64,000 nucleotides of DNA from an uncultured Burkholderiales bacterium (GTDB lineage Bacteria; Pseudomonadota; Gammaproteobacteria; Burkholderiales; Burkholderiaceae), in the NCBI GenBank assembly GCA_946480465.1, contig CAMLJY010000016.1, positions 38,391 to 102,390 of the forward strand. The letters are read 5' to 3'. The translations under genes and the position numbers were made by a program. Below are positions 1 through 64,000 of the stretch, piece by piece. Every line of letters starts with the position of its first letter. The first letter of the stretch is position 1. Under the pieces are notes generated by a model, which was not told where the DNA came from, did no database searches, and saw only the letters and a list, made by a program, of their open reading frames with translations.

Positions 1-1190
1 ATCTGGTTGTTGATGACGATGTGGACCGTGCCGCCGGTGTAGTAGCCGCGCGTCTGCGCCAGCGCCAGCGTCTCCATCACCACGCCCTGGCCGGCGAAGG
101 CGGCGTCGCCGTGCACCAGCACGGGCAGCACCTGGTCGCCTTCCTTGTCGCCACGGCGGTCCATGCGCGCCTTGACCGAGCCTTCGACCACCGGGTTCAC
201 GATCTCCAGGTGCGAGGGGTTGAACGCGAGACTCAGGTGCACCGGGCCACCGCGGGTGGAGATGTCGCTGGAGAAGCCCTGGTGGTACTTCACGTCACCA
301 GCCGGCAGGTGCTCGGGCGCGGTGTGCTCGAACTCGGCGAACAGGTCCGCCGGCATCTTGCCCAGCGTGTTCACCAGCACGTTCAGGCGGCCGCGGTGGG
401 CCATGCCGATCACGATCTCCTGCACGCCCTTCTCGCCGGCGCGCTGCACCACCTCGTCCATCGAGGCGATGAAGCTCTCGCCGCCTTCGAGCGAGAAGCG
501 CTTCTGGCCGACGTACTTCGTGTGCAGGTACCGTTCCAGGCCCTCGGCAGCCGTCAGGCGATCGAGGATGTGCTTCTTCTGGTCCGCGGTGAAGGTGGGC
601 TTGCTGCGGATCGACTCCAGGCTTTCCTGCCACCAGCGCTTCTCGGCCGGGTCGGTCACATGCATGAATTCGGCACCGATGGTGCCGCAATAGGTGTCCC
701 GCAGCGCCTGCACGATGTCGCGCAGGGTCATGTTCTCGGCCTTGCTGAAGTACGTGTTCGCGGCGCTGAACGTGATGTCCATGTCGGACTCGGTCAGGTC
801 GTAGAACGCGGGCTCCAGCTCGGGGATCTTGGGGCGCTCGGTGCGCTTCAACGGATCCAGGTCCGCCCAGCGCGAGCCGAGGAAGCGGTAGGCGGCGATC
901 AACGACTGGACATGGACCTGCTTGCGCGCGACGGCCAGGTCAGCCGAGCTGGCCTTGACGGCGAAGGCGTTGGCCTTGGCGCGCTGGGCGAAGGATTCGA
1001 TGACCGGCGCGTGCGCGACGTCGCGGTTCTCCGTGCCGTCGGTGGCCGGCACGTTCTGCAGGTTGTCGAAGTAGGCGCGCCAGTTGTCCGGCACGCTGCC
1101 GGGGTTGTCGAGGTAGGCCTCGTAGAGCTCTTCGACATACGGGGCATTGCCCCCGAACAGGTACGAATTGGACCTGCTTTGCTGCATCAT
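1..1190 (-). CDS. sucA: 2-oxoglutarate dehydrogenase E1 component (5' part, cut by window edge)
   Basis: This is the N-terminal 396 or so residues of the thiamine-diphosphate E1 subunit of the 2-oxoglutarate dehydrogenase complex (TCA cycle, cytoplasm). I read it directly from the minus strand: it opens MMQQSRSNSYLFGGNAPYVE, continues with the typical E1 N-terminal stretch (YVEELYEAYLDNPGSV), and further in shows EFMHVTDPAEKRWWQ, MAHRGRLNVLVN and NPSHLEIVNPVVEGS, all hallmarks of the SucA family. The start at 1190 is supported by an AGGTGAG ribosome site about ten bases upstream; a second ATG follows immediately. The rest of the gene, and presumably sucB and lpd, lie beyond position 1. A 276-base gap separates it from the divergent gene at 1467. 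Identity is near certain; only the truncation limits the description. Confidence 0.95.
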   Translation of the reverse strand, partial: MMQQSRSNSYLFGGNAPYVEELYEAYLDNPGSVPDNWRAYFDNLQNVPATDGTENRDVAHAPVIESFAQRAKANAFAVKASSADLAVARKQVHVQSLIAAYRFLGSRWADLDPLKRTERPKIPELEPAFYDLTESDMDITFSAANTYFSKAENMTLRDIVQALRDTYCGTIGAEFMHVTDPAEKRWWQESLESIRSKPTFTADQKKHILDRLTAAEGLERYLHTKYVGQKRFSLEGGESFIASMDEVVQRAGEKGVQEIVIGMAHRGRLNVLVNTLGKMPADLFAEFEHTAPEHLPAGDVKYHQGFSSDISTRGGPVHLSLAFNPSHLEIVNPVVEGSVKARMDRRGDKEGDQVLPVLVHGDAAFAGQGVVMETLALAQTRGYYTGGTVHIVINNQ

Positions 1191-1466
1191 CTCTCGCTCA
1201 CCTTTCGCCCCGGTTTCCGGAGCTCACGATGGGTTGAAAACCTTCCGCGTTCCCGGCTCGACCGGTTGGCGGATTGCGACCCGCCTTGACTGGCTGCGCC
1301 AGCAAGGGGACGGGAAGGACCTGATTAGATATCCGGGCGCGACTGTACCACCGAGGTAACCCTCAGTTGCAAGCACTCGTCTGCGCCTGCCCGCGGGCTT
1401 ATCCGGTGGAAGTTCACACATGGAAGCCACTAGCATGCCCTTTTCGCCTCCACAGGAGCTTTCTCG

Positions 1467-3041
1467 ATGAAGCTGAAGGTCATGCTCGCCACAGCTGCGC
1501 TGGCCTGCGGTGTCGTCCTCGCGCCAGCCCACGCCACCATGCTGAGGTGGGGAGCACAGAACGACATCCTCACGCTCGACCCGCACTCGCAGAACCACGC
1601 GACCACGAACGCGATCCTGATGCACGCGTATGAAGGGCTGACGCGCTACAACGCCAGATACGAGGTGGAACCCGCGCTGGCGACCAAGTGGACTTTCATC
1701 TCGCCCACGCAAGTTCGCTTCGAGTTGCGCAAGGGAGTCAGGTTTCATGACGGCTCACCCTTCAGCGCCGATGACGTCGTCTTCAGTTTCGGCCGGATCA
1801 AGCAGCCGCAGGGGACGATGCAGATCTACGTCACCGGCATCTCCGAAGTCAAGAAGGTCGACGACTTCACGGTCGACCTCATCCTTTCCGCGCCGAACCC
1901 GATCCTGCTGCGGAACATCATCGACTTCAGGATGATGAGCAAAGGCTGGGCCGAGAAAAACCGCACCACCAACGTGCAGGACTACAAGGCCAAGGAGGAG
2001 AACTTCGCCTCCCGCAACGTGAACGGCACCGGCCCGTACCGAATCCTCAGCTGGCAGCCGGAGTCCAGGATCGCGATGGCGGTCAATGAGCAGTGGTGGG
2101 ACAAGCGCTCAGGCAACGTTACCCAGGTGATCTACACGCCAATCAAGAGCGAAGGCACTCGCATCGCGGCTTTGCTCTCCGGTGACCTGGACATGGTGAC
2201 CGACGTCCCGCCCCAGGACCTGGCAAGGCTGAGGGCCGACAAGCGACTCAAGGTCGTCGACGGTCCGGAAGTCCGGACGATCTTCATTGCGCTGGACCAA
2301 GGCAGCGAGCAACTCAAGTACTCGTCGGTGAAAGGCAAGAACCCGTTCAAGGACAAGCGGGTTCGCGAGGCACTGAGTCTTGCGGTTGACCGCGAGGCCA
2401 TCCGCCGCAACATCATGCGAGGCATGTCCCTGCCCGCAGGCATCATGGTCGCGCCCGGTGTGAACGGCAATACCCCGGACATCGACAAGCCGCTCAGGCC
2501 CGACCTTCCCCGAGCGAAAAAACTGCTTGCCGAGGCCGGATACCCTGCGGGCTTCGAGTTTCAGCTCAACTGCCCCAACAACCGATACGTCAACGACGAG
2601 AAGATCTGCATCGCATTGGTGTCAATGTGGGCGAAGCTCGGCCTGAAGGTCAATCTGGTCGCAGAGTCCATGTCCACCTTCAGCCAGAAGTTCCAGAACT
2701 TCGACACGTCCGCCTACATGCTCGGCTGGGGCGTGGCCACCTATGACGCGCAGTACACGCTGCAGTCGCTGGTGCGCACGAAGACCACCGGCGCCGATGG
2801 CAACTTCAACTTCAACAAGATCAGCGACACGAAGATCGACCAGCTCGTCGACGCGATGAAGACCGAGGTCGACGTGGCCAAGCGCAACGCGATGATCCGC
2901 GAAGCGCTGGTTCGCACGCGCGACGAGCACCTGCTGCTCCCCCTGCACCACCAGATGCGCCCTTGGGCGATGAAGGCGGGCGTCTCGACCGTGCACCGCT
3001 CCGACGATCGGCCGGAGGCGCGCTTCACCTCGGTGAAGTGA
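1467..3041 (+). CDS. ABC transporter solute-binding protein, peptide/opine type (SBP_bac_5)
   Basis: This 524-residue protein is the periplasmic binding component of a Dpp/Opp-type ABC importer. The start at 1467 has AGGAG eight bases upstream. Residues 1-23 form a Sec signal peptide with an AHA cleavage site. The mature part starts with the family pattern LRWGAQNDILTLDPHSQNHA and has FELRKGVRFHDGSPFSADDV near residue 95, the typical SBP family 5 motif. The ligand could be a di- or oligopeptide, an opine or another compound; sequence alone does not decide. No permease or ATPase gene adjoins it, so it is an orphan receptor that must work with a transporter encoded elsewhere. It ends in a strong hairpin terminator. 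Confidence 0.88.
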   Translation: MKLKVMLATAALACGVVLAPAHATMLRWGAQNDILTLDPHSQNHATTNAILMHAYEGLTRYNARYEVEPALATKWTFISPTQVRFELRKGVRFHDGSPFSADDVVFSFGRIKQPQGTMQIYVTGISEVKKVDDFTVDLILSAPNPILLRNIIDFRMMSKGWAEKNRTTNVQDYKAKEENFASRNVNGTGPYRILSWQPESRIAMAVNEQWWDKRSGNVTQVIYTPIKSEGTRIAALLSGDLDMVTDVPPQDLARLRADKRLKVVDGPEVRTIFIALDQGSEQLKYSSVKGKNPFKDKRVREALSLAVDREAIRRNIMRGMSLPAGIMVAPGVNGNTPDIDKPLRPDLPRAKKLLAEAGYPAGFEFQLNCPNNRYVNDEKICIALVSMWAKLGLKVNLVAESMSTFSQKFQNFDTSAYMLGWGVATYDAQYTLQSLVRTKTTGADGNFNFNKISDTKIDQLVDAMKTEVDVAKRNAMIREALVRTRDEHLLLPLHHQMRPWAMKAGVSTVHRSDDRPEARFTSVK

Positions 3042-3084
3042 CGCCGGGCAGCGGCTGGCCCCTCCCCCGGGCTGCCGGAATGGC

Positions 3085-3107
3085 AAAGGGCCCCGCGGGG
3101 CCCTTTT
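3085..3107. terminator. Bidirectional rho-independent terminator
   Basis: The perfect stem GGGCCCC/GGGGCCC is flanked by AAA on the left and TTTT on the right, so it can stop transcription from the binding-protein gene on the plus strand and from the amidohydrolase gene on the minus strand, whose 3' ends converge here. Confidence 0.85.
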
Positions 3108-3135
3108 CTCGTGCCTGCACAGGTGCGCGCCCGGC

Positions 3136-4389
3136 TCAGGCGCCCAGGCTGCTGCGCACCGTCCGCCCGCCCTGCATCACCAGCCGAATGCCTTGCTCCG
3201 GCCGGGTCAGCATGGACAACTCCTGCGTCGGATCGCCGTCGACGATCAAGAGGTCCGCGTAGGCTCCCGCCGCCAGTTCGCCGATGCGGCCTTCCTGACG
3301 CATCAAACGAGCGGCCACGATGGTCGCGCTCTGCAGCGCCTCCACCGGTCCCATGGCCTGCAGGCGCAGGTCGAACTCCCCGTTCTGTCGTTCGTGCATG
3401 TGGCCGAGCAGATCGGTGCCGAAGACCACAGGCACGCCTTCGGCCCGCGCGATGCGCACCGCCTCGATGCCGCGCGACTTCACGCGTTCGAGCTTCTCCA
3501 GCATCTGCGCCGACCATCCAAGGCGCTCGCCCTCTTCCGCCAGCGCGGCGTACGTGGAGAGCGTGGGCACGAGGTAGGCGCCATGCGTCTTCATCACCCG
3601 GACCGTCGCCTCGTCGATCAGGTTGCCGTGCTCGATCGAGCGCACACCCGCCTGCACTGCCCGGGTCACCGCCCGCGGTGAGTAGGCATGCGCCATGACG
3701 TAAAGGTTCGCGGCCTCGGCTTCCTCGCAGGCGGCGCGCAGTTCCTCGATGGAGAACTGCGTGCCCTCCAGCGGATCGGTCGGGCTGGAGATGCCGCCGC
3801 CGGCCATGATCTTGATCTGGTTCGCGCCGTTGCGCACCTGCTCGCGCACCGCCCGCCGCACCTCGCCGACGCCGTCGGCGATGGCTCCGATCAGCCCCAG
3901 GCCGGCGCAGGAACAGAACATCTCCCGCGTGCGCACGCCCTTGGGCCGCATGTCGGCATGGCCACCGGTCTGCGACACCGGAAACCCGGCGATGGACAGC
4001 CTCGGCCCTTCGAACAGTCCGCTCTGCACCGCCTCCTGCAGGCCGAAGTCGGCCCCTGCCGCGTCGCGCACGGAGGTGAAGCCCCGGTGCAGCATGTCTC
4101 GCATGATCCGGCTGCTCTGCGCCACCAGCAGCGAAGGGGCCTGCAACCCCAGGCCCACCAGGTCATGCGATGCCGCCACCACGTGCACGTGCGCATCGAT
4201 CAAGCCCGGCAACACGACGCGTCCCTCCGCATCGAGGATCCGCGCGTCGTCGATCCGGCGGCCGTCCGCCACGATGTCCGCGATGCAGTCGCCCTCGATG
4301 ACGATGGTCGACTGAGGACCGACGCCGCCAGTCGCCGCGTCGAAGGGACGCGCGTTGACGATGGCCTGCCGCATCGCCGCGGCCGTCAT
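3136..4389 (-). CDS. Metal-dependent amidohydrolase (imidazolonepropionase/prolidase-like)
   Basis: This 417-residue cytoplasmic hydrolase belongs to the amidohydrolase superfamily. Metal-ligand motifs are visible in order: VVLPGLIDAHVHV near residue 60 (HxH), a lysine in NQIKIMAGGG, histidines in YVMAHAYS and SIEHGNLID, and the catalytic aspartate in VFGTDLLGHMHE. The C-terminal GAYADLLIVDGDP segment is the usual return to the small beta domain. I start it at 4389 because that ATG overlaps the TGA of the upstream nitronate monooxygenase (ATGA), giving translational coupling; a longer upstream frame exists but would lie inside the neighbour. The substrate is unknown: relatives cleave dipeptides, carbamates or cyclic amides. 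Confidence 0.85.
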   Translation of the reverse strand: MTAAAMRQAIVNARPFDAATGGVGPQSTIVIEGDCIADIVADGRRIDDARILDAEGRVVLPGLIDAHVHVVAASHDLVGLGLQAPSLLVAQSSRIMRDMLHRGFTSVRDAAGADFGLQEAVQSGLFEGPRLSIAGFPVSQTGGHADMRPKGVRTREMFCSCAGLGLIGAIADGVGEVRRAVREQVRNGANQIKIMAGGGISSPTDPLEGTQFSIEELRAACEEAEAANLYVMAHAYSPRAVTRAVQAGVRSIEHGNLIDEATVRVMKTHGAYLVPTLSTYAALAEEGERLGWSAQMLEKLERVKSRGIEAVRIARAEGVPVVFGTDLLGHMHERQNGEFDLRLQAMGPVEALQSATIVAARLMRQEGRIGELAAGAYADLLIVDGDPTQELSMLTRPEQGIRLVMQGGRTVRSSLGA

Positions 4390-5357
4390 GCCAGCCGCAG
4401 GCGGCGCCGCGCGTCGTCGTACTCGCGCCGCAGGCGGGTGATCAGTTCCCGCGCCGGCAGCACCGCATCGACGGCCCCGATGCCTTGGCCGCAACCCCAG
4501 ATGTCCTTCCAGGCCTTCTTGGCGCTGACCTCGCCGTCGGCGCCCGCGCCGAAGCTCATCTTGCTGGGGTCACTGACTGGCAAGTTGTCCGGATCGAGAC
4601 CGGCGTTGACGATGGAGCCCCGCAGGTAGTTGCCGTGCACCCCGGTGAAGAGGTTGCTGTAGACGATGTCGTCGCTGGTGGACTCGACGATCATCTGCTT
4701 GTAGCCCTCGGCCGCGCGCGCCTCTTCGGTCGCGATGAAGGCGGAGCCGACGTAGGCGAAGTCCGCACCCATCGCCTGCGCCGCGAGTACCGCCCCGCCC
4801 GTCGCGATGCTGCCGGACAAAGCGAGCGGCCCATCGAACCACTGCCGAATCTCCTGCACCAGCGCAAAAGGACTGCGCGTGCCGGCATGCCCGCCCGCGC
4901 CGGCGGCGACGGCAATCAGCCCATCGGCGCCCTTCTCGATCGCCTTCCGTGCGAACGTGTTGTTGATGACGTCGTGCAGCACCACGCCGCCCCACGAGTG
5001 GACGGCGTCGTTGATGTCCGTGCGCGCGCCGAGGCTGGTGATCACGATCGGCACCTTGTACTTTGCACAGACCTCCATGTCTTGCTCGAGGCGCTCGTTG
5101 GTCTTGTGCACGATCTGGTTGATCGCAAAGGGAGCGGCCTTCTGCTCCGGATGGTCACGGTCCCAGGCCGCGAGCGTCTCGGTGATCTCGGCCAGCCATT
5201 CATCGACCAGCGACGCCGGCCGTGCGTTCAGCGCCGGCATCGAGCCGACGACGCCGGCCTTGCATTGCTCGATCACGAGCCGGGGGTTGCTGACGATGAA
5301 CAGCGGTGAGCCGATGATGGGCAGCGGCAGCTTGGCAAGCACGGGGGGCAGGGCCAT
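4386..5357 (-). CDS. Nitronate monooxygenase (2-nitropropane dioxygenase family)
   Basis: This 323-residue FMN-dependent TIM-barrel enzyme would oxidise alkyl nitronates to carbonyl compound and nitrite, or act on a related substrate. It shows the family start LPLPIIGSPLFIVSNPRLV, the flavin and substrate segment VAAGAGGHAGTRSPF with the conserved histidine, and the phosphate-binding GSIATGGAVLAAQAMGADF. The ATG at 5357 is chosen because homology begins right there (MALPPVL); upstream in-frame residues read as an unrelated extension. The last four bases overlap the amidohydrolase start, and the acyl-CoA dehydrogenase stop lies 40 bases upstream, so the three probably form one transcript. Some members of this family are enoyl reductases, so the exact reaction is inferred. 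Confidence 0.88.
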   Translation of the reverse strand: MALPPVLAKLPLPIIGSPLFIVSNPRLVIEQCKAGVVGSMPALNARPASLVDEWLAEITETLAAWDRDHPEQKAAPFAINQIVHKTNERLEQDMEVCAKYKVPIVITSLGARTDINDAVHSWGGVVLHDVINNTFARKAIEKGADGLIAVAAGAGGHAGTRSPFALVQEIRQWFDGPLALSGSIATGGAVLAAQAMGADFAYVGSAFIATEEARAAEGYKQMIVESTSDDIVYSNLFTGVHGNYLRGSIVNAGLDPDNLPVSDPSKMSFGAGADGEVSAKKAWKDIWGCGQGIGAVDAVLPARELITRLRREYDDARRRLRLA

Positions 5358-5397
5358 AGGCGTCTCTCGGTGGTCGTGGGAATCGATGGTCGCCGGA

Positions 5398-7188
5398 TCA
5401 GAAGGCCTCGACTGCCATGTCGGTGACACCCGGCGCGCCTTCCACGATGCTGTCGCGCAGGCCCGGCACCTTGCTGAGGATGTGGTCGGCGTAGAAGCGG
5501 GCCGTCGTGATCTTGGAGCGCATGAATTCAGCATCCAGTCCTTCGGCCAGCCGGCACTCCGCGACCAGCAGCGCGCGCGCCATCTGCCAGCCGGCCACCA
5601 GGTTGCCCGCCAGCATCAGGTACGGCACGCTGCCGGCGAACACCGCATTGGGGCTCGCCTTGGTCTGGCCGGCCACGAAAGCCACGACCTCGGTGAACGC
5701 CTCGCGCGCGGCGGCGAGCCGGCGCCGCATGGCCATGGCATGCGCGCTGCCGCTGGCCCCCAGTTCGTTCTCCGTCGCCTCGATCTGAGATGCAATGCCA
5801 CGCGCCACCGCACCGCCGTCGCGCGCGGTCTTGCGCCCGACCAGGTCATTGGCCTGGATGGCCGTCGTGCCCTCGTAGATCGTCAGGATCTTCGCGTCGC
5901 GGTAGTGCTGGGCGGCGCCGGTCTCCTCGATGAAGCCCATGCCGCCGTGCACCTGCACCCCGAGCGAGGCCACGTCCAGACTCATCTCGGTCGAGAAGCC
6001 CTTCACCAGCGGCACCATGAACTCATAGAAGGCCTGGTTCTGCCGGCGCACCTCGGAATCCGGATGCGCGTGCGCGGCGTCGAAGGCGGCCGCCGCCACC
6101 AGCGCCATCGCGCGGCAGCCCTCCACGTGGGCTCGCATCGTCATCAGCATGCGCTTGACGTCGGGGTGGTGGATGATCGGCGCGGGGCCGGGCATCGAGC
6201 CGTCCACCGGCCGGCTCTGCACCCGGTCGCGCGCGTAGCCCACCGCCTGCTGGTAGGCCCGCTCCGCCACCGCGATGCCCTGCACGCCGACGCCGAATCG
6301 CGCCGCGTTCATCATCACGAACATGTACTCGAGGCCGCGGTTCTCCTGACCGATCAGGTATCCGACGGCGCCACCGTGGTCGCCGTACTGCAACACCGCC
6401 GTCGGGCTGGCCTTGATGCCCATCTTGTGCTCGATGGACACGCAGTGCACGTCATTGCGCTCGCCGAGCGTGCCGTCGGGCTTCAGCAGGAACTTCGGGA
6501 CCACGAAGAGCGAGATGCCCTTGACGCCCTCCGGCGCGCCCGACACGCGCGCCAACACGAGGTGCACGATGTTCTCGGCCAGGTCGTGCTCGCCGTAGGT
6601 GATGAAGATCTTGGTGCCGAAGATGCGGTACGTGCCGTCCGGCTGCGGTTCGGCACGCGTGCGCACCAGCGACAGGTCCGAGCCCGCCTGCGGCTCGGTC
6701 AGGTTCATCGAGCCGGTCCAGCTGCCGTCGACCATCTTCGGGATGTAGGTGGACTGCTGCGCCTCGCTGCCCGCGGTCAGCAGGGCCTCGATCGCGCCAT
6801 CGGTCAGCAGCGGACACAGCGCGAAGCTGAGGTTGGCACTGTTGACCATCTCGCTGCACGCGGCATGGATCAGCTTCGGCAGGCCTTGCCCGCCCAGGGC
6901 GACCGGATGATGCAGCCCCTGCCAGCCGCCTTCGGCGAACTGCCGGAAGGCCTGCTTGAAGCCGGGCGTCGTGCGCACCTCACCGTTCGCGAAGCTGGAA
7001 GGGTTCAGATCGCCTTCGCGGTTCAGTGGAGCGATCACGTCCTCGTTCAGCTTGGCGCATTCCTCCAGAACGGCGGCCGCGGTCTCGTAGCCCGCGTCCT
7101 CGAAGCCCGGCAGCTGCGCCACCGCATCGATGCCTGCCAGCTCCTTCATCACGAACAGCATGTCCTTGACGGGGGCTCGGTAGCTCAT
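5398..7188 (-). CDS. Acyl-CoA dehydrogenase, long form with C-terminal extension
   Basis: This 596-residue flavoprotein oxidises an acyl-CoA at the alpha-beta bond and passes electrons to ETF. The middle domain carries [20 protein letters not shown] and [15 protein letters not shown]. The C-terminal domain has the signature ending [20 protein letters not shown] with the glutamate typical of the catalytic base. It is about 200 residues longer than standard acyl-CoA dehydrogenases, matching the subfamily with an extra C-terminal domain that includes 3-methylmercaptopropionyl-CoA dehydrogenases (DmdC-like). The start at 7188 has GGAGA eight bases upstream. It follows etfBA, its electron acceptor, but a terminator between them suggests partly independent expression. 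The acyl substrate cannot be told from sequence. Confidence 0.9.
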
Positions 7189-7203
7189 GATCTGTCTCCG
7201 CTG

Positions 7204-7230
7204 AAAAAAAGGGCGCCACATCGGCGCCCT
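7204..7230 (-). terminator. Rho-independent terminator after etfA
   Basis: On the minus strand the stem GGGCGCC/GGCGCCC is followed by seven T residues. It sits between the etfA stop and the acyl-CoA dehydrogenase start and can end or attenuate the etfBA transcript. Confidence 0.85.
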
Positions 7231-7244
7231 GGGTTCACCGCCGC

Positions 7245-8177
7245 TTAGAGCGACTTGACCAGTTCCGGCACCGCCGTGAAGAGATCCGCTTCCAAGCCGT
7301 AGTCGGCCACGCTGAAGATCGGCGCCTCGGGATCCTTGTTGATCGCCACGATCACCTTCGAGTCCTTCATGCCTGCCAGGTGCTGGATGGCGCCGCTGAT
7401 GCCAGCCGCGATGTACAGCTGCGGCGCGACGATCTTGCCCGTCTGCCCCACCTGCCAGTCATTGGGGGCATAACCCGCGTCGACAGCGGCCCGGCTCGCG
7501 CCCAGCGCCGCGCCCAGCTTGTCCGCCAGGGGAATCAGGACCTCATTGAACTTGTCGCTCGAGCCCAGGGCCCGGCCGCCGGAGACGATGATCTTCGCCG
7601 CCGTCAACTCGGGCCGATCGCTCTTCGTCACCTCGCGGCCCACGAAGCTGCTCTTGCCGCTGTCGGCCACCGCGGCGACCGACTCGACCGTCGCGCTGCC
7701 GCCCGTCGCTGCCGCGGCATCGAAACCGGTCGTGCGCACGGTGATCACCTTGGTGGCGTCAGCGCTCTGCACCGTCGCGATCGCGTTGCCCGCATAGATC
7801 GGGCGCTCGAAGGTGTCCGCGCTGACCACCTTGGTGATGTCGCTGACCTGTGCGACGTCGAGCTTGGCCGCCACGCGCGGAGCGACGTTCTTGCCGCTGG
7901 CGGTGGCCGGAAACAGGATGTGGCTGTAGCTCGACGCAACGGCCAGCACCTGGGCCGCGACGTTCTCCGCCAGTCCCTCCGCGAGGCTGGCGCCATCGGC
8001 GTGCAACACCTTCGAGACGCCGGCGATCTGCGCCGCGGCCTGGGCCGCCGCAGCCGCGTTGTGGCCGGCCACCAGCACGTGCACGTCGCCGCCACAGGCC
8101 GCGGCAGCGGTCACCGTGTTCAGCGTTGCGCCCTTGAGCGTCCCGTGGTCGTGTTCAGCAATGACGAGTGCAGCCAT
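7245..8177 (-). CDS. etfA: Electron transfer flavoprotein, alpha subunit
   Basis: EtfA (310 residues) binds FAD and, with EtfB, collects electrons from acyl-CoA dehydrogenases and hands them to ETF-quinone oxidoreductase. The C-terminal FAD domain is intact: [18 protein letters not shown], then [36 protein letters not shown] and the closing [18 protein letters not shown]. The length is normal. The start lies one base after the etfB stop, so the two subunits are translated together in order etfB-etfA. The adjacent acyl-CoA dehydrogenase is a natural electron donor. Confidence 0.97.
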
Positions 8178-8178
8178 T

Positions 8179-8934
8179 TCAGATCACCTTCGCTTCGTTC
8201 TTCAGCTTCGCCACCAGGGTGGCCACGTCCGGCACCTTCACGCCCGCGCCGCGCTTGGGCGGTTCGCTGACCTTCAGGGTCTTGATGCGGGGCGCCACGT
8301 CCACGCCCAGGTCCGCGGGCTTCAGCGACTCCAGCGGCTTCTTCTTGGCCTTCATGATGTTCGGCAGCGTCACATAGCGCGGCTCGTTCAGTCGCAGGTC
8401 CGTCGTGAGCACGGCCGGCGTTGCCAGGCTCAAGGTCTCCAGGCCGCCATCGACTTCGCGCGTTACGATCACCTTGCCGTCCGCCACCTCGACCTTGCTC
8501 GCGAAGGTGGCCTGCGGCAGGTCCGCCAGCGCCGCCAGCATCTGGCCGGTCTGGTTGCAGTCGTCGTCGATCGCCTGCTTGCCCAGGATCACCAGGCCCG
8601 GCTGCTCCTTGTCGATCAGTGCCTTCAGCAGCTTGGCGACCGCCAGCGGCTGCAGTTCGAGGTCAGCAGGCGTCTCGACGAGGATCGCGCGGTCAGCGCC
8701 GATGGCCATCGCCGTCCGTAAGGTTTCCTGGCACTGCGTGACGCCGCAGGAGACGGCGACCACCTCCGTCACCGCCCCCTTCTCCTTGAGCCGCACCGCT
8801 TCCTCGACGGCGATCTCGTCGAAGGGGTTCATGCTCATCTTGACGTTGGCGATGTCGACCCCCGTGCCGTCGGACTTCACGCGAACTTTCACGTTGTAGT
8901 CGACGACGCGCTTGACGGGCACCAGTACCTTCAT
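8179..8934 (-). CDS. etfB: Electron transfer flavoprotein, beta subunit
   Basis: EtfB (251 residues) is the AMP-binding partner of EtfA. It starts with the conserved [20 protein letters not shown] and contains the ETF-beta recognition region [17 protein letters not shown] and [25 protein letters not shown] marks the nucleotide-binding part. AGGAG lies nine bases before the ATG at 8934. It is the first gene of the etfBA operon. Two separate palindromes in the upstream region (8958-8973 and 9020-9031) point to control by one or two repressors responding to acyl-CoA or branched-chain amino acid breakdown. Confidence 0.97.
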
Positions 8935-8957
8935 GTCGCGTGACTCCTGAGGTTGAA

Positions 8958-8973
8958 TTGACGTTAACGTAAA
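8958..8973. promoter_or_regulatory. LiuR-like palindromic operator upstream of etfB
   Basis: The 16-base sequence TTGACGTTAACGTAAA is an inverted repeat with a single mismatch between half-sites. It resembles the palindrome I remember for LiuR, the MerR-type regulator of branched-chain amino acid and acyl-CoA degradation in proteobacteria. It lies 24 bases before the etfB ATG, where a bound protein could block transcription. The assignment to LiuR is inference. Confidence 0.55.
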
Positions 8974-9019
8974 CCGAAAGAATTCTAGCCCGGGGTCCCT
9001 GTGCCTGGCCCGAAGAATC

Positions 9020-9031
9020 GAACGATCGTTC
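9020..9031. promoter_or_regulatory. Perfect 12-base palindrome, TetR-type operator candidate
   Basis: GAACGATCGTTC is a perfect palindrome in the intergenic region between etfB and murI, in an AT-richer patch. Palindromes of this shape are typical TetR-family operators, including those of fatty-acid degradation regulators. No regulator gene adjoins it. Confidence 0.45.
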
Positions 9032-9115
9032 TATTTTGTGCGCATTCGGCAGGCGTGTCTGTCATCCGGGTGACCGAAAACGTGCGCAGCCGGGCCGCCG
9101 CTAGACTGCGCCCCG

Positions 9116-9916
9116 ATGAACCCAGGCCTGCATACCCCACCCTTGATCGGCCTGTTCGACTCCGGGTGCGGAGGCCTGTCCATCCTGCGCTCGCTCCGCC
9201 GCAGCCTACCGGCCGTCCCAGTCCGCTATCTCGCCGACAACCGCTACTTGCCCTATGGCGACAAGCCCACCGCATGGCTGGAGGCGCGCGCAGGGCAACT
9301 GACCCAGCACCTGCTCGATGGCGGCGCCACGCTGATCCTGATCGCGTGCAACACCGCGACCACCCACACCATCGCTGCACTGCGGGCGCGCTGGCCGGGA
9401 GTTCCGTTCGTCGGGGTGGAACCCGGCATCAAGCCCGCCGTGGCACGCAGCCGCGCCAAGCGCATCGCCGTGCTGGCCACCAGCGCCACGCTGGCGAGCG
9501 CCCGCGTCGCCGAACTGATCCGTGACCATGCCGCCGATGCGACCATCCTGCGCCAACCCTGTCCTGGCCTGGCTGACGCCATCGATGGCGCCGACGACGA
9601 TGCCATCGACGCGCGGCTGGATGACGCCTGCAGAACGCTGCGCGACGCCGGGGTCGACACCGTGGTGCTGGGGTGCACCCACTATCCGCTGGTCGGAGAC
9701 CGCGCTGCCGCCCGGCTTGGCCCGGCCATCACGCTGATAGACACCGCCGATGCCGTCAGCCGGCGCGTCGCGGTGCTGCTCGGCCATGCACCAGCGGTTC
9801 ATGCGGAGGTGCCTTCGGCCGTCGAACTGCTGGCAACCGGCAATGCCGAAATCCTGACCCGCGCCGCCCGCCGATGGATCGACCAAGGCCTGACGGCAAG
9901 AGCCTGCAGCGTCTGA
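9116..9916 (+). CDS. murI: Glutamate racemase
   Basis: MurI (266 residues) converts L- to D-glutamate for peptidoglycan synthesis. All active-site motifs are present: FDSGCGG with Asp15, IACNTATT with catalytic Cys78, and GCTHYPL with the second catalytic Cys187. The PYGDK segment around residue 47 is also typical. Length matches the family. It is transcribed away from etfBA and stands alone; the next gene on the right is convergent, and no good hairpin terminator is visible between them. Confidence 0.96.
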   Translation: MNPGLHTPPLIGLFDSGCGGLSILRSLRRSLPAVPVRYLADNRYLPYGDKPTAWLEARAGQLTQHLLDGGATLILIACNTATTHTIAALRARWPGVPFVGVEPGIKPAVARSRAKRIAVLATSATLASARVAELIRDHAADATILRQPCPGLADAIDGADDDAIDARLDDACRTLRDAGVDTVVLGCTHYPLVGDRAAARLGPAITLIDTADAVSRRVAVLLGHAPAVHAEVPSAVELLATGNAEILTRAARRWIDQGLTARACSV

Positions 9917-10087
9917 TCTGAGCCAACCCAGGTCGGCACCAGCGAACCCGCCATCAGGTCGACGCTCCCGACAGCCATCGGTCGGGCGCCCTGGCTGCGG
10001 CGGCCGCCTTCCGCCAGGCGATCGCAGGGGCGAGCGCCCCGCTTCACCAGACGGCAAGGACTTCTCTGGGGCCGCGCACTTCAGCCG

Positions 10088-10453
10088 TCAGCGCCCACCT
10101 CCCGACGCATGCGCCACATAGCGCGCCAGGGCTTCGATCTGCGCCTCACTCAACTTGTCGCGGAAGGAGGGCATCACGCCGATGCCGTTGCGCAGCGCAC
10201 GGGCCACGCGCCCGGCATCAGGCTTCAGTTCGTCCAGCGGTGGGCCCACCTCGGCAGTGCTGCCGGCGTCCTTCAAGGCGTGGCAGACGCTGCATGATGG
10301 CTGCGCCTCGACCGTGAAAAGTCGACGGCCCAGCGTAACTGCCTCGGCCTCGAGGGCGGGCGGCGCTTGCGCCACGGCGGTGCGGCTGACGCACAGCGCC
10401 GAGTGCACCGCCAGCACGCCCAGCATGGCGCGCCGACCGCACCCGGGGCTCAC
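10088..10453 (-). CDS. sorB: Monohaem c-type cytochrome subunit of sulfite dehydrogenase (SorB-like)
   Basis: This 121-residue exported cytochrome has a signal peptide (about residues 1-29, ending AVAQA), one haem site CSVCH near residue 54, and a distal methionine candidate in GVMPSFRDKL. It begins at a GTG whose bases overlap the TGA of the molybdenum subunit gene (GTGA), so the two are coupled. In SorAB enzymes the small cytochrome takes electrons from the molybdenum centre during sulfite oxidation to sulfate. Size and the single haem fit SorB rather than the larger dihaem SoxD. An internal ATG ten codons in is an alternative start but would shorten the signal peptide. Confidence 0.8.
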   Translation of the reverse strand: MSPGCGRRAMLGVLAVHSALCVSRTAVAQAPPALEAEAVTLGRRLFTVEAQPSCSVCHALKDAGSTAEVGPPLDELKPDAGRVARALRNGIGVMPSFRDKLSEAQIEALARYVAHASGGGR

Positions 10454-11673
10454 GCCACGGTCACCGTCAACGCGTGGTCGGCCCAGCTGTTGTTGTTGTA
10501 GCCACCCACGTTCTCCACCCGATCACGCGGCTGCACATTGCCGGCGGCATCGGTGGCACGGCTAGCGATGACATGCGTGCCCGCGGGCAGGTCTACGGCC
10601 AGCGCGAACTGGCGCCAAGCGAACCTGCCGAGGTCGGGGCCGAAGAAGGCGGCCTCGCGCCAACTCTTGCCGCCATCGATGCTGACCTCCACGCGCTTGA
10701 CGGCTTGCGTGCCGCCGAACGCGACGCCCACGACCTGCACCCGCCCCGCCTTGACCGGCGCACCATCCGTCCCAGGCATGTTGACCCAGGACTTGACGTT
10801 CATCTCCAGCACGGAAGGTTGACTGGGGTCGGCCTTGGCACCCGGCGGGGTCACGCGGTAGCCATGCGACATGATCTTGGCGTTGGTCTCGGCGGCCGTG
10901 AAAGCCAGGCGCTTCACGTACTTCACGTTGTTCACGCCCTGGTAACCGGGCACGATCAGCCGCAGCGGGCCGCCATGCGCCAAGCTCAGCGGCGCACCAT
11001 TCATCTCCCAGGCCAGCAGGGCATCGCCCAGCGCGGCCATGGGGATGGAACGCTCGACCACCACGGATTTCGGATCGACGCCCTCGGGCAGTTTCTCGCC
11101 GCCGGTGCCGGTGATGAAGCGCATGCCATCGGCCACTCCACCCAGGGCCTGCGCGACTGTACGAAGGGGTACGCCGGTCCAGACGACGCAGCCCGCGGCC
11201 CCGACAGTCCAGGGCGTGCCGCTGGGCTTGCTGGGGAAGAACCCGCGGCCATTGCCCGAGCATTGCAGGACCGTCGCCACCGACTCGATGCCCAGCCCCT
11301 TCAGCTCGCGCAAGCTGAGTACGCGCGGCGACTTCACGCCCTCGATAGCCACGGACCAAGCGTCCCGGTCGGCAAGCACGGAAGCGTCCGGCGGCGGCAG
11401 GTTGTTGCGGATGTAGAGCTGTTCGGCCGGCGTGATGACGCTGCTGCCGAAAGCCGAGCGCTTGGTTTCGATCGTGCTGCCCGAGTGCACGGTGACTGCG
11501 TTGGCGTCCTTCCAAGCCGCGAAGGCAGGCAGGGGCTTCGCGGACGCGGGCGCCGCGGTCTGGGTCTGTGCCTGAGCCGCGCTCGACAGACCGCCGAAGC
11601 CAGCCGTGGTGAATGCCACGGCGCCGCCGGCAAGCAAGTGGCGCCGCGGCAACGATGGGATGAAATCGCTCAT
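10450..11673 (-). CDS. sorA: Sulfite dehydrogenase molybdopterin subunit (SorA-like)
   Basis: This 407-residue enzyme belongs to the sulfite oxidase family. Residues 9-20 (PRRHLLAGGAVA) form a twin-arginine signal, as expected for a molybdenum enzyme exported folded. The molybdenum ligand is Cys138 in VLQCSGNGRGFF. HGGPLRLIVPGYQGVNNVKY and the C-terminal dimerisation domain (DGGKSWREA, ASRATDAAGNVQP) are standard. I start it at 11673, where GGAGGAG precedes the ATG; an upstream in-frame start lacks support. It is coupled to the small cytochrome gene. SoxC is the nearest alternative, but no other sox gene is present and the partner is monohaem. The likely role is detoxifying or respiring sulfite in the periplasm. 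Confidence 0.85.
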   Translation of the reverse strand: MSDFIPSLPRRHLLAGGAVAFTTAGFGGLSSAAQAQTQTAAPASAKPLPAFAAWKDANAVTVHSGSTIETKRSAFGSSVITPAEQLYIRNNLPPPDASVLADRDAWSVAIEGVKSPRVLSLRELKGLGIESVATVLQCSGNGRGFFPSKPSGTPWTVGAAGCVVWTGVPLRTVAQALGGVADGMRFITGTGGEKLPEGVDPKSVVVERSIPMAALGDALLAWEMNGAPLSLAHGGPLRLIVPGYQGVNNVKYVKRLAFTAAETNAKIMSHGYRVTPPGAKADPSQPSVLEMNVKSWVNMPGTDGAPVKAGRVQVVGVAFGGTQAVKRVEVSIDGGKSWREAAFFGPDLGRFAWRQFALAVDLPAGTHVIASRATDAAGNVQPRDRVENVGGYNNNSWADHALTVTVA

Positions 11674-11880
11674 GGAAACACTCCTCCAGGGGGGCCGCAG
11701 GCGAGGCCCATTGGATGCTCGGAAAACGATGCCTGCCACGCAAAGCGCGCGGCATCCTAACGTGCGCAGCTGTTATCACCGGTTACGACTTGTGCGCCCG
11801 CCGCGCGGCATGATCGCGCCCGTTCGAGGAGTCCGCGGGGATAACGCCCCAGTGCGGTGAGCAGTCGGAGGGAAATCGGA

Positions 11881-13050
11881 ATGAAGGCGAAGATCCACGC
11901 CCTGGCATGTGCCGTGGGCATCCTCGTGTCGGCGCCCAGTTACGCTGACGTGTCCGCCGTCGTGGCCATCGAGCCGACGGAACGCAAAGCCGGACTGCTG
12001 CTGTCCCGCTTCAGCCTTGAGGAGCAACTGGGCAAGTTGCTGGGCCAGGAAGTGAGCGTGTCCACGAGCGAGGACATGACGGACGTGATGCGCGCCACCC
12101 GCAGCGGCGGCTACGACGTGTTCATCGCACCTGCGCAAGTGGCGGCCTCCGCACTGGCGCATGGTTATGAGCTGGTCGGGGCGACCGATGCTTCGGAGCA
12201 GTTCCTGCTGGTCGGCCGCGCCGCCATCGGCTCCACCGCCGATCTGCGGCAAGGCCGCATCTACCTGCCGCAGCAGGATTCGATCTACACCTACCTTGCC
12301 CGCGGGATGCTCAACGCGAGCGGACTGTCGTTCAAAGACCTGAAGCTGGTGCAGTACGCCCGCTACCCCATGGCCGGCCTGACGGCGGTAAGCCTGGGCA
12401 TGACGGACGCCACCGTCGTGCGCCGCGAGGACTGGGAAACCTGGTCGCGCCAGAACCCCGGCCTGGCCAAAGTCCTCGCCAACTCCGGCACCGTGCCCGG
12501 GGGCTTCTCCGTCGCCGTCAAGAAGGAGCTCCCCCCCGAGGTGCGGAGCCGCATCGCCAAGTGGTTCGCCGCGCCGGCCGCCGGAAGCGGCCTCAAGCCC
12601 GTGGTGCACGTGGCCGAGATGGGGCAGTACAAGGCGGTCGCCCAACTCGGCACCTTCACCCCCACGCACCTTCCAGGAGCCACGGTGGTCACAGCGGCCC
12701 AGGTGCAGCAGTTGATTGCAAAGGGGGCGGTGGTCATCGACACGCGCAACGAGAAGGAGTACCGCAGCAAGCAGATCCCGGGCGCGGTCTTCGTGCCGTA
12801 CCACGAGAAGAGCCTGAAGGACGTGGCGTACGAGGCGGGTCTCGATGATTTTTCCGGACTCGCCAAGCTTGATCCGACCAAGCCGGCGATCTTCCACTGC
12901 AATGGCGCCGAGTGCTGGAAGTCCTACAAGGCCAGCCGAGCAGCTCTGGCCAGGGGCTTCAAGCAGGTGTACTGGTTCCGTGGCGGCCTGCCTGAATGGG
13001 AGGCAGCCGGCCTGCAGGTGCTGCGCGACGTGCAGGTCGCCAAGCGATAG
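11881..13050 (+). CDS. Exported PhnD-like binding domain fused to a rhodanese domain
   Basis: This 389-residue exported protein has a signal peptide (residues 1-23, cleavage near SYA-DV), a periplasmic-binding-protein domain of the PhnD/SsuA type (about 24-240; GGYDVFIAPAQVAASAL and YPMAGLTAVSLGMTDA are typical) and a C-terminal rhodanese domain (about 260-385; VVIDTRNEKEYRSKQIPGA). The rhodanese active loop is HCNGAECWKSYKAS with candidate sulfur-carrying Cys340 and a second cysteine, Cys345, followed by Trp. The start at 11881 follows GGAGGG; an upstream in-frame GTG is less likely. It is divergent from sorAB, which suggests a shared sulfur theme such as binding a sulfur oxyanion or handling sulfane sulfur. 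The function is not established. Confidence 0.75.
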   Translation: MKAKIHALACAVGILVSAPSYADVSAVVAIEPTERKAGLLLSRFSLEEQLGKLLGQEVSVSTSEDMTDVMRATRSGGYDVFIAPAQVAASALAHGYELVGATDASEQFLLVGRAAIGSTADLRQGRIYLPQQDSIYTYLARGMLNASGLSFKDLKLVQYARYPMAGLTAVSLGMTDATVVRREDWETWSRQNPGLAKVLANSGTVPGGFSVAVKKELPPEVRSRIAKWFAAPAAGSGLKPVVHVAEMGQYKAVAQLGTFTPTHLPGATVVTAAQVQQLIAKGAVVIDTRNEKEYRSKQIPGAVFVPYHEKSLKDVAYEAGLDDFSGLAKLDPTKPAIFHCNGAECWKSYKASRAALARGFKQVYWFRGGLPEWEAAGLQVLRDVQVAKR

Positions 13051-13312
13051 CCCATGAGCCCGGCGGCGTGTCCGCCCCCTTGCACCGTGGCCGAAGTTGT
13101 TGGGCGAAGTCGCTCGGCAACGCAGCCCCTGCCGACCCGCACCAGTGAGCGCCTCTAGGCGGGGCGCGCCGCCACGAAGGCGCTCCGTCGCGATCTGCAC
13201 CCCAATCCGTCGCGTCCCAAGGACTGGCGGTCCCGAAGTGCACCGCGCATCCGCACGGGCCCTCGAGGCGCAGACTCGCAGGGCCTCGGTGAAGGCGGCC
13301 ATCGATCTCAGT
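13051..13312. other. Intergenic stretch without a recognisable gene
   Basis: I see no credible coding region here. A GC-rich inverted repeat (GAGCGCC near 13147 and GGCGCTC near 13176) could fold into a weak hairpin downstream of the rhodanese fusion gene, but it has no T-tract. Confidence 0.4.
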
Positions 13313-13401
13313 TGGTGCCCGGAACGGGAATCGAACCCGTAAGGACCTTTCGGTCCGGCGGATTTTAAGTCCGCTGCGTCTGCCGATTTCGCCACCCGGG
13401 C
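13313..13401 (-). tRNA. tRNA-Leu(UAA)
   Basis: The minus strand folds into an 89-base type II tRNA with CCA encoded. The acceptor GCCCGGG pairs with TCCGGGC, the anticodon loop is CTTAAAA (anticodon UAA), the long variable arm GGACCGAAAGGTCC is present, and the T loop is TTCGATT. Confidence 0.95.
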
Positions 13402-13441
13402 AGCCACTGCGAGTGCAGTGCGGGCGCATTATCAACCCGGC

Positions 13442-13473
13442 AAAAGAAAAGGCCCTGCACACCGGGCAGGGCC
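13442..13473 (-). terminator. Terminator after tRNA-Cys
   Basis: On the minus strand an eight-base stem GGCCCTGC/GCAGGGCC is followed by TTTTCTTTT. It separates tRNA-Cys from tRNA-Leu(UAA). Confidence 0.85.
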
Positions 13474-13480
13474 TTGAAGC

Positions 13481-13554
13481 TGGAGGCGCGACCCGGAGTC
13501 GAACCGGGCTCTACGGATTTGCAATCCGGTGCATAACCGCTTTGCTATCGCGCC
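13481..13554 (-). tRNA. tRNA-Cys(GCA)
   Basis: The minus strand gives a 74-base tRNA with acceptor GGCGCGA/TCGCGCC, anticodon GCA in the loop TTGCAAA, and encoded CCA. Confidence 0.95.
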
Positions 13555-13594
13555 AGACGGGCGGCCAGCCTATGGCACGGAAGGCCACCATTCC

Positions 13595-13623
13595 GAAAAA
13601 AAGGGAAGCACTTCGGCTTCCCT
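13595..13623 (-). terminator. Terminator after tRNA-Gly
   Basis: On the minus strand the stem GGGAAGC/GCTTCCC is followed by a run of seven T residues. It lies just downstream of tRNA-Gly and upstream of tRNA-Cys. Confidence 0.8.
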
Positions 13624-13635
13624 TCTTCTTGAATC

Positions 13636-13711
13636 TGGAGCGGGAGACGAGTCTCGAACTCGCGACCTCAACCTTGGCAAGGTTGCGCTCTACCAACTGA
13701 GCTACTCCCGC
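13636..13711 (-). tRNA. tRNA-Gly(GCC)
   Basis: The minus strand gives a 76-base tRNA with acceptor GCGGGAG/CTCCCGC, anticodon GCC, D arm AGCTCAGTTGGTAGAGC and encoded CCA. Confidence 0.95.
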
Positions 13712-13814
13712 ACATCTTTCGATGTTTTCGCTTCACATTTGCTGTTCAGCGAAGCTCGCAGTATATACCGAGAATTTCCGCCAGTGCAAGCGTCTGGCCA
13801 AAATTCTTTTCACG

Positions 13815-16244
<2,430 letters not shown>

Positions 16245-16270
16245 GGATGGAACCTCTCTTTCTCAGGCCG

Positions 16271-16298
16271 ACATGGGGCCCGAGCAATCGAATGCAAG
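16271..16298 (-). promoter_or_regulatory. Sigma-32 (RpoH) promoter of lon
   Basis: On the minus strand CTTGCA is followed, after 14 bases, by CCCCATGT. This matches the heat-shock sigma consensus CTTGAA-N(11-16)-CCCCATnT, with a perfect -10 element. Transcription would start about 18 bases before the lon ATG. Confidence 0.75.
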
Positions 16299-16339
16299 GG
16301 AAGCGACAGGCGGAGCGGCGGCCCGTCGGGCCCAGCGGA

Positions 16340-17608
<1,269 letters not shown>

Positions 17609-17763
17609 GGGTTATGCGGGGTGGGGCAAAGGGGTGCAAAACAATGATAGTCCAACTGCCCGCGCCGCATTTCCTGGAAATGGACGCGGTTTCCGCCTGG
17701 GGAAAGCAGTTGCTTCGATGGAGTCGGCGGGCGGGCGCGCGCGCATGCAGCCCCGCGCATCGA

Positions 17764-18372
17764 TCAGCCGCGCGAGGTCAGCACTTGATCGATCAGTCCG
17801 TAGGCCTTCGCTTCCTCCGGTGACATGTAGAAGTCGCGCTCCATGTCGGCGGTAATCTTCTCCAGCGTCTGACCGGTGCGCTCGGCATAGATGCGGTTGA
17901 GCTGCTCCCGCGTCTTCAGGATCTCGCGCGCATGGATTTCGATGTCGGTCGCCTGGCCCTGCGCACCGCCGGAGGGCTGGTGGATCATCACGCGCGAGTT
18001 GGGAAGCGCGGCCCGCTTGCCCTTGGCGCCGGCCATCAGCAGGAACGAACCCATGCTCGCCGCCATGCCCATGCACAGCGTGGAGACGTCGGGCTTGATG
18101 AACTGCATCGTGTCGTAAATCGACAAGCCGGCCGAGACGCTTCCGCCAGGCGAGTTGATGTACAGGAAGATGTCCTTGTCCGGGTTCTCGCTCTCGAGGA
18201 AGAGCAGTTGCGCAACCACCAGGTTCGCCGTTGCGTCGTTGACCGGACCGACCAGGAAGACGATGCGCTCGCGCAGCAGGCGGCTGTAGATGTCGTACGC
18301 ACGCTCTCCGCGACCGGATTGCTCGATGACCATGGGCACCAGGCCCAGGGCTTGCGTCTCCAAAGCACTCAT
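17764..18372 (-). CDS. clpP: ATP-dependent Clp protease, proteolytic subunit ClpP
   Basis: ClpP (202 residues) forms the two-ring serine peptidase chamber used with ClpX. The catalytic residues are Ser106 in [11 protein letters not shown], His131 in [10 protein letters not shown] and, by alignment with the E. coli protein, Asp180 in MERDFYMS. The start at 18372 ([10 protein letters not shown]) has GAGG upstream; an upstream in-frame extension is not conserved in kind. A GATAAT box about 30 bases upstream, with CTTCGA 17 bases before it, is a candidate promoter, and the tig terminator lies just beyond it. Confidence 0.97.
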
Positions 18373-18435
18373 GAATGACCTCGAAGGAAGAATCGGGCGG
18401 ATTATCGCCCGCTGGCTTTGGCCTCGAAGGCCACG

Positions 18436-18458
18436 AAAAAGGGCGCCGAGGGGCGCCC
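18436..18458 (-). terminator. Terminator after tig
   Basis: On the minus strand the stem GGGCGCC/GGCGCCC is followed by TTTTT. It separates tig from clpP, so clpP needs its own promoter or readthrough. Confidence 0.8.
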
Positions 18459-18521
18459 TGTTTCCCTGATCCGGCACCCCCGAGTCGACGCACCGACACG
18501 TGCGGGAGCAGATGGGGACGG

Positions 18522-19838
18522 TCAGGCGGTCATCAACTCGTCGAAGGGCAGAGACTTTTCGACGACTTTGGCTTGGCCCAGCACGAACTGCGTGACGTTG
18601 TTCTCGATCACCACGGCCTCGACCTCGGCCATTCGTTGCCGGTCGGAGAGGTACCAGCGCATCACTTCAGCCGGCTTCTCGTAGCTCTGCGACATCTCCT
18701 CGATGTGGGCCTGCAACTGCTCCGGCTTGGCCTGGAGGTTGTTGGCACGCACCAGCTCGGCCACCACCAGGCCCAGGCGCACGCGGCGCTCGGCCTGCGG
18801 GCGGAACAGCTGCAGCATGTCCGGCGGGATCGGCTGCTTGTCCGCGTCCTTGACGCCACGCTGCTTCAGGTCCTCGCGGGCGGCTTCGCCCATGCGCTCG
18901 ACCTCGCTGTCCACCAGTGCCTTCGGCACTTCCAGCTCCGCCGCCTTCACGAGCGCATCCATGGCGGCCGCCTTGTTGCGAGCCAGAACGCGGAACTTGA
19001 TCTCGCGCTCGAGGTTCTTGCGCACGTCGGCGCGCAGGGCATCGATCGCGCCATCTGCAATGCCAAGGGACTTGACGAAAGCCTCGTCGACCTCCGGCAG
19101 GTTCTGCGCCTCGATTTTCTTCATCGTGACCAGAAAGTCAGCCTCCTTGCCGGCCACGTCCTTGCCGTGATAGTCGGCCGGAAACTGCAGCGGGAAGGTC
19201 TTCGATTCGCCGACCTTCATGCCGCGAACGGCCTTGTCGAACTGCTCCAGCATCTGGCCTTCACCAATCAGGAACTGGAAACCGTCAGCCTTGCCGCCGG
19301 CGAAGGGCTCGCCGTCGATCTTGCCCTCGAAGTCGATGGTCACCCGATCCCCTTCGGCTGCGCCTTCAGCTGCAGGGCGCTGGGCGAAAGTGCGGCGCTG
19401 CTTGCGCAGGATGTCGATGGTGCGGTCGATGGCTGCATCCGTCACGTCGCTCATGACGCGCTCGACCTCGATCGATGACAGGTCGCCGAGCTTGACTTCC
19501 GGGTAGACCTCGAAGGTGGCATCGAAGGCGAGCTGGCCTTCAGGCGCGTCTTCCTTCTGGGTGATCTTGGGCATTCCCGCGACCCGGAGCTGGGCCTCGT
19601 TGGCGGCGCTGTTGAAGGCCTGGCCGACCTTGTCGTTCATGACCTCGTACTGCACGGAGTAACCGTAGCGCTGCGCCACGACCGAGATCGGCACCTTGCC
19701 CGGACGGAAGCCGTCGGCCTTCACGGTGCGGGACAGCTTCTTCAGCCGGCTCTCGACTTCCGCATTGATGTCGTTGGCCGGGATCACCAGGGTGATGCGG
19801 CGTTCCAGCTTCTCGAGGGTTTCAACAGTCACGGCCAT
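18522..19838 (-). CDS. tig: Trigger factor (ribosome-bound chaperone, peptidyl-prolyl isomerase)
   Basis: Trigger factor (438 residues) binds at the ribosome exit tunnel and helps nascent chains fold. The N-terminal ribosome-binding domain carries the signature [12 protein letters not shown] near residue 44. The central FKBP-like domain is [22 protein letters not shown] with [19 protein letters not shown]. The long helical C-terminal domain follows and ends normally. The start at 19838 gives [14 protein letters not shown]; upstream codons belong to the leader. The 3' end of tRNA-Leu(UAG) is only 28 bases upstream with no terminator between, implying a tRNA-mRNA transcript. Confidence 0.97.
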
Positions 19839-19866
19839 GATGGGACTCTTCAGCAATAAGGGGATC

Positions 19867-19953
19867 TGGTGCGCGGGGCCGGACTCGAACCGGCACGCCC
19901 GTGAAGGCGTCAGGACCTAAACCTGGTGCGTCTACCAATTTCGCCACCCGCGC
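19867..19953 (-). tRNA. tRNA-Leu(UAG)
   Basis: The minus strand gives an 87-base type II tRNA with acceptor GCGCGGG/CCCGCGC, anticodon loop TTTAGGT (anticodon UAG), a long variable arm and encoded CCA. It lies directly upstream of tig in the same direction. Confidence 0.95.
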
Positions 19954-20010
19954 GCCTTCACTGGGCCCACGCAGCCGCCCTGCCCGAGGGTCACGGCGTA
20001 TGCGTGGTCG

Positions 20011-20044
20011 AAAGGAAAAGGGGCGCCGGCCTGGCCGGCGCCCC
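20011..20044 (-). terminator. Terminator of the RND efflux operon
   Basis: On the minus strand a ten-base stem GGGGCGCCGG/CCGGCGCCCC with a five-base loop is followed by TTTTCCTTT. Confidence 0.85.
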
Positions 20045-20070
20045 TGCAGCGATCCGGTAAACCGAAGATT

Positions 20071-23000
20071 CTAGCCGCGCGCAGCAGTAGCCGAGGCGCC
20101 GTCGTTCGGCTTGACTCGGAACCATGCGGCATACATCGCCGGCAGGGCCAGCAGCGTCAGCGCGGTGGCCACGATCAAGCCACCCATGATCGCCACCGCC
20201 ATCGGCCCCCAGAACACACTGCGCGTCAGGGGAATCATCGCCAGCACGGCCGCGGCAGCGGTCAGAACGATGGGACGAAAGCGCCGCACGGCAGCCTCCA
20301 CGATCGCGTCCCACGTGGCGGCGCCGGCCGCGCGGTCCTTTTCGATCTGGTCGATCAGGATCACCGAGTTACGCATGATCATGCCCATCAGCGCGATCAC
20401 GCCCAGCAGCGCGACGAAACCGAACGGCCGATCCAGCAGCAGCAGCGCCGCCGCGATGCCGGCCAAGCCGAGGGGCCCGGTCAGGAACACCAGCATGGCA
20501 CGCGAAAAGCTCTGCAGCTGAAGCATCAGCAGCGTGAAGATGATGAACAGCATCATCGGCACGCCCGCCGCGATGGAACCCGTGCCCTTGCTGCTCTCCT
20601 GCTGGGCACCGGCCACCTGGATGGCGTAGTCCGCCGGCATGAGCTTCTGAAGCTCCTCGAGCTTCGGCCACACCTGCTTGGTCACCGTCGGCCCCTGCAT
20701 CCCTTCGGCCACGTCGCCTTGCACCGTCACCGCGTACTTGCGGCCTTCCCGCCACAGCACACCGGGCTCCCAGCCCACTTCGACCTTGGCTACCTGCATC
20801 AGCGGCACGGCGCGGCCGCTGCTGGTGGGCAGGTAGCCATCGGCGATGTCAGTGATGGCATTGCGGTCCTCGGGTGGCTGGCGCAACACGATGTCGATCA
20901 ACTTGTCACCCTCGCGGTACTGACCCACCGTGACCCCGCTGAGTCCGGTGCGCGACGACTGCGCCACGCTTTGGCTGCTGACGCCCAGTGCACGCGCCTT
21001 GTCCTGGTCGATGTCGAGGCGCAGCGCCTTCACCTGCTCGTTCCAGTTGTCGTTGACGCCTCGCATGTGCGGGTTGGCGCGCAGGATCTCCTTGGCTTGA
21101 TCAGCCCAATGCCGCACCTCCTTCGCATCGGTACCGACGACGCGGAACTGCACCGGGTACGGAACGGGCGGGCCGTTCGGCAGCAGCTTCACGCGGCCGC
21201 GCACCTCCGGAAATTCGGTGGCCAGCAGCGCCGGCAAGCTCTTGCGCAGGCGCTCGCGAGTCGCGAGGTCCTTGGGCAGCAGGATGCTCTGGCTCACGTT
21301 GGTCTGAGGAAAGATCTGGTCCAGCGGCAGGTAGAACCGCGGCACGCCGCTGCCGATCCAGCTGGTGACGCTTTCGACGCCCTGCTCCTTCATCAGCCGC
21401 GCCTCGAAGCGCTTCGAGATCTGCTCGCTTTCGCGCAAGGTCGATCCCTCGGGCAGCCACAGGTCGACGAGGATTTCAGGCCGGCTCGAGTCGGGGAAGA
21501 ACTGCTGCTGCACCCTGCCCATGCCCGCCAAGCCGGCAGCAAACGTCACCAATGTGAGGCCGATGGTGATCCAGCGGTGTTGCACGCACCAGTTCACCAG
21601 GGCGCGGAAGCGGTTGTAGAACGGCGTATCGAAAAGCTCATGGGCTTGGTTCGCACCCACGTGGCTGCGGGTGCGCAGCAGCCAGGCGCCGAGGTAGGGG
21701 ACGAAGTACACCGACACGCCCCACGAGATCACCAGGGCAGCCGAGGTGACGGCGAAGATGGCAAAGGTGTATTCGCCGACGGTCGACTTCGCCAGGCCGA
21801 TCGGAAGAAAGCCGGCCGCCGTGATCAAGGTCCCGGTCAGCATCGGCATCGATGTCACCTCGTAGGCGAAGGTCGCGGCGCGCATCTTGTCGTAGCCCTC
21901 CTCGAGCTTGCGCACCATCATCTCGACGGCAATGATCGCGTCGTCCACCAGCAACCCCAGCGCGATGATCAGCGAGCCGAGCGAGATCTTGTGCAGGCCG
22001 ACGCCCCAGTAGTACATCGTGACGAAGGTGATCGCGAGCACGAGCGGGATCGTGATGCCCACGACCATGCCCGGCCAGATGTCGATACGCAGCGGGCGCG
22101 TATGCAGGCCGAGACTGATGAAGCTGACTGCCAGCACCACCACCACTGCCTCGATCAGCACGCGCACGAACTCACCCACGGAGCGCGACACCGCCTGCGG
22201 CTGATCCTGCACCTGCTGCAGGCTGATGCCGGCAGGCAAGTCCGCAGCGATCCCCTCAGCCCGCGCTTTCAGCGCCTGACCCAACGCGATGATGTCGCCG
22301 CCCTTGGCCATCGAGATGCCCAGCGCGATGACTTGCTTGCCCTGGTGGCGCACCTTGACCGACGGAGGGTCGGTGTAGCCCCGACGCACCTGAGCGATGT
22401 CGGACAGCCTGAGGGAACTGGCCAGTCCGTTGGCGGGGTTGATGGCGCGGATCGGCAACTGCTCCAGGTCGGCCACCGACTTGAAGGCGCCGGCCACGCG
22501 GATCTGAAGATTCTGCGATCCGGCATCGAAGACGCCCGCTGCTTCCACCGCGTTCTGCGCCGCGAGTTGGCCGAGCACCTGGCTCATGTCCAGGCCCAGT
22601 TGAGCCAGACGCTTCTGTGACACCTCGACAAAGATCTTCTCCGGCTGCGCGCCAAAGATCTCGACCTTCGCGACGTCGGGCACTCGCAGCAGCTGCGAGC
22701 GAATGTTCTCCGCGAAAACGCGCAGCTCCTCCTCGCTGAAGCCGTCGGCCGAGAGGGCGTAGATGGTGCCGTAGACGTCGCCGAAGTCGTCGTTGAAGAA
22801 CGGGCCGATCACGCCCTGCGGCAACGTGCCACGCATGTCACCCACGCGTTTGCGCGCCTGATACCAGACGTTCGAGACCTCCTTCGGCGGCGCGCTGTCG
22901 CGGATCTGGAGCAGTGTCAGCGACTCGCCCGGCTTGGTGTAGCTGCGAATGACGTCGCTGTAGGGCACCTCCTGCAAGGTGCGCTCGATCCTGTCCGTCA

Positions 23001-23229
23001 CCTGGTCGGCCACCTGCTGCGCGCTGGCGCCTGGCCAGTAGGCCTGCACCACCATCGCTCGGAAGGTGAATGGCGGATCCTCGTCCTGGCCGAGCTGGAA
23101 GTAGGCCGCGAAGCCGAGCACCAGCAGCACCACCATCAAGTAGCGCGTCAGGGCCGGATGCTCCAACGCCCATCGCGAAATGTTGAAGCGCGAGGCCACG
23201 CCGCCCGCTGCCGGGATTGCCGTCGTCAT
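20071..23229 (-). CDS. RND-family efflux transporter, inner-membrane pump
   Basis: This 1052-residue protein is a proton-driven resistance-nodulation-division pump. The N-terminal transmembrane helix (LTRYLMVVLLVLGFAAYFQLG) is followed by the porter domain (QDEDPPFTFRAMVVQAYWPGASAQQVADQVTDRIE is split here by its DPPF motif), helices 2-6 with GLLVDDAIIAVEMMVRKLEEG carrying the paired aspartates of proton relay, a second large loop, and helices 8-12. The DEDPPF start and LPQGVIGPFFNDDFGD favour the hydrophobe/amphiphile AcrB-like subgroup seen beside single adaptors. GGGAGGA precedes the ATG at 23229. It sits 16 bases after its adaptor gene. No outer-membrane channel gene is present. The substrate is unknown. 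Confidence 0.93.
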   Translation of the reverse strand: MTTAIPAAGGVASRFNISRWALEHPALTRYLMVVLLVLGFAAYFQLGQDEDPPFTFRAMVVQAYWPGASAQQVADQVTDRIERTLQEVPYSDVIRSYTKPGESLTLLQIRDSAPPKEVSNVWYQARKRVGDMRGTLPQGVIGPFFNDDFGDVYGTIYALSADGFSEEELRVFAENIRSQLLRVPDVAKVEIFGAQPEKIFVEVSQKRLAQLGLDMSQVLGQLAAQNAVEAAGVFDAGSQNLQIRVAGAFKSVADLEQLPIRAINPANGLASSLRLSDIAQVRRGYTDPPSVKVRHQGKQVIALGISMAKGGDIIALGQALKARAEGIAADLPAGISLQQVQDQPQAVSRSVGEFVRVLIEAVVVVLAVSFISLGLHTRPLRIDIWPGMVVGITIPLVLAITFVTMYYWGVGLHKISLGSLIIALGLLVDDAIIAVEMMVRKLEEGYDKMRAATFAYEVTSMPMLTGTLITAAGFLPIGLAKSTVGEYTFAIFAVTSAALVISWGVSVYFVPYLGAWLLRTRSHVGANQAHELFDTPFYNRFRALVNWCVQHRWITIGLTLVTFAAGLAGMGRVQQQFFPDSSRPEILVDLWLPEGSTLRESEQISKRFEARLMKEQGVESVTSWIGSGVPRFYLPLDQIFPQTNVSQSILLPKDLATRERLRKSLPALLATEFPEVRGRVKLLPNGPPVPYPVQFRVVGTDAKEVRHWADQAKEILRANPHMRGVNDNWNEQVKALRLDIDQDKARALGVSSQSVAQSSRTGLSGVTVGQYREGDKLIDIVLRQPPEDRNAITDIADGYLPTSSGRAVPLMQVAKVEVGWEPGVLWREGRKYAVTVQGDVAEGMQGPTVTKQVWPKLEELQKLMPADYAIQVAGAQQESSKGTGSIAAGVPMMLFIIFTLLMLQLQSFSRAMLVFLTGPLGLAGIAAALLLLDRPFGFVALLGVIALMGMIMRNSVILIDQIEKDRAAGAATWDAIVEAAVRRFRPIVLTAAAAVLAMIPLTRSVFWGPMAVAIMGGLIVATALTLLALPAMYAAWFRVKPNDGASATAARG

Positions 23230-23245
23230 CGAGTCCTCCCCGGGC

Positions 23246-24403
23246 TCAGCGGAGTGCGGCCGTGGCAGGCGTGGTCGCGGACAGAGGCCCGACGGCCACG
23301 GCAGCCGGCGGGCGGCTGGCTGTCGTTGCGCCCGGCTCGGCATACAGCTTGACGCGCTGGCCCGGCGTCAGCGCGTGCACGCCTGCCGTCACCACCGTCT
23401 GCCCGGCGGCGAGACCGCCGCCGATGACCACCATGTTGCCTTCCGCCCCGGCAATCGCGACCGGGCGGGCCGAGACGGTCATCGCCTGCCGATCCAGCAC
23501 CCACACGCTGGAACGGCCCTGTTGTTCGAAGACCGCCCCCAGCGGCAGGCGAATCACGCCCTCGTGCGCTGCCGACTCGACGACGACGCGCGCGGTCTGG
23601 CCGATGCGCACAGGCGCCTGACCAATGTCAGCCTTGACCGCGAAGGTGCGCGTCGCGGGGTCAGCGGCGGCGCCCACCTCACGCAGCGTCGCGGGGATGA
23701 CTTCCCCGCTGCCCCAAAGCTTGACCTTCACCGCGCCAGGCTTGCCCAGCAGTGCGCGCGCCTCTCCGACGCGGTCCTCCGGGATCTGGAACGCAACGTC
23801 GCGCGGGCCGTCATGGGCCACCCGCAGCACCGTCATACCAGCCTGCACGACCGCGCCAGGCTCGACGTCCACGGCCGTCACCACACCCGCGGCGTCAGCC
23901 GTCAGCGCCGCATAGGCCGCCTGGTTTCCCTGCACGTGGGCTTGCGCGCGGAGCTGCTCCGATTGGGCACGGGCCGATTTCAGCGCCGCCTCGCGCCGAT
24001 CCAACTCGGCGCCACTGATGAAGCCCTGGTCGCGCAGCTCACGGTAGCGCTTGAACTCCGCTTCACTCCACTCGAGGTTCGCCCGAGCGGCGCGCCAAGC
24101 CGCCTGGGCCGCGTCCTGTCCCAGGCGCAGGTCCTGGCCGTCCAGGTGCGCCAGCACCTGTCCAGGCTTGACGACGTCTCCCGCATCGACGAGTCGGCGG
24201 ACGAGCTTCCCGCCGACCCGGAAGCCGAGCTTCGACTCCGTGCGCGCACGGACTTCCGCCGCGTACTCATGGTTCGCGCCGGCCCTGACCAGGCCAACCA
24301 CCTGCGTGCGCACCGCGCGCACCGGCTCCTCCGCAGGTGGCGCTTTCGAGCAGGCGGCCAGAAGAATCACCAAGGCGGACAACGGGACGGTGGCAAGGCG
24401 CAT
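23246..24403 (-). CDS. RND efflux periplasmic adaptor, lipoprotein
   Basis: This 385-residue adaptor links the RND pump to an outer-membrane channel. The signal peptide ends in a lipobox (LAAC), so it is lipid-anchored in the inner membrane. The lipoyl/barrel-sandwich halves are visible as GFRVGGKLVRRLVDAGDVVKPGQVLAHLD and the matching ADAAGVVTAVDVEPGAVVQAG segment, with an alpha-helical hairpin between (about residues 85-150). The start at 24403 begins the signal peptide cleanly (MRLATVPLSAL). A palindromic operator lies about 50 bases upstream, in the gap shared with the divergent hpnC gene. Confidence 0.92.
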   Translation of the reverse strand: MRLATVPLSALVILLAACSKAPPAEEPVRAVRTQVVGLVRAGANHEYAAEVRARTESKLGFRVGGKLVRRLVDAGDVVKPGQVLAHLDGQDLRLGQDAAQAAWRAARANLEWSEAEFKRYRELRDQGFISGAELDRREAALKSARAQSEQLRAQAHVQGNQAAYAALTADAAGVVTAVDVEPGAVVQAGMTVLRVAHDGPRDVAFQIPEDRVGEARALLGKPGAVKVKLWGSGEVIPATLREVGAAADPATRTFAVKADIGQAPVRIGQTARVVVESAAHEGVIRLPLGAVFEQQGRSSVWVLDRQAMTVSARPVAIAGAEGNMVVIGGGLAAGQTVVTAGVHALTPGQRVKLYAEPGATTASRPPAAVAVGPLSATTPATAALR

Positions 24404-24451
24404 GGGGTGGGTGCTCGGTTGGCGCACGCCCGGATGGCGGCGCAATGCTCG

Positions 24452-24473
24452 TTACTGACTGACTGGTCAGTAA
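24452..24473. promoter_or_regulatory. TetR-type operator in front of the efflux operon
   Basis: TTACTGAC and GTCAGTAA form a perfect inverted repeat with a six-base spacer; inside it ACTGAC-TG-GTCAGT is a second perfect palindrome. Such nested palindromes are typical TetR-family operators of RND pumps. The cognate repressor gene is not in the window. Confidence 0.65.
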
Positions 24474-24602
24474 TATAGTCAGCCGACCTGATCTTTGTCA
24501 AACCGGATACACCGCGCCAGGGAGCGTGCCTCGCATCATGGCCAAGCGCTCAACGGCCCCAAGACCAGGGACGCGCGAGCGGCGCCGGTCACAATCGCGG
24601 CG

Positions 24603-25460
24603 GTGAGCGTCGGACACTATGAAAACTTTCCCGTGGCCTCCCTGCTGTGCCCCGCGCCGCTGCGGGCCCCGGTGCAGGCGATCTATTGCTTCGCCCGCAC
24701 GGCCGATGATCTGGCTGATGAAGGCGACGCCCCGCCCGCCGAGCGCATAGCCGCGCTCTCGGACTACCGCGCCGCACTGCATGCGGCCTGGCGCGGCGAG
24801 TCCCGACCGACCGCATGGCCGCATGTCTTCGGCGCGTTGATTCCGGCCGCTCGCCAGCATGGCCTCATGCTCAGCCCCTTCGACGACCTTCTGGACGCCT
24901 TCACCCAGGACTGCGGCAACCCCCAGTACGAAGACCGCGATGAGCTGCTGGACTATTGCCGCCGCTCGGCAAACCCGATCGGGCGTCTGCTGCTGGCGCT
25001 GTACGGCATCGATGATCGCGAGTCGCTGCGGCAATCCGATGCCATCTGCAGCGCGCTGCAACTGGTCAACTTCTGGCAGGACCCCAGCGTGGATTTGATG
25101 CGTGGCCGCTGCTACTTCCCCGCCCGGGACGCGGCAGCGCGCGGGCTCGTGGCGGCCCAGATGCAGGCCGGCCTGGACACGCCAGCCACGCAGGCGCTCG
25201 TTCAGGACCTGTGCACCTGGGCCGAGAGCCTGATGCGCGAGGGCGCGCCGCTTGCCTCGCGGCTTCCCGGACGGATCGGGTGGGAACTGCGCCTCGTGGT
25301 CCAAGGCGGCCTGCGCATCCTTGAGAAAATCGCCTCGATGCAATACCGAACACTGTCGCAGCGCCCAACCCTCGCGAAAGGTGACTGGATGCCGATGATG
25401 TGGCGCGCCGTCTGGATGCGCAGCACCCTTCCTGCCATGGCAGGCGACTTGCCACGATGA
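24603..25460 (+). CDS. hpnC: Squalene synthase HpnC
   Basis: HpnC (285 residues) belongs to the trans-isoprenyl diphosphate synthase fold. In the three-enzyme HpnCDE route it turns presqualene diphosphate into hydroxysqualene. Two aspartate-rich sites are seen: ARTADDLADEGD near residue 30 and LVNFWQDPSVD near residue 155. I choose the GTG at 24603, because family members begin with a sequence like SVGHYENFPVAS; a TTG-initiated frame reaches back to 24495 but adds residues unlike the family. The gene overlaps hpnD by four bases (ATGA). Confidence 0.88.
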   Translation: MSVGHYENFPVASLLCPAPLRAPVQAIYCFARTADDLADEGDAPPAERIAALSDYRAALHAAWRGESRPTAWPHVFGALIPAARQHGLMLSPFDDLLDAFTQDCGNPQYEDRDELLDYCRRSANPIGRLLLALYGIDDRESLRQSDAICSALQLVNFWQDPSVDLMRGRCYFPARDAAARGLVAAQMQAGLDTPATQALVQDLCTWAESLMREGAPLASRLPGRIGWELRLVVQGGLRILEKIASMQYRTLSQRPTLAKGDWMPMMWRAVWMRSTLPAMAGDLPR

Positions 25461-26305
25461 CGCCCGAACGCTACGTCCAGGAGAAGGCGGCCGGCAGCGG
25501 CTCGTCCTTCTACTATGCATTCCTCTTCCTTCCGCCCGAGCGGCGAGCCGCGATCACGGCGTTCTACGCCTTCTGCCGTGAAGTGGACGACGTGGTCGAC
25601 GAAATGCGCGACCCGTCGGTGGCAGCGGCCAAACTGGCTTGGTGGCGCCAGGAGGTGAAGGTGGCGTTCAGCGGCCAGCCTACGCACCCCGTGATGCAGG
25701 CCCTGGCGCCGCTGGCGTCCCGGCACGGCATCGAGCCCCTCCACCTCCAGTCCGTGATCGATGGCTGCCAGATGGACCTCGAACAGACCCGCCATCTCGA
25801 TTACGCGTCCTTGGTGCGCTATTGCCACCTGGTCGCCGGCGTCGTAGGCGAAGTCGCAGCCAACATCTTCGGGCGCTCGCAGGACGCGACCATCGCCTAT
25901 GCGCATCGCCTGGGCCTTGCCCTGCAGCTGACGAACATCATCCGCGACGTGGGCGACGACGCACGCCGCGGCCGCATCTACCTGCCAATCGCTGAACTGC
26001 AGCAGTTCGACGTCAAGGCGCACGAGATCCTCAAGCGCGATCGCCCCTGGGGCTACAGCGATCGCTTTCAAGCGCTGATGCGGTTCCAGGCGGAACGCGC
26101 ACACCGGTGCTACGACGAGGCCTTGGCCTTGCTGCCCGACATCGACCGCGCACCGCAGAAGCCCGGCCTGATGATGGCCAACATCTACCGCGCGCTGTTG
26201 CGCGAAATCGAGGCAGACGGCTTCCAGGTGCTGCACCAGCGCACATCACTGACACCAATGCGCAAGCTGTGGATCGCATTGCGCACCAACTGGCGCGGCC
26301 GCTGA
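25457..26305 (+). CDS. hpnD: Presqualene diphosphate synthase HpnD
   Basis: HpnD (282 residues) condenses two farnesyl diphosphates into presqualene diphosphate. The substrate-binding aspartates are in CREVDDVVDEMRD near residue 48 and LTNIIRDVGDDARRGRIYLP near residue 160, classic squalene/phytoene synthase signatures. The ATG at 25457 overlaps the hpnC stop codon, so translation is coupled. It is the middle gene of hpnCDE. Confidence 0.93.
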   Translation: MTPERYVQEKAAGSGSSFYYAFLFLPPERRAAITAFYAFCREVDDVVDEMRDPSVAAAKLAWWRQEVKVAFSGQPTHPVMQALAPLASRHGIEPLHLQSVIDGCQMDLEQTRHLDYASLVRYCHLVAGVVGEVAANIFGRSQDATIAYAHRLGLALQLTNIIRDVGDDARRGRIYLPIAELQQFDVKAHEILKRDRPWGYSDRFQALMRFQAERAHRCYDEALALLPDIDRAPQKPGLMMANIYRALLREIEADGFQVLHQRTSLTPMRKLWIALRTNWRGR

Positions 26306-26308
26306 GAC

Positions 26309-27601
26309 ATGCCATCTTCACGGCAGGTGGCGATCGTCGGCGCCGGATGGGCCGGCCTGGCAGCGGCGGTGCGGGCGACGCAGCGCGGCCACCGCGTGAC
26401 CGTGTTCGAGATGGCAAGGCAGGCTGGTGGACGCGCCCGCGCCGTCTCCACCCGCGTCGGCGAGTTCGACAACGGCCAGCACATCCTCATCGGCGCGTAT
26501 ACGCGAACACTGGCCTTGATGAGGAGCGTTGGCGCTGATCCTGGCAACCTGCTGCTTCGGCTGCCGCTCGACCTGCGCTACCCCGATGGCCGGGGCCTGC
26601 GCCTGCCCGCAGGAGCACCCCTGCTCGCGTTCGTCCGCGGCACGCTGTCCGCGCAGGGGTGGGCAACAGCGGAGCGACTGCGCCTGCTCCTGTCCGCCGC
26701 CGCCTGGGGCCTTCGAGGTTTTCGCTGCGCCGAAGGCATGACGGTCGCGGATCTCTGCCGCGGGCTGCCGAAGGCGGTGCTGCGGGACCTTGTCGAGCCG
26801 CTCTGCGTGGCCGCGTTGAACACGCCCATGCCGCAGGCCTGCGCGCAGGTCTTTCTGCGTGTTCTGCGGGACGCCCTGTTCAGCGGCACGGGTGGTGCCG
26901 ACCTGCTGCTGCCTTGCCGGTCGCTCAGCGATCTGCTGCCCAAGCCTGCGACGGCCTGGCTGTCCTCGCGCGGCGGGCAGGTTCAGACGGGCGCCCGGGT
27001 CATGGCCCTTGCCGAGGATCCCGGGAAGGGGTGGCTCGTAGACGGACGCCCCTTCGACGCCGTTGTGCTCGCCTGTTCCGCGGCGGAGGCTGCACGGCTG
27101 GCCGCACCGCTTGCGCCGGCATGGAGCAGCCAGGCTGCGGCACTGCGCTACCAGCCCATCATCACTGCCTACCTGGCGGCCTCACCCGGCCCCCCCCTCC
27201 CTTCGCCGATGCTGGCGCTGGATGCAGACGGCGAGGGCCCGGCCCAGTTCGCCTTTGACCTGGGCGCGCTCGGGCGCCCGGCGGGCATCTTCGCGTTCGT
27301 CGCCAGTGGTGCTGCCACATGGGTGGAACACGGGCTCGATGCCAGTGCGGCAGCGATCCTGCGACAGGCGCGCCACCACTTCCCCGGCCGCTTCGAGGGG
27401 CCGGACGAACGCGTGCTGCTGCACATCGCCGCAGAGCATCGAGCAACTTTCGCGTGCACGCCCGGCCTGCAGCGCCCTCGTGCTTGGATTGCCCCCGGGC
27501 TCGTCGCCGCAGCCGACTATGTCGAGGGCCCCTACCCAGCCACCCTCGAAGGCGCCGTGCGCTCCGCCGAGGCAGCGGTCGCGGCGCTCGAAGTGCATTG
27601 A
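26309..27601 (+). CDS. hpnE: Hydroxysqualene dehydroxylase HpnE
   Basis: HpnE (430 residues) is an FAD-dependent amine-oxidase-fold enzyme that reduces hydroxysqualene to squalene. The N-terminal dinucleotide-binding motif is VAIVGAGWAGLAAAVRATQRG, followed by the second part of the fold, MARQAGGRARAV. The C-terminal FAD contact is in GLVAAADYVEGPYPATLEGAVRSAE. The start is three bases after the hpnD stop, giving a tight operon. No squalene-hopene cyclase or other hopanoid gene follows, so cyclisation genes must lie elsewhere or squalene itself is the product. Confidence 0.9.
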   Translation: MPSSRQVAIVGAGWAGLAAAVRATQRGHRVTVFEMARQAGGRARAVSTRVGEFDNGQHILIGAYTRTLALMRSVGADPGNLLLRLPLDLRYPDGRGLRLPAGAPLLAFVRGTLSAQGWATAERLRLLLSAAAWGLRGFRCAEGMTVADLCRGLPKAVLRDLVEPLCVAALNTPMPQACAQVFLRVLRDALFSGTGGADLLLPCRSLSDLLPKPATAWLSSRGGQVQTGARVMALAEDPGKGWLVDGRPFDAVVLACSAAEAARLAAPLAPAWSSQAAALRYQPIITAYLAASPGPPLPSPMLALDADGEGPAQFAFDLGALGRPAGIFAFVASGAATWVEHGLDASAAAILRQARHHFPGRFEGPDERVLLHIAAEHRATFACTPGLQRPRAWIAPGLVAAADYVEGPYPATLEGAVRSAEAAVAALEVH

Positions 27602-27694
27602 CGCCGCGCCGCAAATCCACGGGTCAGCCCTCCACATCGCCGTAGAACGTTTCGCCATGCAAAAATGCCGGCTTCCCGAGGAATCCTTCCATCC

Positions 27695-28465
27695 ATGTCC
27701 ACCAGGAAAGAAGCACAGCAGCCGGCAATCCAGGTGATGGAGCGCATGTTCGCGCTGCTGGACGCTTTGGCCGCCCACCAGGATCCGGTCTCGCTGAAGG
27801 AGTTGAGCGAGCGCACGGGACTGCACCCGTCCACGGCGCACCGCATCCTGAACGACCTGGCGCTGGGCCGTTTCGTCGACCGCCCCGAGGCCGGCAGCTA
27901 CCGCCTCGGGATGCGGCTGCTGGAGCTGGGCAACCTGGTCAAGGCGCGGCTGGATGTCCGCGATGCCGCACTGGCGCCGATGCGCGAATTGCACAAGCTG
28001 ACGCACCAGCCGGTGAATCTCTCGGTGCGCCAAGGCGACGAGATCGTCTACATCGAGCGCACCTACAGCGAGCGCTCCGGCATGCAGGTGGTACGTGCGG
28101 TGGGCGGGCGGGCCCCCCTCCACCTCACCTCGGTCGGGAAGCTGTTCCTGGCTCATGACGATCCGCAGCGCGTACGGGCCTACGCCACCCGCACCGGGCT
28201 GTCGGGGCACACCCGAAACAGCATCACGGATCTGCCGCACCTGGAGCGCGAACTGGCCCAGGTTCGCCACACGCAGATCGCGCGCGACGACGAAGAGCTG
28301 GAGTTGGGCGTCCGCTGCATGGCCGCGGGCATCTTCGATGACCAAGGCAAGCTGATTGCAGGCCTGTCGATCTCGGCACCGGCCGATCGGCTCGAAGAAT
28401 CCTGGACCGACCGGGTGCGCTCGACGGCAGCACAGATCTCTGCCGCTCTCGGGCATCGCGGCTGA
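27695..28465 (+). CDS. IclR-family transcriptional regulator
   Basis: This 256-residue regulator has an N-terminal winged helix-turn-helix (about residues 12-75; SLKELSERTGLHPSTAHRIL is the recognition region) and a C-terminal IclR effector domain (LVKARLDVRDAALAPMREL to the end, with VGKLFLAHDD and GVRCMAAGIFDD). The start at 27695 is chosen for a GAGGA upstream and a normal N-terminal length; an earlier ATG at 27665 would add ten residues. It is in the same direction as hpnCDE but separated by 93 bases. Neighbours do not reveal its target or effector. Confidence 0.87.
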   Translation: MSTRKEAQQPAIQVMERMFALLDALAAHQDPVSLKELSERTGLHPSTAHRILNDLALGRFVDRPEAGSYRLGMRLLELGNLVKARLDVRDAALAPMRELHKLTHQPVNLSVRQGDEIVYIERTYSERSGMQVVRAVGGRAPLHLTSVGKLFLAHDDPQRVRAYATRTGLSGHTRNSITDLPHLERELAQVRHTQIARDDEELELGVRCMAAGIFDDQGKLIAGLSISAPADRLEESWTDRVRSTAAQISAALGHRG

Positions 28466-28483
28466 CTTCGCGCCGCAAGTGGA

Positions 28484-28505
28484 AACGCCGCCCTCGGGCG
28501 GCGTT
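28484..28505 (+). terminator. Hairpin downstream of the IclR gene
   Basis: A nine-base stem AACGCCGCC/GGCGGCGTT with a four-base loop follows the stop codon. It lacks a real T-tract, so its strength is uncertain. It lies between two convergent genes. Confidence 0.55.
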
Positions 28506-28527
28506 CACCGGCAGGTTAACTGGGTCG

Positions 28528-29550
28528 TCAGGAACCGCCAGCACGCTGCGCTGGCGCGGTCGCACCGACCCCCGCCTGGCTCAGCCACTTGCGAATCCGC
28601 TCGGCGTCGCCGATGCGGGAATACTTCCCTGCGGAGTCCAGCAACACCATGATCAGCTTGCGTCCGGCGAGCTGCGCCTGCATCACCAGGCAACGCCCAG
28701 CCTCGGAGATGTACCCGGTCTTCTGCAGGCCAATCTCCCACTCCGGGTTGCGCACCAGGCCATTCGTATTGCGGAACTGCATCAGCCGGTTGCCGACGGC
28801 CACCTGCGTCTGCTGGGAAGTGGACAGCTCGCGCAGCACCGGGTAGCCCATCGCCTCACGCACCAGCAGTGCGAGGTCACGAGCGCTCGACTGGTTCTTG
28901 CTGGACAGGCCGGTCGGCTCCACATAGTGCGTATCGCGCATGCCGAGCGCGGCCGCCTTCTGGTTCATCGCTGCGATGGCCGCGGACAACCCGCCCGGGT
29001 AGTGCCTGCCCAGGGCGTTCGCCGCCCGGTTCTCGGACGACATCAGGGCCAGATGCATCATCTCGCCCCGTGTCAACTGCGTGCCGACGGCAAGCCGGGA
29101 GTGACTGCCCTTTTCGGTATCGATATCGTCCTGGGTGATCGTCAGGACCTCGTCCATCGGCTGGTTCGCCTCGCTCACGACGAGGCCGGTCATCAGCTTG
29201 GTGATCGACGCGATCGGAAGCACAGCCTGGGGGTTCTTGCTGAACAGCACTTCGTCCGTCTCTTGATCCACGACCAAGGCGACGCTCGATTTCAGGTCCA
29301 GCTCATCGTCCTCGTTGTGCAGGCCGAGCAGTTGCCCCATCGAAAGCCGTGCTGGAGCGGCCGGGGCGACGCGCATCGCGCTCTTGCGCAGTGGGCCACG
29401 GCTTCTGGCGGCCTGCTTGCGGACGACGAACTTCACCGAAGCCGCGGCGGGCTTGCGCGCAGAGGATTTCGAGGCACGGTCCGCCGCGTGCACGGGCGCG
29501 ACGCCCATGCAAATCAAACCCAACAGCAGCGCAGAGAGCAACTTTTTCAT
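28528..29550 (-). CDS. pbpG: D-alanyl-D-alanine endopeptidase (PBP7 type, S11 family)
   Basis: This 340-residue exported penicillin-binding protein trims peptidoglycan cross-links. The signal peptide covers residues 1-22 (VHA-AD). A basic, Ala/Lys-rich linker follows (about 25-70). The three active-site motifs are present in order: SITK in LPIASITKLMTG, SEN in LMSSENRAANALG and KTG in GLQKTGYISEAGRC. The start at 29550 opens the signal peptide (MKKLLSALLLG). PBP7/DacB-like and DacA-like enzymes share this fold; the SEN motif and length favour the endopeptidase. Confidence 0.88.
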   Translation of the reverse strand: MKKLLSALLLGLICMGVAPVHAADRASKSSARKPAAASVKFVVRKQAARSRGPLRKSAMRVAPAAPARLSMGQLLGLHNEDDELDLKSSVALVVDQETDEVLFSKNPQAVLPIASITKLMTGLVVSEANQPMDEVLTITQDDIDTEKGSHSRLAVGTQLTRGEMMHLALMSSENRAANALGRHYPGGLSAAIAAMNQKAAALGMRDTHYVEPTGLSSKNQSSARDLALLVREAMGYPVLRELSTSQQTQVAVGNRLMQFRNTNGLVRNPEWEIGLQKTGYISEAGRCLVMQAQLAGRKLIMVLLDSAGKYSRIGDAERIRKWLSQAGVGATAPAQRAGGS

Positions 29551-29602
29551 TACGACACCACGCAAGAGGCTGGGACCAGACGACGCTCAGTGTAGGGGGA
29601 TG

Positions 29603-29642
29603 AAAAAAACCGCGCAAGATCAAAAGCTTGCGCGGGGTTTTT
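29603..29642 (-). terminator. Terminator after leuA
   Basis: The nine-base stem CCGCGCAAG/CTTGCGCGG is followed by seven T residues on the minus strand. It also has GTTTTT on the plus side, but no plus-strand gene ends here. Confidence 0.9.
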
Positions 29643-29658
29643 CAAGGCATCTCTGGGT

Positions 29659-31200
29659 TTACCCTTGGGCTGCCACCCTGTCCAGGTTGGCGTGCAGCTT
29701 GTTCAACGCCGATAGATACGCCTTAGCCGACGCGACCACGATGTCAGGATCCGCGCCCACCCCGTTCACCACTCGGCCCCCATGCTGCAGCCGCACGGTG
29801 ACCTCTCCCTGCGATTCTGTGCTGCCGCTGGTGATGGCATTGACTGAATAGAGGACCAGTTCAGCGCCACTTTGGACCTTCGACTCGATGGCCTTGAGAC
29901 TGGCGTCCACCGGACCGTTGCCATCGCTGTCTGCGCGGAACTCCTGGTCGCCGGCGGCGAAGACCACGGCGGCATGCGGACGCTCACCGGTCTCGCTGCG
30001 CTGACTCAAGGACAGCAGCCGGTAGTGCTCGCGCTCGGCGGTCACGCTCTCGTCGCCGACGAGGGCCAGAATGTCCTCGTCGAAGATCTCGCTCTTGCGG
30101 TCGGCCAGATCCTTGAAGCGGGCAAACGCGGCATTGATCTCCGACTCCGATTCCAGCTCGATCCCCAGTTCCTGCAAGCGCTGCTTGAACGCATTGCGCC
30201 CTGAGAGCTTGCCCAGCACGATCTTGTTGGCCGTCCAGCCGACGTCCTCAGCCCGCATGATCTCGTAGGTGTCGCGCGCCTTAAGCACGCCGTCCTGGTG
30301 GATGCCGGAGGCATGCGCGAAAGCGTTCGCCCCCACCACGGCCTTGTTCGGCTGCACCACGAAGCCCGTCGTCTGGCTGACCATGCGCGAGGCGCCGACG
30401 ATCTGCGTGGTATCGATGCCGAGTTCGAGGCCGAAGTAATCGCGGCGGGTGCGCACCGCCATCACCACTTCCTCCAGCGAGCAATTGCCCGCACGCTCGC
30501 CCAACCCGTTGATGGTGCACTCCACCTGCCTCGCACCGCCGATCTTCACCCCGGCCAGGGAGTTCGCAACCGCCATGCCGAGGTCGTTGTGGCAGTGCAC
30601 CGACCAGATCGCCTTGTCGGAGTTGGGAATGCGCTCGCGCAGCTGGCGGATGAAATCGCCGTAGAGCTCGGGAATCGCATAGCCCACGGTGTCCGGGATG
30701 TTCAGCGTCGTCGCGCCCTCGTCGATCACCGCCTCCAGCACTCGGCAGAGGAAGTCCGGCTCCGAGCGATATCCGTCTTCGGGCGAAAACTCGATGTCGC
30801 CGCACAGATTGCGCGCAAAGCGCACGGCCAGTTTCGCCTGCTCGTACACCTGCTCGGGCGACATCCTGAGCTTCTTCTCCATGTGCAGGGCACTGGTGGC
30901 GATGAAGGTGTGGATACGTGCGCGCGGCGCGCCTTTCAGGGCTTCCGCGGCACGGGCGATGTCGCGATCGTTGGCCCGCGCGAGCGAGCACACGGTCGAC
31001 TCCTTGATGTGGTCGGCGATCGACCGCACGGCTTCGAAGTCGCCGTTCGAGGAGGCGGCAAAGCCGGCCTCTATGACGTCCACGCGCAGGCGCTCCAGCT
31101 GACGTGCGATGCGCAGCTTTTCTTCCTTGGTCATGGACGCGCCAGGCGACTGCTCGCCATCGCGCAAGGTGGTGTCGAAAATGATCAGGCGGTCGCCCAT
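29659..31200 (-). CDS. leuA: 2-isopropylmalate synthase, type 1
   Basis: LeuA (513 residues) catalyses the first committed step of leucine synthesis, condensing acetyl-CoA with 2-ketoisovalerate. The catalytic barrel begins [19 protein letters not shown], and the metal site is in [16 protein letters not shown]. The signature [14 protein letters not shown] is present. The C-terminal LeuA dimer domain (about 390-510) is the leucine feedback site. AGGAGA precedes the ATG at 31200. It lies 59 bases downstream of a second, type-2 synthase gene and probably shares its transcript. A strong terminator follows. Confidence 0.96.
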
Positions 31201-31259
31201 GGCGTGGTTCTCCTAACGTGTCAGCGGCGCGTGCCAGGCGGGGGCATCGAACGGCGGCA

Positions 31260-32951
31260 TCAGGCGGCGGCAGTCTCCGCGGCCCAGGTCAGGCCGCAGC
31301 GCTGAAGGCCCGACAGCACGGCCTTGATCGATGCGGTCACGATGTTGGCATCGATGCCGACGCCGAACAGCGTGCGAGTGTCGCCGATGCGAAGCTCAAG
31401 GTAGGCGGCCGCCCGCGCCTGCGCCCCGGCACCGATGGCGTGCTCGTGGTAGTCCAGGACGGAGATCGGCGAGCCCGTGGCGCGCTGCAGGCCATCCACG
31501 AAGGCTTCCACCGGCCCCGCGCCCGCGCCTTTGACGAGGCGGGCCCGGCTGCCTTGGCGAAGCGTTGCCTGGAGCTCGACTTTGCCGTCGCTGCGCTCGT
31601 TGATCGACAGGTGGTCGACGATCACGGCCCCCGCGCCGAGCCGGTACTCCCGCTCGAAGATGCCCCAGATGTCCCCGGCGCTCAGCTCCCGGCCCTGCGC
31701 ATCCATCACCGCCTGCACAGACGACGAGAATTCAATCTGCAGGCGCCGCGGCAACTCGAGTCCGTACTCCGATTCCAGCAGGTACGAGATGCCTCCCTTG
31801 CCGGACTGGCTGTTGACGCGGATCACCGCGTCGTAGCTGCGGCCGAGATCCTTCGGATCGATCGGCAGGTACGGCATGTCCCAGACTTCCCCATCACGGC
31901 GAGCGGCGAACGCCTTCTTGATCGCATCTTGGTGCGAACCGGAGAAGGAGGTGTAGACGAGGTCGCCCACGTAGGGATGCCGCGGATGCACCGGCAACTG
32001 GTTGCAGTGCTCGACACAGCGCCGAATCTCGTCGATGTCAGAAAAATCGAGTGCTGGGTGCACCCCTTGGGTGTACAGATTCAGCGCAATGTTGACGAGA
32101 TCGACGTTGCCGGTGCGTTCCCCGTTGCCGAACAGGCAGCCCTCGATGCGGTCGGCACCCGCCATCAGCGCGAACTCGCCCGCGGCCGTACCCGTGCCTC
32201 GGTCGTTGTGCGGATGCACGCACAGCACGATGCTGTCGCGCCGTGCGAGGTTGCGATGCATCCACTCGATCATGTCGGCGAAGATGTTCGGCGTCGAATG
32301 CTCGACCGTCGAGGGCAAGTTGATGATGCATTTCGCCGCCGGCGTCGGTGCCCACACCTCGGTCACCGCGTCGACCACACGCTTGCTGAAAGCCAGTTCT
32401 GTGCCCGAGAACATCTCAGGCGAATACTGAAAGGTCCACTGCGTCTCGGGTTGCTCCGCCGCCAGCTCACGCACCAGCCGAGCGTGTGCCACCGCGAGAT
32501 CGACGATGCCGTCCTCATCCAGGCCCAACACCACGCGCCGCATGACCGGCGCGGTGGCGTTGTACAGGTGCACGATGGCGCGCGGCACGCCCTGCAAGGC
32601 TTCGAACGTGCGCTGGATCAAGTGGTCGCGGGCCTGGGTCAGCACCTGCACCGTGACGTCGGCCGGTATCAGACGCTGTTCGATCAACATGCGAACGAAG
32701 TCGAAATCGGCCTGCGACGCCGACGGAAACCCGATCTCGATCTCCTTGAAGCCGATGCGCACGAGCGTCTCGAACATGCGCAGCTTGCGGCCCGGGTCCA
32801 TCGGTTCGATCAACGCCTGATTGCCGTCGCGCAGGTCCACGCTGCACCACTGGGGCGGAGCGCTCAGCACGGCATCCGGCCAGGTGCGGTCGGACAAGCG
32901 TACCGGGGCGAATGCGCGGTACTTGGTCGCGGGGTTGTCGAGCATGGGCAT
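31260..32951 (-). CDS. leuA: 2-isopropylmalate synthase, type 2
   Basis: This 563-residue protein is a second 2-isopropylmalate synthase, of the longer type-2 lineage also found in actinobacteria. It opens [20 protein letters not shown], with catalytic [14 protein letters not shown], metal-binding [17 protein letters not shown] and the signature [14 protein letters not shown]. The C-terminal regulatory domain (about 440-560) is complete. GGAGAG lies seven bases upstream of the ATG at 32951. A leucine-rich leader peptide and a terminator hairpin lie upstream (33003-33125), so expression probably responds to leucyl-tRNA charging. The 59-base gap to the type-1 leuA implies cotranscription. Confidence 0.93.
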
Positions 32952-33002
32952 GGTTCACTCTCCGTGGGTTTGAGGATGGCCACGCAGCGAACATGCAAAT
33001 GC

Positions 33003-33036
33003 AAAACGGCCCGCTGCGTTGTGCTGGCGGGCCGTT
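33003..33036 (-). terminator. Leucine attenuator terminator hairpin
   Basis: On the minus strand AACGGCCCGC pairs with GCGGGCCGTT over ten bases with a 12-base loop, followed by TT as the stem's own Ts merge into TTTT. It lies 33 bases after the leu leader stop codon and 51 bases before the type-2 leuA start. The short T-tract suggests an incomplete, regulable terminator. Confidence 0.7.
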
Positions 33037-33068
33037 CGATCCGGGGAATAGCTTCAGACGTGGTCGAT

Positions 33069-33125
33069 TCAGCGCGCCAGGGGCACGCCTAGTAGCAGCA
33101 GCGGGGTTGCAGACCGGAACGTCAT
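33069..33125 (-). CDS. leuL: Leucine operon leader peptide
   Basis: This 18-codon open frame reads MTFRSATPLLLLGVPLAR. It has four consecutive leucine codons (CTG CTG CTA CTA), two of them the rare CTA, plus a fifth Leu. It is followed by a terminator hairpin and then the type-2 leuA. This is the classical layout of ribosome-mediated attenuation: stalling at Leu codons when charged tRNA-Leu is scarce would prevent termination. The ribosome site is weak. It begins 25 bases after the pssA stop, so transcripts may come from pssA or a promoter inside its 3' end. I could not define a clear antiterminator pairing. Confidence 0.75.
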   Translation of the reverse strand: MTFRSATPLLLLGVPLAR

Positions 33126-33150
33126 GGGCCGCGATGTTACACGAAGCGCT

Positions 33151-33984
33151 TCAGTGATGAAGCCCCTTTTCGTCCGGCTCGTCAGTCGAGGTCGCGATCA
33201 CGCTGACCGGTTGGCCCTTCATCCGCCGGTAGGCGAACACGACGTAGCCCGACAGTCCATAAGCCACGAACAGGAGGAACAGCATGCCTGGCACGTGCAG
33301 GTTGATCAGCGCGATGAACAGGGCGATCGCGACGATCACGATGAAAGGCACGCTGCGCTTGAAGCTCACGTCCTTGAAGCTGTAGAACGGCACGTTCGTC
33401 ACCATCGTCAGGCCGGCATACAGCGTGATGCCGAACGTGAGCCACACCAGCCAGCCGATCTCGCGAATGCCTTCCCGGAAGCCGGCATCGTCCATGATCC
33501 AGATGAAGCCGGTGACCAGGGCCGCGGCCGCCGGGCTGGGCAGGCCCTGGAAGAAGCGCTTATCGACCACGCCGATGTTGGTGTTGAAGCGCGCCAGCCG
33601 CAGCGCGGCACAGGCACAGTACACGAAGGCCGCGATCCAGCCCGGCTTGCCCAGGCCTTTCAACGCCCATTCGTAGACGATCAGCGCCGGGGCAGCACCG
33701 AAGCTGACCATGTCGGACAGACTGTCCATCTGTTCGCCGAACGCGCTCTGCGTGTTCGTCATGCGGGCGACGCGGCCATCGAGGCTGTCCAGCACCATCG
33801 CGCAGAAGACGCCGATCGCCGCCTGCTCGAAGCGGCCGTTCATCGCCATCACGATGGCGTAGAAGCCGCCGAACAGCGCCGCCAGCGTGAACAGGTTCGG
33901 CAGGATGTAGATGCCCTTGCGGCGCGGCCGCGGAGGCGTATCGACCACGTCAGCGTCGTGCGCGCTGTCTTGAGCATCGTTCAT
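33151..33984 (-). CDS. pssA: CDP-diacylglycerol-serine O-phosphatidyltransferase
   Basis: PssA (277 residues) is an integral membrane enzyme that makes phosphatidylserine, the precursor of phosphatidylethanolamine. The CDP-alcohol phosphotransferase signature is complete: DGRVAR, then eight residues, then G-x3-D-x3-D (GEQMDSLSD). About eight hydrophobic helices follow the first one (YILPNLFTLAALFGGFYAIV). The start at 33984 (MNDAQDS) is preferred; the upstream extension is not family-like. It sits between ilvC, which has its own terminator, and the leu leader, as in other Burkholderiales. Confidence 0.93.
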   Translation of the reverse strand: MNDAQDSAHDADVVDTPPRPRRKGIYILPNLFTLAALFGGFYAIVMAMNGRFEQAAIGVFCAMVLDSLDGRVARMTNTQSAFGEQMDSLSDMVSFGAAPALIVYEWALKGLGKPGWIAAFVYCACAALRLARFNTNIGVVDKRFFQGLPSPAAAALVTGFIWIMDDAGFREGIREIGWLVWLTFGITLYAGLTMVTNVPFYSFKDVSFKRSVPFIVIVAIALFIALINLHVPGMLFLLFVAYGLSGYVVFAYRRMKGQPVSVIATSTDEPDEKGLHH

Positions 33985-34015
33985 GGCGCGCGAGGATACC
34001 CCAGCGTCAGTGATG

Positions 34016-34039
34016 AAAAAGGGCCGCACGCGGCGGCCC
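34016..34039 (-). terminator. Terminator after ilvC
   Basis: On the minus strand the stem GGGCCGC/GCGGCCC is followed by TTTTT. It ends the ilvBHC transcript before pssA. Confidence 0.85.
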
Positions 34040-34060
34040 TCCAGGTGGTCGGCGCGAAGA

Positions 34061-35086
<1,026 letters not shown>

Positions 35087-35114
35087 CTAAAGATGTTGCT
35101 TTGGCGGGATGGGT

Positions 35115-35606
35115 TCAGACGCGGAGGATCCGCTCGCCGCGACCGATCCCGCTGGTGCCGGTGCGCACGGTTTCGAGGATCGCGGTGCGGTCGATCGCCT
35201 CGATGAAGGCGTCGAGCTTGCCGGCGTCCCCGGTCAGTTCGATGGTGTAGCTCTTCTCGGTCACGTCGATGATGCGGCCGCGGAAGATGTCCGCCATGCG
35301 CTTCATCTCCTCGCGCTCCTTGCCGACGGCGCGCACCTTGATGAGCATCAGCTCACGCTCGGTGTAGTGGCCCTCGGTCAGGTCCACGACCTTGACGACC
35401 TCGATGAGCCGGTTCAGGTGCTTGGTGATCTGCTCGATCACGTCGTCGGAGCCGGTGGTGACGATCGTCATGCGCGACAGCGACGCGTCCTCGGTCGGGG
35501 CGACCGTCAGGCTCTCGATGTTGTAGCCGCGGGCGGAGAACAGGGCCACCACGCGGGACAGGGCGCCGGGCTCGTTTTCGAGCAGCACGGCAATGATGTG
35601 TTTCAT
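35115..35606 (-). CDS. ilvH: Acetolactate synthase, small regulatory subunit
   Basis: IlvH (163 residues) is the valine-binding regulatory subunit of acetohydroxyacid synthase. The N-terminal ACT domain begins MKHIIAVLLENEPGALSRVV and includes FSARGYNIESLTVAPTED. The C-terminal domain (about 80-160) with ELMLIKVRAVGKEREE and FRGRIIDVTEKSYTIELTG is complete. It pairs with the IlvB encoded upstream. The 163-base gap between ilvB and ilvH is unusually long and contains repeated hairpins. Confidence 0.96.
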   Translation of the reverse strand: MKHIIAVLLENEPGALSRVVALFSARGYNIESLTVAPTEDASLSRMTIVTTGSDDVIEQITKHLNRLIEVVKVVDLTEGHYTERELMLIKVRAVGKEREEMKRMADIFRGRIIDVTEKSYTIELTGDAGKLDAFIEAIDRTAILETVRTGTSGIGRGERILRV

Positions 35607-35769
35607 GGTCGTTCATCCTGGCGCGCTCTTCCGACCGTCGGCGGTAACCGCCGGCCCTTGGCCACGCCCTCAGAAGCGTTTCAACGAATGGTCCGAAGCG
35701 AGACCGCCGTCGAGCGTCTGGCGCCCGCCACCGCGGTAACGGCAGCGGACCCAAATCACCGTCAGGCGC
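35607..35769 (-). promoter_or_regulatory. Structured ilvB-ilvH intergenic region, possible RNA leader
   Basis: Within 163 bases the octamer GTTACCGC occurs twice on the minus strand (35641-35648 and 35733-35740), each time in a hairpin: CGGCGG-TTA-CCGCCG near ilvH and an eight-base stem CCGCTGCC/GGTGGCGG near ilvB. I recall an ilvH RNA motif described from Betaproteobacteria; whether this is a member was not tested. Confidence 0.45.
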
Positions 35770-37548
35770 TCACAGGTCTTCAGACCCCAGAAGCATCTCG
35801 GTGATGCCCTTGCCCGCCTGGACCATCGGCCAGACGTTCTCAGTCGGATCGGTGCGCACGTCCAGGAAGACGGTCCGGTCCTTCATGCGGATCATCTCCT
35901 TCAAAGCAGGCAGCACCTCGGACGGCTTCTCGATCTTGATGCCGACATGGCCGTAGGCCTCCGCCAGCTTCACGAAGTCGGGCAGCGCATCCATGTAGCT
36001 GTGCGAATAGCGGCCGCCGTAGTCCAGTTGCTGCCACTGCCGCACCATGCCGAGATAGCGGTTGTTCAGCGAGATGATCTTGACGGGCGTCTTGTACTGC
36101 GCGCAGGTCGACAGTTCCTGGATGCACATCTGGATCGAGCCTTCGCCGGTGATGCAGAAGACATCCGAATCCGGCTTGGCGAGCTTGATGCCCATCGCGT
36201 ACGGCAAGCCCACGCCCATCGTGCCCAGGCCGCCGGAGTTGATCCAGCGGCGTGGCTCTTCGAAACGGAAGAACTGCGCGGCCCACATCTGGTGCTGGCC
36301 GACATCGGACGTGACGTAGACATCCTTGCCGCGGGTCAGCTCGCACAAGGTTTCGACCACGTACTGCGGCTTGATCACGTCGTCGCTGCGCTTGTAGGCC
36401 AGGCACTCGCGCTTGCGCCACTCGTTGATCTGGCCCCACCAGGCGGACAGCGCCTGCACGTCGGGCTTGGCCTGCGTCTCGCGCAGGTGGGCGATCATTT
36501 CCTGCAGCACGTCCTTGGTGTCGCCGACGATCGGGATGTCGACCTTGACGCGCTTCGAGATCGAGGACGGGTCGATGTCGACATGGATGATCTTGCGTTC
36601 CACCGAAGCGAAATGCTTCGGGTTGCCGATCACGCGGTCATCGAAGCGGGCTCCGACGGCCAGCAGCACGTCGCAGTGCTGCATCGTCATGTTCGCTTCG
36701 TAGGTGCCGTGCATGCCCAGCATGCCGAGGAACTTCGGATCCGACGCTGGCGTCGCACCCAAGCCCATCAGCGTGTTGGTGCAGGGGAAGCCCAGCAGTT
36801 CGGCCAGTTCGCGCAGTTCAGGTGCCGCGTTGCCCAGGATGACGCCGCCACCGGTGTAGATGTAGGGGCGCTTCGCCGCCAGCAGCAACTGCATGGCCTT
36901 GCGGATCTGCCCACCATGGCCCTTCTTGACCGGGTTATACGACCGCATCTCGATGCGGTCGGGGTAGCTGAACGCGCAGGTCTTCAGCGACACGTCCTTC
37001 GGCACGTCCACCACCACCGGGCCGGGGCGGCCGGTGCGGGCAATGTGGAAGGCCTTCTTCATCGTCGTCGCCAGGTCCCGCACGTCCTTCACCAGGAAGT
37101 TGTGCTTGACGATGGGTCGCGTGATGCCGACGGTGTCGCACTCCTGGAAGGCATCAAGACCGATCGCCGGCGTCGGCACTTGGCCGGTGATGATGACCAT
37201 CGGAATCGAGTCCATGTACGCCGTCGCGATGCCGGTGATGGCATTCGTGACGCCAGGGCCGGACGTGACCAGCGCGACGCCGACCTCGCCGGTTGCCCTC
37301 GCGTAGCCGTCAGCTGCGTGGATAGCAGCCTGCTCGTGGCGGACCAGGACGTGCTCGATGGTCTCCTGCTTGTAGAGCGCGTCGTAGATGTAGAGCACGG
37401 CCCCGCCGGGGTAGCCCCACATGTACTTGACGTTCTCCGCCTGCAGGCAGCGGACCAGGATTTCGGAGCCGTTCAGCTCCGGAGACGGGGAGTTGGGGTG
37501 CGGTTGCGCCGATGCGGCGCGCTTGACTTCCGCGGCAGACATGTCCAT
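35770..37548 (-). CDS. ilvB: Acetolactate synthase, large catalytic subunit
   Basis: IlvB (592 residues) is the thiamine-diphosphate and FAD enzyme forming acetolactate or acetohydroxybutyrate. The catalytic glutamate is Glu72 in VLVRHEQAAIHAADGYAR. The ThDP/Mg motif runs from GEGSIQMCIQEL to LNNRYLGM. The acetolactate synthase signature WINSGGLGTMGVGLPYAMG is present. The first 25 residues are a polar, variable extension. It is the first gene of ilvBHC. A good extended -10 promoter lies about 150 bases upstream (37700-37729), leaving a long leader that holds a four-codon open frame with a strong ribosome site. Confidence 0.97.
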   Translation of the reverse strand: MDMSAAEVKRAASAQPHPNSPSPELNGSEILVRCLQAENVKYMWGYPGGAVLYIYDALYKQETIEHVLVRHEQAAIHAADGYARATGEVGVALVTSGPGVTNAITGIATAYMDSIPMVIITGQVPTPAIGLDAFQECDTVGITRPIVKHNFLVKDVRDLATTMKKAFHIARTGRPGPVVVDVPKDVSLKTCAFSYPDRIEMRSYNPVKKGHGGQIRKAMQLLLAAKRPYIYTGGGVILGNAAPELRELAELLGFPCTNTLMGLGATPASDPKFLGMLGMHGTYEANMTMQHCDVLLAVGARFDDRVIGNPKHFASVERKIIHVDIDPSSISKRVKVDIPIVGDTKDVLQEMIAHLRETQAKPDVQALSAWWGQINEWRKRECLAYKRSDDVIKPQYVVETLCELTRGKDVYVTSDVGQHQMWAAQFFRFEEPRRWINSGGLGTMGVGLPYAMGIKLAKPDSDVFCITGEGSIQMCIQELSTCAQYKTPVKIISLNNRYLGMVRQWQQLDYGGRYSHSYMDALPDFVKLAEAYGHVGIKIEKPSEVLPALKEMIRMKDRTVFLDVRTDPTENVWPMVQAGKGITEMLLGSEDL

Positions 37549-37699
37549 TTCGAACCTTTGGGTTGATCTCTAACGAAAAACCATCGGTGCCCCTCCTCGC
37601 GCCCTCGTGAGGCGGATTCAGGACCTGCGCGATCAAAAACTTGGGGCCGCCGGGGTCGGCAAGCCAGCTTGAGACCAGGGTCGCTTTGTGCGAAGCAGC

Positions 37700-37729
37700 A
37701 TTATCACACCACTTGCGCGCCTCGCCGAA
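37700..37729 (-). promoter_or_regulatory. Candidate sigma-70 promoter of ilvBHC
   Basis: On the minus strand an extended -10 box TGTGATAAT is preceded, 18 bases upstream, by a weak -35 TTCGGC. It would give a leader of roughly 145 bases before ilvB. Confidence 0.5.
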
Positions 37730-37814
37730 CCTCGATTCGAACGGAATACGCCAGGTGCCATAATCCGCGCCGCCTTTTGCCGGCATCCAACCCACCCCGG
37801 AGCCGGCCGCCCCC

Positions 37815-38384
37815 TTGGCCACCGACAAAGAACTCTCTGACTTCCTGCGCAGCGTCGAGAAGCGCGCATTCAAGCGCACGGTCTACGCCGTTCGCGATGA
37901 CGATGCCGCCCTGGACATCGTGCAGGATTCCATGATCCGGCTGGCCGAGAAATACGCGGACCGCCCCCCCGCAGAGTTGCCGCTGCTATTCCAGCGCATC
38001 TTGTCGAACGCGACGATGGACTGGTTCCGGCGCCTGCGGGTACGCAATGCCGTGATGCAGAACCTGTCTGACTTCGAGTCCGACAGCGAGGACGGCGGCG
38101 ACTTCGATCTGCTGGAGAGCCTCGAGTCCGCCGACGGCCAGCTCGGCGCCGAAAGCGCGGCCGACTCAGTGTCGCGGGAACAGATACTTCGATCGATCGA
38201 GACCGAGATCGGCCAGCTCCCGGCGCGTCAACGGGAGGCGTTTCTACTTCGTTACTGGGAGGAGCTCGATGTGGCGGAAACAGCAATGGTGATGGGCTGC
38301 TCGGAGGGCAGCGTGAAGACTCATTGCTCCAGGGCAGTTCACGCCTTGGCCAAGGCCTTGCGAGCCAAGGGAATCGCACCATGA
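37815..38384 (+). CDS. ECF-type RNA polymerase sigma factor
   Basis: This 189-residue protein has sigma region 2 (about residues 15-80: AALDIVQDSMIRLAEKY, then LPLLFQRILSNATMDWFRR) and region 4 (about 130-185: LPARQREAFLLRYWEELDVAETA with a helix-turn-helix ending GCSEGSVKTHCSRAVHAL). An acidic linker (about 85-115) joins them. The start is TTG at 37815, the only start that keeps the full region 2. Its stop overlaps the DUF3619 start (ATGA), followed by DUF3106 and RDD genes. That arrangement suggests a membrane-linked signalling unit. The promoters it recognises are unknown. Confidence 0.88.
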   Translation: MATDKELSDFLRSVEKRAFKRTVYAVRDDDAALDIVQDSMIRLAEKYADRPPAELPLLFQRILSNATMDWFRRLRVRNAVMQNLSDFESDSEDGGDFDLLESLESADGQLGAESAADSVSREQILRSIETEIGQLPARQREAFLLRYWEELDVAETAMVMGCSEGSVKTHCSRAVHALAKALRAKGIAP

Positions 38385-38824
38385 GAGATACAGTCACGCC
38401 CTTCGCCACCCTGGCGCGCCAGCAGGAGGCCATCGAAGCGCGCGTCGCGTTGCGCTTGGCGGGCGCGTTGAGCGAATCTGCCCAGCAGCTGCCACACGAC
38501 ATCTCCGAGCGCCTGCGAGTCGCCCGGCACCGCGCGGTGGAGCGTGCCGCGGCGGCTCGCCGGACCTCGGTTCCGATCGTCCTGGAGCAGGCAGGCGGCA
38601 CGTCCGTGATGGGCTGGACCCCCCCGGTGTGGTTGCGTCTGGCATCGCTCATGCCCCTGGCTGTATTGCTGGCCGGGCTGGTCCTCATTCAGCAGTACCA
38701 TGATCATGAGCAGATTGTCGTGGCCGCAGAGATCGATGCCGCCCTGCTCACTGATGAATTGCCCCCGACCGCCTATGGCGACCCCGGCTTTGCCGAGTAC
38801 CTCCGCTCAGACCCGACGCCTTGA
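38381..38824 (+). CDS. DUF3619 single-pass membrane protein (candidate anti-sigma factor)
   Basis: This 147-residue protein has a charged, helical N-terminal part (about residues 1-75, probably cytoplasmic), one transmembrane helix (about 83-105, LRLASLMPLAVLLAGLVLI) and a short acidic C-terminal tail ending DPTP. Its ATG overlaps the stop of the sigma factor gene. Size, topology and coupling resemble anti-sigma factors such as RseA, but I see no known anti-sigma domain; DUF3619 has no established role. Anti-sigma function is inference from context. Confidence 0.75.
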   Translation: MRDTVTPFATLARQQEAIEARVALRLAGALSESAQQLPHDISERLRVARHRAVERAAAARRTSVPIVLEQAGGTSVMGWTPPVWLRLASLMPLAVLLAGLVLIQQYHDHEQIVVAAEIDAALLTDELPPTAYGDPGFAEYLRSDPTP

Positions 38825-38834
38825 GGCCGCCGGC

Positions 38835-39623
38835 ATGCGCGCACGCCCGGCGACCGTCAGCGCCGCGCTGATCGTCAGTGCGGTTTGCATTCTTGCGGCG
38901 TCAGAGACAGCCAGTGGCCAATCGGCAGCCACGCCGGCAAAGCCAGGAGCCTCCGTACCGTCAAAGGCGGCGGCCCATGCAGGCCTCATGTGGGGCAGTC
39001 TGACTCCGGCTCAGCGGCACGCGCTCGCGCCCCTGGAAAGGGAGTGGCCGAACATCGATACGGCGCGCCAGGCCAAGTGGCTCGAAATCGCGAACCGCCT
39101 GCCTTCGATGCCCGCAGACGAACAAAAGCGGATGCAGAACCGAATGTCGGAGTGGGCGCGCCTCACGCCCGACGAGCGCGGGCGGGCGCGCATGTCATTC
39201 CAGGAAGCGAAGCAGCTCAGCCCGCAGGAGCGTCAGGCGCGCTGGGAGGCATACAAGGCACTGCCGGAGGAAGATCGCAAGGCGCTCGCCAATCGGGCAA
39301 AGGACAAGCGTGAGCGCAAGATCGCCCCCGCCGCCAGCGCGCCGTTGAGCGCCGTCCCAAAGCAAACGCCGCCGGCAGGCGCCTCGGGGCCGGCAGTCAC
39401 GATCAAGCCGATCGCACCAACCGTCGTGCAAGCCAAGCCTGGCGTGACCACCACCCTGATGACGAAGAAGCCGTCACCGCCCGCGCACCAGAAGCCCGGC
39501 CAGCCCAAGATCGAAGCACAGCCGGACAAGGTGGACCGCACGACGCTGCTGCCGCAGCGTGGCCCGCAAGGCTCCGGCGCCCGTGCCGCAACGCCGGCCT
39601 CCGCCGCCGCGAGCAAGGGATGA
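38835..39623 (+). CDS. DUF3106 exported protein with L[TS]Px[QE]R repeats
   Basis: This 262-residue protein has a signal peptide (about residues 1-29, ending ASG-QS). A helical region (about 45-160) contains the repeated motif LTPAQRHAL, LTPDERGRA, LSPQERQAR and LPEEDRKAL, each roughly 16-40 residues apart. The rest is a low-complexity Pro/Ala/Lys tail. The repeats recall the LTxxQ motifs of the periplasmic stress proteins Spy and CpxP. I start it at 38835 because a signal peptide follows directly; in-frame starts as early as 38700 overlap DUF3619. It overlaps the RDD gene by four bases. A periplasmic sensor for the adjacent sigma factor is a possibility, not a finding. Confidence 0.75.
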   Translation: MRARPATVSAALIVSAVCILAASETASGQSAATPAKPGASVPSKAAAHAGLMWGSLTPAQRHALAPLEREWPNIDTARQAKWLEIANRLPSMPADEQKRMQNRMSEWARLTPDERGRARMSFQEAKQLSPQERQARWEAYKALPEEDRKALANRAKDKRERKIAPAASAPLSAVPKQTPPAGASGPAVTIKPIAPTVVQAKPGVTTTLMTKKPSPPAHQKPGQPKIEAQPDKVDRTTLLPQRGPQGSGARAATPASAAASKG

Positions 39624-40180
39624 CGGCCCCTGACGCTGCCTCGCCAGGGGCTCCCAGCGCACCCCTCGCCGATCCGCCGCCTTCGGTGCTGCGGCGGCTG
39701 GCCTGTTTCGTCTATGAAGGCATCCTGCTCTTCGGTGTGCTGATGATCTCGGCCTACCTCTACTCCAGTCTGACGCAGCAGCGTCACGCCCTGGAGGGAA
39801 GGCATGGCCTGATGGCATTCCTCTTCGTGATCCTGGCGGTCTACTTCACGTGGTTCTGGGCCAATGGCGGACAGACGGTGGCGATGAAGGCCTGGCACAT
39901 CCGACTGGTCGACGTTCGAGGAATGCCGGTGACGCAAGGTCGCGCGTTCATGCGCTACCTCGCGGCCTGGATGTGGTTGATGCCCGCCCTGATTGGAGCG
40001 GGCCTCTCTGGATTGCACGACGCTCGCGCCTTCGGCTTGCTTGCCGCAGGGGTCGCCGCCTACGCCGCCCTCGCACGGCTCCGACCGGACCGCCAGTTCT
40101 GGCATGACGCCCTGTGCGGAACACGTCTGGTCACATGGCGCCCGCCGGCCAGGCAATCGCACCGAATCCGCACCTCCTGA
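39620..40180 (+). CDS. RDD-domain integral membrane protein
   Basis: This 186-residue protein has the RDD fold: [20 protein letters not shown] as first helix, a second helix ([17 protein letters not shown]), the conserved [17 protein letters not shown] turn, then two more helices and the ending [22 protein letters not shown] proteins are small polytopic membrane proteins, some thought to be transporters; the function here is unknown. Its ATG overlaps the DUF3106 stop, making it the fourth coupled gene of the sigma module. Confidence 0.85.
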
Positions 40181-40182
40181 CG

Positions 40183-40782
40183 ATGACCATCCGCGCCCTC
40201 CGACCGTTCTCGCTGTGTGTCTACTGCGGATCGCGCGCAGGCGGGCATTCCGCGCACGGGGAGGCGGCGCGACAACTGGGCACGGCGATAGGCCGACGAG
40301 GTTGGCGGATGATCTACGGGGGCGGGCGTGTCGGCTTGATGGGCGCTGTGGCCGATGCCGCACTCGCTGCAGGTGCCAGCGTGATCGGGGTGATCCCGGA
40401 ATCGCCGATGCGCCTCGAGGTGGGGCATCCTGGCCTCACCGAACTGCTCGTGGTGCGGACCATGCACGAGCGCAAGCAGGCGATGGCGGAGCGCGCGGAT
40501 GCATTCGTCGCGCTGCCGGGCGGAATCGGGACCTTCGAGGAGTTGTTTGAGGTCTGGACCTGGCGGCATCTCGGCTACCACCAGAATCCGATCGGCCTGC
40601 TGGATGTCAACGGCTACTACGACCCGCTGATGTCATTTCTGGATCGCACCGTCGCGGAGGGCTTCGTGAACGAAGCGCAGATGTCGATGCTGATGCGGCA
40701 CGACAACCCGGCCGCGCTGCTCGATGGGCTGGAGGCCGCCGCCCGCACTGCCCGCCGTTCGCCGGACCTGGACCGCATCTAG
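40183..40782 (+). CDS. LOG-family (TIGR00730) nucleotide 5'-monophosphate phosphoribohydrolase
   Basis: This 199-residue protein belongs to the lysine-decarboxylase-like LOG family, whose members cleave cytokinin riboside 5'-monophosphates or purine nucleotides such as AMP. The diagnostic motifs are [19 protein letters not shown] near residue 45 and [17 protein letters not shown] near residue 110. The start at 40183 is two bases after the RDD stop codon, so it is probably cotranscribed with the sigma module. The true substrate in this organism is unknown. Older databases call it a lysine decarboxylase, which is incorrect for this family. Confidence 0.9.
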
Positions 40783-40807
40783 CAACCGCGGCCCGGGTGC
40801 GGGTGCC

Positions 40808-41179
<372 letters not shown>

Positions 41180-42880
41180 TTAAGCACGGAACTTCGACGT
41201 GATGGGGTAGCGCCAGTCGCGGCCGAAGGCCCGGTGGGTGATGCGGATGCCCACCGGTGCCTGGCGGCGCTTGTACTCGTTGATCTTGATGAGCCGCGTA
41301 ACGCGCTCTACATCGGCGGCATCGAATCCGTCTGCCACGATCTCCGCAATGCCCCGGTCTTCTTCCATGTAGCGCGCGAGGATCGCATCCAGCACTTCGT
41401 AAGGAGGCAGGCTGTCCTGGTCCTTCTGGTCGGGCCGCAGTTCCGCCGACGGGGGGCGCGTGATGATGCGCTCCGGGATGACGGGACCGATGCTGCCGTC
41501 GGCGCGCCGGCTCGGCTGTCGGTTCTTCCACTCGGCCAGCCGGTAGACCAGCGTCTTCGCGACGTCCTTGATGACCGCGAAACCCCCGGCCATGTCGCCG
41601 TACAGCGTGCAATACCCGGTCGCCATCTCGCTCTTGTTGCCGGTGGTCAGCACGATGGACCCGAACTTGTTCGACAGGGCCATCAGCAGCGTGCCCCGGA
41701 CGCGCGCCTGGATGTTCTCTTCGGTGGCGTCCTCGGGACGGCCGGCAAACTCGGACGCCAGCGCGGCCCGGAAGGCCTCGAACATCGGCGTGATCGAGAT
41801 CTCGTCGTAGCGCACGCCGAGGCGATGGGCCATGTCCCGCGCATCGACCCAGGAGATGTCCGCGGTGTAGGGCGACGGCATCATCACCGCACGCACGCGG
41901 TCCGCCCCCAGCGCATCGACGGCAATCGCGAGCACCAACGCAGAATCGACGCCTCCCGACAAGCCGATGATCGCCCCGGGGAAGCCGTTCTTGCCGATGT
42001 AGTCGCGCACGCCGGTGACCAGGGCACCCCAGGCTTGCGCCTCCAGGTCAAGCGATGGATGCTTCGGCCCGTCGACCGCGCCGTCGTGCTGCAGATCGAC
42101 CAGGAGGACAGCCGGCTCGAAGGTGGGCGCACGCGCCGCCACCCGGCCGTCACGACCGATAGCGAATGACGCGCCGTCGAAGACCACCTCATCCTGGCCC
42201 CCCGAGAGGTGTGAAAACAGCAAGGGCACGCCGGTCTCGCGCACACGCAGTGCCATGCGCTCCTCGCGCTCCTCGCTCTTGCCGAGGTGGAACGGTGAAG
42301 CATTCAGCACGCACAACACCTCGGCGCCGGCGCCACAGGCCAGGCGGGCAGGTTCCTCGAACCAGGCGTCTTCGCAGATCAGCAGGCCGAAACGGCGACC
42401 GCCGGCCTCGAATACCACCGGACCAAGACCGGCGTCCCGGCCTGAGGCAAAGTAGCGCCGTTCGTCGAATACTTGATAGTTGGGCAGGTCGCGCTTGCAG
42501 TAGGTGGCAAGCACCCGCCCACCACTGAGCACCGAGGCCGCGTTGAAGCGCTGCGGCACCGTCACCGAACGCGAACGCGTGTCCCCTTGCGGTCCGAATT
42601 GATGCGGATGTCCGACCACCACCTGCAGACCATCGAGGTCCGCCAGGCTGCGCGCGAGCTCATCAAGCGCGCGCGCGCAGCCCTGCATGAAGGCGGGACG
42701 CAGCAGCAGGTCTTCGGGCGGGTAGCCGGTCAGCGCCAGTTCCGGCGCAATCAGCAGGCAGGCACCTGCTGCATGGGCCTCGCGCGCTGCATCGACGATG
42801 CGCTGGGCGTTGCCGGCCAGGTCGCCGACAGTCGCGTTGATCTGCGCCAGGGCGACCTTGACCGTGGAGGGAGATGACAT
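41180..42880 (-). CDS. nadE: NAD+ synthase, glutamine-hydrolysing
   Basis: This 566-residue enzyme amidates nicotinate adenine dinucleotide to NAD+. An N-terminal nitrilase-fold glutaminase domain (about 1-270) has its catalytic Glu, Lys and Cys in LLIAPELALTGYPPEDLL, YCKRDLPNYQVFDE and LLICEDAWFE. The C-terminal synthetase has the PP-loop GLSGGVDSALVLAIA and the ammonia-channel region. Its ATG lies only two bases from the start codon of the divergent gene at 42883, so promoter elements must lie inside the neighbour. glnB follows in the same direction. Confidence 0.95.
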   Translation of the reverse strand: MSSPSTVKVALAQINATVGDLAGNAQRIVDAAREAHAAGACLLIAPELALTGYPPEDLLLRPAFMQGCARALDELARSLADLDGLQVVVGHPHQFGPQGDTRSRSVTVPQRFNAASVLSGGRVLATYCKRDLPNYQVFDERRYFASGRDAGLGPVVFEAGGRRFGLLICEDAWFEEPARLACGAGAEVLCVLNASPFHLGKSEEREERMALRVRETGVPLLFSHLSGGQDEVVFDGASFAIGRDGRVAARAPTFEPAVLLVDLQHDGAVDGPKHPSLDLEAQAWGALVTGVRDYIGKNGFPGAIIGLSGGVDSALVLAIAVDALGADRVRAVMMPSPYTADISWVDARDMAHRLGVRYDEISITPMFEAFRAALASEFAGRPEDATEENIQARVRGTLLMALSNKFGSIVLTTGNKSEMATGYCTLYGDMAGGFAVIKDVAKTLVYRLAEWKNRQPSRRADGSIGPVIPERIITRPPSAELRPDQKDQDSLPPYEVLDAILARYMEEDRGIAEIVADGFDAADVERVTRLIKINEYKRRQAPVGIRITHRAFGRDWRYPITSKFRA

Positions 42881-42882
42881 AG

Positions 42883-44079
42883 GTGAGCAATCAGGCCCGC
42901 AAGACAGACGACGCGAACGATGTTATCCGGGTCCATGCCGATCCCAGTGCAATCGACGCCACCGCGTGGGACGCGCTGCTGGAACAGTCTCCGCAGCCCA
43001 CGCCCTTCATGCGTCATCACTACCTGGCGGCGTTGCACGACAGCGGCTGCGCGGTAGAAGGGACCGGCTGGTCGGCCTGCTTCGTCACGCTGGAACGCGG
43101 AGGCACCCTGTTGGCCGCCGCGCCCGCCTACCTCAAGACCCATTCGTACGGCGAGTACGTGTTCGACTGGGCCTGGGCAGACGCCTACGAGCGGCACGCA
43201 TTGAGGTACTACCCCAAGCTGCTGATCGCCGTACCCTTTACGCCCGTGCCAGGCTCCCGGCTGCTGGCGGGCGATACTAGCGCACGCAGCGCGTTGGCCT
43301 CCGCGATCCACGCGGTCGCGGTGCAGCTTGGGGCGTCCTCCTTGCACATGCTGTTCCACGACGAGGCGGACGGCTTGGCCGCCTCACGCACCGGCTGGTC
43401 CACCCGCCACGGCCTGCAGTTCCATTGGACGGCGCCTTCGGGCGGCCAGACGCCGCGCCACTTCAGCGAACTGCTCGCCAGCCTGTCGCGCGACAAGCGC
43501 AAGAAGATTCAGCAGGAACGCCGCAAGGTGGCGGAGGCCGGGGTCACGTTCAGCATCCACGAAGGCTCGGCGATCGACGCCGGGCTGTGGGATTTCTTCC
43601 TGCGCTGCTATCGCCTCACCTACCGGGCACACCACTCTTCGCCTTACCTGAACGCCGGCTTCTTCGAGCGCATGGCGTCGACGATGGCCGAGCATTGGGT
43701 GATGTTCGTCGCGCACCGCGCGGGTCGACGGGTGGCGGCGTCCTTGGTCGCCGTGGACCCCGTACGTGGACACGCCTTCGGCCGCTATTGGGGTTGCGTG
43801 GAGCACATCCCCTGCCTGCACTTCGAGGCCTGCTACTACCAGCCGCTGTCCTGGTGCATCGCGCGGGGCTACCGGCGATTCGAAGGCGGGGCACAAGGCG
43901 AGCACAAGATGGCGCGGGGGCTGATGCCGGCGGCCACGCGGTCGGCCCACTGGCTTGCCCATCCGGAGTTCGCCCGCGCCGTCGACGACTTCCTGCTGCG
44001 CGAAGCGAAGGGCGTGGACGCCTACATGGACGAGTTGCGAGAGCACTCGCCCTTCAAGCAAGACGGCGGCACACGCTGA
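42883..44079 (+). CDS. FemAB-like/GNAT-fold protein (DUF482 type)
   Basis: This 398-residue cytoplasmic protein belongs to the DUF482 family of double-GNAT, FemAB-like putative acyltransferases. The N-terminal half shows SPQPTPFMRHHYLAALHDSG and SYGEYVFDWAWADAYER. The central basic SRDKRKKIQQERRK stretch and the C-terminal GGAQGEHKMARGL are family hallmarks. The start is GTG at 42883 with GGAGGGAGA upstream, lying inside the nadE coding region. No later in-frame start exists before the conserved region. Some annotation calls relatives peptidoglycan biosynthesis proteins; the reaction is unproven. Confidence 0.82.
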   Translation: MSNQARKTDDANDVIRVHADPSAIDATAWDALLEQSPQPTPFMRHHYLAALHDSGCAVEGTGWSACFVTLERGGTLLAAAPAYLKTHSYGEYVFDWAWADAYERHALRYYPKLLIAVPFTPVPGSRLLAGDTSARSALASAIHAVAVQLGASSLHMLFHDEADGLAASRTGWSTRHGLQFHWTAPSGGQTPRHFSELLASLSRDKRKKIQQERRKVAEAGVTFSIHEGSAIDAGLWDFFLRCYRLTYRAHHSSPYLNAGFFERMASTMAEHWVMFVAHRAGRRVAASLVAVDPVRGHAFGRYWGCVEHIPCLHFEACYYQPLSWCIARGYRRFEGGAQGEHKMARGLMPAATRSAHWLAHPEFARAVDDFLLREAKGVDAYMDELREHSPFKQDGGTR

Positions 44080-44106
44080 GTGCACCGCCCGTCTCGTCGG
44101 GCTGGG

Positions 44107-44649
44107 TCAGCCCTTCTTGTGGGTCTGCGCCCAGCGCTCCATGCCGTTGCTGACTTCGGCGCGAGCGCTGCCAGGGCCGTCCCAGCCCTCGACCTTCACC
44201 CACTTGCCCGGCTCCAGGTCCTTGTAGTGCTCGAAGAAGTGCTGAATCGTCTTCAGGCGCAACGGATTCAGGTCTTCCGGCTTCTGCCACTGCGTGTAGA
44301 TCGAGAGGATCTTGTCGATCGGCACGGCCAGCAGCTTGTTGTCGCCGCCGGCTTCGTCCGACATGCGAAGCATGCCCAGCGGACGGCAGGTGACGACCAC
44401 CCCCGGGATCAGCGGCACGGGCGTGATCACGAGCACGTCGACCGGATCGCCGTCGTCCGCCAGCGTCTGGGGGATGTAGCCGTAGTTGCACGGGTAGTGC
44501 ATGGCCGTGCCCATGAACCGGTCGACGAACAGCGCGCCGGTTGCCTCGTCGACCTCGTACTTGATCGGATCGGCATTCATCGGGATCTCGATGATCACGT
44601 TGAACTCGTTCGGCGCCTTCGCGCCGGGGGTCACGTTGTGCAGGCTCAT
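44107..44649 (-). CDS. ppa: Inorganic pyrophosphatase, soluble family I
   Basis: Ppa (180 residues) hydrolyses pyrophosphate to phosphate, driving biosynthesis. The catalytic metal signature [12 protein letters not shown] is present, as are [16 protein letters not shown] and the C-terminal [24 protein letters not shown]. Length is standard. It is transcribed away from hppA, so both pyrophosphatases flank one 232-base region. Confidence 0.97.
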
Positions 44650-44881
44650 GGGGTCAACAAGGCTCCAGGGGAAACCCGGATTCTACGAAGACGGCTTGCC
44701 CGGCCCTGACGCACCGCCCGCGGCGGCCGCGGGTCGCACAAGTTACCGCAGGAAAACACGGAGCCGCGCCGCAGCATCATCCCGTAGCATGCGCCGGCGA
44801 CCCCTGCCCCTGCCACGCTGCTGCGCAGGCGAAGACGACGAGGCGCACCATTCACAGGGCTTGTTCGAGGAAGGAGAAACC

Positions 44882-47101
<2,220 letters not shown>

Positions 47102-47149
47102 ACGGCCAAGGGCACATACCTGCGGCCGCGCCGCACACGGCGCCCCTGC

Positions 47150-47183
47150 AAGGGCCAGTCCGATGGACTGGCCCCTTTTTTTT
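47150..47183 (+). terminator. Terminator after hppA
   Basis: The ten-base stem GGGCCAGTCC/GGACTGGCCC with a three-base loop is followed by eight T residues. Confidence 0.93.
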
Positions 47184-47238
47184 GCACTCACCCGCCCGGG
47201 ACCCGCGCTGCAGGAACCCGACCCTGCCCCGCCCCTGA

Positions 47239-47544
47239 CTAGGCCCTAAGGTCCAGCAAGGTGCCCAGCATGTCCTGCTGAGTCTTAAAGACCTGCATGT
47301 TCGACTTGAACTCGTAGAGCGCCACCCGCTGCGCCACGATGTCCTCGGCCAGAGCGTCGCCCGAGGCCGCCGCGGTGAACACGTGAGTCTGGACACCACC
47401 GCTCGCCTGCGTGGCGTTCGAGAACAACTCGCGTCGATAGCCTTCGGTGCTCCAGTTCGCGACGTTGTGCGACGCACTGCCCAACCGCTGCATGGCCGAC
47501 TGCATACCGGACAAAGCGATGGAGTGCACGGAGTTCAGAGCCAT
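47239..47544 (-). CDS. Miniature flagellar basal-body rod-like protein
   Basis: This 101-residue protein looks like a FlgC/FlgB-type rod protein with its middle removed. The N-terminal NSVHSIALSGMQSAMQRLGS and ASHNVANWSTEGYRRELF match the flagellar rod start motif. The C-terminal AEDIVAQRVALYEFKSNMQV and DMLGTLLDLRA match the rod C-terminal helix. Normal FlgC has about 135 residues. No other flagellar gene is nearby. I start it at 47544 (MALNSVHS); the longer frame to 47613 is not family-like. It may be a remnant or a specialised small member. Confidence 0.7.
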   Translation of the reverse strand: MALNSVHSIALSGMQSAMQRLGSASHNVANWSTEGYRRELFSNATQASGGVQTHVFTAAASGDALAEDIVAQRVALYEFKSNMQVFKTQQDMLGTLLDLRA

Positions 47545-47599
47545 TCGGCGTCTTTCGGCAATGCGCGCCGAAACTTGAGCCGGCCGGGTACTGAAAAGC

Positions 47600-47631
47600 A
47601 AAACGCCCGGCACCTTGTGGGTACCGGGCGT
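47600..47631 (-). terminator. Terminator after tRNA-Pro
   Basis: On the minus strand the stem ACGCCCGG/CCGGGCGT, extended by an inner ACC/GGT pairing, ends in TTTT. It lies ten bases downstream of tRNA-Pro. Confidence 0.75.
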
Positions 47632-47641
47632 CGCTGTTCAA

Positions 47642-47718
47642 TGGTCGGGGTGGCGGGATTCGAACTCGCGACCCCTTGCACCCCATGCAAGTGCGCTACC
47701 AGGCTGCGCTACACCCCG
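47642..47718 (-). tRNA. tRNA-Pro(GGG)
   Basis: The minus strand gives a 77-base tRNA with acceptor CGGGGTG/CACCCCG, anticodon loop ATGGGGT (anticodon GGG), T loop TTCGAAT and encoded CCA. One A-C mismatch is present in the T stem. Confidence 0.93.
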
Positions 47719-47752
47719 ACGAAGCTGCGCATTATAGCCAGCGAAATCGTGT

Positions 47753-48205
47753 TCAAGCCAGCAGCAAATCGCGAATCGACAGAAGTTCTGCTCGCAGCTG
47801 CGACGGCGCCAGTTCGTGCACTTCGGGCACGGGGATCACCATGGTCAAGCCGGGACTGGATTCGGGGGCGTCCGCCGCCAGGGCCTCGACGACATCGTCG
47901 GAGTCCTCGGCCATCGGCGCTGCCGAGCCGTCCCCGGCTCGTGCAGGCGCCGCCCCGTCGGTCAACTGATTGCGCGCACCACTGATGGTGAAGCCCTGGT
48001 CGTACAGCAACTCGCGGATGCGGCGGATCAGCAGCACTTCGTGGTGCTGGTAGTAGCGGCGGTTGCCGCGCCGCTTCATGGGCTTGAGCTGAGTGAACTC
48101 CTGCTCCCAATAGCGCAGCACATACGGCTTCACGCCGCACAAGTCACTGACCTCACCGATGGTGAAGTAGCGCTTGGCCGGAATCGCTGGAAGCGGTTTC
48201 TCCAT
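47753..48205 (-). CDS. MerR-family transcriptional regulator
   Basis: This 150-residue regulator has a MerR winged helix at residues 12-80 (RYFTIGEVSDLCGVKPYVLRY, WEQEFTQLKPMKRRGNRRYY, VLLIRRIRELLYDQGFTI), followed by a short acidic, Pro-rich tail with no metal-binding cysteines. Homologues beside ihfA are widespread in proteobacteria without a defined role. The start at 48205 (MEKPLPAIPAKRYFT) is preferred over an ATG three codons earlier. It is the last gene of the thrS-to-ihfA run, 34 bases after ihfA. Confidence 0.85.
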   Translation of the reverse strand: MEKPLPAIPAKRYFTIGEVSDLCGVKPYVLRYWEQEFTQLKPMKRRGNRRYYQHHEVLLIRRIRELLYDQGFTISGARNQLTDGAAPARAGDGSAAPMAEDSDDVVEALAADAPESSPGLTMVIPVPEVHELAPSQLRAELLSIRDLLLA

Positions 48206-48239
48206 TGAAATCAATGGTGTCGGCAGGCAAACCTAGACT

Positions 48240-48602
48240 TTACTCGAACTCTTCTCCGACCGGCGCGTCTCCCTGCACGATCGCCTTCAGCTTGTGGCTG
48301 GCGTGGAACGTCACGACGTTGCGCGCCTTGATCGGAATCGCCTCGCCGGTGCGCGGATTGCGCCCGGGGCGAGGCGCCTTGCGACGAATGTTGAAGTTGC
48401 CAAAACCCGACAGCTTGACGTCGTCACCGTTGACCAGGGTCTGATGAACGAGCTCGAAGAAGGCTTCCACCATGTCCTTCGACTCGCGCTTGTTCAGGCC
48501 CAGCCGCTCGAACAGCAGTTCCGCCAGCTCGGCCTTGGTCAGCGTCGGCGTCTCCAGCGACGGCAGGATCACGCGATCGGGGATGGGATCCTCATTGCTC
48601 AT
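48240..48602 (-). CDS. ihfA: Integration host factor, alpha subunit
   Basis: IHF-alpha (120 residues) pairs with IHF-beta to bend DNA sharply at specific sites. The family core starts at [22 protein letters not shown], and the DNA-inserting arm includes [14 protein letters not shown] variable N-terminal extension of about 18 residues precedes it. I start it at 48602 ([11 protein letters not shown]), in the 49 bases after the pheT stop; the in-frame region further upstream lies inside pheT. The pheST-ihfA linkage is conserved in proteobacteria. Confidence 0.93.
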
Positions 48603-48651
48603 CGGGCGTTCGGACTCTGTTGGTGGGACGTTGGACGTGTCTCGGTTCGGT

Positions 48652-51078
48652 TCAGGCCCGCAGCCGTGCGCCGACCGCCTGGGCAGCCCGTGCGATGGCA
48701 GCGTGCTTGACCGCTTCGATTCGCTCGTCGGTCCAAGTCGTCTCGGGGTCAAGCAACTCCAGCCGCACCGCGAGGCTGCGCTCCCCGAGCCGGATGTCCC
48801 CCGAGGCAGCTGCCGGCTTGTAGACGTCGAACAACGTTGCCGCGCGCACGTAGCCGGCAGGATCGGCCTGCAGCGCCTCGACGAGGGCATCGTGACTGGC
48901 TCCTTCAGGCACCACCAGAGCAACGTCACGCCACGCCGGCTGGTGGCGTGGAATGGGTTCGAAGCGAGGGACGACACGGTCGAGCACCGCGTCCAGGTCG
49001 AGCTCGAACAGCACGGGTGCGTGCGGCAGCTCATAAGCCTGCCGCCAGCGCGGGTGCAGTTCCCCCGCGAAGCCGATGTCCCGGCCTTCGAGCAGGACGC
49101 GGGCGCTGCGCCCCGGATGCATGGCCGGGTGTGGCGCCGCCGCGAAACGCACGGCACGCGGGGCGAGCAGCGCTTCCAGGTCACCCTTCATGTCGAAGAA
49201 GTCGACGTGACGCTCCTTGCTGCCCCATTGGGTGTGCTCCGCCGCGCCATAGGCCAGCGTGGCGATGCGCAGCGGTTGCGCAACCCCCGCCACGCTGCGG
49301 CTGCCCGCGGCTTGACCAGGGTCGCGCCGCGATACGCGCCCGATCTCGAACACCCGGACCCGGTCGGTCTTGCGCGCTAGGTTGTGCCGAAGCACCTGCA
49401 CCAGACTGCCCACGAGACTTGAACGCATCACCGCGAGCGGCGCGGCAATGGGGTTCAGCACACGGATGGGATCGGCGTTCCCGGCCAGTTCGGCTTCCCA
49501 GCGCTCCTCGACGAAGCTGAAATTGATGGTCTCCTGGTAGTCCAGGGCCGCCAGGACACGCCGGACGCCATGGGGACTGCGCCGCGCCTCGACCAGCCGG
49601 CGCGCAGTGACAGGCGCGAGTGGGGGGGTCGCCGGCAACTTGTCGTAGCCGATAACCCGCACCACCTCCTCGATCAGGTCCTCTTCGATGGCAAGGTCGA
49701 AGCGCCAGCTGGGCGGGGTCACGGTCAAGGAACCGGGCGCCTCGGTGAACGACAGGCCCAAACGCGCGAAAACCGAAGCGCAATCCGCCTGCGTCACCGG
49801 CATGCCGATCACCTTGGCCGCGCGTTCGACTCGCAGCGTGACCGGCGACGGCTTCGGCAGGTTGACCTGTTGATCATCCATCGGTCCGGCCTCTCCGCCG
49901 CAGATGTCGATGATCAGCTGCGTGATGCGTTCGATGTGCTCGACCGTCTGCGCCGGGTCCACGCCGCGCTCGAAGCGGTGCCCGGCGTCGGTGGAGAAGT
50001 TGTAGCGCCGCGATCGACCCGCGACCGCTTCCGGCCACCAGAACGCCGCTTCGACGTAGACGTTGCGCGTATCGTCCGACACCGCCGTCGCGTCCCCGCC
50101 CATGATGCCGGCGAGCGACTCGACCTGGCCGCGTCCATCCGCGATGACGCCGACCTTGTCGTCCACCTCGATCGTGGTGCCATTCAGCAGCTTGAGCGTC
50201 TCGCCGGCACGGCCCCAGCGCACCACGAGACCATCGTGGATCTTGTCGAGGTCGAAGATGTGCGACGGCCGACCGTACTCGAACATGACGTAGTTAGAGA
50301 TGTCCACGAGCGCCGTGACGGAACGCTGGCCGCAGCGCGCCAGGCGATCGACCATCCAGGCCGGTGTGGGGGCCTTGGTGTTGACGTTGCGGACGATGCG
50401 CCCTGAGAAGCGACCGCACAGCGCCGGTGCCTCGATGCGGACGGGCAGCCGGGCATCATGCCGAGGCGCAACGGGCGGAAATGCAACGGGTTTCAGTGGC
50501 GCGCCGGTGAGGGCAGCCACCTCGCGCGCAATGCCGTACACCGAGAGGCCGTGCGCCAGGTTCGGCGTCAGCTTCAGGGTGAAGAGCGTGTCGTCCAACG
50601 CCAGCACGTGCCGCAGGTCGGTGCCGACCGGCGCATCGGCGGCGAGTTCCAGCAGGCCGCCATGGTCCTCGCTCAGCTTCAGCTCACGCGCCGAGCACAG
50701 CATGCCGAAGCTCTCCACGCCGCGCAGCTTGCCGGTCTTGATCTCGAATGGCTTGCCGTCTTCGCCCGGAGGCAGGCTGGCGCCCACCACGGCGAGCGGT
50801 ACCTTGATGCCCACCCGGGCATTGGGGGCGCCACACACGATCTGGAGCGGCCCGTCTTTCGAGTACGGCCCCGCATCGACGCGGCAGACGCGAAGCCGAT
50901 CGGCATTCGGGTGTTGCTCCGCCTCGACGATCTCGGCCACCACGACGCCGCTGAACGGGGGCGCGACCGGGCGCAGCTCCTCGACCTCCATGCCGGACAT
51001 GGTCAACAGGTCGGCCAGGGCCTGCGTATCGAGCGGAGGGTTGCAGAACTCGCGCAACCAGGATTCAGGGAATTGCAT
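48652..51078 (-). CDS. pheT: Phenylalanine-tRNA ligase, beta subunit
   Basis: PheT (808 residues) is the large subunit of the heterotetrameric PheRS. It has the N-terminal tRNA-binding OB fold (about 40-150: [28 protein letters not shown]-like region [16 protein letters not shown]), B3/B4 editing domain with [18 protein letters not shown] near residue 265, B5, the catalytic-like core, and the C-terminal anticodon-binding domain ending at LEL...RLRA. Length is normal. It follows pheS by 51 bases. Confidence 0.97.
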
Positions 51079-51129
51079 GGGTCGAAGAAGTCAGCGTACG
51101 GTCGATCGGCGGCGGAAGGCGTTCACGGT

Positions 51130-52185
51130 TCAGCGGAACTGCGACAGGAAGCGCAGGTCGCCGTCGAAGAACAGGCGCAGGTCGTTCACGCCGTAGCGAA
51201 GCATGGTCAATCGGTCCGGCCCCATGCCGAAGGCGAAGCCGATGTAGCGCTCGGGGTCGAGCCCGAAATTGCGCACCACGTTCGGATGCACCTGGCCTGA
51301 ACCGGCGACCTCGAGCCAGCGGCCTTTCAACGGCCCGCTGGAAAAGGCGATATCGATCTCGGCGGATGGCTCGGTGAATGGGAAGAACGAAGGCCGGAAA
51401 CGCAGCTGCAGGTCGTCGCTTTCGAAGAAGCGGCGGCAGAAATCCGTGAAGACGGACTTCAGGTCCTTGAAGCTCACGTTCTCGCCGATCCACAGGCCTT
51501 CGCACTGGTGGAACATGGGCGAATGCGTGGCATCGCTGTCCACCCGATAGGTGCGACCCGGAGCGATGACGCGGATCTCGGGCATCGTGCCCCCTTGAGC
51601 CATCAGGTCCGCATAACGTGCAGCATGAGCGCGTGCATAGCGCACCTGCATCGGCGAGGTGTGCGGCCGCAGGTTCAGCCAACGGCCCTCCTCGTCCTTC
51701 ATGTCGACGTAGAAGGTGTCCTGCATCGAACGCGCCGGGTGGTTCTCCGGGTTGTTCAGCGCCGTGAAGCTCATCCAGTCGGTCTCGATCTCGGGGCCGT
51801 CCGCCACGTCGAACCCCATGGAACCGAAGATGGCCTCGATGCGCTCCATCGTCAGCGATACGGGGTGCAGGCCCCCGGTTCCTCGCTGGCGCCCCGGCAG
51901 GGTGACGTCCAGGGCCTCGGCCTTCAGCTGCACTTCCAGCTCAGCGTCGGCCAGCGCCTGGCGCCGCGCCTGCAGTGCAGCTTCGATGCGCTGCTTGGCC
52001 TGGTTGATCTCGGCGCCGCGGGTCTTCTTCTCGTCCGCCGGGAGCGCCGCCAGGCCCTTCAGCATCTCGGTCACGCGGCCGGACTTGCCGAGATAGCGCG
52101 CCTTGGCGTTCTCCAGTTCGGCAGGGGTCGGCGCGGCATCGAAGTCACCGCTTGCCGCCGCCACGAGTTGGTCGAGATCGTTCAT
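51130..52185 (-). CDS. pheS: Phenylalanine-tRNA ligase, alpha subunit
   Basis: PheS (351 residues) carries the class II aminoacylation site. Motif 2 is in [20 protein letters not shown], with [16 protein letters not shown] and motif 3 [17 protein letters not shown]. The N-terminal coiled coil (about 20-90) is the usual tRNA-binding arm. The start at 52185 ([12 protein letters not shown]) is standard; codons upstream read through a terminator hairpin. That hairpin (52198-52230) may attenuate expression from the upstream ribosomal genes. Confidence 0.97.
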
Positions 52186-52197
52186 CGTCAATCGCAG

Positions 52198-52230
52198 AAA
52201 AGAAAAAGGCCGCCCCGAGGTGACGGCCTT
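52198..52230 (-). terminator. Terminator/attenuator between rplT and pheS
   Basis: On the minus strand AAGGCCGTC pairs with GGCGGCCTT over nine bases, one of them a G-T wobble, followed by TTTCTTTT. It lies 12 bases before the pheS ATG. No Phe-rich leader peptide precedes it. Confidence 0.75.
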
Positions 52231-52288
52231 GAATGCTTGCACACCCGCGGACCCGGCACTTTGACCAGGCCGGCCCACGGGCGGGATA

Positions 52289-52645
52289 TCAAGCGAGTTG
52301 GGCCTTCACCTTCGCCACGATGCCGCCAAAGGCAGCCGGGTCGTTGACAGCCAGATCGGCGAGGACCTTGCGGTCGATGTCGATCGAAGCCTTCTTCAGG
52401 CCGGCCATGAACTTGCTGTAGCTGAGGCCCAGACCACGCGCAGCGGCGTTGATACGAGCAATCCACAGCTGGCGGAAGACCCGCTTGCGGGTGCGGCGGT
52501 CACGGTAGGCGTACTGGCCCGCCTTCATCACCGCCTGCTTGGCGATGCGGAAGACGTTCTTGCGACGACCACGGAAGCCCTTGGCCAGGGCCAGGACCTT
52601 CTTGTGACGGGCGCGGGCGGTTACACCACGTTTGACGCGAGGCAT
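52289..52645 (-). CDS. rplT: Ribosomal protein L20
   Basis: L20 (118 residues) is a basic 23S rRNA-binding protein needed early in large-subunit assembly. It opens [20 protein letters not shown] and contains [20 protein letters not shown], the family signature. It follows rpmI by 25 bases in the conserved infC-rpmI-rplT order. Confidence 0.98.
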
Positions 52646-52670
52646 TGCTTACTCCTTGTTCCGTCTCAGA

Positions 52671-52874
52671 TCACAGGCCGGCGAACGGCAGCATCTGCGC
52701 CATGTGGCCCATGTTGGTCTCGTGCACGTTGGCGGCGCCACGGAGGTGGCGCTTGCGCGTGGTGGACTTCTTGGTGAGGATGTGGCGCTTGAACGCCTGA
52801 CCGCGCTTGACGGTACCACCCGGACGGACGCGGAACCGCTTGGCCGCGCTCTTCTTGGTCTTCATCTTGGGCAT
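52671..52874 (-). CDS. rpmI: Ribosomal protein L35
   Basis: L35 (67 residues) begins [20 protein letters not shown], the family signature, and is rich in Lys and Arg. GAAGGAG precedes the ATG at 52874; the in-frame extension upstream is untranslated leader. A nested hairpin in the infC-rpmI gap may be the L20 control site. Confidence 0.97.
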
Positions 52875-52896
52875 GACTGCTCCTTCTAAGTGACCC

Positions 52897-52941
52897 CTGC
52901 AGGCGGTCCGGACAGTGTCCGAACGCTTGTACGGCCTGCAG
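52897..52941 (-). promoter_or_regulatory. Nested hairpin in the infC-rpmI gap, candidate L20 autoregulatory leader
   Basis: CTGCAGGC and GCCTGCAG form an outer eight-base stem enclosing an inner CGGAC/GTCCG hairpin, 23 bases upstream of rpmI. In several bacteria L20 represses rpmI-rplT by binding such leader RNA. The match here is by position and shape only. Confidence 0.4.
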
Positions 52942-52994
52942 CGGCTTCTTTCCACTCGCCCCGGTGACCGACCGAAGCGGGGAATCCTTGCGAG

Positions 52995-53546
52995 CTACTG
53001 CTTCTTCTTGGGCGCCAGCACCATGATCATCTGGCGCCCTTCGAGCTTGGGCATGTGCTCCACCACGGCCACGTCCGCCAGCTCGTCGCGGATGCGCTCC
53101 AAGAGGCGCATGCCGATGTCCTGGTGCGTAATCTCGCGGCCGCGGAAGCGCAGCGTAACCTTGCCCTTGTCGCCATCCTCGGCGATGAAACGCCGCAGAT
53201 TGCGCATCTTGATGTTGTAGTCGCCTTCGTCGGTCCCGGGCCGGAACTTGACTTCCTTGACCTCGATGACCTTCTGCTTCGACTTGGCTTCGGCAGCCTT
53301 CTTTTGTTCCAGGTACTTGAACTTGCCGTAGTCCATCAGCCGGCACACCGGCGGATCGGCGGTGGCGGCAATCTCGACCAGATCGACGTCGGCCTCGCCG
53401 GAGAGCCGCAGCGCCTCTTGGATGCTCACGATGCCCAGAGGCTCGTTGTTGACCCCGTTCAAGCGAACCATGGGCGCCATGATTTCGCGGTTGAGTCGAT
53501 GCTTGCGCTCGACATTGGGCATCCGGCGATCGAGAAAAGTAGCGAT
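52995..53546 (-). CDS. infC: Translation initiation factor IF-3, AUC start
   Basis: IF-3 (183 residues) checks start-codon pairing on the 30S subunit. It shows [36 protein letters not shown] (family signature) and [18 protein letters not shown] place the start at the ATC codon at 53546, giving (M)[15 protein letters not shown], because AGGGG lies at the proper distance upstream while the first ATG (53522) has no ribosome site. IF-3 genes of many bacteria use AUU or AUC so that IF-3 represses its own translation. The thrS stop is 76 bases upstream. Confidence 0.92.
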
Positions 53547-53621
53547 GGTGCTAACCCCTACACGGCCCCAAGGCAAGCAACGGGCTCGAACAAAGCAAAT
53601 GCGCGCGCCAGAGGACCAACG

Positions 53622-55538
53622 TCACACCTTCTGGGCGATGTCGCCGAGGATCTTCTGCGCGAAGTCTTCGACGCCCATCACGCCGAGGTCTTGATTGCCC
53701 CGAGCGCGCACGGCAACGGCCCCGCTTGCCTTCTCCTTGTCGCCAGCGACCAGGATGTACGGGACCTTCTGCATTGAATGCTCACGGATTTTATACGTGA
53801 TCTTCTCGTTCCGGAGATCGGTGATCACTCTAACTCCCTGTTTTTGAAGTGTTTTCGCTACTTCAGCAACGTAGGTTGCGTGGTTGTCCGTGATGCTCGC
53901 CACGACCACCTGCACCGGAGACAGCCACGCCGGGAGCGCGCCCGCATGCTGCTCGATCAGGATGCCGATGAAGCGCTCGAGGCTGCCGACGATGGCGCGG
54001 TGCAGCATCAGGGGGCGCTGCCGGCTGCCATCTTCGGCCACGTACTCGGCGTCCAGGCGCTCGGGCATGTTGGGGTCGATCTGGATCGTGCCGCATTGCC
54101 ACTGCCGACCCAGCGCATCCTTCAGCGTGTACTCGACCTTGGGACCGTAGAAGGCGCCCTCGCCCGGCGCGATCTCGAACTCGCAACCGGAGCGGCGCAG
54201 GCCTTCCATCAGCGCTTTTTCGGCCCGGTCCCAGGACTCGTCGCTTCCGATGCGGGCCTCTGGCCGCGTCGCCACCTTGTAGATGATGTCCGTGAAGCCG
54301 AAATCCTTGTAGACCCTTTGCAGCAGCGACGTGAAGGCGGCGCACTCGGCGAGCACCTGGTCTTCCGTGCAGAAGATGTGGCCGTCGTCCTGGGTGAAGG
54401 CGCGCACGCGCATGATGCCGTGCAAACCGCCGGTCGGTTCGTTGCGGTGGCACTGGCCGAACTCGCCGAAGCGCAGCGGCAGGTCGCGGTAGCTCTTGAT
54501 GCCCTGCTTGAAGATCAGCAGGTGGCCGGGGCAGTTCATCGGCTTCAGTGCGTACTCGCGCCTCTCCGATTCGGTCGTGAACATGTTCTCGCGGTACTTC
54601 TGCCAGTGGCCGGTCTTTTCCCACAGGCCCTGGTCGAGGATCTGCGGGCCCTTGACCTCGTGGTAGCCGTTGTCGCGGTAGACGCGGCGCATGTACTGCT
54701 CGACCTCCTGCCAGATCGTCCAGCCCTTGGGGTGCCAGAAGACCGTGCCGGGCGAGTGCTCGTCGATGTGGAACAGGTCCAGCTCGCGGCCGAGGCGGCG
54801 GTGGTCGCGCTTCTCGGCCTCTTCCAGCCGCATGAGGTACTTCTGCAGGTCGTCTTTCGTCGCCCAGGCGGTGCCGTAGATGCGCTGCAGCATCTCGTTG
54901 CGGTGGTCGCCGCGCCAGTAGGCGCCGGCCACCTTCATCAGCTTGAAGTGCTTGAGCTTGCCGGTGCTGGGGACGTGGGGGCCGCGGCACAGGTCTTCGA
55001 AGCCACCTTCGCGGTACAGCGAGACATCCTCGCCGGCCGGGATGCTGCCGATGATCTCGGCCTTGTAGTGCTCGCCGAGACCCTTGAAATAAGCCACGGC
55101 CTCGTCGCGCGGCAGCACCCGGCGCGTCACCGGCTCGTCCTTCTTCGCCAGTTCGGTCATGCGCGCCTCGATGGCGGCGAGGTCGTCCGGCGTGAAGGGG
55201 CGCTTGTACGAGAAGTCGTAGTAGAAGCCGTCCTCGATCACGGGGCCGATGGTGACCTGGGCCTCGGGGAACAGTTCCTTCACCGCGTAGGCGAGCAGGT
55301 GGGCGGTGGAGTGGCGGATCATCTCGAGGCCCGCGGCGTCCTTGTCAGTGACGATCGCGAGCCGCGCATCGGATTCGATCAGGTGGCTCGTATCGACCAG
55401 CCTGCCCTCGCCTTCGCCCACCCGGCCGCCGAGGGCCGCCTTGGCCAGGCCGGCACCGATCGAGGCTGCAACTTCGGCGACGGTGACCGGGTGGGGGTAC
55501 TCGCGTTGGGAACCATCAGGCAGCGTGATCTTGATCAT
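53622..55538 (-). CDS. thrS: Threonine-tRNA ligase
   Basis: ThrRS (638 residues) has an N-terminal TGS domain ([20 protein letters not shown]), an editing domain (about 65-225, with [20 protein letters not shown]), a class II core with [17 protein letters not shown] (zinc-binding Cys) and motif 2 [19 protein letters not shown], and a C-terminal anticodon domain ([19 protein letters not shown]). Length is standard. It heads the thrS-infC-rpmI-rplT-pheST-ihfA run. Upstream are a threonine-rich leader peptide and a terminator, which indicate attenuation by threonyl-tRNA supply. Confidence 0.98.
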
Positions 55539-55594
55539 GGTGGGCTTTCGCGATCGGAGCGCAGCGGCTGCGCAAACTGGGTGAGGCGGGCAAC

Positions 55595-55624
55595 AAAAAA
55601 GCGCGGTGGCAAGACCGCGCTTTT
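55595..55624 (-). terminator. thrS attenuator terminator
   Basis: On the minus strand AAAAGCGCGGT pairs with ACCGCGCTTTT over eleven bases with a six-base loop and ends in TTTTTT. It lies 46 bases after the leader peptide stop and 56 bases before thrS. An upstream segment (55660-55667) can pair over eight bases with its 5' arm as an antiterminator. Confidence 0.85.
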
Positions 55625-55670
55625 GTTGTTCGGGGGAGGAGGAGCGAACAGGCGTGACGGCGCGGCCGAC

Positions 55671-55715
55671 CTAGGCGGCAGTGGCGAACAACGTAGTTCG
55701 CGGTGTCACAACCAT
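55671..55715 (-). CDS. Threonine-rich leader peptide of thrS
   Basis: This 14-codon open frame reads MVVTPRTTLFATAA, with four threonine codons (ACA, ACT, ACG, ACT). A GAGAAAGG sequence lies just upstream of the ATG, a TACAAT promoter box about 40 bases upstream, and a strong terminator plus thrS downstream. Together these form a ribosome-stalling attenuator sensing threonyl-tRNA. Such control of thrS is not the E. coli mechanism (which is a translational operator), so this is a notable observation. Confidence 0.65.
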   Translation of the reverse strand: MVVTPRTTLFATAA

Positions 55716-55754
55716 GGTGCCTTTCTCGCCCTTGTGAGTGGATGGAAGCCGCGG

Positions 55755-55760
55755 ATTGTA
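55755..55760 (-). promoter_or_regulatory. Candidate -10 box of the thrS transcript
   Basis: TACAAT on the minus strand fits a sigma-70 -10 element and would start transcription about 33 bases before the leader ATG. The -35 region (TGCGGA at 17 bases) is poor. Confidence 0.45.
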
Positions 55761-55826
55761 GACGAGCCCCTCCGATCTCCGCAGCCCAGGCCGCGCCCTG
55801 GTTGCGGTACATGGCAGATGCGCACG

Positions 55827-56975
55827 CTAGAACGGCAACAGGCTCTGATTCGCGGTGCGTTCGACCAGCCACGCGCCGGCCAGCATGATCGCGCCGAGCG
55901 AACCAGCCACCATCACGCCGGGCACGTACAGGGCCTGCCGGCGCAGCCCGTACAGGACAGGCACGGCGAGCAGCACCATCGCCAGCTGGCCCAGCTCGAG
56001 GCCCAGGTTGAACTGGAACAGCGCCCAGCCGAAGGCAGCTGGCGGCAGCTGCAGCTCGCCCAGCACGCCGGCGAAGCCGAAGCCGTGGACGAGCCCGAAG
56101 AGGAAGGTGACGAGGCCGCGGCCACGCCGGATCAGCGGGCGGATGTTGTCGAGCGCCGCCAGCATGATGGTCAGCGCGATCGCCGGCTCCACGATGGATG
56201 CCGGCAGCCGCGCCCAGCCCAGCGTGGCCAGCGCCAGCGTGACGGAGTGCGCGAGCGTGAACAGCGTGACCGTCTTCGCCACCGGCCACAGCGCGGCCCG
56301 CCAGCCGGGCACCGCTCGCCAACGGCCGTGCTCGCGGCGCAGCACCGCCGGCAGCAGCAGGCACAGCAGGAACAGCAGGTGGTCGTAGCCGGTGACGATG
56401 TGGTGCACGCCTTCGCGGACGAAGGACGCAGCGGACGAAGGCGTGGCGGCCGTGTCACCGTCGGCGCCGGCGGAGGTGGCGGGCTCCGGCACGGTGGGAT
56501 CCAGCATGCGCACGTCATCGTCGCCGCCCCCGGCCACGGGCACGCGGAGGATGCCGCGGTGGGTCGGGTCGATGTCGGCGAACAGCGTGTAGCGCAACAG
56601 GGTCGAGGTGTCGATGCGGCACGGGGTGCTCAGCAGCAGCACTGCATACGCGCCGTCCTGCCGGCGCTCCAGCCCATGCCCGTCGACGCTGAATCGGCAG
56701 TCCTTGGCCGCCAGCGCGCCCAGGGCCAGCGCATCGATGGCCGGCCAGGCGGCCTTCACCTCGCCCCAGGTCAGCTGTCGGTCGCCATCGGCATCGAGCG
56801 GTAGCGCGGCATCGAGGTCGCGCAGCGCGATGTCCCAGCGCAGGCGGCTGCCTTGGGACGCGGGCTCGACGACCAAGTACGCGTCGCTGGCCTTGTGGGC
56901 CTGCGCTGCGCCGCCGGCCAGCAAGAGCAGCAGCATGAGGGCGAGGCGCATCGCGGCAGTGAAGTGCAGGTCCAT
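55827..56975 (-). CDS. HupE/UreJ-type membrane protein with periplasmic EF-hand domain
   Basis: This 382-residue protein has a signal peptide (about 1-26, AAQA-HK), a periplasmic domain (about 27-185) and a C-terminal HupE/UreJ membrane domain (about 190-382, six to seven helices). The periplasmic part contains a canonical EF-hand calcium loop at residues 61-72 (DADGDRQLTWGE). The membrane part has the His-containing family motifs GVHHIVTGYDHLLFLL, FTLAHSVTLALATLG and FGLVHGFGFAGVLGE, suited to Ni2+/Co2+ or other metal binding. GGGAGGA precedes the ATG at 56975. It lies 13 bases after the TPR gene and is the last of the DUF4331 run. The transported ion is unknown. Confidence 0.82.
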   Translation of the reverse strand: MDLHFTAAMRLALMLLLLLAGGAAQAHKASDAYLVVEPASQGSRLRWDIALRDLDAALPLDADGDRQLTWGEVKAAWPAIDALALGALAAKDCRFSVDGHGLERRQDGAYAVLLLSTPCRIDTSTLLRYTLFADIDPTHRGILRVPVAGGGDDDVRMLDPTVPEPATSAGADGDTAATPSSAASFVREGVHHIVTGYDHLLFLLCLLLPAVLRREHGRWRAVPGWRAALWPVAKTVTLFTLAHSVTLALATLGWARLPASIVEPAIALTIMLAALDNIRPLIRRGRGLVTFLFGLVHGFGFAGVLGELQLPPAAFGWALFQFNLGLELGQLAMVLLAVPVLYGLRRQALYVPGVMVAGSLGAIMLAGAWLVERTANQSLLPF

Positions 56976-56988
56976 CCGATCCTCCCTG

Positions 56989-58107
56989 TCAGAGCGCTTC
57001 CAGGCGCGCGTCGCGCAAGCCGATGCGCCGGGCCAGCGCCTTCGCCTCGCTGACGGCATCCGCATCACCGGCCGCATGCGCGCAGCGGGCCAGCAGCAGC
57101 AGGTCCAGCGGTTCGCGCTGGCGTTCGACGTTCATGCGCGCGGCGCGCAGCGCGGCGGCCGGATTGCGCTCGATGGCCAACGCCATCAGCGCGCGCTCGC
57201 GCTCGTGGCCACTGGGGCCCGAGCGCTGGTTGGCCAGCGCGAAGCGCTCGCGCAGCTCGGCCTCCAGCGGCGCGGCGTCCTTGAGCCCCGCCTGCCGCGC
57301 GGCAATGGCCAGGCGCAGCAGCGCCGCATCGCTGCGCTGCTGCGCTTGCAGCACCGACCAAGCCTCGCGCGGGCGCCGCTGGTCGAGCAGGAAGTCGGCG
57401 TAGGCGATCGCGGCATAGCCGTCACGCTCCGCTGCGAGCGATTGCTTCCAGGCTCGGTCCGACTCGGCCACCCGGCCGGCCCGCTGTTCCAACTCGGCCA
57501 GCGTTGTCCACAACCAGGCCCGGGTGCCGGACTCGCCGGGCTGGGCGGCCAGGCGCTGCAGCTTCCGCCGTGCCGTGTCGAACTCGCCCTTGAGCGCGAG
57601 GTTCTCGGCCACGCAGGCCTCGCCGTAGGGCTGGGCCTGCAGCTGCGCGAGGGCGCGGCAGGCCGCGTCGGACTCGGCATAGCGGCCCTGCACGCGGTGG
57701 AGTGTCGCGAGCATCAGCCAGGCCTGCGCCCGACCGGGATCGCGGCCGACCAGCGCCTGCAGGCGCGCGCTGGCTCGATCGAACCGATGCAGGTGCTGCT
57801 CGATGTCGGCCAGGAGCAGCACCAGGTCGACCGGTGCACCGGCATCGTCCTGCCAGCGCGCCAGCCGCGCCAGCGCCCGGCCGGCCAGCCGGGGATCGCC
57901 CTCGCGGCGGCCGGCGTTGAGCAGCGCGCGGGCCTCGCGCACGGCCGTGGCCGCATCGGCCGCCCTGCTGGTCCGAACAACGTCGGGCAAGCGCTCGATC
58001 ACTTCGCCGTCGTGAGTCGGAACGATCGGCGCCGCGGCGGCCCCGAGCAGGGCGCAGCCGAGCAGGAGCGCAGCGGCACGGGCCGCGAAAGGTCGCACTG
58101 CAAGCAC
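56989..58107 (-). CDS. Exported TPR-repeat protein
   Basis: This 372-residue protein has a signal peptide (about 1-26, GAAAA-PI) and then helical tetratricopeptide-like repeats over most of its length (for example LVGRDPGRAQAWLMLATLHR and YAESDAACRALAQLQAQ). It starts at GTG 58107, with AGGAG nine bases upstream. It lies directly before the HupE-like gene and after the DUF4331/lipoprotein pair. A scaffold for the envelope system is plausible; no partner is proven. Confidence 0.78.
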   Translation of the reverse strand: MLAVRPFAARAAALLLGCALLGAAAAPIVPTHDGEVIERLPDVVRTSRAADAATAVREARALLNAGRREGDPRLAGRALARLARWQDDAGAPVDLVLLLADIEQHLHRFDRASARLQALVGRDPGRAQAWLMLATLHRVQGRYAESDAACRALAQLQAQPYGEACVAENLALKGEFDTARRKLQRLAAQPGESGTRAWLWTTLAELEQRAGRVAESDRAWKQSLAAERDGYAAIAYADFLLDQRRPREAWSVLQAQQRSDAALLRLAIAARQAGLKDAAPLEAELRERFALANQRSGPSGHERERALMALAIERNPAAALRAARMNVERQREPLDLLLLARCAHAAGDADAVSEAKALARRIGLRDARLEAL

Positions 58108-58252
58108 GGAACATGACTCCTGAAGTAAACGTCAAGTGGCCGCTGCGATCGGGTCCCGTGCGCACCCAGCGCACGGACCGGCGAAGCGGCGGCCAAGCCG
58201 GCCGGACCGACCCAACCGGCCCGACCGGCAGAAGGCCGATCCAAACCGCCTC

Positions 58253-58286
58253 GGCACCCGCTCCGCTTGGCGGCGGAGCGGGTGCC
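58253..58286 (-). terminator. Large GC hairpin downstream of the lipoprotein gene
   Basis: A perfect 14-base stem GGCACCCGCTCCGC/GCGGAGCGGGTGCC with a six-base loop lies six bases after the lipoprotein stop. It lacks a T-tract, so it may stabilise or pause transcripts rather than end them. The adjoining 58150-58250 is rich in CCGACC/GGACCG repeats. Confidence 0.5.
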
Positions 58287-58291
58287 GGCAC

Positions 58292-58567
58292 TCAGACCGG
58301 CGTGGGCTCGGCGCTGTCGCTCGTCGGCAGCGTGAGGCCGTCCAGGCTGGCCGGCTCGCGGGTGTCGCTGGGTTGCAGCGACAGGGTCTTCAGGTAGATC
58401 ACCAGCCCATCGGTCGACTGCTTCGCGGCATCCGGCACCGAGGCCAGCGGGTCCGGCGGGGCCGGCGCGGGAGGCGGCGTGACGACCGGATCGTCATCGC
58501 CGCCGCCGCAGCCACCGAGCAGGGCCACCGTGGCCAGGAGCATCGTCAGTTTCTGCGTGCGGCTCAT
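58292..58567 (-). CDS. Small lipoprotein next to DUF4331
   Basis: This 91-residue protein has a lipoprotein signal ending LLGGCGGGDDD (Cys at about residue 20), then a Pro-rich linker (about 28-42) and a short C-terminal segment KQSTDGLVIYLKTLSLQPSD. I recognise no named domain. Its ATG lies nine bases after the DUF4331 stop, so the two are cotranscribed. Lipid anchoring suggests a partner for DUF4331 at the membrane. Confidence 0.75.
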   Translation of the reverse strand: MSRTQKLTMLLATVALLGGCGGGDDDPVVTPPPAPAPPDPLASVPDAAKQSTDGLVIYLKTLSLQPSDTREPASLDGLTLPTSDSAEPTPV

Positions 58568-58576
58568 GGGGACTCC

Positions 58577-60100
58577 TCAACGCGCGCCCGGGGTCGGCGT
58601 GCTCAGGTAGGGAAAGCCCGGCAGCAGCGGCACCACCGCCTGGTCGACGGCATCGTGCAGCTTCAGCGACGTCGCACCCAGCGGCACGTTCGCCGGCTTG
58701 CACTCGGTGCCCAGGTTCAGCGCATTGCCCGTGCCGTTGAGCATGCACAGCCCGCCCATCACCGCGACGAGCGAGATGTCGACGACGTCGTCCTTCGGCC
58801 GCCGGCCGTTCGGGTAGCCGGCTGCGTCGCCGCCGGCCAGGCCCAGGCGGTGCTGCGTGGCTTCGGGCGTGGGTGGGGTCGCGGTGTTCAGGCGCAGCAT
58901 TTCGGAGGCGACCGCGTTCGCCGGCTGGTTGACGTTCTTGATCCCGGTGAGGAAGGTGGTCACGAGGTCCGTGCGCGGCAGGTTCTTGGGCGCCGCGCCG
59001 GGCAGGTTCAGCGCGATCTCGAGCAGCGCGGGGAAGGTCGGGTTGGTCACGTAGTCGGCGAACTGGCCATCGTCCTTCGGCTTGCTGCCGTTGAATCGGT
59101 CCTTGTCGGGCAAGCCGATGACGACCTCGTTGACCAGCGGCATGCCCAGGCGGGACACCTGCACCCAGGCACCGCCCGGCACGGCGGTGGTCTGGTGGCC
59201 CTTGCCGGGCGCGCCGTTGAGCAGTTGGCCCTGGCGCAGGCTGGCGGTGGTCCAGCCGCCGATGACCGTCTCGCTGCCCTGTGTCAGGCAGCTCTTGTGC
59301 ACTTCCAGTGCCAGCGAGGTGACGTTGGCATCGTCGATGGTGTTGGGCACGGCATTGATCAGCGACGGATCCGTGATCACCGCGACCGGTGCGTTGACCA
59401 GGTCGAAGATCGTGCCCAGGTTGACCGCGAAGGCTTCCTTGCGCTGGCCGACGAACAGGCGCGCCGGCTGGGCGCAGCCGGGGATGGCGACGGTGTAGAC
59501 GTGCTGCGCGGCATAGGCACCGTAGTCGGCGATCGTCTTCATGCCGATGTAGTCGACCGGCTTGTCGAAGGTGGCGCTCCCCCCGGCCGCGTTGGTGAGG
59601 GCCGCCTTGGTGCCGCCGCGGCGGTCGCCGCGCACCACATCGACGGTGAAGGTCTCGTTGACGTTCAGCGCGCCGGCGTTCGGCGTGCTGACGCCACCAG
59701 CCTGGATCAGCGGGATCGCGACGTTCTTGCCGCCGACCGGCAGCGTGATGCCCTTCAGCGCGTTCCTGAAGCGGAACTGGAAGCTGATGTCTTCCTTGGC
59801 GTCGCCGTTGTTGTCGACGTGGATCTCGTACAGCGCATTGGGATCCATCTGGAAGTAGTTCGGACCGCCATACGGCGCCTGAAGCGGCTGGTAGTTGGCG
59901 ATCAGCGTGACGTAGCCGCCGCGGCCCGGCTCGTAGCTGTTGAACATGTAGAAGTCAGTGCCATCGACCTTGGGCTGCGTGGTGATGTACGGCGCCTCGC
60001 GGTGGCTCGACGCATGGGCCGGCAAGGCGCCGCTCAGGGCAGCCAGCACGGCGGCGGCAATGGGCAGCAGGCGCTGCGGCCGGTGCAGGGGGTGGAACAT
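58577..60100 (-). CDS. DUF4331 exported protein
   Basis: This 507-residue protein has a signal peptide (about 1-30, LPAHA-SS) and begins with the DUF4331 hallmark SSHREAP, then DGTDFYMFNSYEPGR. An acidic loop, HVDNNGDAKEDISFQF near residue 95, looks like a Ca2+-binding turn. Further family parts include GMKTIADYGAYAAQHVY, the region LTQGSETVIGGWTTASLR and RRPKDDVVDISLVAVMGG. AGAGGA precedes the ATG at 60100. Its neighbours are a small lipoprotein, a TPR protein and a HupE-type membrane protein, with a TonB receptor and a patatin upstream. The function of DUF4331 is unknown. Confidence 0.85.
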   Translation of the reverse strand: MFHPLHRPQRLLPIAAAVLAALSGALPAHASSHREAPYITTQPKVDGTDFYMFNSYEPGRGGYVTLIANYQPLQAPYGGPNYFQMDPNALYEIHVDNNGDAKEDISFQFRFRNALKGITLPVGGKNVAIPLIQAGGVSTPNAGALNVNETFTVDVVRGDRRGGTKAALTNAAGGSATFDKPVDYIGMKTIADYGAYAAQHVYTVAIPGCAQPARLFVGQRKEAFAVNLGTIFDLVNAPVAVITDPSLINAVPNTIDDANVTSLALEVHKSCLTQGSETVIGGWTTASLRQGQLLNGAPGKGHQTTAVPGGAWVQVSRLGMPLVNEVVIGLPDKDRFNGSKPKDDGQFADYVTNPTFPALLEIALNLPGAAPKNLPRTDLVTTFLTGIKNVNQPANAVASEMLRLNTATPPTPEATQHRLGLAGGDAAGYPNGRRPKDDVVDISLVAVMGGLCMLNGTGNALNLGTECKPANVPLGATSLKLHDAVDQAVVPLLPGFPYLSTPTPGAR

Positions 60101-60161
60101 GGGGGGATCCTCTGAAGCTCGTTGTCCAGGCGCCGCTCCGCTGACACGGGGCGGCTCGCAG

Positions 60162-60192
60162 GACACCCGGTGGCACTGAGGCCGCGGGTGTC
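60162..60192. promoter_or_regulatory. Inverted repeat upstream of DUF4331
   Basis: GACACCCG and CGGGTGTC are perfect inverted halves separated by 15 bases, about 60 bases before the DUF4331 start. It could be an operator or a hairpin. No regulator can be assigned. Confidence 0.35.
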
Positions 60193-60253
60193 TGGACGGC
60201 TGATACGCAGGAAGCTTCGGATCGGATGCGCGCGGATGAACCCGCGTGCGCCG

Positions 60254-61327
60254 TCAGGCCAGCGGCAGGGCCTCGATCGACGGACGGGCCGCGAGGGCCG
60301 CGAACTCGTCGGCCAGTTGCTCGCTCATCGCCATGGCGCGGCGCCAAGCGCGGCCACGGCCTGCATGGTCGGTGCCGTAGGCCTTGAAGTCGGTGCGATC
60401 GGGCAGCTTGCCGTTGGGCAGGGTCTTCACCCACTCGGGATTCGGGGCCAGCACGACCACGTTGGCCAGGCGCTCGCTCGCGCGGTGGCGGTGGCGCAAG
60501 CCCTTGTCGAGCCAGCCCGGCACCAAGTGGCGCTGGAAGTGCGGATACAGCACCAGGCCGTCGGGCATCGACGCGTAGTCGAGGTGCAGGTGGTAGTCGG
60601 TGATGCCGCCGTCCCAGTAGGCGCCGGGTGGCGCACCGGGGATGTCGTGCACCGCCGCCAGCACGAAAGGGATCGAGCAGCTCGCCAGGACCGAGGGCGA
60701 CAGGTTCCGTGCCTGCAGCGGCACCTGCCGCGTGCGGTAGTCGTGCAGGCGCAGCGGCAGCGGGTCGCGCATGTCCGAAAAGACCACGCGCTCGAGCCAG
60801 CCGCCCATCGCGCGGCGGCTCACCAGGTTGGTGGTGAACGCGCCCAGGTAGCCCAGCGGCGTGCGCACCCGCCCTTCCCGCCGCAGCAGCGGGCCGCGGC
60901 CCAGGCTGGTGAAGACGTGCAGGCGGTAGCGCGGGTGCCCCAGCGCCTCGGCCTCGCGGCCTTCGAAGTGCTCGCGCAGGCGCTCGGCGAAGGTGTCGGA
61001 CATCTGCCGGGCGACCGGGCCGCCATCCGGCCGGGTCGGGAACTGCTCGTTGATGTAGTCCTCGGCCAGCCGGGCCAGTGCGGCCGCCGGATCGTTCAGC
61101 GTCGCACAGGCCAGCCGCCAGGCACCGATGGAGGCGCCCATCAGGTGGACCGTGTGGCTGCTGCGGGCCAGCCACTGCCCGAACAGCAAGCGGTCCAGCG
61201 GATTCAGCACCAGGCCCTTCGGGCCGCCGGCGGCGCCGGCCACGACGCGGATGTCCTCCGGCCGCAGCCCATGGTCGCGCAAGCGCTCGCGGGCGCGGGA
61301 TCCGGCGTGGACCTGCAGGGCGTTCAT
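60254..61327 (-). CDS. Patatin-like phospholipase
   Basis: This 357-residue protein has the patatin catalytic dyad: the nucleophile serine in GASIGAWRLA near residue 68 and aspartate in AYWDGGITDYHLHLDY near residue 240. The glycine-rich oxyanion loop VVAGAAGGPKGLVL is near residue 32. No signal peptide is visible, so it is probably cytoplasmic or secreted by another route. The start at 61327 gives MNALQVHAG. It lies 11 bases after the TonB receptor stop. The lipid substrate is unknown. Confidence 0.88.
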   Translation of the reverse strand: MNALQVHAGSRARERLRDHGLRPEDIRVVAGAAGGPKGLVLNPLDRLLFGQWLARSSHTVHLMGASIGAWRLACATLNDPAAALARLAEDYINEQFPTRPDGGPVARQMSDTFAERLREHFEGREAEALGHPRYRLHVFTSLGRGPLLRREGRVRTPLGYLGAFTTNLVSRRAMGGWLERVVFSDMRDPLPLRLHDYRTRQVPLQARNLSPSVLASCSIPFVLAAVHDIPGAPPGAYWDGGITDYHLHLDYASMPDGLVLYPHFQRHLVPGWLDKGLRHRHRASERLANVVVLAPNPEWVKTLPNGKLPDRTDFKAYGTDHAGRGRAWRRAMAMSEQLADEFAALAARPSIEALPLA

Positions 61328-61338
61328 CGTCGCGCGCG

Positions 61339-63585
61339 TCAGAACTTCAGCGTCAACGAGGCATTGAACTGCCGGCTCACGGAACGCCGGTTGGCGCTGT
61401 CGTGCAGGTACCCGTCCTCGTCCCGCACCGTCACGCGGCTCGCGTTGTCGAAGGGCGCGGCGTTGTTGACCGACAGCCGCAGGCTCGCCGCGCGACTGAA
61501 GGCCCATGACGCATAGGCGTCCAGCGTGCGCTGCGCGCCCTGCTCCAGGTGCTGGATGCGCGATTGCTGGATCGCATGCGCCGGCTGGTAGGCCAGGCTG
61601 GCGCCCCAGGTGAGCGGCCAGGCCCGGGCGACGTGATCGAAGCCCATCGTGAACGCGTATGGCAGCTGCGCCTCGAGGCGGTTGTCCGGCCCGGGAATGC
61701 CTCCCACTTCCGAGCGGTAGACGCTGGCCGAGGCGCGGATGTCCAGCGCCAGCGCGGCATCGACCCAACCGGGCAGGAGATCGGCGGCACGGCCCTTCAG
61801 CTCGACCTCGAGGCCCGAACTCTCCGCCCGCTCCAGGTTGCGCAGCCTCGCGACGTAGCGTGGCCAGGCCGACCAGGCCACGTCCTGCTCCAGCGCCACC
61901 TCCGAGCGGATCAACCCGCTGATGCGGCGATGGAAGGCTGCCACGCTGGCCACGCCACCGCGGGCGAAGTAGCGCTCGAACGCCAGCTCGACACCGGTGG
62001 CCAGCTCGGGCTGCAGCTGCGCGTTGCCGACGCGGTCGGCCGCCAGTGCCGTGTTGGTGCCGCTGGCCGCCGGGTAGCTGCCGCTGATGGCCGGCCGCTC
62101 GATCAGCTGCGCCGGCTGCGGCGCGCGGTAGGTGCGCGTCAGGCTGGCGCGCACCAGTTGGCGCCCCTTGGGGTCGAGCCGGTAGCGCAGGTGCGCGAGC
62201 GGCGAGACCACGCGGCTGCGGTGCCGCCGGCTGTCGGCACGGCCGGCGCTCGTCGTCGAGAGCTGCTCGGCACGCAGGCCGAGCTGGGTGCCCCACCGCG
62301 TGTCGATCGCCCATTCATCCTGCAGCCACAGGGCGTGGCGCTGGATGCGGGCTTCGAAGGGTTCGCCGTCGAAGCCGAGCAGTTGCTCGCTGCCGTTCTC
62401 GGTGACGCTGCGCTCCTCGAGGCGACGGCGCGACTCGATTTCCCACCCCATCGCCAGTGTGTGGCTGTCGAAGAGCGGCCGCTGCCACTTGCCGCCCGAG
62501 GCCACCGCCCGATCGCGCGTGCGCCCGGCGTGGTGGCGGTCCAGCGTGGTGCTGCCGCCGCCATCACGCCCATCCACGCGCGTGCCGTAGCGGCTGGCCG
62601 AGTGCTGCACGCCGACCTTGGCTTCCAGGCGGCTGCCGTCGTCGAAGCGGCGCACCAGCTGCAGCTGGCTGCGGGCATGACGCCATTCGCTGGCGCTGTC
62701 GAAGCGATCGTCCACGCTCACCGGGGGCTGGCCTGCCTGCACGGTGGTGACGGTGCGGCCGGCGCTGTGGCCGCGGCTGCGCTGCGCGAAGCTGTTCCAG
62801 TTCAGCGTGTCGGTGTCGCTGAACTTCCACGACAGCCGCGGCGCCAGGTTGAAGCCGCCGCCCCAGTGCTGCTCGACCCCCTCGAGCGCCAGCGCCTGCG
62901 GCGCGCCGGTGCGGTCGCGCGTGCGGCGTTCGCTCGTCAGCTCGACCGCATTGCGCCACTGGTACAGCGACAGCGGCAGTGCCAGGCCGAGCGCACCCGG
63001 TCCGTCGCCCAGGCGGTCGCCCCAGTTCGCATGCAGCGACGCGACCGGCTCGTCCGCGGTGTAGCCGGTGCCCAGGCGCAGCTCGCGCTGGCGCTGGCGC
63101 GGTGCCTCGCGCAGCACGATGTTGATGGTGCCGGCCACCGCCTGCGCGCTGTGCTCCGCGCTGGGTCCCTTGGTGACTTCGATACGCTCGACCTGCGAGG
63201 GCGACAGGTTGTCGAGCGAAAAGCCCGGCGGCGCCGGCTCGCCATTGATCAGCACCAGCGTGTAGCCCGAGCCCAGCCCACGCAGGCGCGGACTGCCACC
63301 GCTGAGGCTCACGCCGGGCAGGCGCTTGAGCACGTCGCTGACGGCGGTGTCGCCGTACTTGTCCAGCTCCTCGCGGCCGACGATGGTCTTGGCGATCGGG
63401 TCGCGGCGGCGGCGCTCGGTGTCGTCCGGCGCCGCGGCTTCCACTTCAACCCGTTGCGGTGCCGCATCGCCCTGGGCGGCCGCACCGGCGCCGCAGAGCA
63501 GCAGGCCCAGCACCGGAAGCACCGGCAGCACCGGCAGCTGCATGCGGCCGCCGCGGCGCCTGCGCACGGGCCGGCCGCCTCGCAT
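61339..63585 (-). CDS. TonB-dependent outer-membrane receptor
   Basis: This 748-residue protein has an Arg-rich n-region and a signal peptide, a plug domain (about 60-170; VSDVLKRLPGVSLSGG, then RIEVTKGPSAEHSAQAVAGTIN) and a 22-strand-type beta barrel that ends in Phe (NASLTLKF), the usual outer-membrane insertion signal. The ATG at 63585 lies five bases after the tex stop, with GAGGG at short distance; an ATG 14 codons later (63543) also gives a signal peptide. Its ligand is unknown; adjacency to the DUF4331/HupE run suggests a metal complex. No TonB box is obvious. Confidence 0.88.
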   Translation of the reverse strand: MRGGRPVRRRRGGRMQLPVLPVLPVLGLLLCGAGAAAQGDAAPQRVEVEAAAPDDTERRRRDPIAKTIVGREELDKYGDTAVSDVLKRLPGVSLSGGSPRLRGLGSGYTLVLINGEPAPPGFSLDNLSPSQVERIEVTKGPSAEHSAQAVAGTINIVLREAPRQRQRELRLGTGYTADEPVASLHANWGDRLGDGPGALGLALPLSLYQWRNAVELTSERRTRDRTGAPQALALEGVEQHWGGGFNLAPRLSWKFSDTDTLNWNSFAQRSRGHSAGRTVTTVQAGQPPVSVDDRFDSASEWRHARSQLQLVRRFDDGSRLEAKVGVQHSASRYGTRVDGRDGGGSTTLDRHHAGRTRDRAVASGGKWQRPLFDSHTLAMGWEIESRRRLEERSVTENGSEQLLGFDGEPFEARIQRHALWLQDEWAIDTRWGTQLGLRAEQLSTTSAGRADSRRHRSRVVSPLAHLRYRLDPKGRQLVRASLTRTYRAPQPAQLIERPAISGSYPAASGTNTALAADRVGNAQLQPELATGVELAFERYFARGGVASVAAFHRRISGLIRSEVALEQDVAWSAWPRYVARLRNLERAESSGLEVELKGRAADLLPGWVDAALALDIRASASVYRSEVGGIPGPDNRLEAQLPYAFTMGFDHVARAWPLTWGASLAYQPAHAIQQSRIQHLEQGAQRTLDAYASWAFSRAASLRLSVNNAAPFDNASRVTVRDEDGYLHDSANRRSVSRQFNASLTLKF

Positions 63586-63590
63586 GGCCC

Positions 63591-64000
63591 TCAGCGCTTG
63601 GTCTGCAAGCGCGCAAAGGCCGCGGCCATCGCGCCCTGCCCCGCAGGCTGCGGCGCGGTGCGGCCGCCACCGGCCGGCAGGCGCTCGTTGCGGCCGGCGG
63701 GCCGGAAGCCGGCGTCTCCGCGGCCGGCGCCGCCGCCCTTGCCCGGCTGCGCATCCAGCTTCATCGTCAGCGAGATGCGCTTGCGCGCCAGGTCCACTTC
63801 CAGCACCTTGACCTTGACGATGTCACCGGTCTTCACGACCTCGCGCGCGTCGTTGACGAACTTGTTCGACAGCTGGCTGACGTGGACCAGGCCGTCCTGG
63901 TGCACGCCCAGGTCGACGAAGGCGCCGAACTGCGCCACGTTGCTGACGGTGCCCTCGAGCACCATGCCTTCCTTCAGGTCCTTGATGTCCTCGACGCCGT
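63591..64000 (-). CDS. tex: Transcription accessory protein Tex (C-terminal part)
   Basis: This is the C-terminal 136 or so residues of Tex, a nucleic-acid-binding protein of the Tex/YqgF/S1 family. The S1 RNA-binding domain begins [19 protein letters not shown] and continues [17 protein letters not shown] and [21 protein letters not shown] Gly/Arg/Ala-rich tail follows. Upstream codons ([11 protein letters not shown]) continue without a stop to position 64000, so the gene starts beyond the window. The TonB receptor starts five bases after its stop. Confidence 0.9.

Follow-up and report, generated by a model that had tools for sequence, protein, structure and literature searches.

The leader of the threonine–tRNA ligase gene thrS in this Burkholderiales DNA is, on the evidence of its sequence, very probably a ribosome-mediated transcription attenuator. 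The window, by which we mean the whole stretch of 64,000 nucleotides that was analysed, carries thrS on its minus strand (53622–55538; TIGR00418, 724 bits against a cut-off of 384), and the upstream region considered here covers 55538–55760 of that strand. The reading is built on a short frame, its threonine codons, the position of its stop codon, an intrinsic terminator, a −10 box and sequence complementarity. On the same strand, infC, rpmI and rplT come after thrS (52289–53576; TIGR00168, TIGR00001 and TIGR01032). A pattern scan found no terminator-like site on the thrS strand before the end of rplT, and co-transcription of thrS with infC-rpmI-rplT is likely; a switch in front of thrS would also feed into infC and the two ribosomal-protein genes, as the earlier note had anticipated.

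All elements of the putative leader lie on the minus strand. The candidate promoter is represented by the −10-like box TACAAT (55755–55760), upstream of which no −35 could be recognised, and is followed by the Shine–Dalgarno-like sequence GAGAAAGG (55720–55727), the GAAAGG part of which is at least 90% conserved per column among 51 aligned leaders. The earlier note had read a 14-codon frame with four Thr codons, MVVTPRTTLFATAA, from the ATG at 55715–55713 to the stop codon TAG at 55673–55671 (frame 55671–55715; ATG GTT GTG ACA CCG CGA ACT ACG TTG TTC GCC ACT GCC GCC TAG). Frame, Thr codons and stop are as described there; the conserved start, however, is the GTG at 55709–55707, two codons after that ATG. 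Since 62 of the 63 leaders of this type have ATG where the window, the remaining one, has GTG, we take the 12-codon frame from 55709, MTPRTTLFATAA (55671–55709), as the conserved product, with Thr at codons 2, 5, 6 and 10. The ATG at 55715 may be used in the window too, and an upstream ATG two codons earlier is found in 11 of the 63. Between the leader stop and the hairpin lies the GC-rich segment GTCGGCCGCGCC.

The terminator proposed in the earlier note is likewise present (55595–55624), with an 11-bp stem formed by AAAAGCGCGGT (55624–55614) and ACCGCGCTTTT (55607–55597), a loop CTTGCC in which no Thr anticodon triplet can be read, and six Ts (55600–55595), the last of which is 56 nt from the thrS ATG. 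The idea that terminator loops act as anticodon mimics for ThrRS, judged by inspection of the sequences, was set aside. A standard pattern scan of 55300–56100 returned no promoter and no terminator, the latter probably because A–U pairs were counted into the stem, leaving the tail short of Ts. Two further segments matter for the proposed switch. Segment 1, ACACCGCGAACT (55695–55706), comprises leader codons 2–5, the stretch under a ribosome stalled at Thr2 or Thr5; it is conserved in sequence and is the proposed partner of segment 2. Segment 2, the candidate antiterminator strand AGGTCGGCCGCGCC (55659–55672), lies at and after the leader stop and is complementary to AGCGCGGTCTTGCCA of the terminator; within it, GGCCGCGC at 55667–55660 can pair with GCGCGGTC through eight pairs, one of them G–U, in agreement with the earlier proposal. 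Folding of the window leader gives z = −3.3, with 0 of 200 shuffles as good.

The comparison with relatives drew on two samples. An 80-sequence set comprises the window and 79 of 80 fetched thrS loci (L078, which begins within thrS, is left out), and a search of 150 genomes from the order, centred on a Ralstonia genome, found thrS in 148 and supplied 143 more, for a total of 223 loci. Excluded from these are L123, in which no start could be placed, L217, which is 64 nt long, and any thrS gene that was partial, unlisted or at the end of a contig; L081–L083 duplicate loci of the 80-sequence set, and three genomes yield two thrS copies each. The 63 leaders beginning MTPRT (52 from the 80-sequence set and 11 from the genome set) were gathered by matching a pattern in which codons 1–5 are largely fixed, so that sameness there is partly built in and these codons provide no free test; the pattern places no constraint on where the frame stops, on the codons after the fifth, or on spacer, terminator and −10 box. 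A relaxed search tolerated up to 4 substitutions in codons 1–5. Terminators were called from a hairpin-plus-T signal with a score of our own of at least 20, and a Thr-dense frame was defined as a short frame preceded by a Shine–Dalgarno sequence with at least three Thr in six residues, 174 loci being long enough for this test. The list of Thr-rich frames and the first version of the folding analysis rest on 125 genome-set loci, the 18 added later being without a leader, and the 16 non-MTP leaders of the 83-leader tests were hand-picked from that list.

The arrangement is widely kept. Conservation of the frame and its Thr codons among relatives was one of the points on which the earlier note had staked its proposal, and it holds: 52 of the 80 sequences (Burkholderiales type) retain, together with thrS, the frame with its Thr codons and stop position, the terminator and the −10 box, and Thr-rich variants occur elsewhere in the order. 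One further locus (L008) has the MTPRT frame with no recognised terminator, one (L031) has its leader start changed to ATA and an intact terminator, 18 of the 80 have a terminator without the leader, six have neither, and two Ralstonia loci carry MIQAPRTTTASERQ with a different terminator. In the relaxed search the MTPRT codons appear in 53 of the 80, 42 exactly and 11 with one change; all 11 changes in codons 1–5 are silent (CGA/CGG, ACT/ACG) or exchange ATG and GTG. Its other matches in this set come from the two Ralstonia loci and from L031, whose leader is decayed, and the genome set adds MTPLT, MAPRT, MAVRT, MRPPT and others, together with a few out-of-frame or likely chance matches. The variant leader of the Ralstonia loci (L077 and L080) stands about 275–285 nt upstream of the thrS match. 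Inspected by eye, GCACC..ACTAC is complementary to GTAGT..GGTGC past the stop, and the terminator's AAAACGC to GCGTTTT, a plan in common with the MTPRT leaders in a different sequence. A match to rnk_pseudo overlapping the L080 leader (29 bits against a gathering score of 55) was taken as chance.

Over all loci, the hairpin-plus-T signal occurs in 176 of 223 upstream regions, compared with 5.7% of shuffles, and a Thr-dense short frame precedes the terminator in 69 of 174 loci where 1.4 would be expected (43 of 72 in the 80-sequence set; 26 of 102 in the genome set, most of whose loci are thus without a Thr-dense leader by this test). Other amino acids are near or under expectation in the 174 loci, with the exception of Glu (7 against 0.3 expected); the Glu-dense frames are perhaps another reading of the purine-rich Shine–Dalgarno region. 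Thr-rich leaders of the genome set that do not begin MTPRT include MAVRTTTTHP, MSFRTTTTGTLNLG, MFKRTTTTRISR and MQLNRTTTTS, and among the short frames at the 103 genome-set loci with a terminator the commonest early dipeptide is R-T (40), followed by T-T (24). The 19-base core, with at most one mismatch, has 12 matches in the 150 genomes, every one of them on the same strand as thrS and 312–392 nt before the thrS model match. With two or three mismatches there are 60 matches, five of them at thrS when compared by eye; those elsewhere look like chance, since a reversed control pattern also matches many genomes.

Is the leader frame translated, and is it threonine that it would sense? Among features outside the collecting pattern, the distance from in-frame stop to terminator has a median of 46 nt (interquartile range 43–51) and is 35–65 nt in 55 of the 63 MTPRT leaders, compared with nine and 11 of the 63 for the other two frames. 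After codon 5, Thr accounts for 125 of 527 residues (24%) in these leaders, against 1–3% in the other frames. Against the reading, some leaders carry only two Thr codons. A short frame with its own Shine–Dalgarno sequence and stop points to translation, and the putative leader is enriched in codons for the amino acid of the gene it would control.

These features bear on a rival explanation, in which the hairpin does no more than terminate a transcript from upstream (tRNA-Val in many relatives, a membrane-protein-like gene here) and the short frame is fortuitous. In its favour, thrS has a sense tRNA gene ahead of it in 97 of the 143 genome-set loci and in two of the 80 others; these 99 loci hold 99 tRNA-Val(GAC) and one tRNA-Asp. 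The 18 sequences with a terminator and no leader also agree with it. The window, in contrast, has no tRNA near thrS, and its TACAAT box, noted earlier as promoter-like, stands between the leader and the gene upstream, in the position occupied by a −10 (at least five of six positions matching) in 42 of 62 MTPRT leaders (7% for shuffles; median 50 nt before the leader start). The placement of the stop and the enrichment in Thr indicate a translated leader, and the core with no or one mismatch occurs only at thrS in 150 genomes. We therefore regard termination of an upstream transcript as an improbable account of the whole. In four tRNA-bearing loci (L104, L117, L120 and L125) the tRNA is directly upstream and the terminator ends 12–20 nt before the thrS start, so that their thrS mRNA seems to depend on read-through of the terminator. 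Six others (L011, L016, L026, L029, L032 and L035, three of them titled Limnohabitans) have a promoter-like TAAAAT and then a terminator ending 16–18 nt before thrS, with no leader frame.

A second alternative, to which we give an equally low probability, is that the conserved core GGTTATGACACCGCGAACT works by its sequence, either as an arresting MTPRT nascent peptide or as an RNA site for ThrRS or another protein, the Thr codons being secondary. An alignment of 51 leaders, with a mean column identity of 47%, shows no variation in the block GGTT.TGACACCGCG.AC and almost none in the Shine–Dalgarno sequence. The GGTT directly before the leader start (55710–55713 in the window) belongs to this invariant block in the 51 aligned leaders; CGTT is found in three of the 63. 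Codon 5 is ACT in 59 of the 63 leaders and codon 2 is ACA in all 53 MTPRT leaders of the 80-sequence set, in which neither codon 2 nor codon 3 shows a silent change; ACT and ACA make up 4.6% and 5.0%, respectively, of Thr codons in thrS (for ACT, counted in the 51 thrS genes of these loci). The Pro-Arg pair and the rare CGA (3.1% of Arg codons) would be superfluous in a plain threonine sensor. Judged from these sequences, silent-site conservation in the MTPRT leaders exceeds what coding alone would ask for, and the reasons may lie in RNA pairing, in rare-codon sensing or in a sequence-specific role, the first two of which could equally explain it. Against a role for the core as such, other loci retain only R-T followed by Thr runs, as in three of the variants listed above (MAVRTTTTHP, MFKRTTTTRISR and MQLNRTTTTS), or P-L-T or P-P-T, which makes the Thr codons the wider constant, and Thr remains at 24% beyond codon 5.

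A third possibility, a trans-acting small RNA with control of thrS as a side effect, would account for a short terminated RNA with a conserved core but is highly improbable, given that the frame has the Thr content and the stop position of a translated one, that all 12 near-exact core matches lie at thrS, and that neither in the window nor in six relatives does the leader attain the gathering score of any Rfam family, small RNAs included.

Attenuation by a translating ribosome further implies that the terminator competes with another structure, and an antiterminator pairing that would exclude the terminator is supported statistically. In the window the predicted antiterminator helix has an energy of −20.1 kcal/mol (z = −2.4; p about 0.01 against shuffled spacers). 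Across the leaders, spacer and terminator are more complementary than in shuffles, with a mean z of −1.28 and with p < 0.05 for 27 of 83, and a leader's own spacer–terminator combination outscores swapped ones in 39 of 63 (p = 0.0097). The spacer bases of the antiterminator could mostly also pair with the leader, with an overlap of at least four in 79 of 83. One antiterminator position covaries, being paired in 30 of 46 usable leaders against 19.3 ± 3.0 for shuffles, on a tree that offers only 3–4 independent pairs, a number without statistical power; of the 63 leaders, 10 lacked a usable CGCG core and seven lacked GCGCGG. Pairing of segments 1 and 2 within the leader finds no support beyond composition: own combinations are no better than swapped ones (p = 0.33, 63 leaders), and shuffles are beaten at p < 0.05 in only nine of 83.

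To model the competition, transcripts ending at the terminator loop were folded with the bases under a ribosome masked, capture of the terminator's 5′ arm being the readout. For the 63 leaders, mean capture is 0.70, 0.62 and 0.61 with the ribosome at Thr2, Thr5 and Thr6, and 0.49 both with the ribosome at the stop and without a ribosome; with shuffled spacers the corresponding values are 0.61, 0.58, 0.58, 0.55 and 0.56. In the real leaders, then, the antiterminator is favoured by a stall at Thr2 or Thr5 and disfavoured when the ribosome is at the stop or absent. The difference between stall and stop is 0.208 for Thr2 against 0.057 for the null (p = 3e-6), 0.128 against 0.033 for Thr5 (p = 2e-4), and above the null for Thr6 (p = 6e-4), all over 63 loci, although these p-values overstate independence because the leaders are related. 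Capture at Thr6 alone does not differ from the null (p = 0.11, 63 loci), and the effects are moderate to modest, the difference exceeding 0.1 in 38 of 63 leaders for Thr2 and 27 of 63 for Thr5. An earlier version with 83 leaders and everything upstream masked gave 0.69 for stall, 0.49 for stop and 0.50 without a ribosome, against nulls of 0.60, 0.53 and 0.55. For the window itself, predicted capture is 0.63–0.64 when stalled, 0.35 at the stop and 0.60 without a ribosome; this last value, about as high as the stalled one, would be unwanted in a classical attenuator. The amino-acid-attenuator layout that the earlier note had seen is borne out in the conservation of frame, stop and Thr, in the terminator and in the antiterminator statistics; the 1:2 pairing has no such support.

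From these elements we infer stalling, the switch itself, any 1:2 pairing and read-through into the operon, in the following sequence. Transcription would begin past TACAAT, and a ribosome would enter the leader frame MTPRTT.... With an ample supply of charged tRNA-Thr, this ribosome would reach the stop codon, the segment just past it would be covered or buried, and RNA polymerase would be halted by the terminator ahead of thrS. With charged tRNA-Thr in short supply, the ribosome would instead stall at Thr2, Thr5 or Thr6, over segment 1, and the segment past the stop could then base-pair with the terminator's loop and 5′ arm; once the antiterminator had formed, polymerase would continue into thrS and probably into infC-rpmI-rplT.

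How such a leader arose was considered on a quick tree built from the 80 ThrRS sequences, on which counts of changes cannot tell gain from loss. The MTPRT leader is scattered over the deep forks of this tree. Its presence and absence call for at least 12 changes without the two Ralstonia rows, or 13 if those count as lacking it, eight of them forced by starred branches; in the window's own clade (16 rows, SH-aLRT 94, not starred) it is present in 16 of 16. Two loci, L020 and L024, have very similar ThrRS sequences (end branches 0.0045 and 0.023), and only L020 has the full leader, L024 having a promoter-like box and terminator only, which suggests a recent loss with the terminator kept. The L020 record is titled Chitinophaga pinensis, but its ThrRS groups with Burkholderiales sequences and the bin is probably mislabelled.

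We offer, as a tentative scenario that is considerably more likely to be wrong than right, that betaproteobacterial thrS was early controlled by terminator read-through, at first of the upstream tRNA-Val gene, and that a Thr leader was grafted on; later lineages would then have put a promoter in place of the tRNA, as in the window, or retained the terminator after losing the leader, with the rare-codon core of MTPRT (ACA CCG CGA ACT) adding isoacceptor-specific or nascent-peptide sensing to plain threonine sensing. Whatever its origin, the series of leader plus terminator, decayed leader and terminator alone provides natural deletions for probing each part.

Leader-peptide attenuators are known for the amino-acid operons trp, his, thr, ilv and leu. 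Like these, the thrS leader has a short frame rich in the relevant codon, then an antiterminator strand and an intrinsic terminator before the gene; the genes there are biosynthetic, whereas here a tRNA-ligase gene would be controlled. For thrS itself, E. coli ThrRS binds its own mRNA at a translational operator, and in Firmicutes ligase genes, thrS included, are under T-box control; the leader proposed here would share with both the control of ligase genes at the RNA level. Over 55500–55900 there is no match to the Rfam Thr_leader (RF00506) at E up to 10 and none to any Rfam leader family, and the T-box has no match in the window at its gathering threshold or in 55500–55900 at E up to 10. A weak match over the leader to the Burkholderia RNA ncS025 (16 bits against a gathering score of 46) was rejected as an identification because ncS25 sits between BCAL3007 and BCAL3008 (PMC10117139). 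Elsewhere in the window, a sucA RNA motif (RF01070) lies at 1195–1279 on the minus strand, at 70 bits and above its gathering score.

Leader peptides in front of ligase genes do have precedents. The pheST attenuator of gamma-proteobacteria is a known case, and attenuators are known or proposed for trpS and leuS of Streptomyces (PMC1262725); pheST resembles the proposed thrS leader in subjecting a tRNA-ligase operon to leader-peptide attenuation, and differs in its amino acid, Phe, and its lineage. A predicted leader frame before cysS of Rhodobacterales, uORFC-8-2, also combines codons for the ligase's own amino acid with a terminator, but its Cys-Cys pair is usually at codons 14–15 and it belongs to alphaproteobacteria (PMC8632094). 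Closest in its target is Streptomyces lividans, in which leaders have been proposed before alaS, leuS, trpS and thrS; its thrL-thrS likewise has a Thr leader before thrS, but MKRVRPFLETTPGFVPAR, with two Thr, is transcribed leaderless, and termination there is called unclear, a uridine-rich sequence being missing (PMC8079986). The earlier note's word 'unusual' for attenuation of a Thr-tRNA ligase is therefore fair, although the case is not unique. The string 'threon' is absent from the main texts of three structured-RNA surveys (PMC11109978, PMC8632094 and PMC6429828), the accessible text of Naville and Gautheret mentions threonyl-tRNA synthetase once, for E. coli (PMC2965389), and among the matches listed in the literature searched there was no report of a thrS leader peptide in betaproteobacteria.

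We conclude that the kind of control, an attenuator of a ligase gene, is known, and that the gene and lineage are without a report found in the literature searched. Beside the translational operator of E. coli and the T-box of Firmicutes, leader-peptide attenuation appears to be a third form of thrS control, in many betaproteobacteria, which would make thrS a gene for comparing the evolution of three unrelated sensors.
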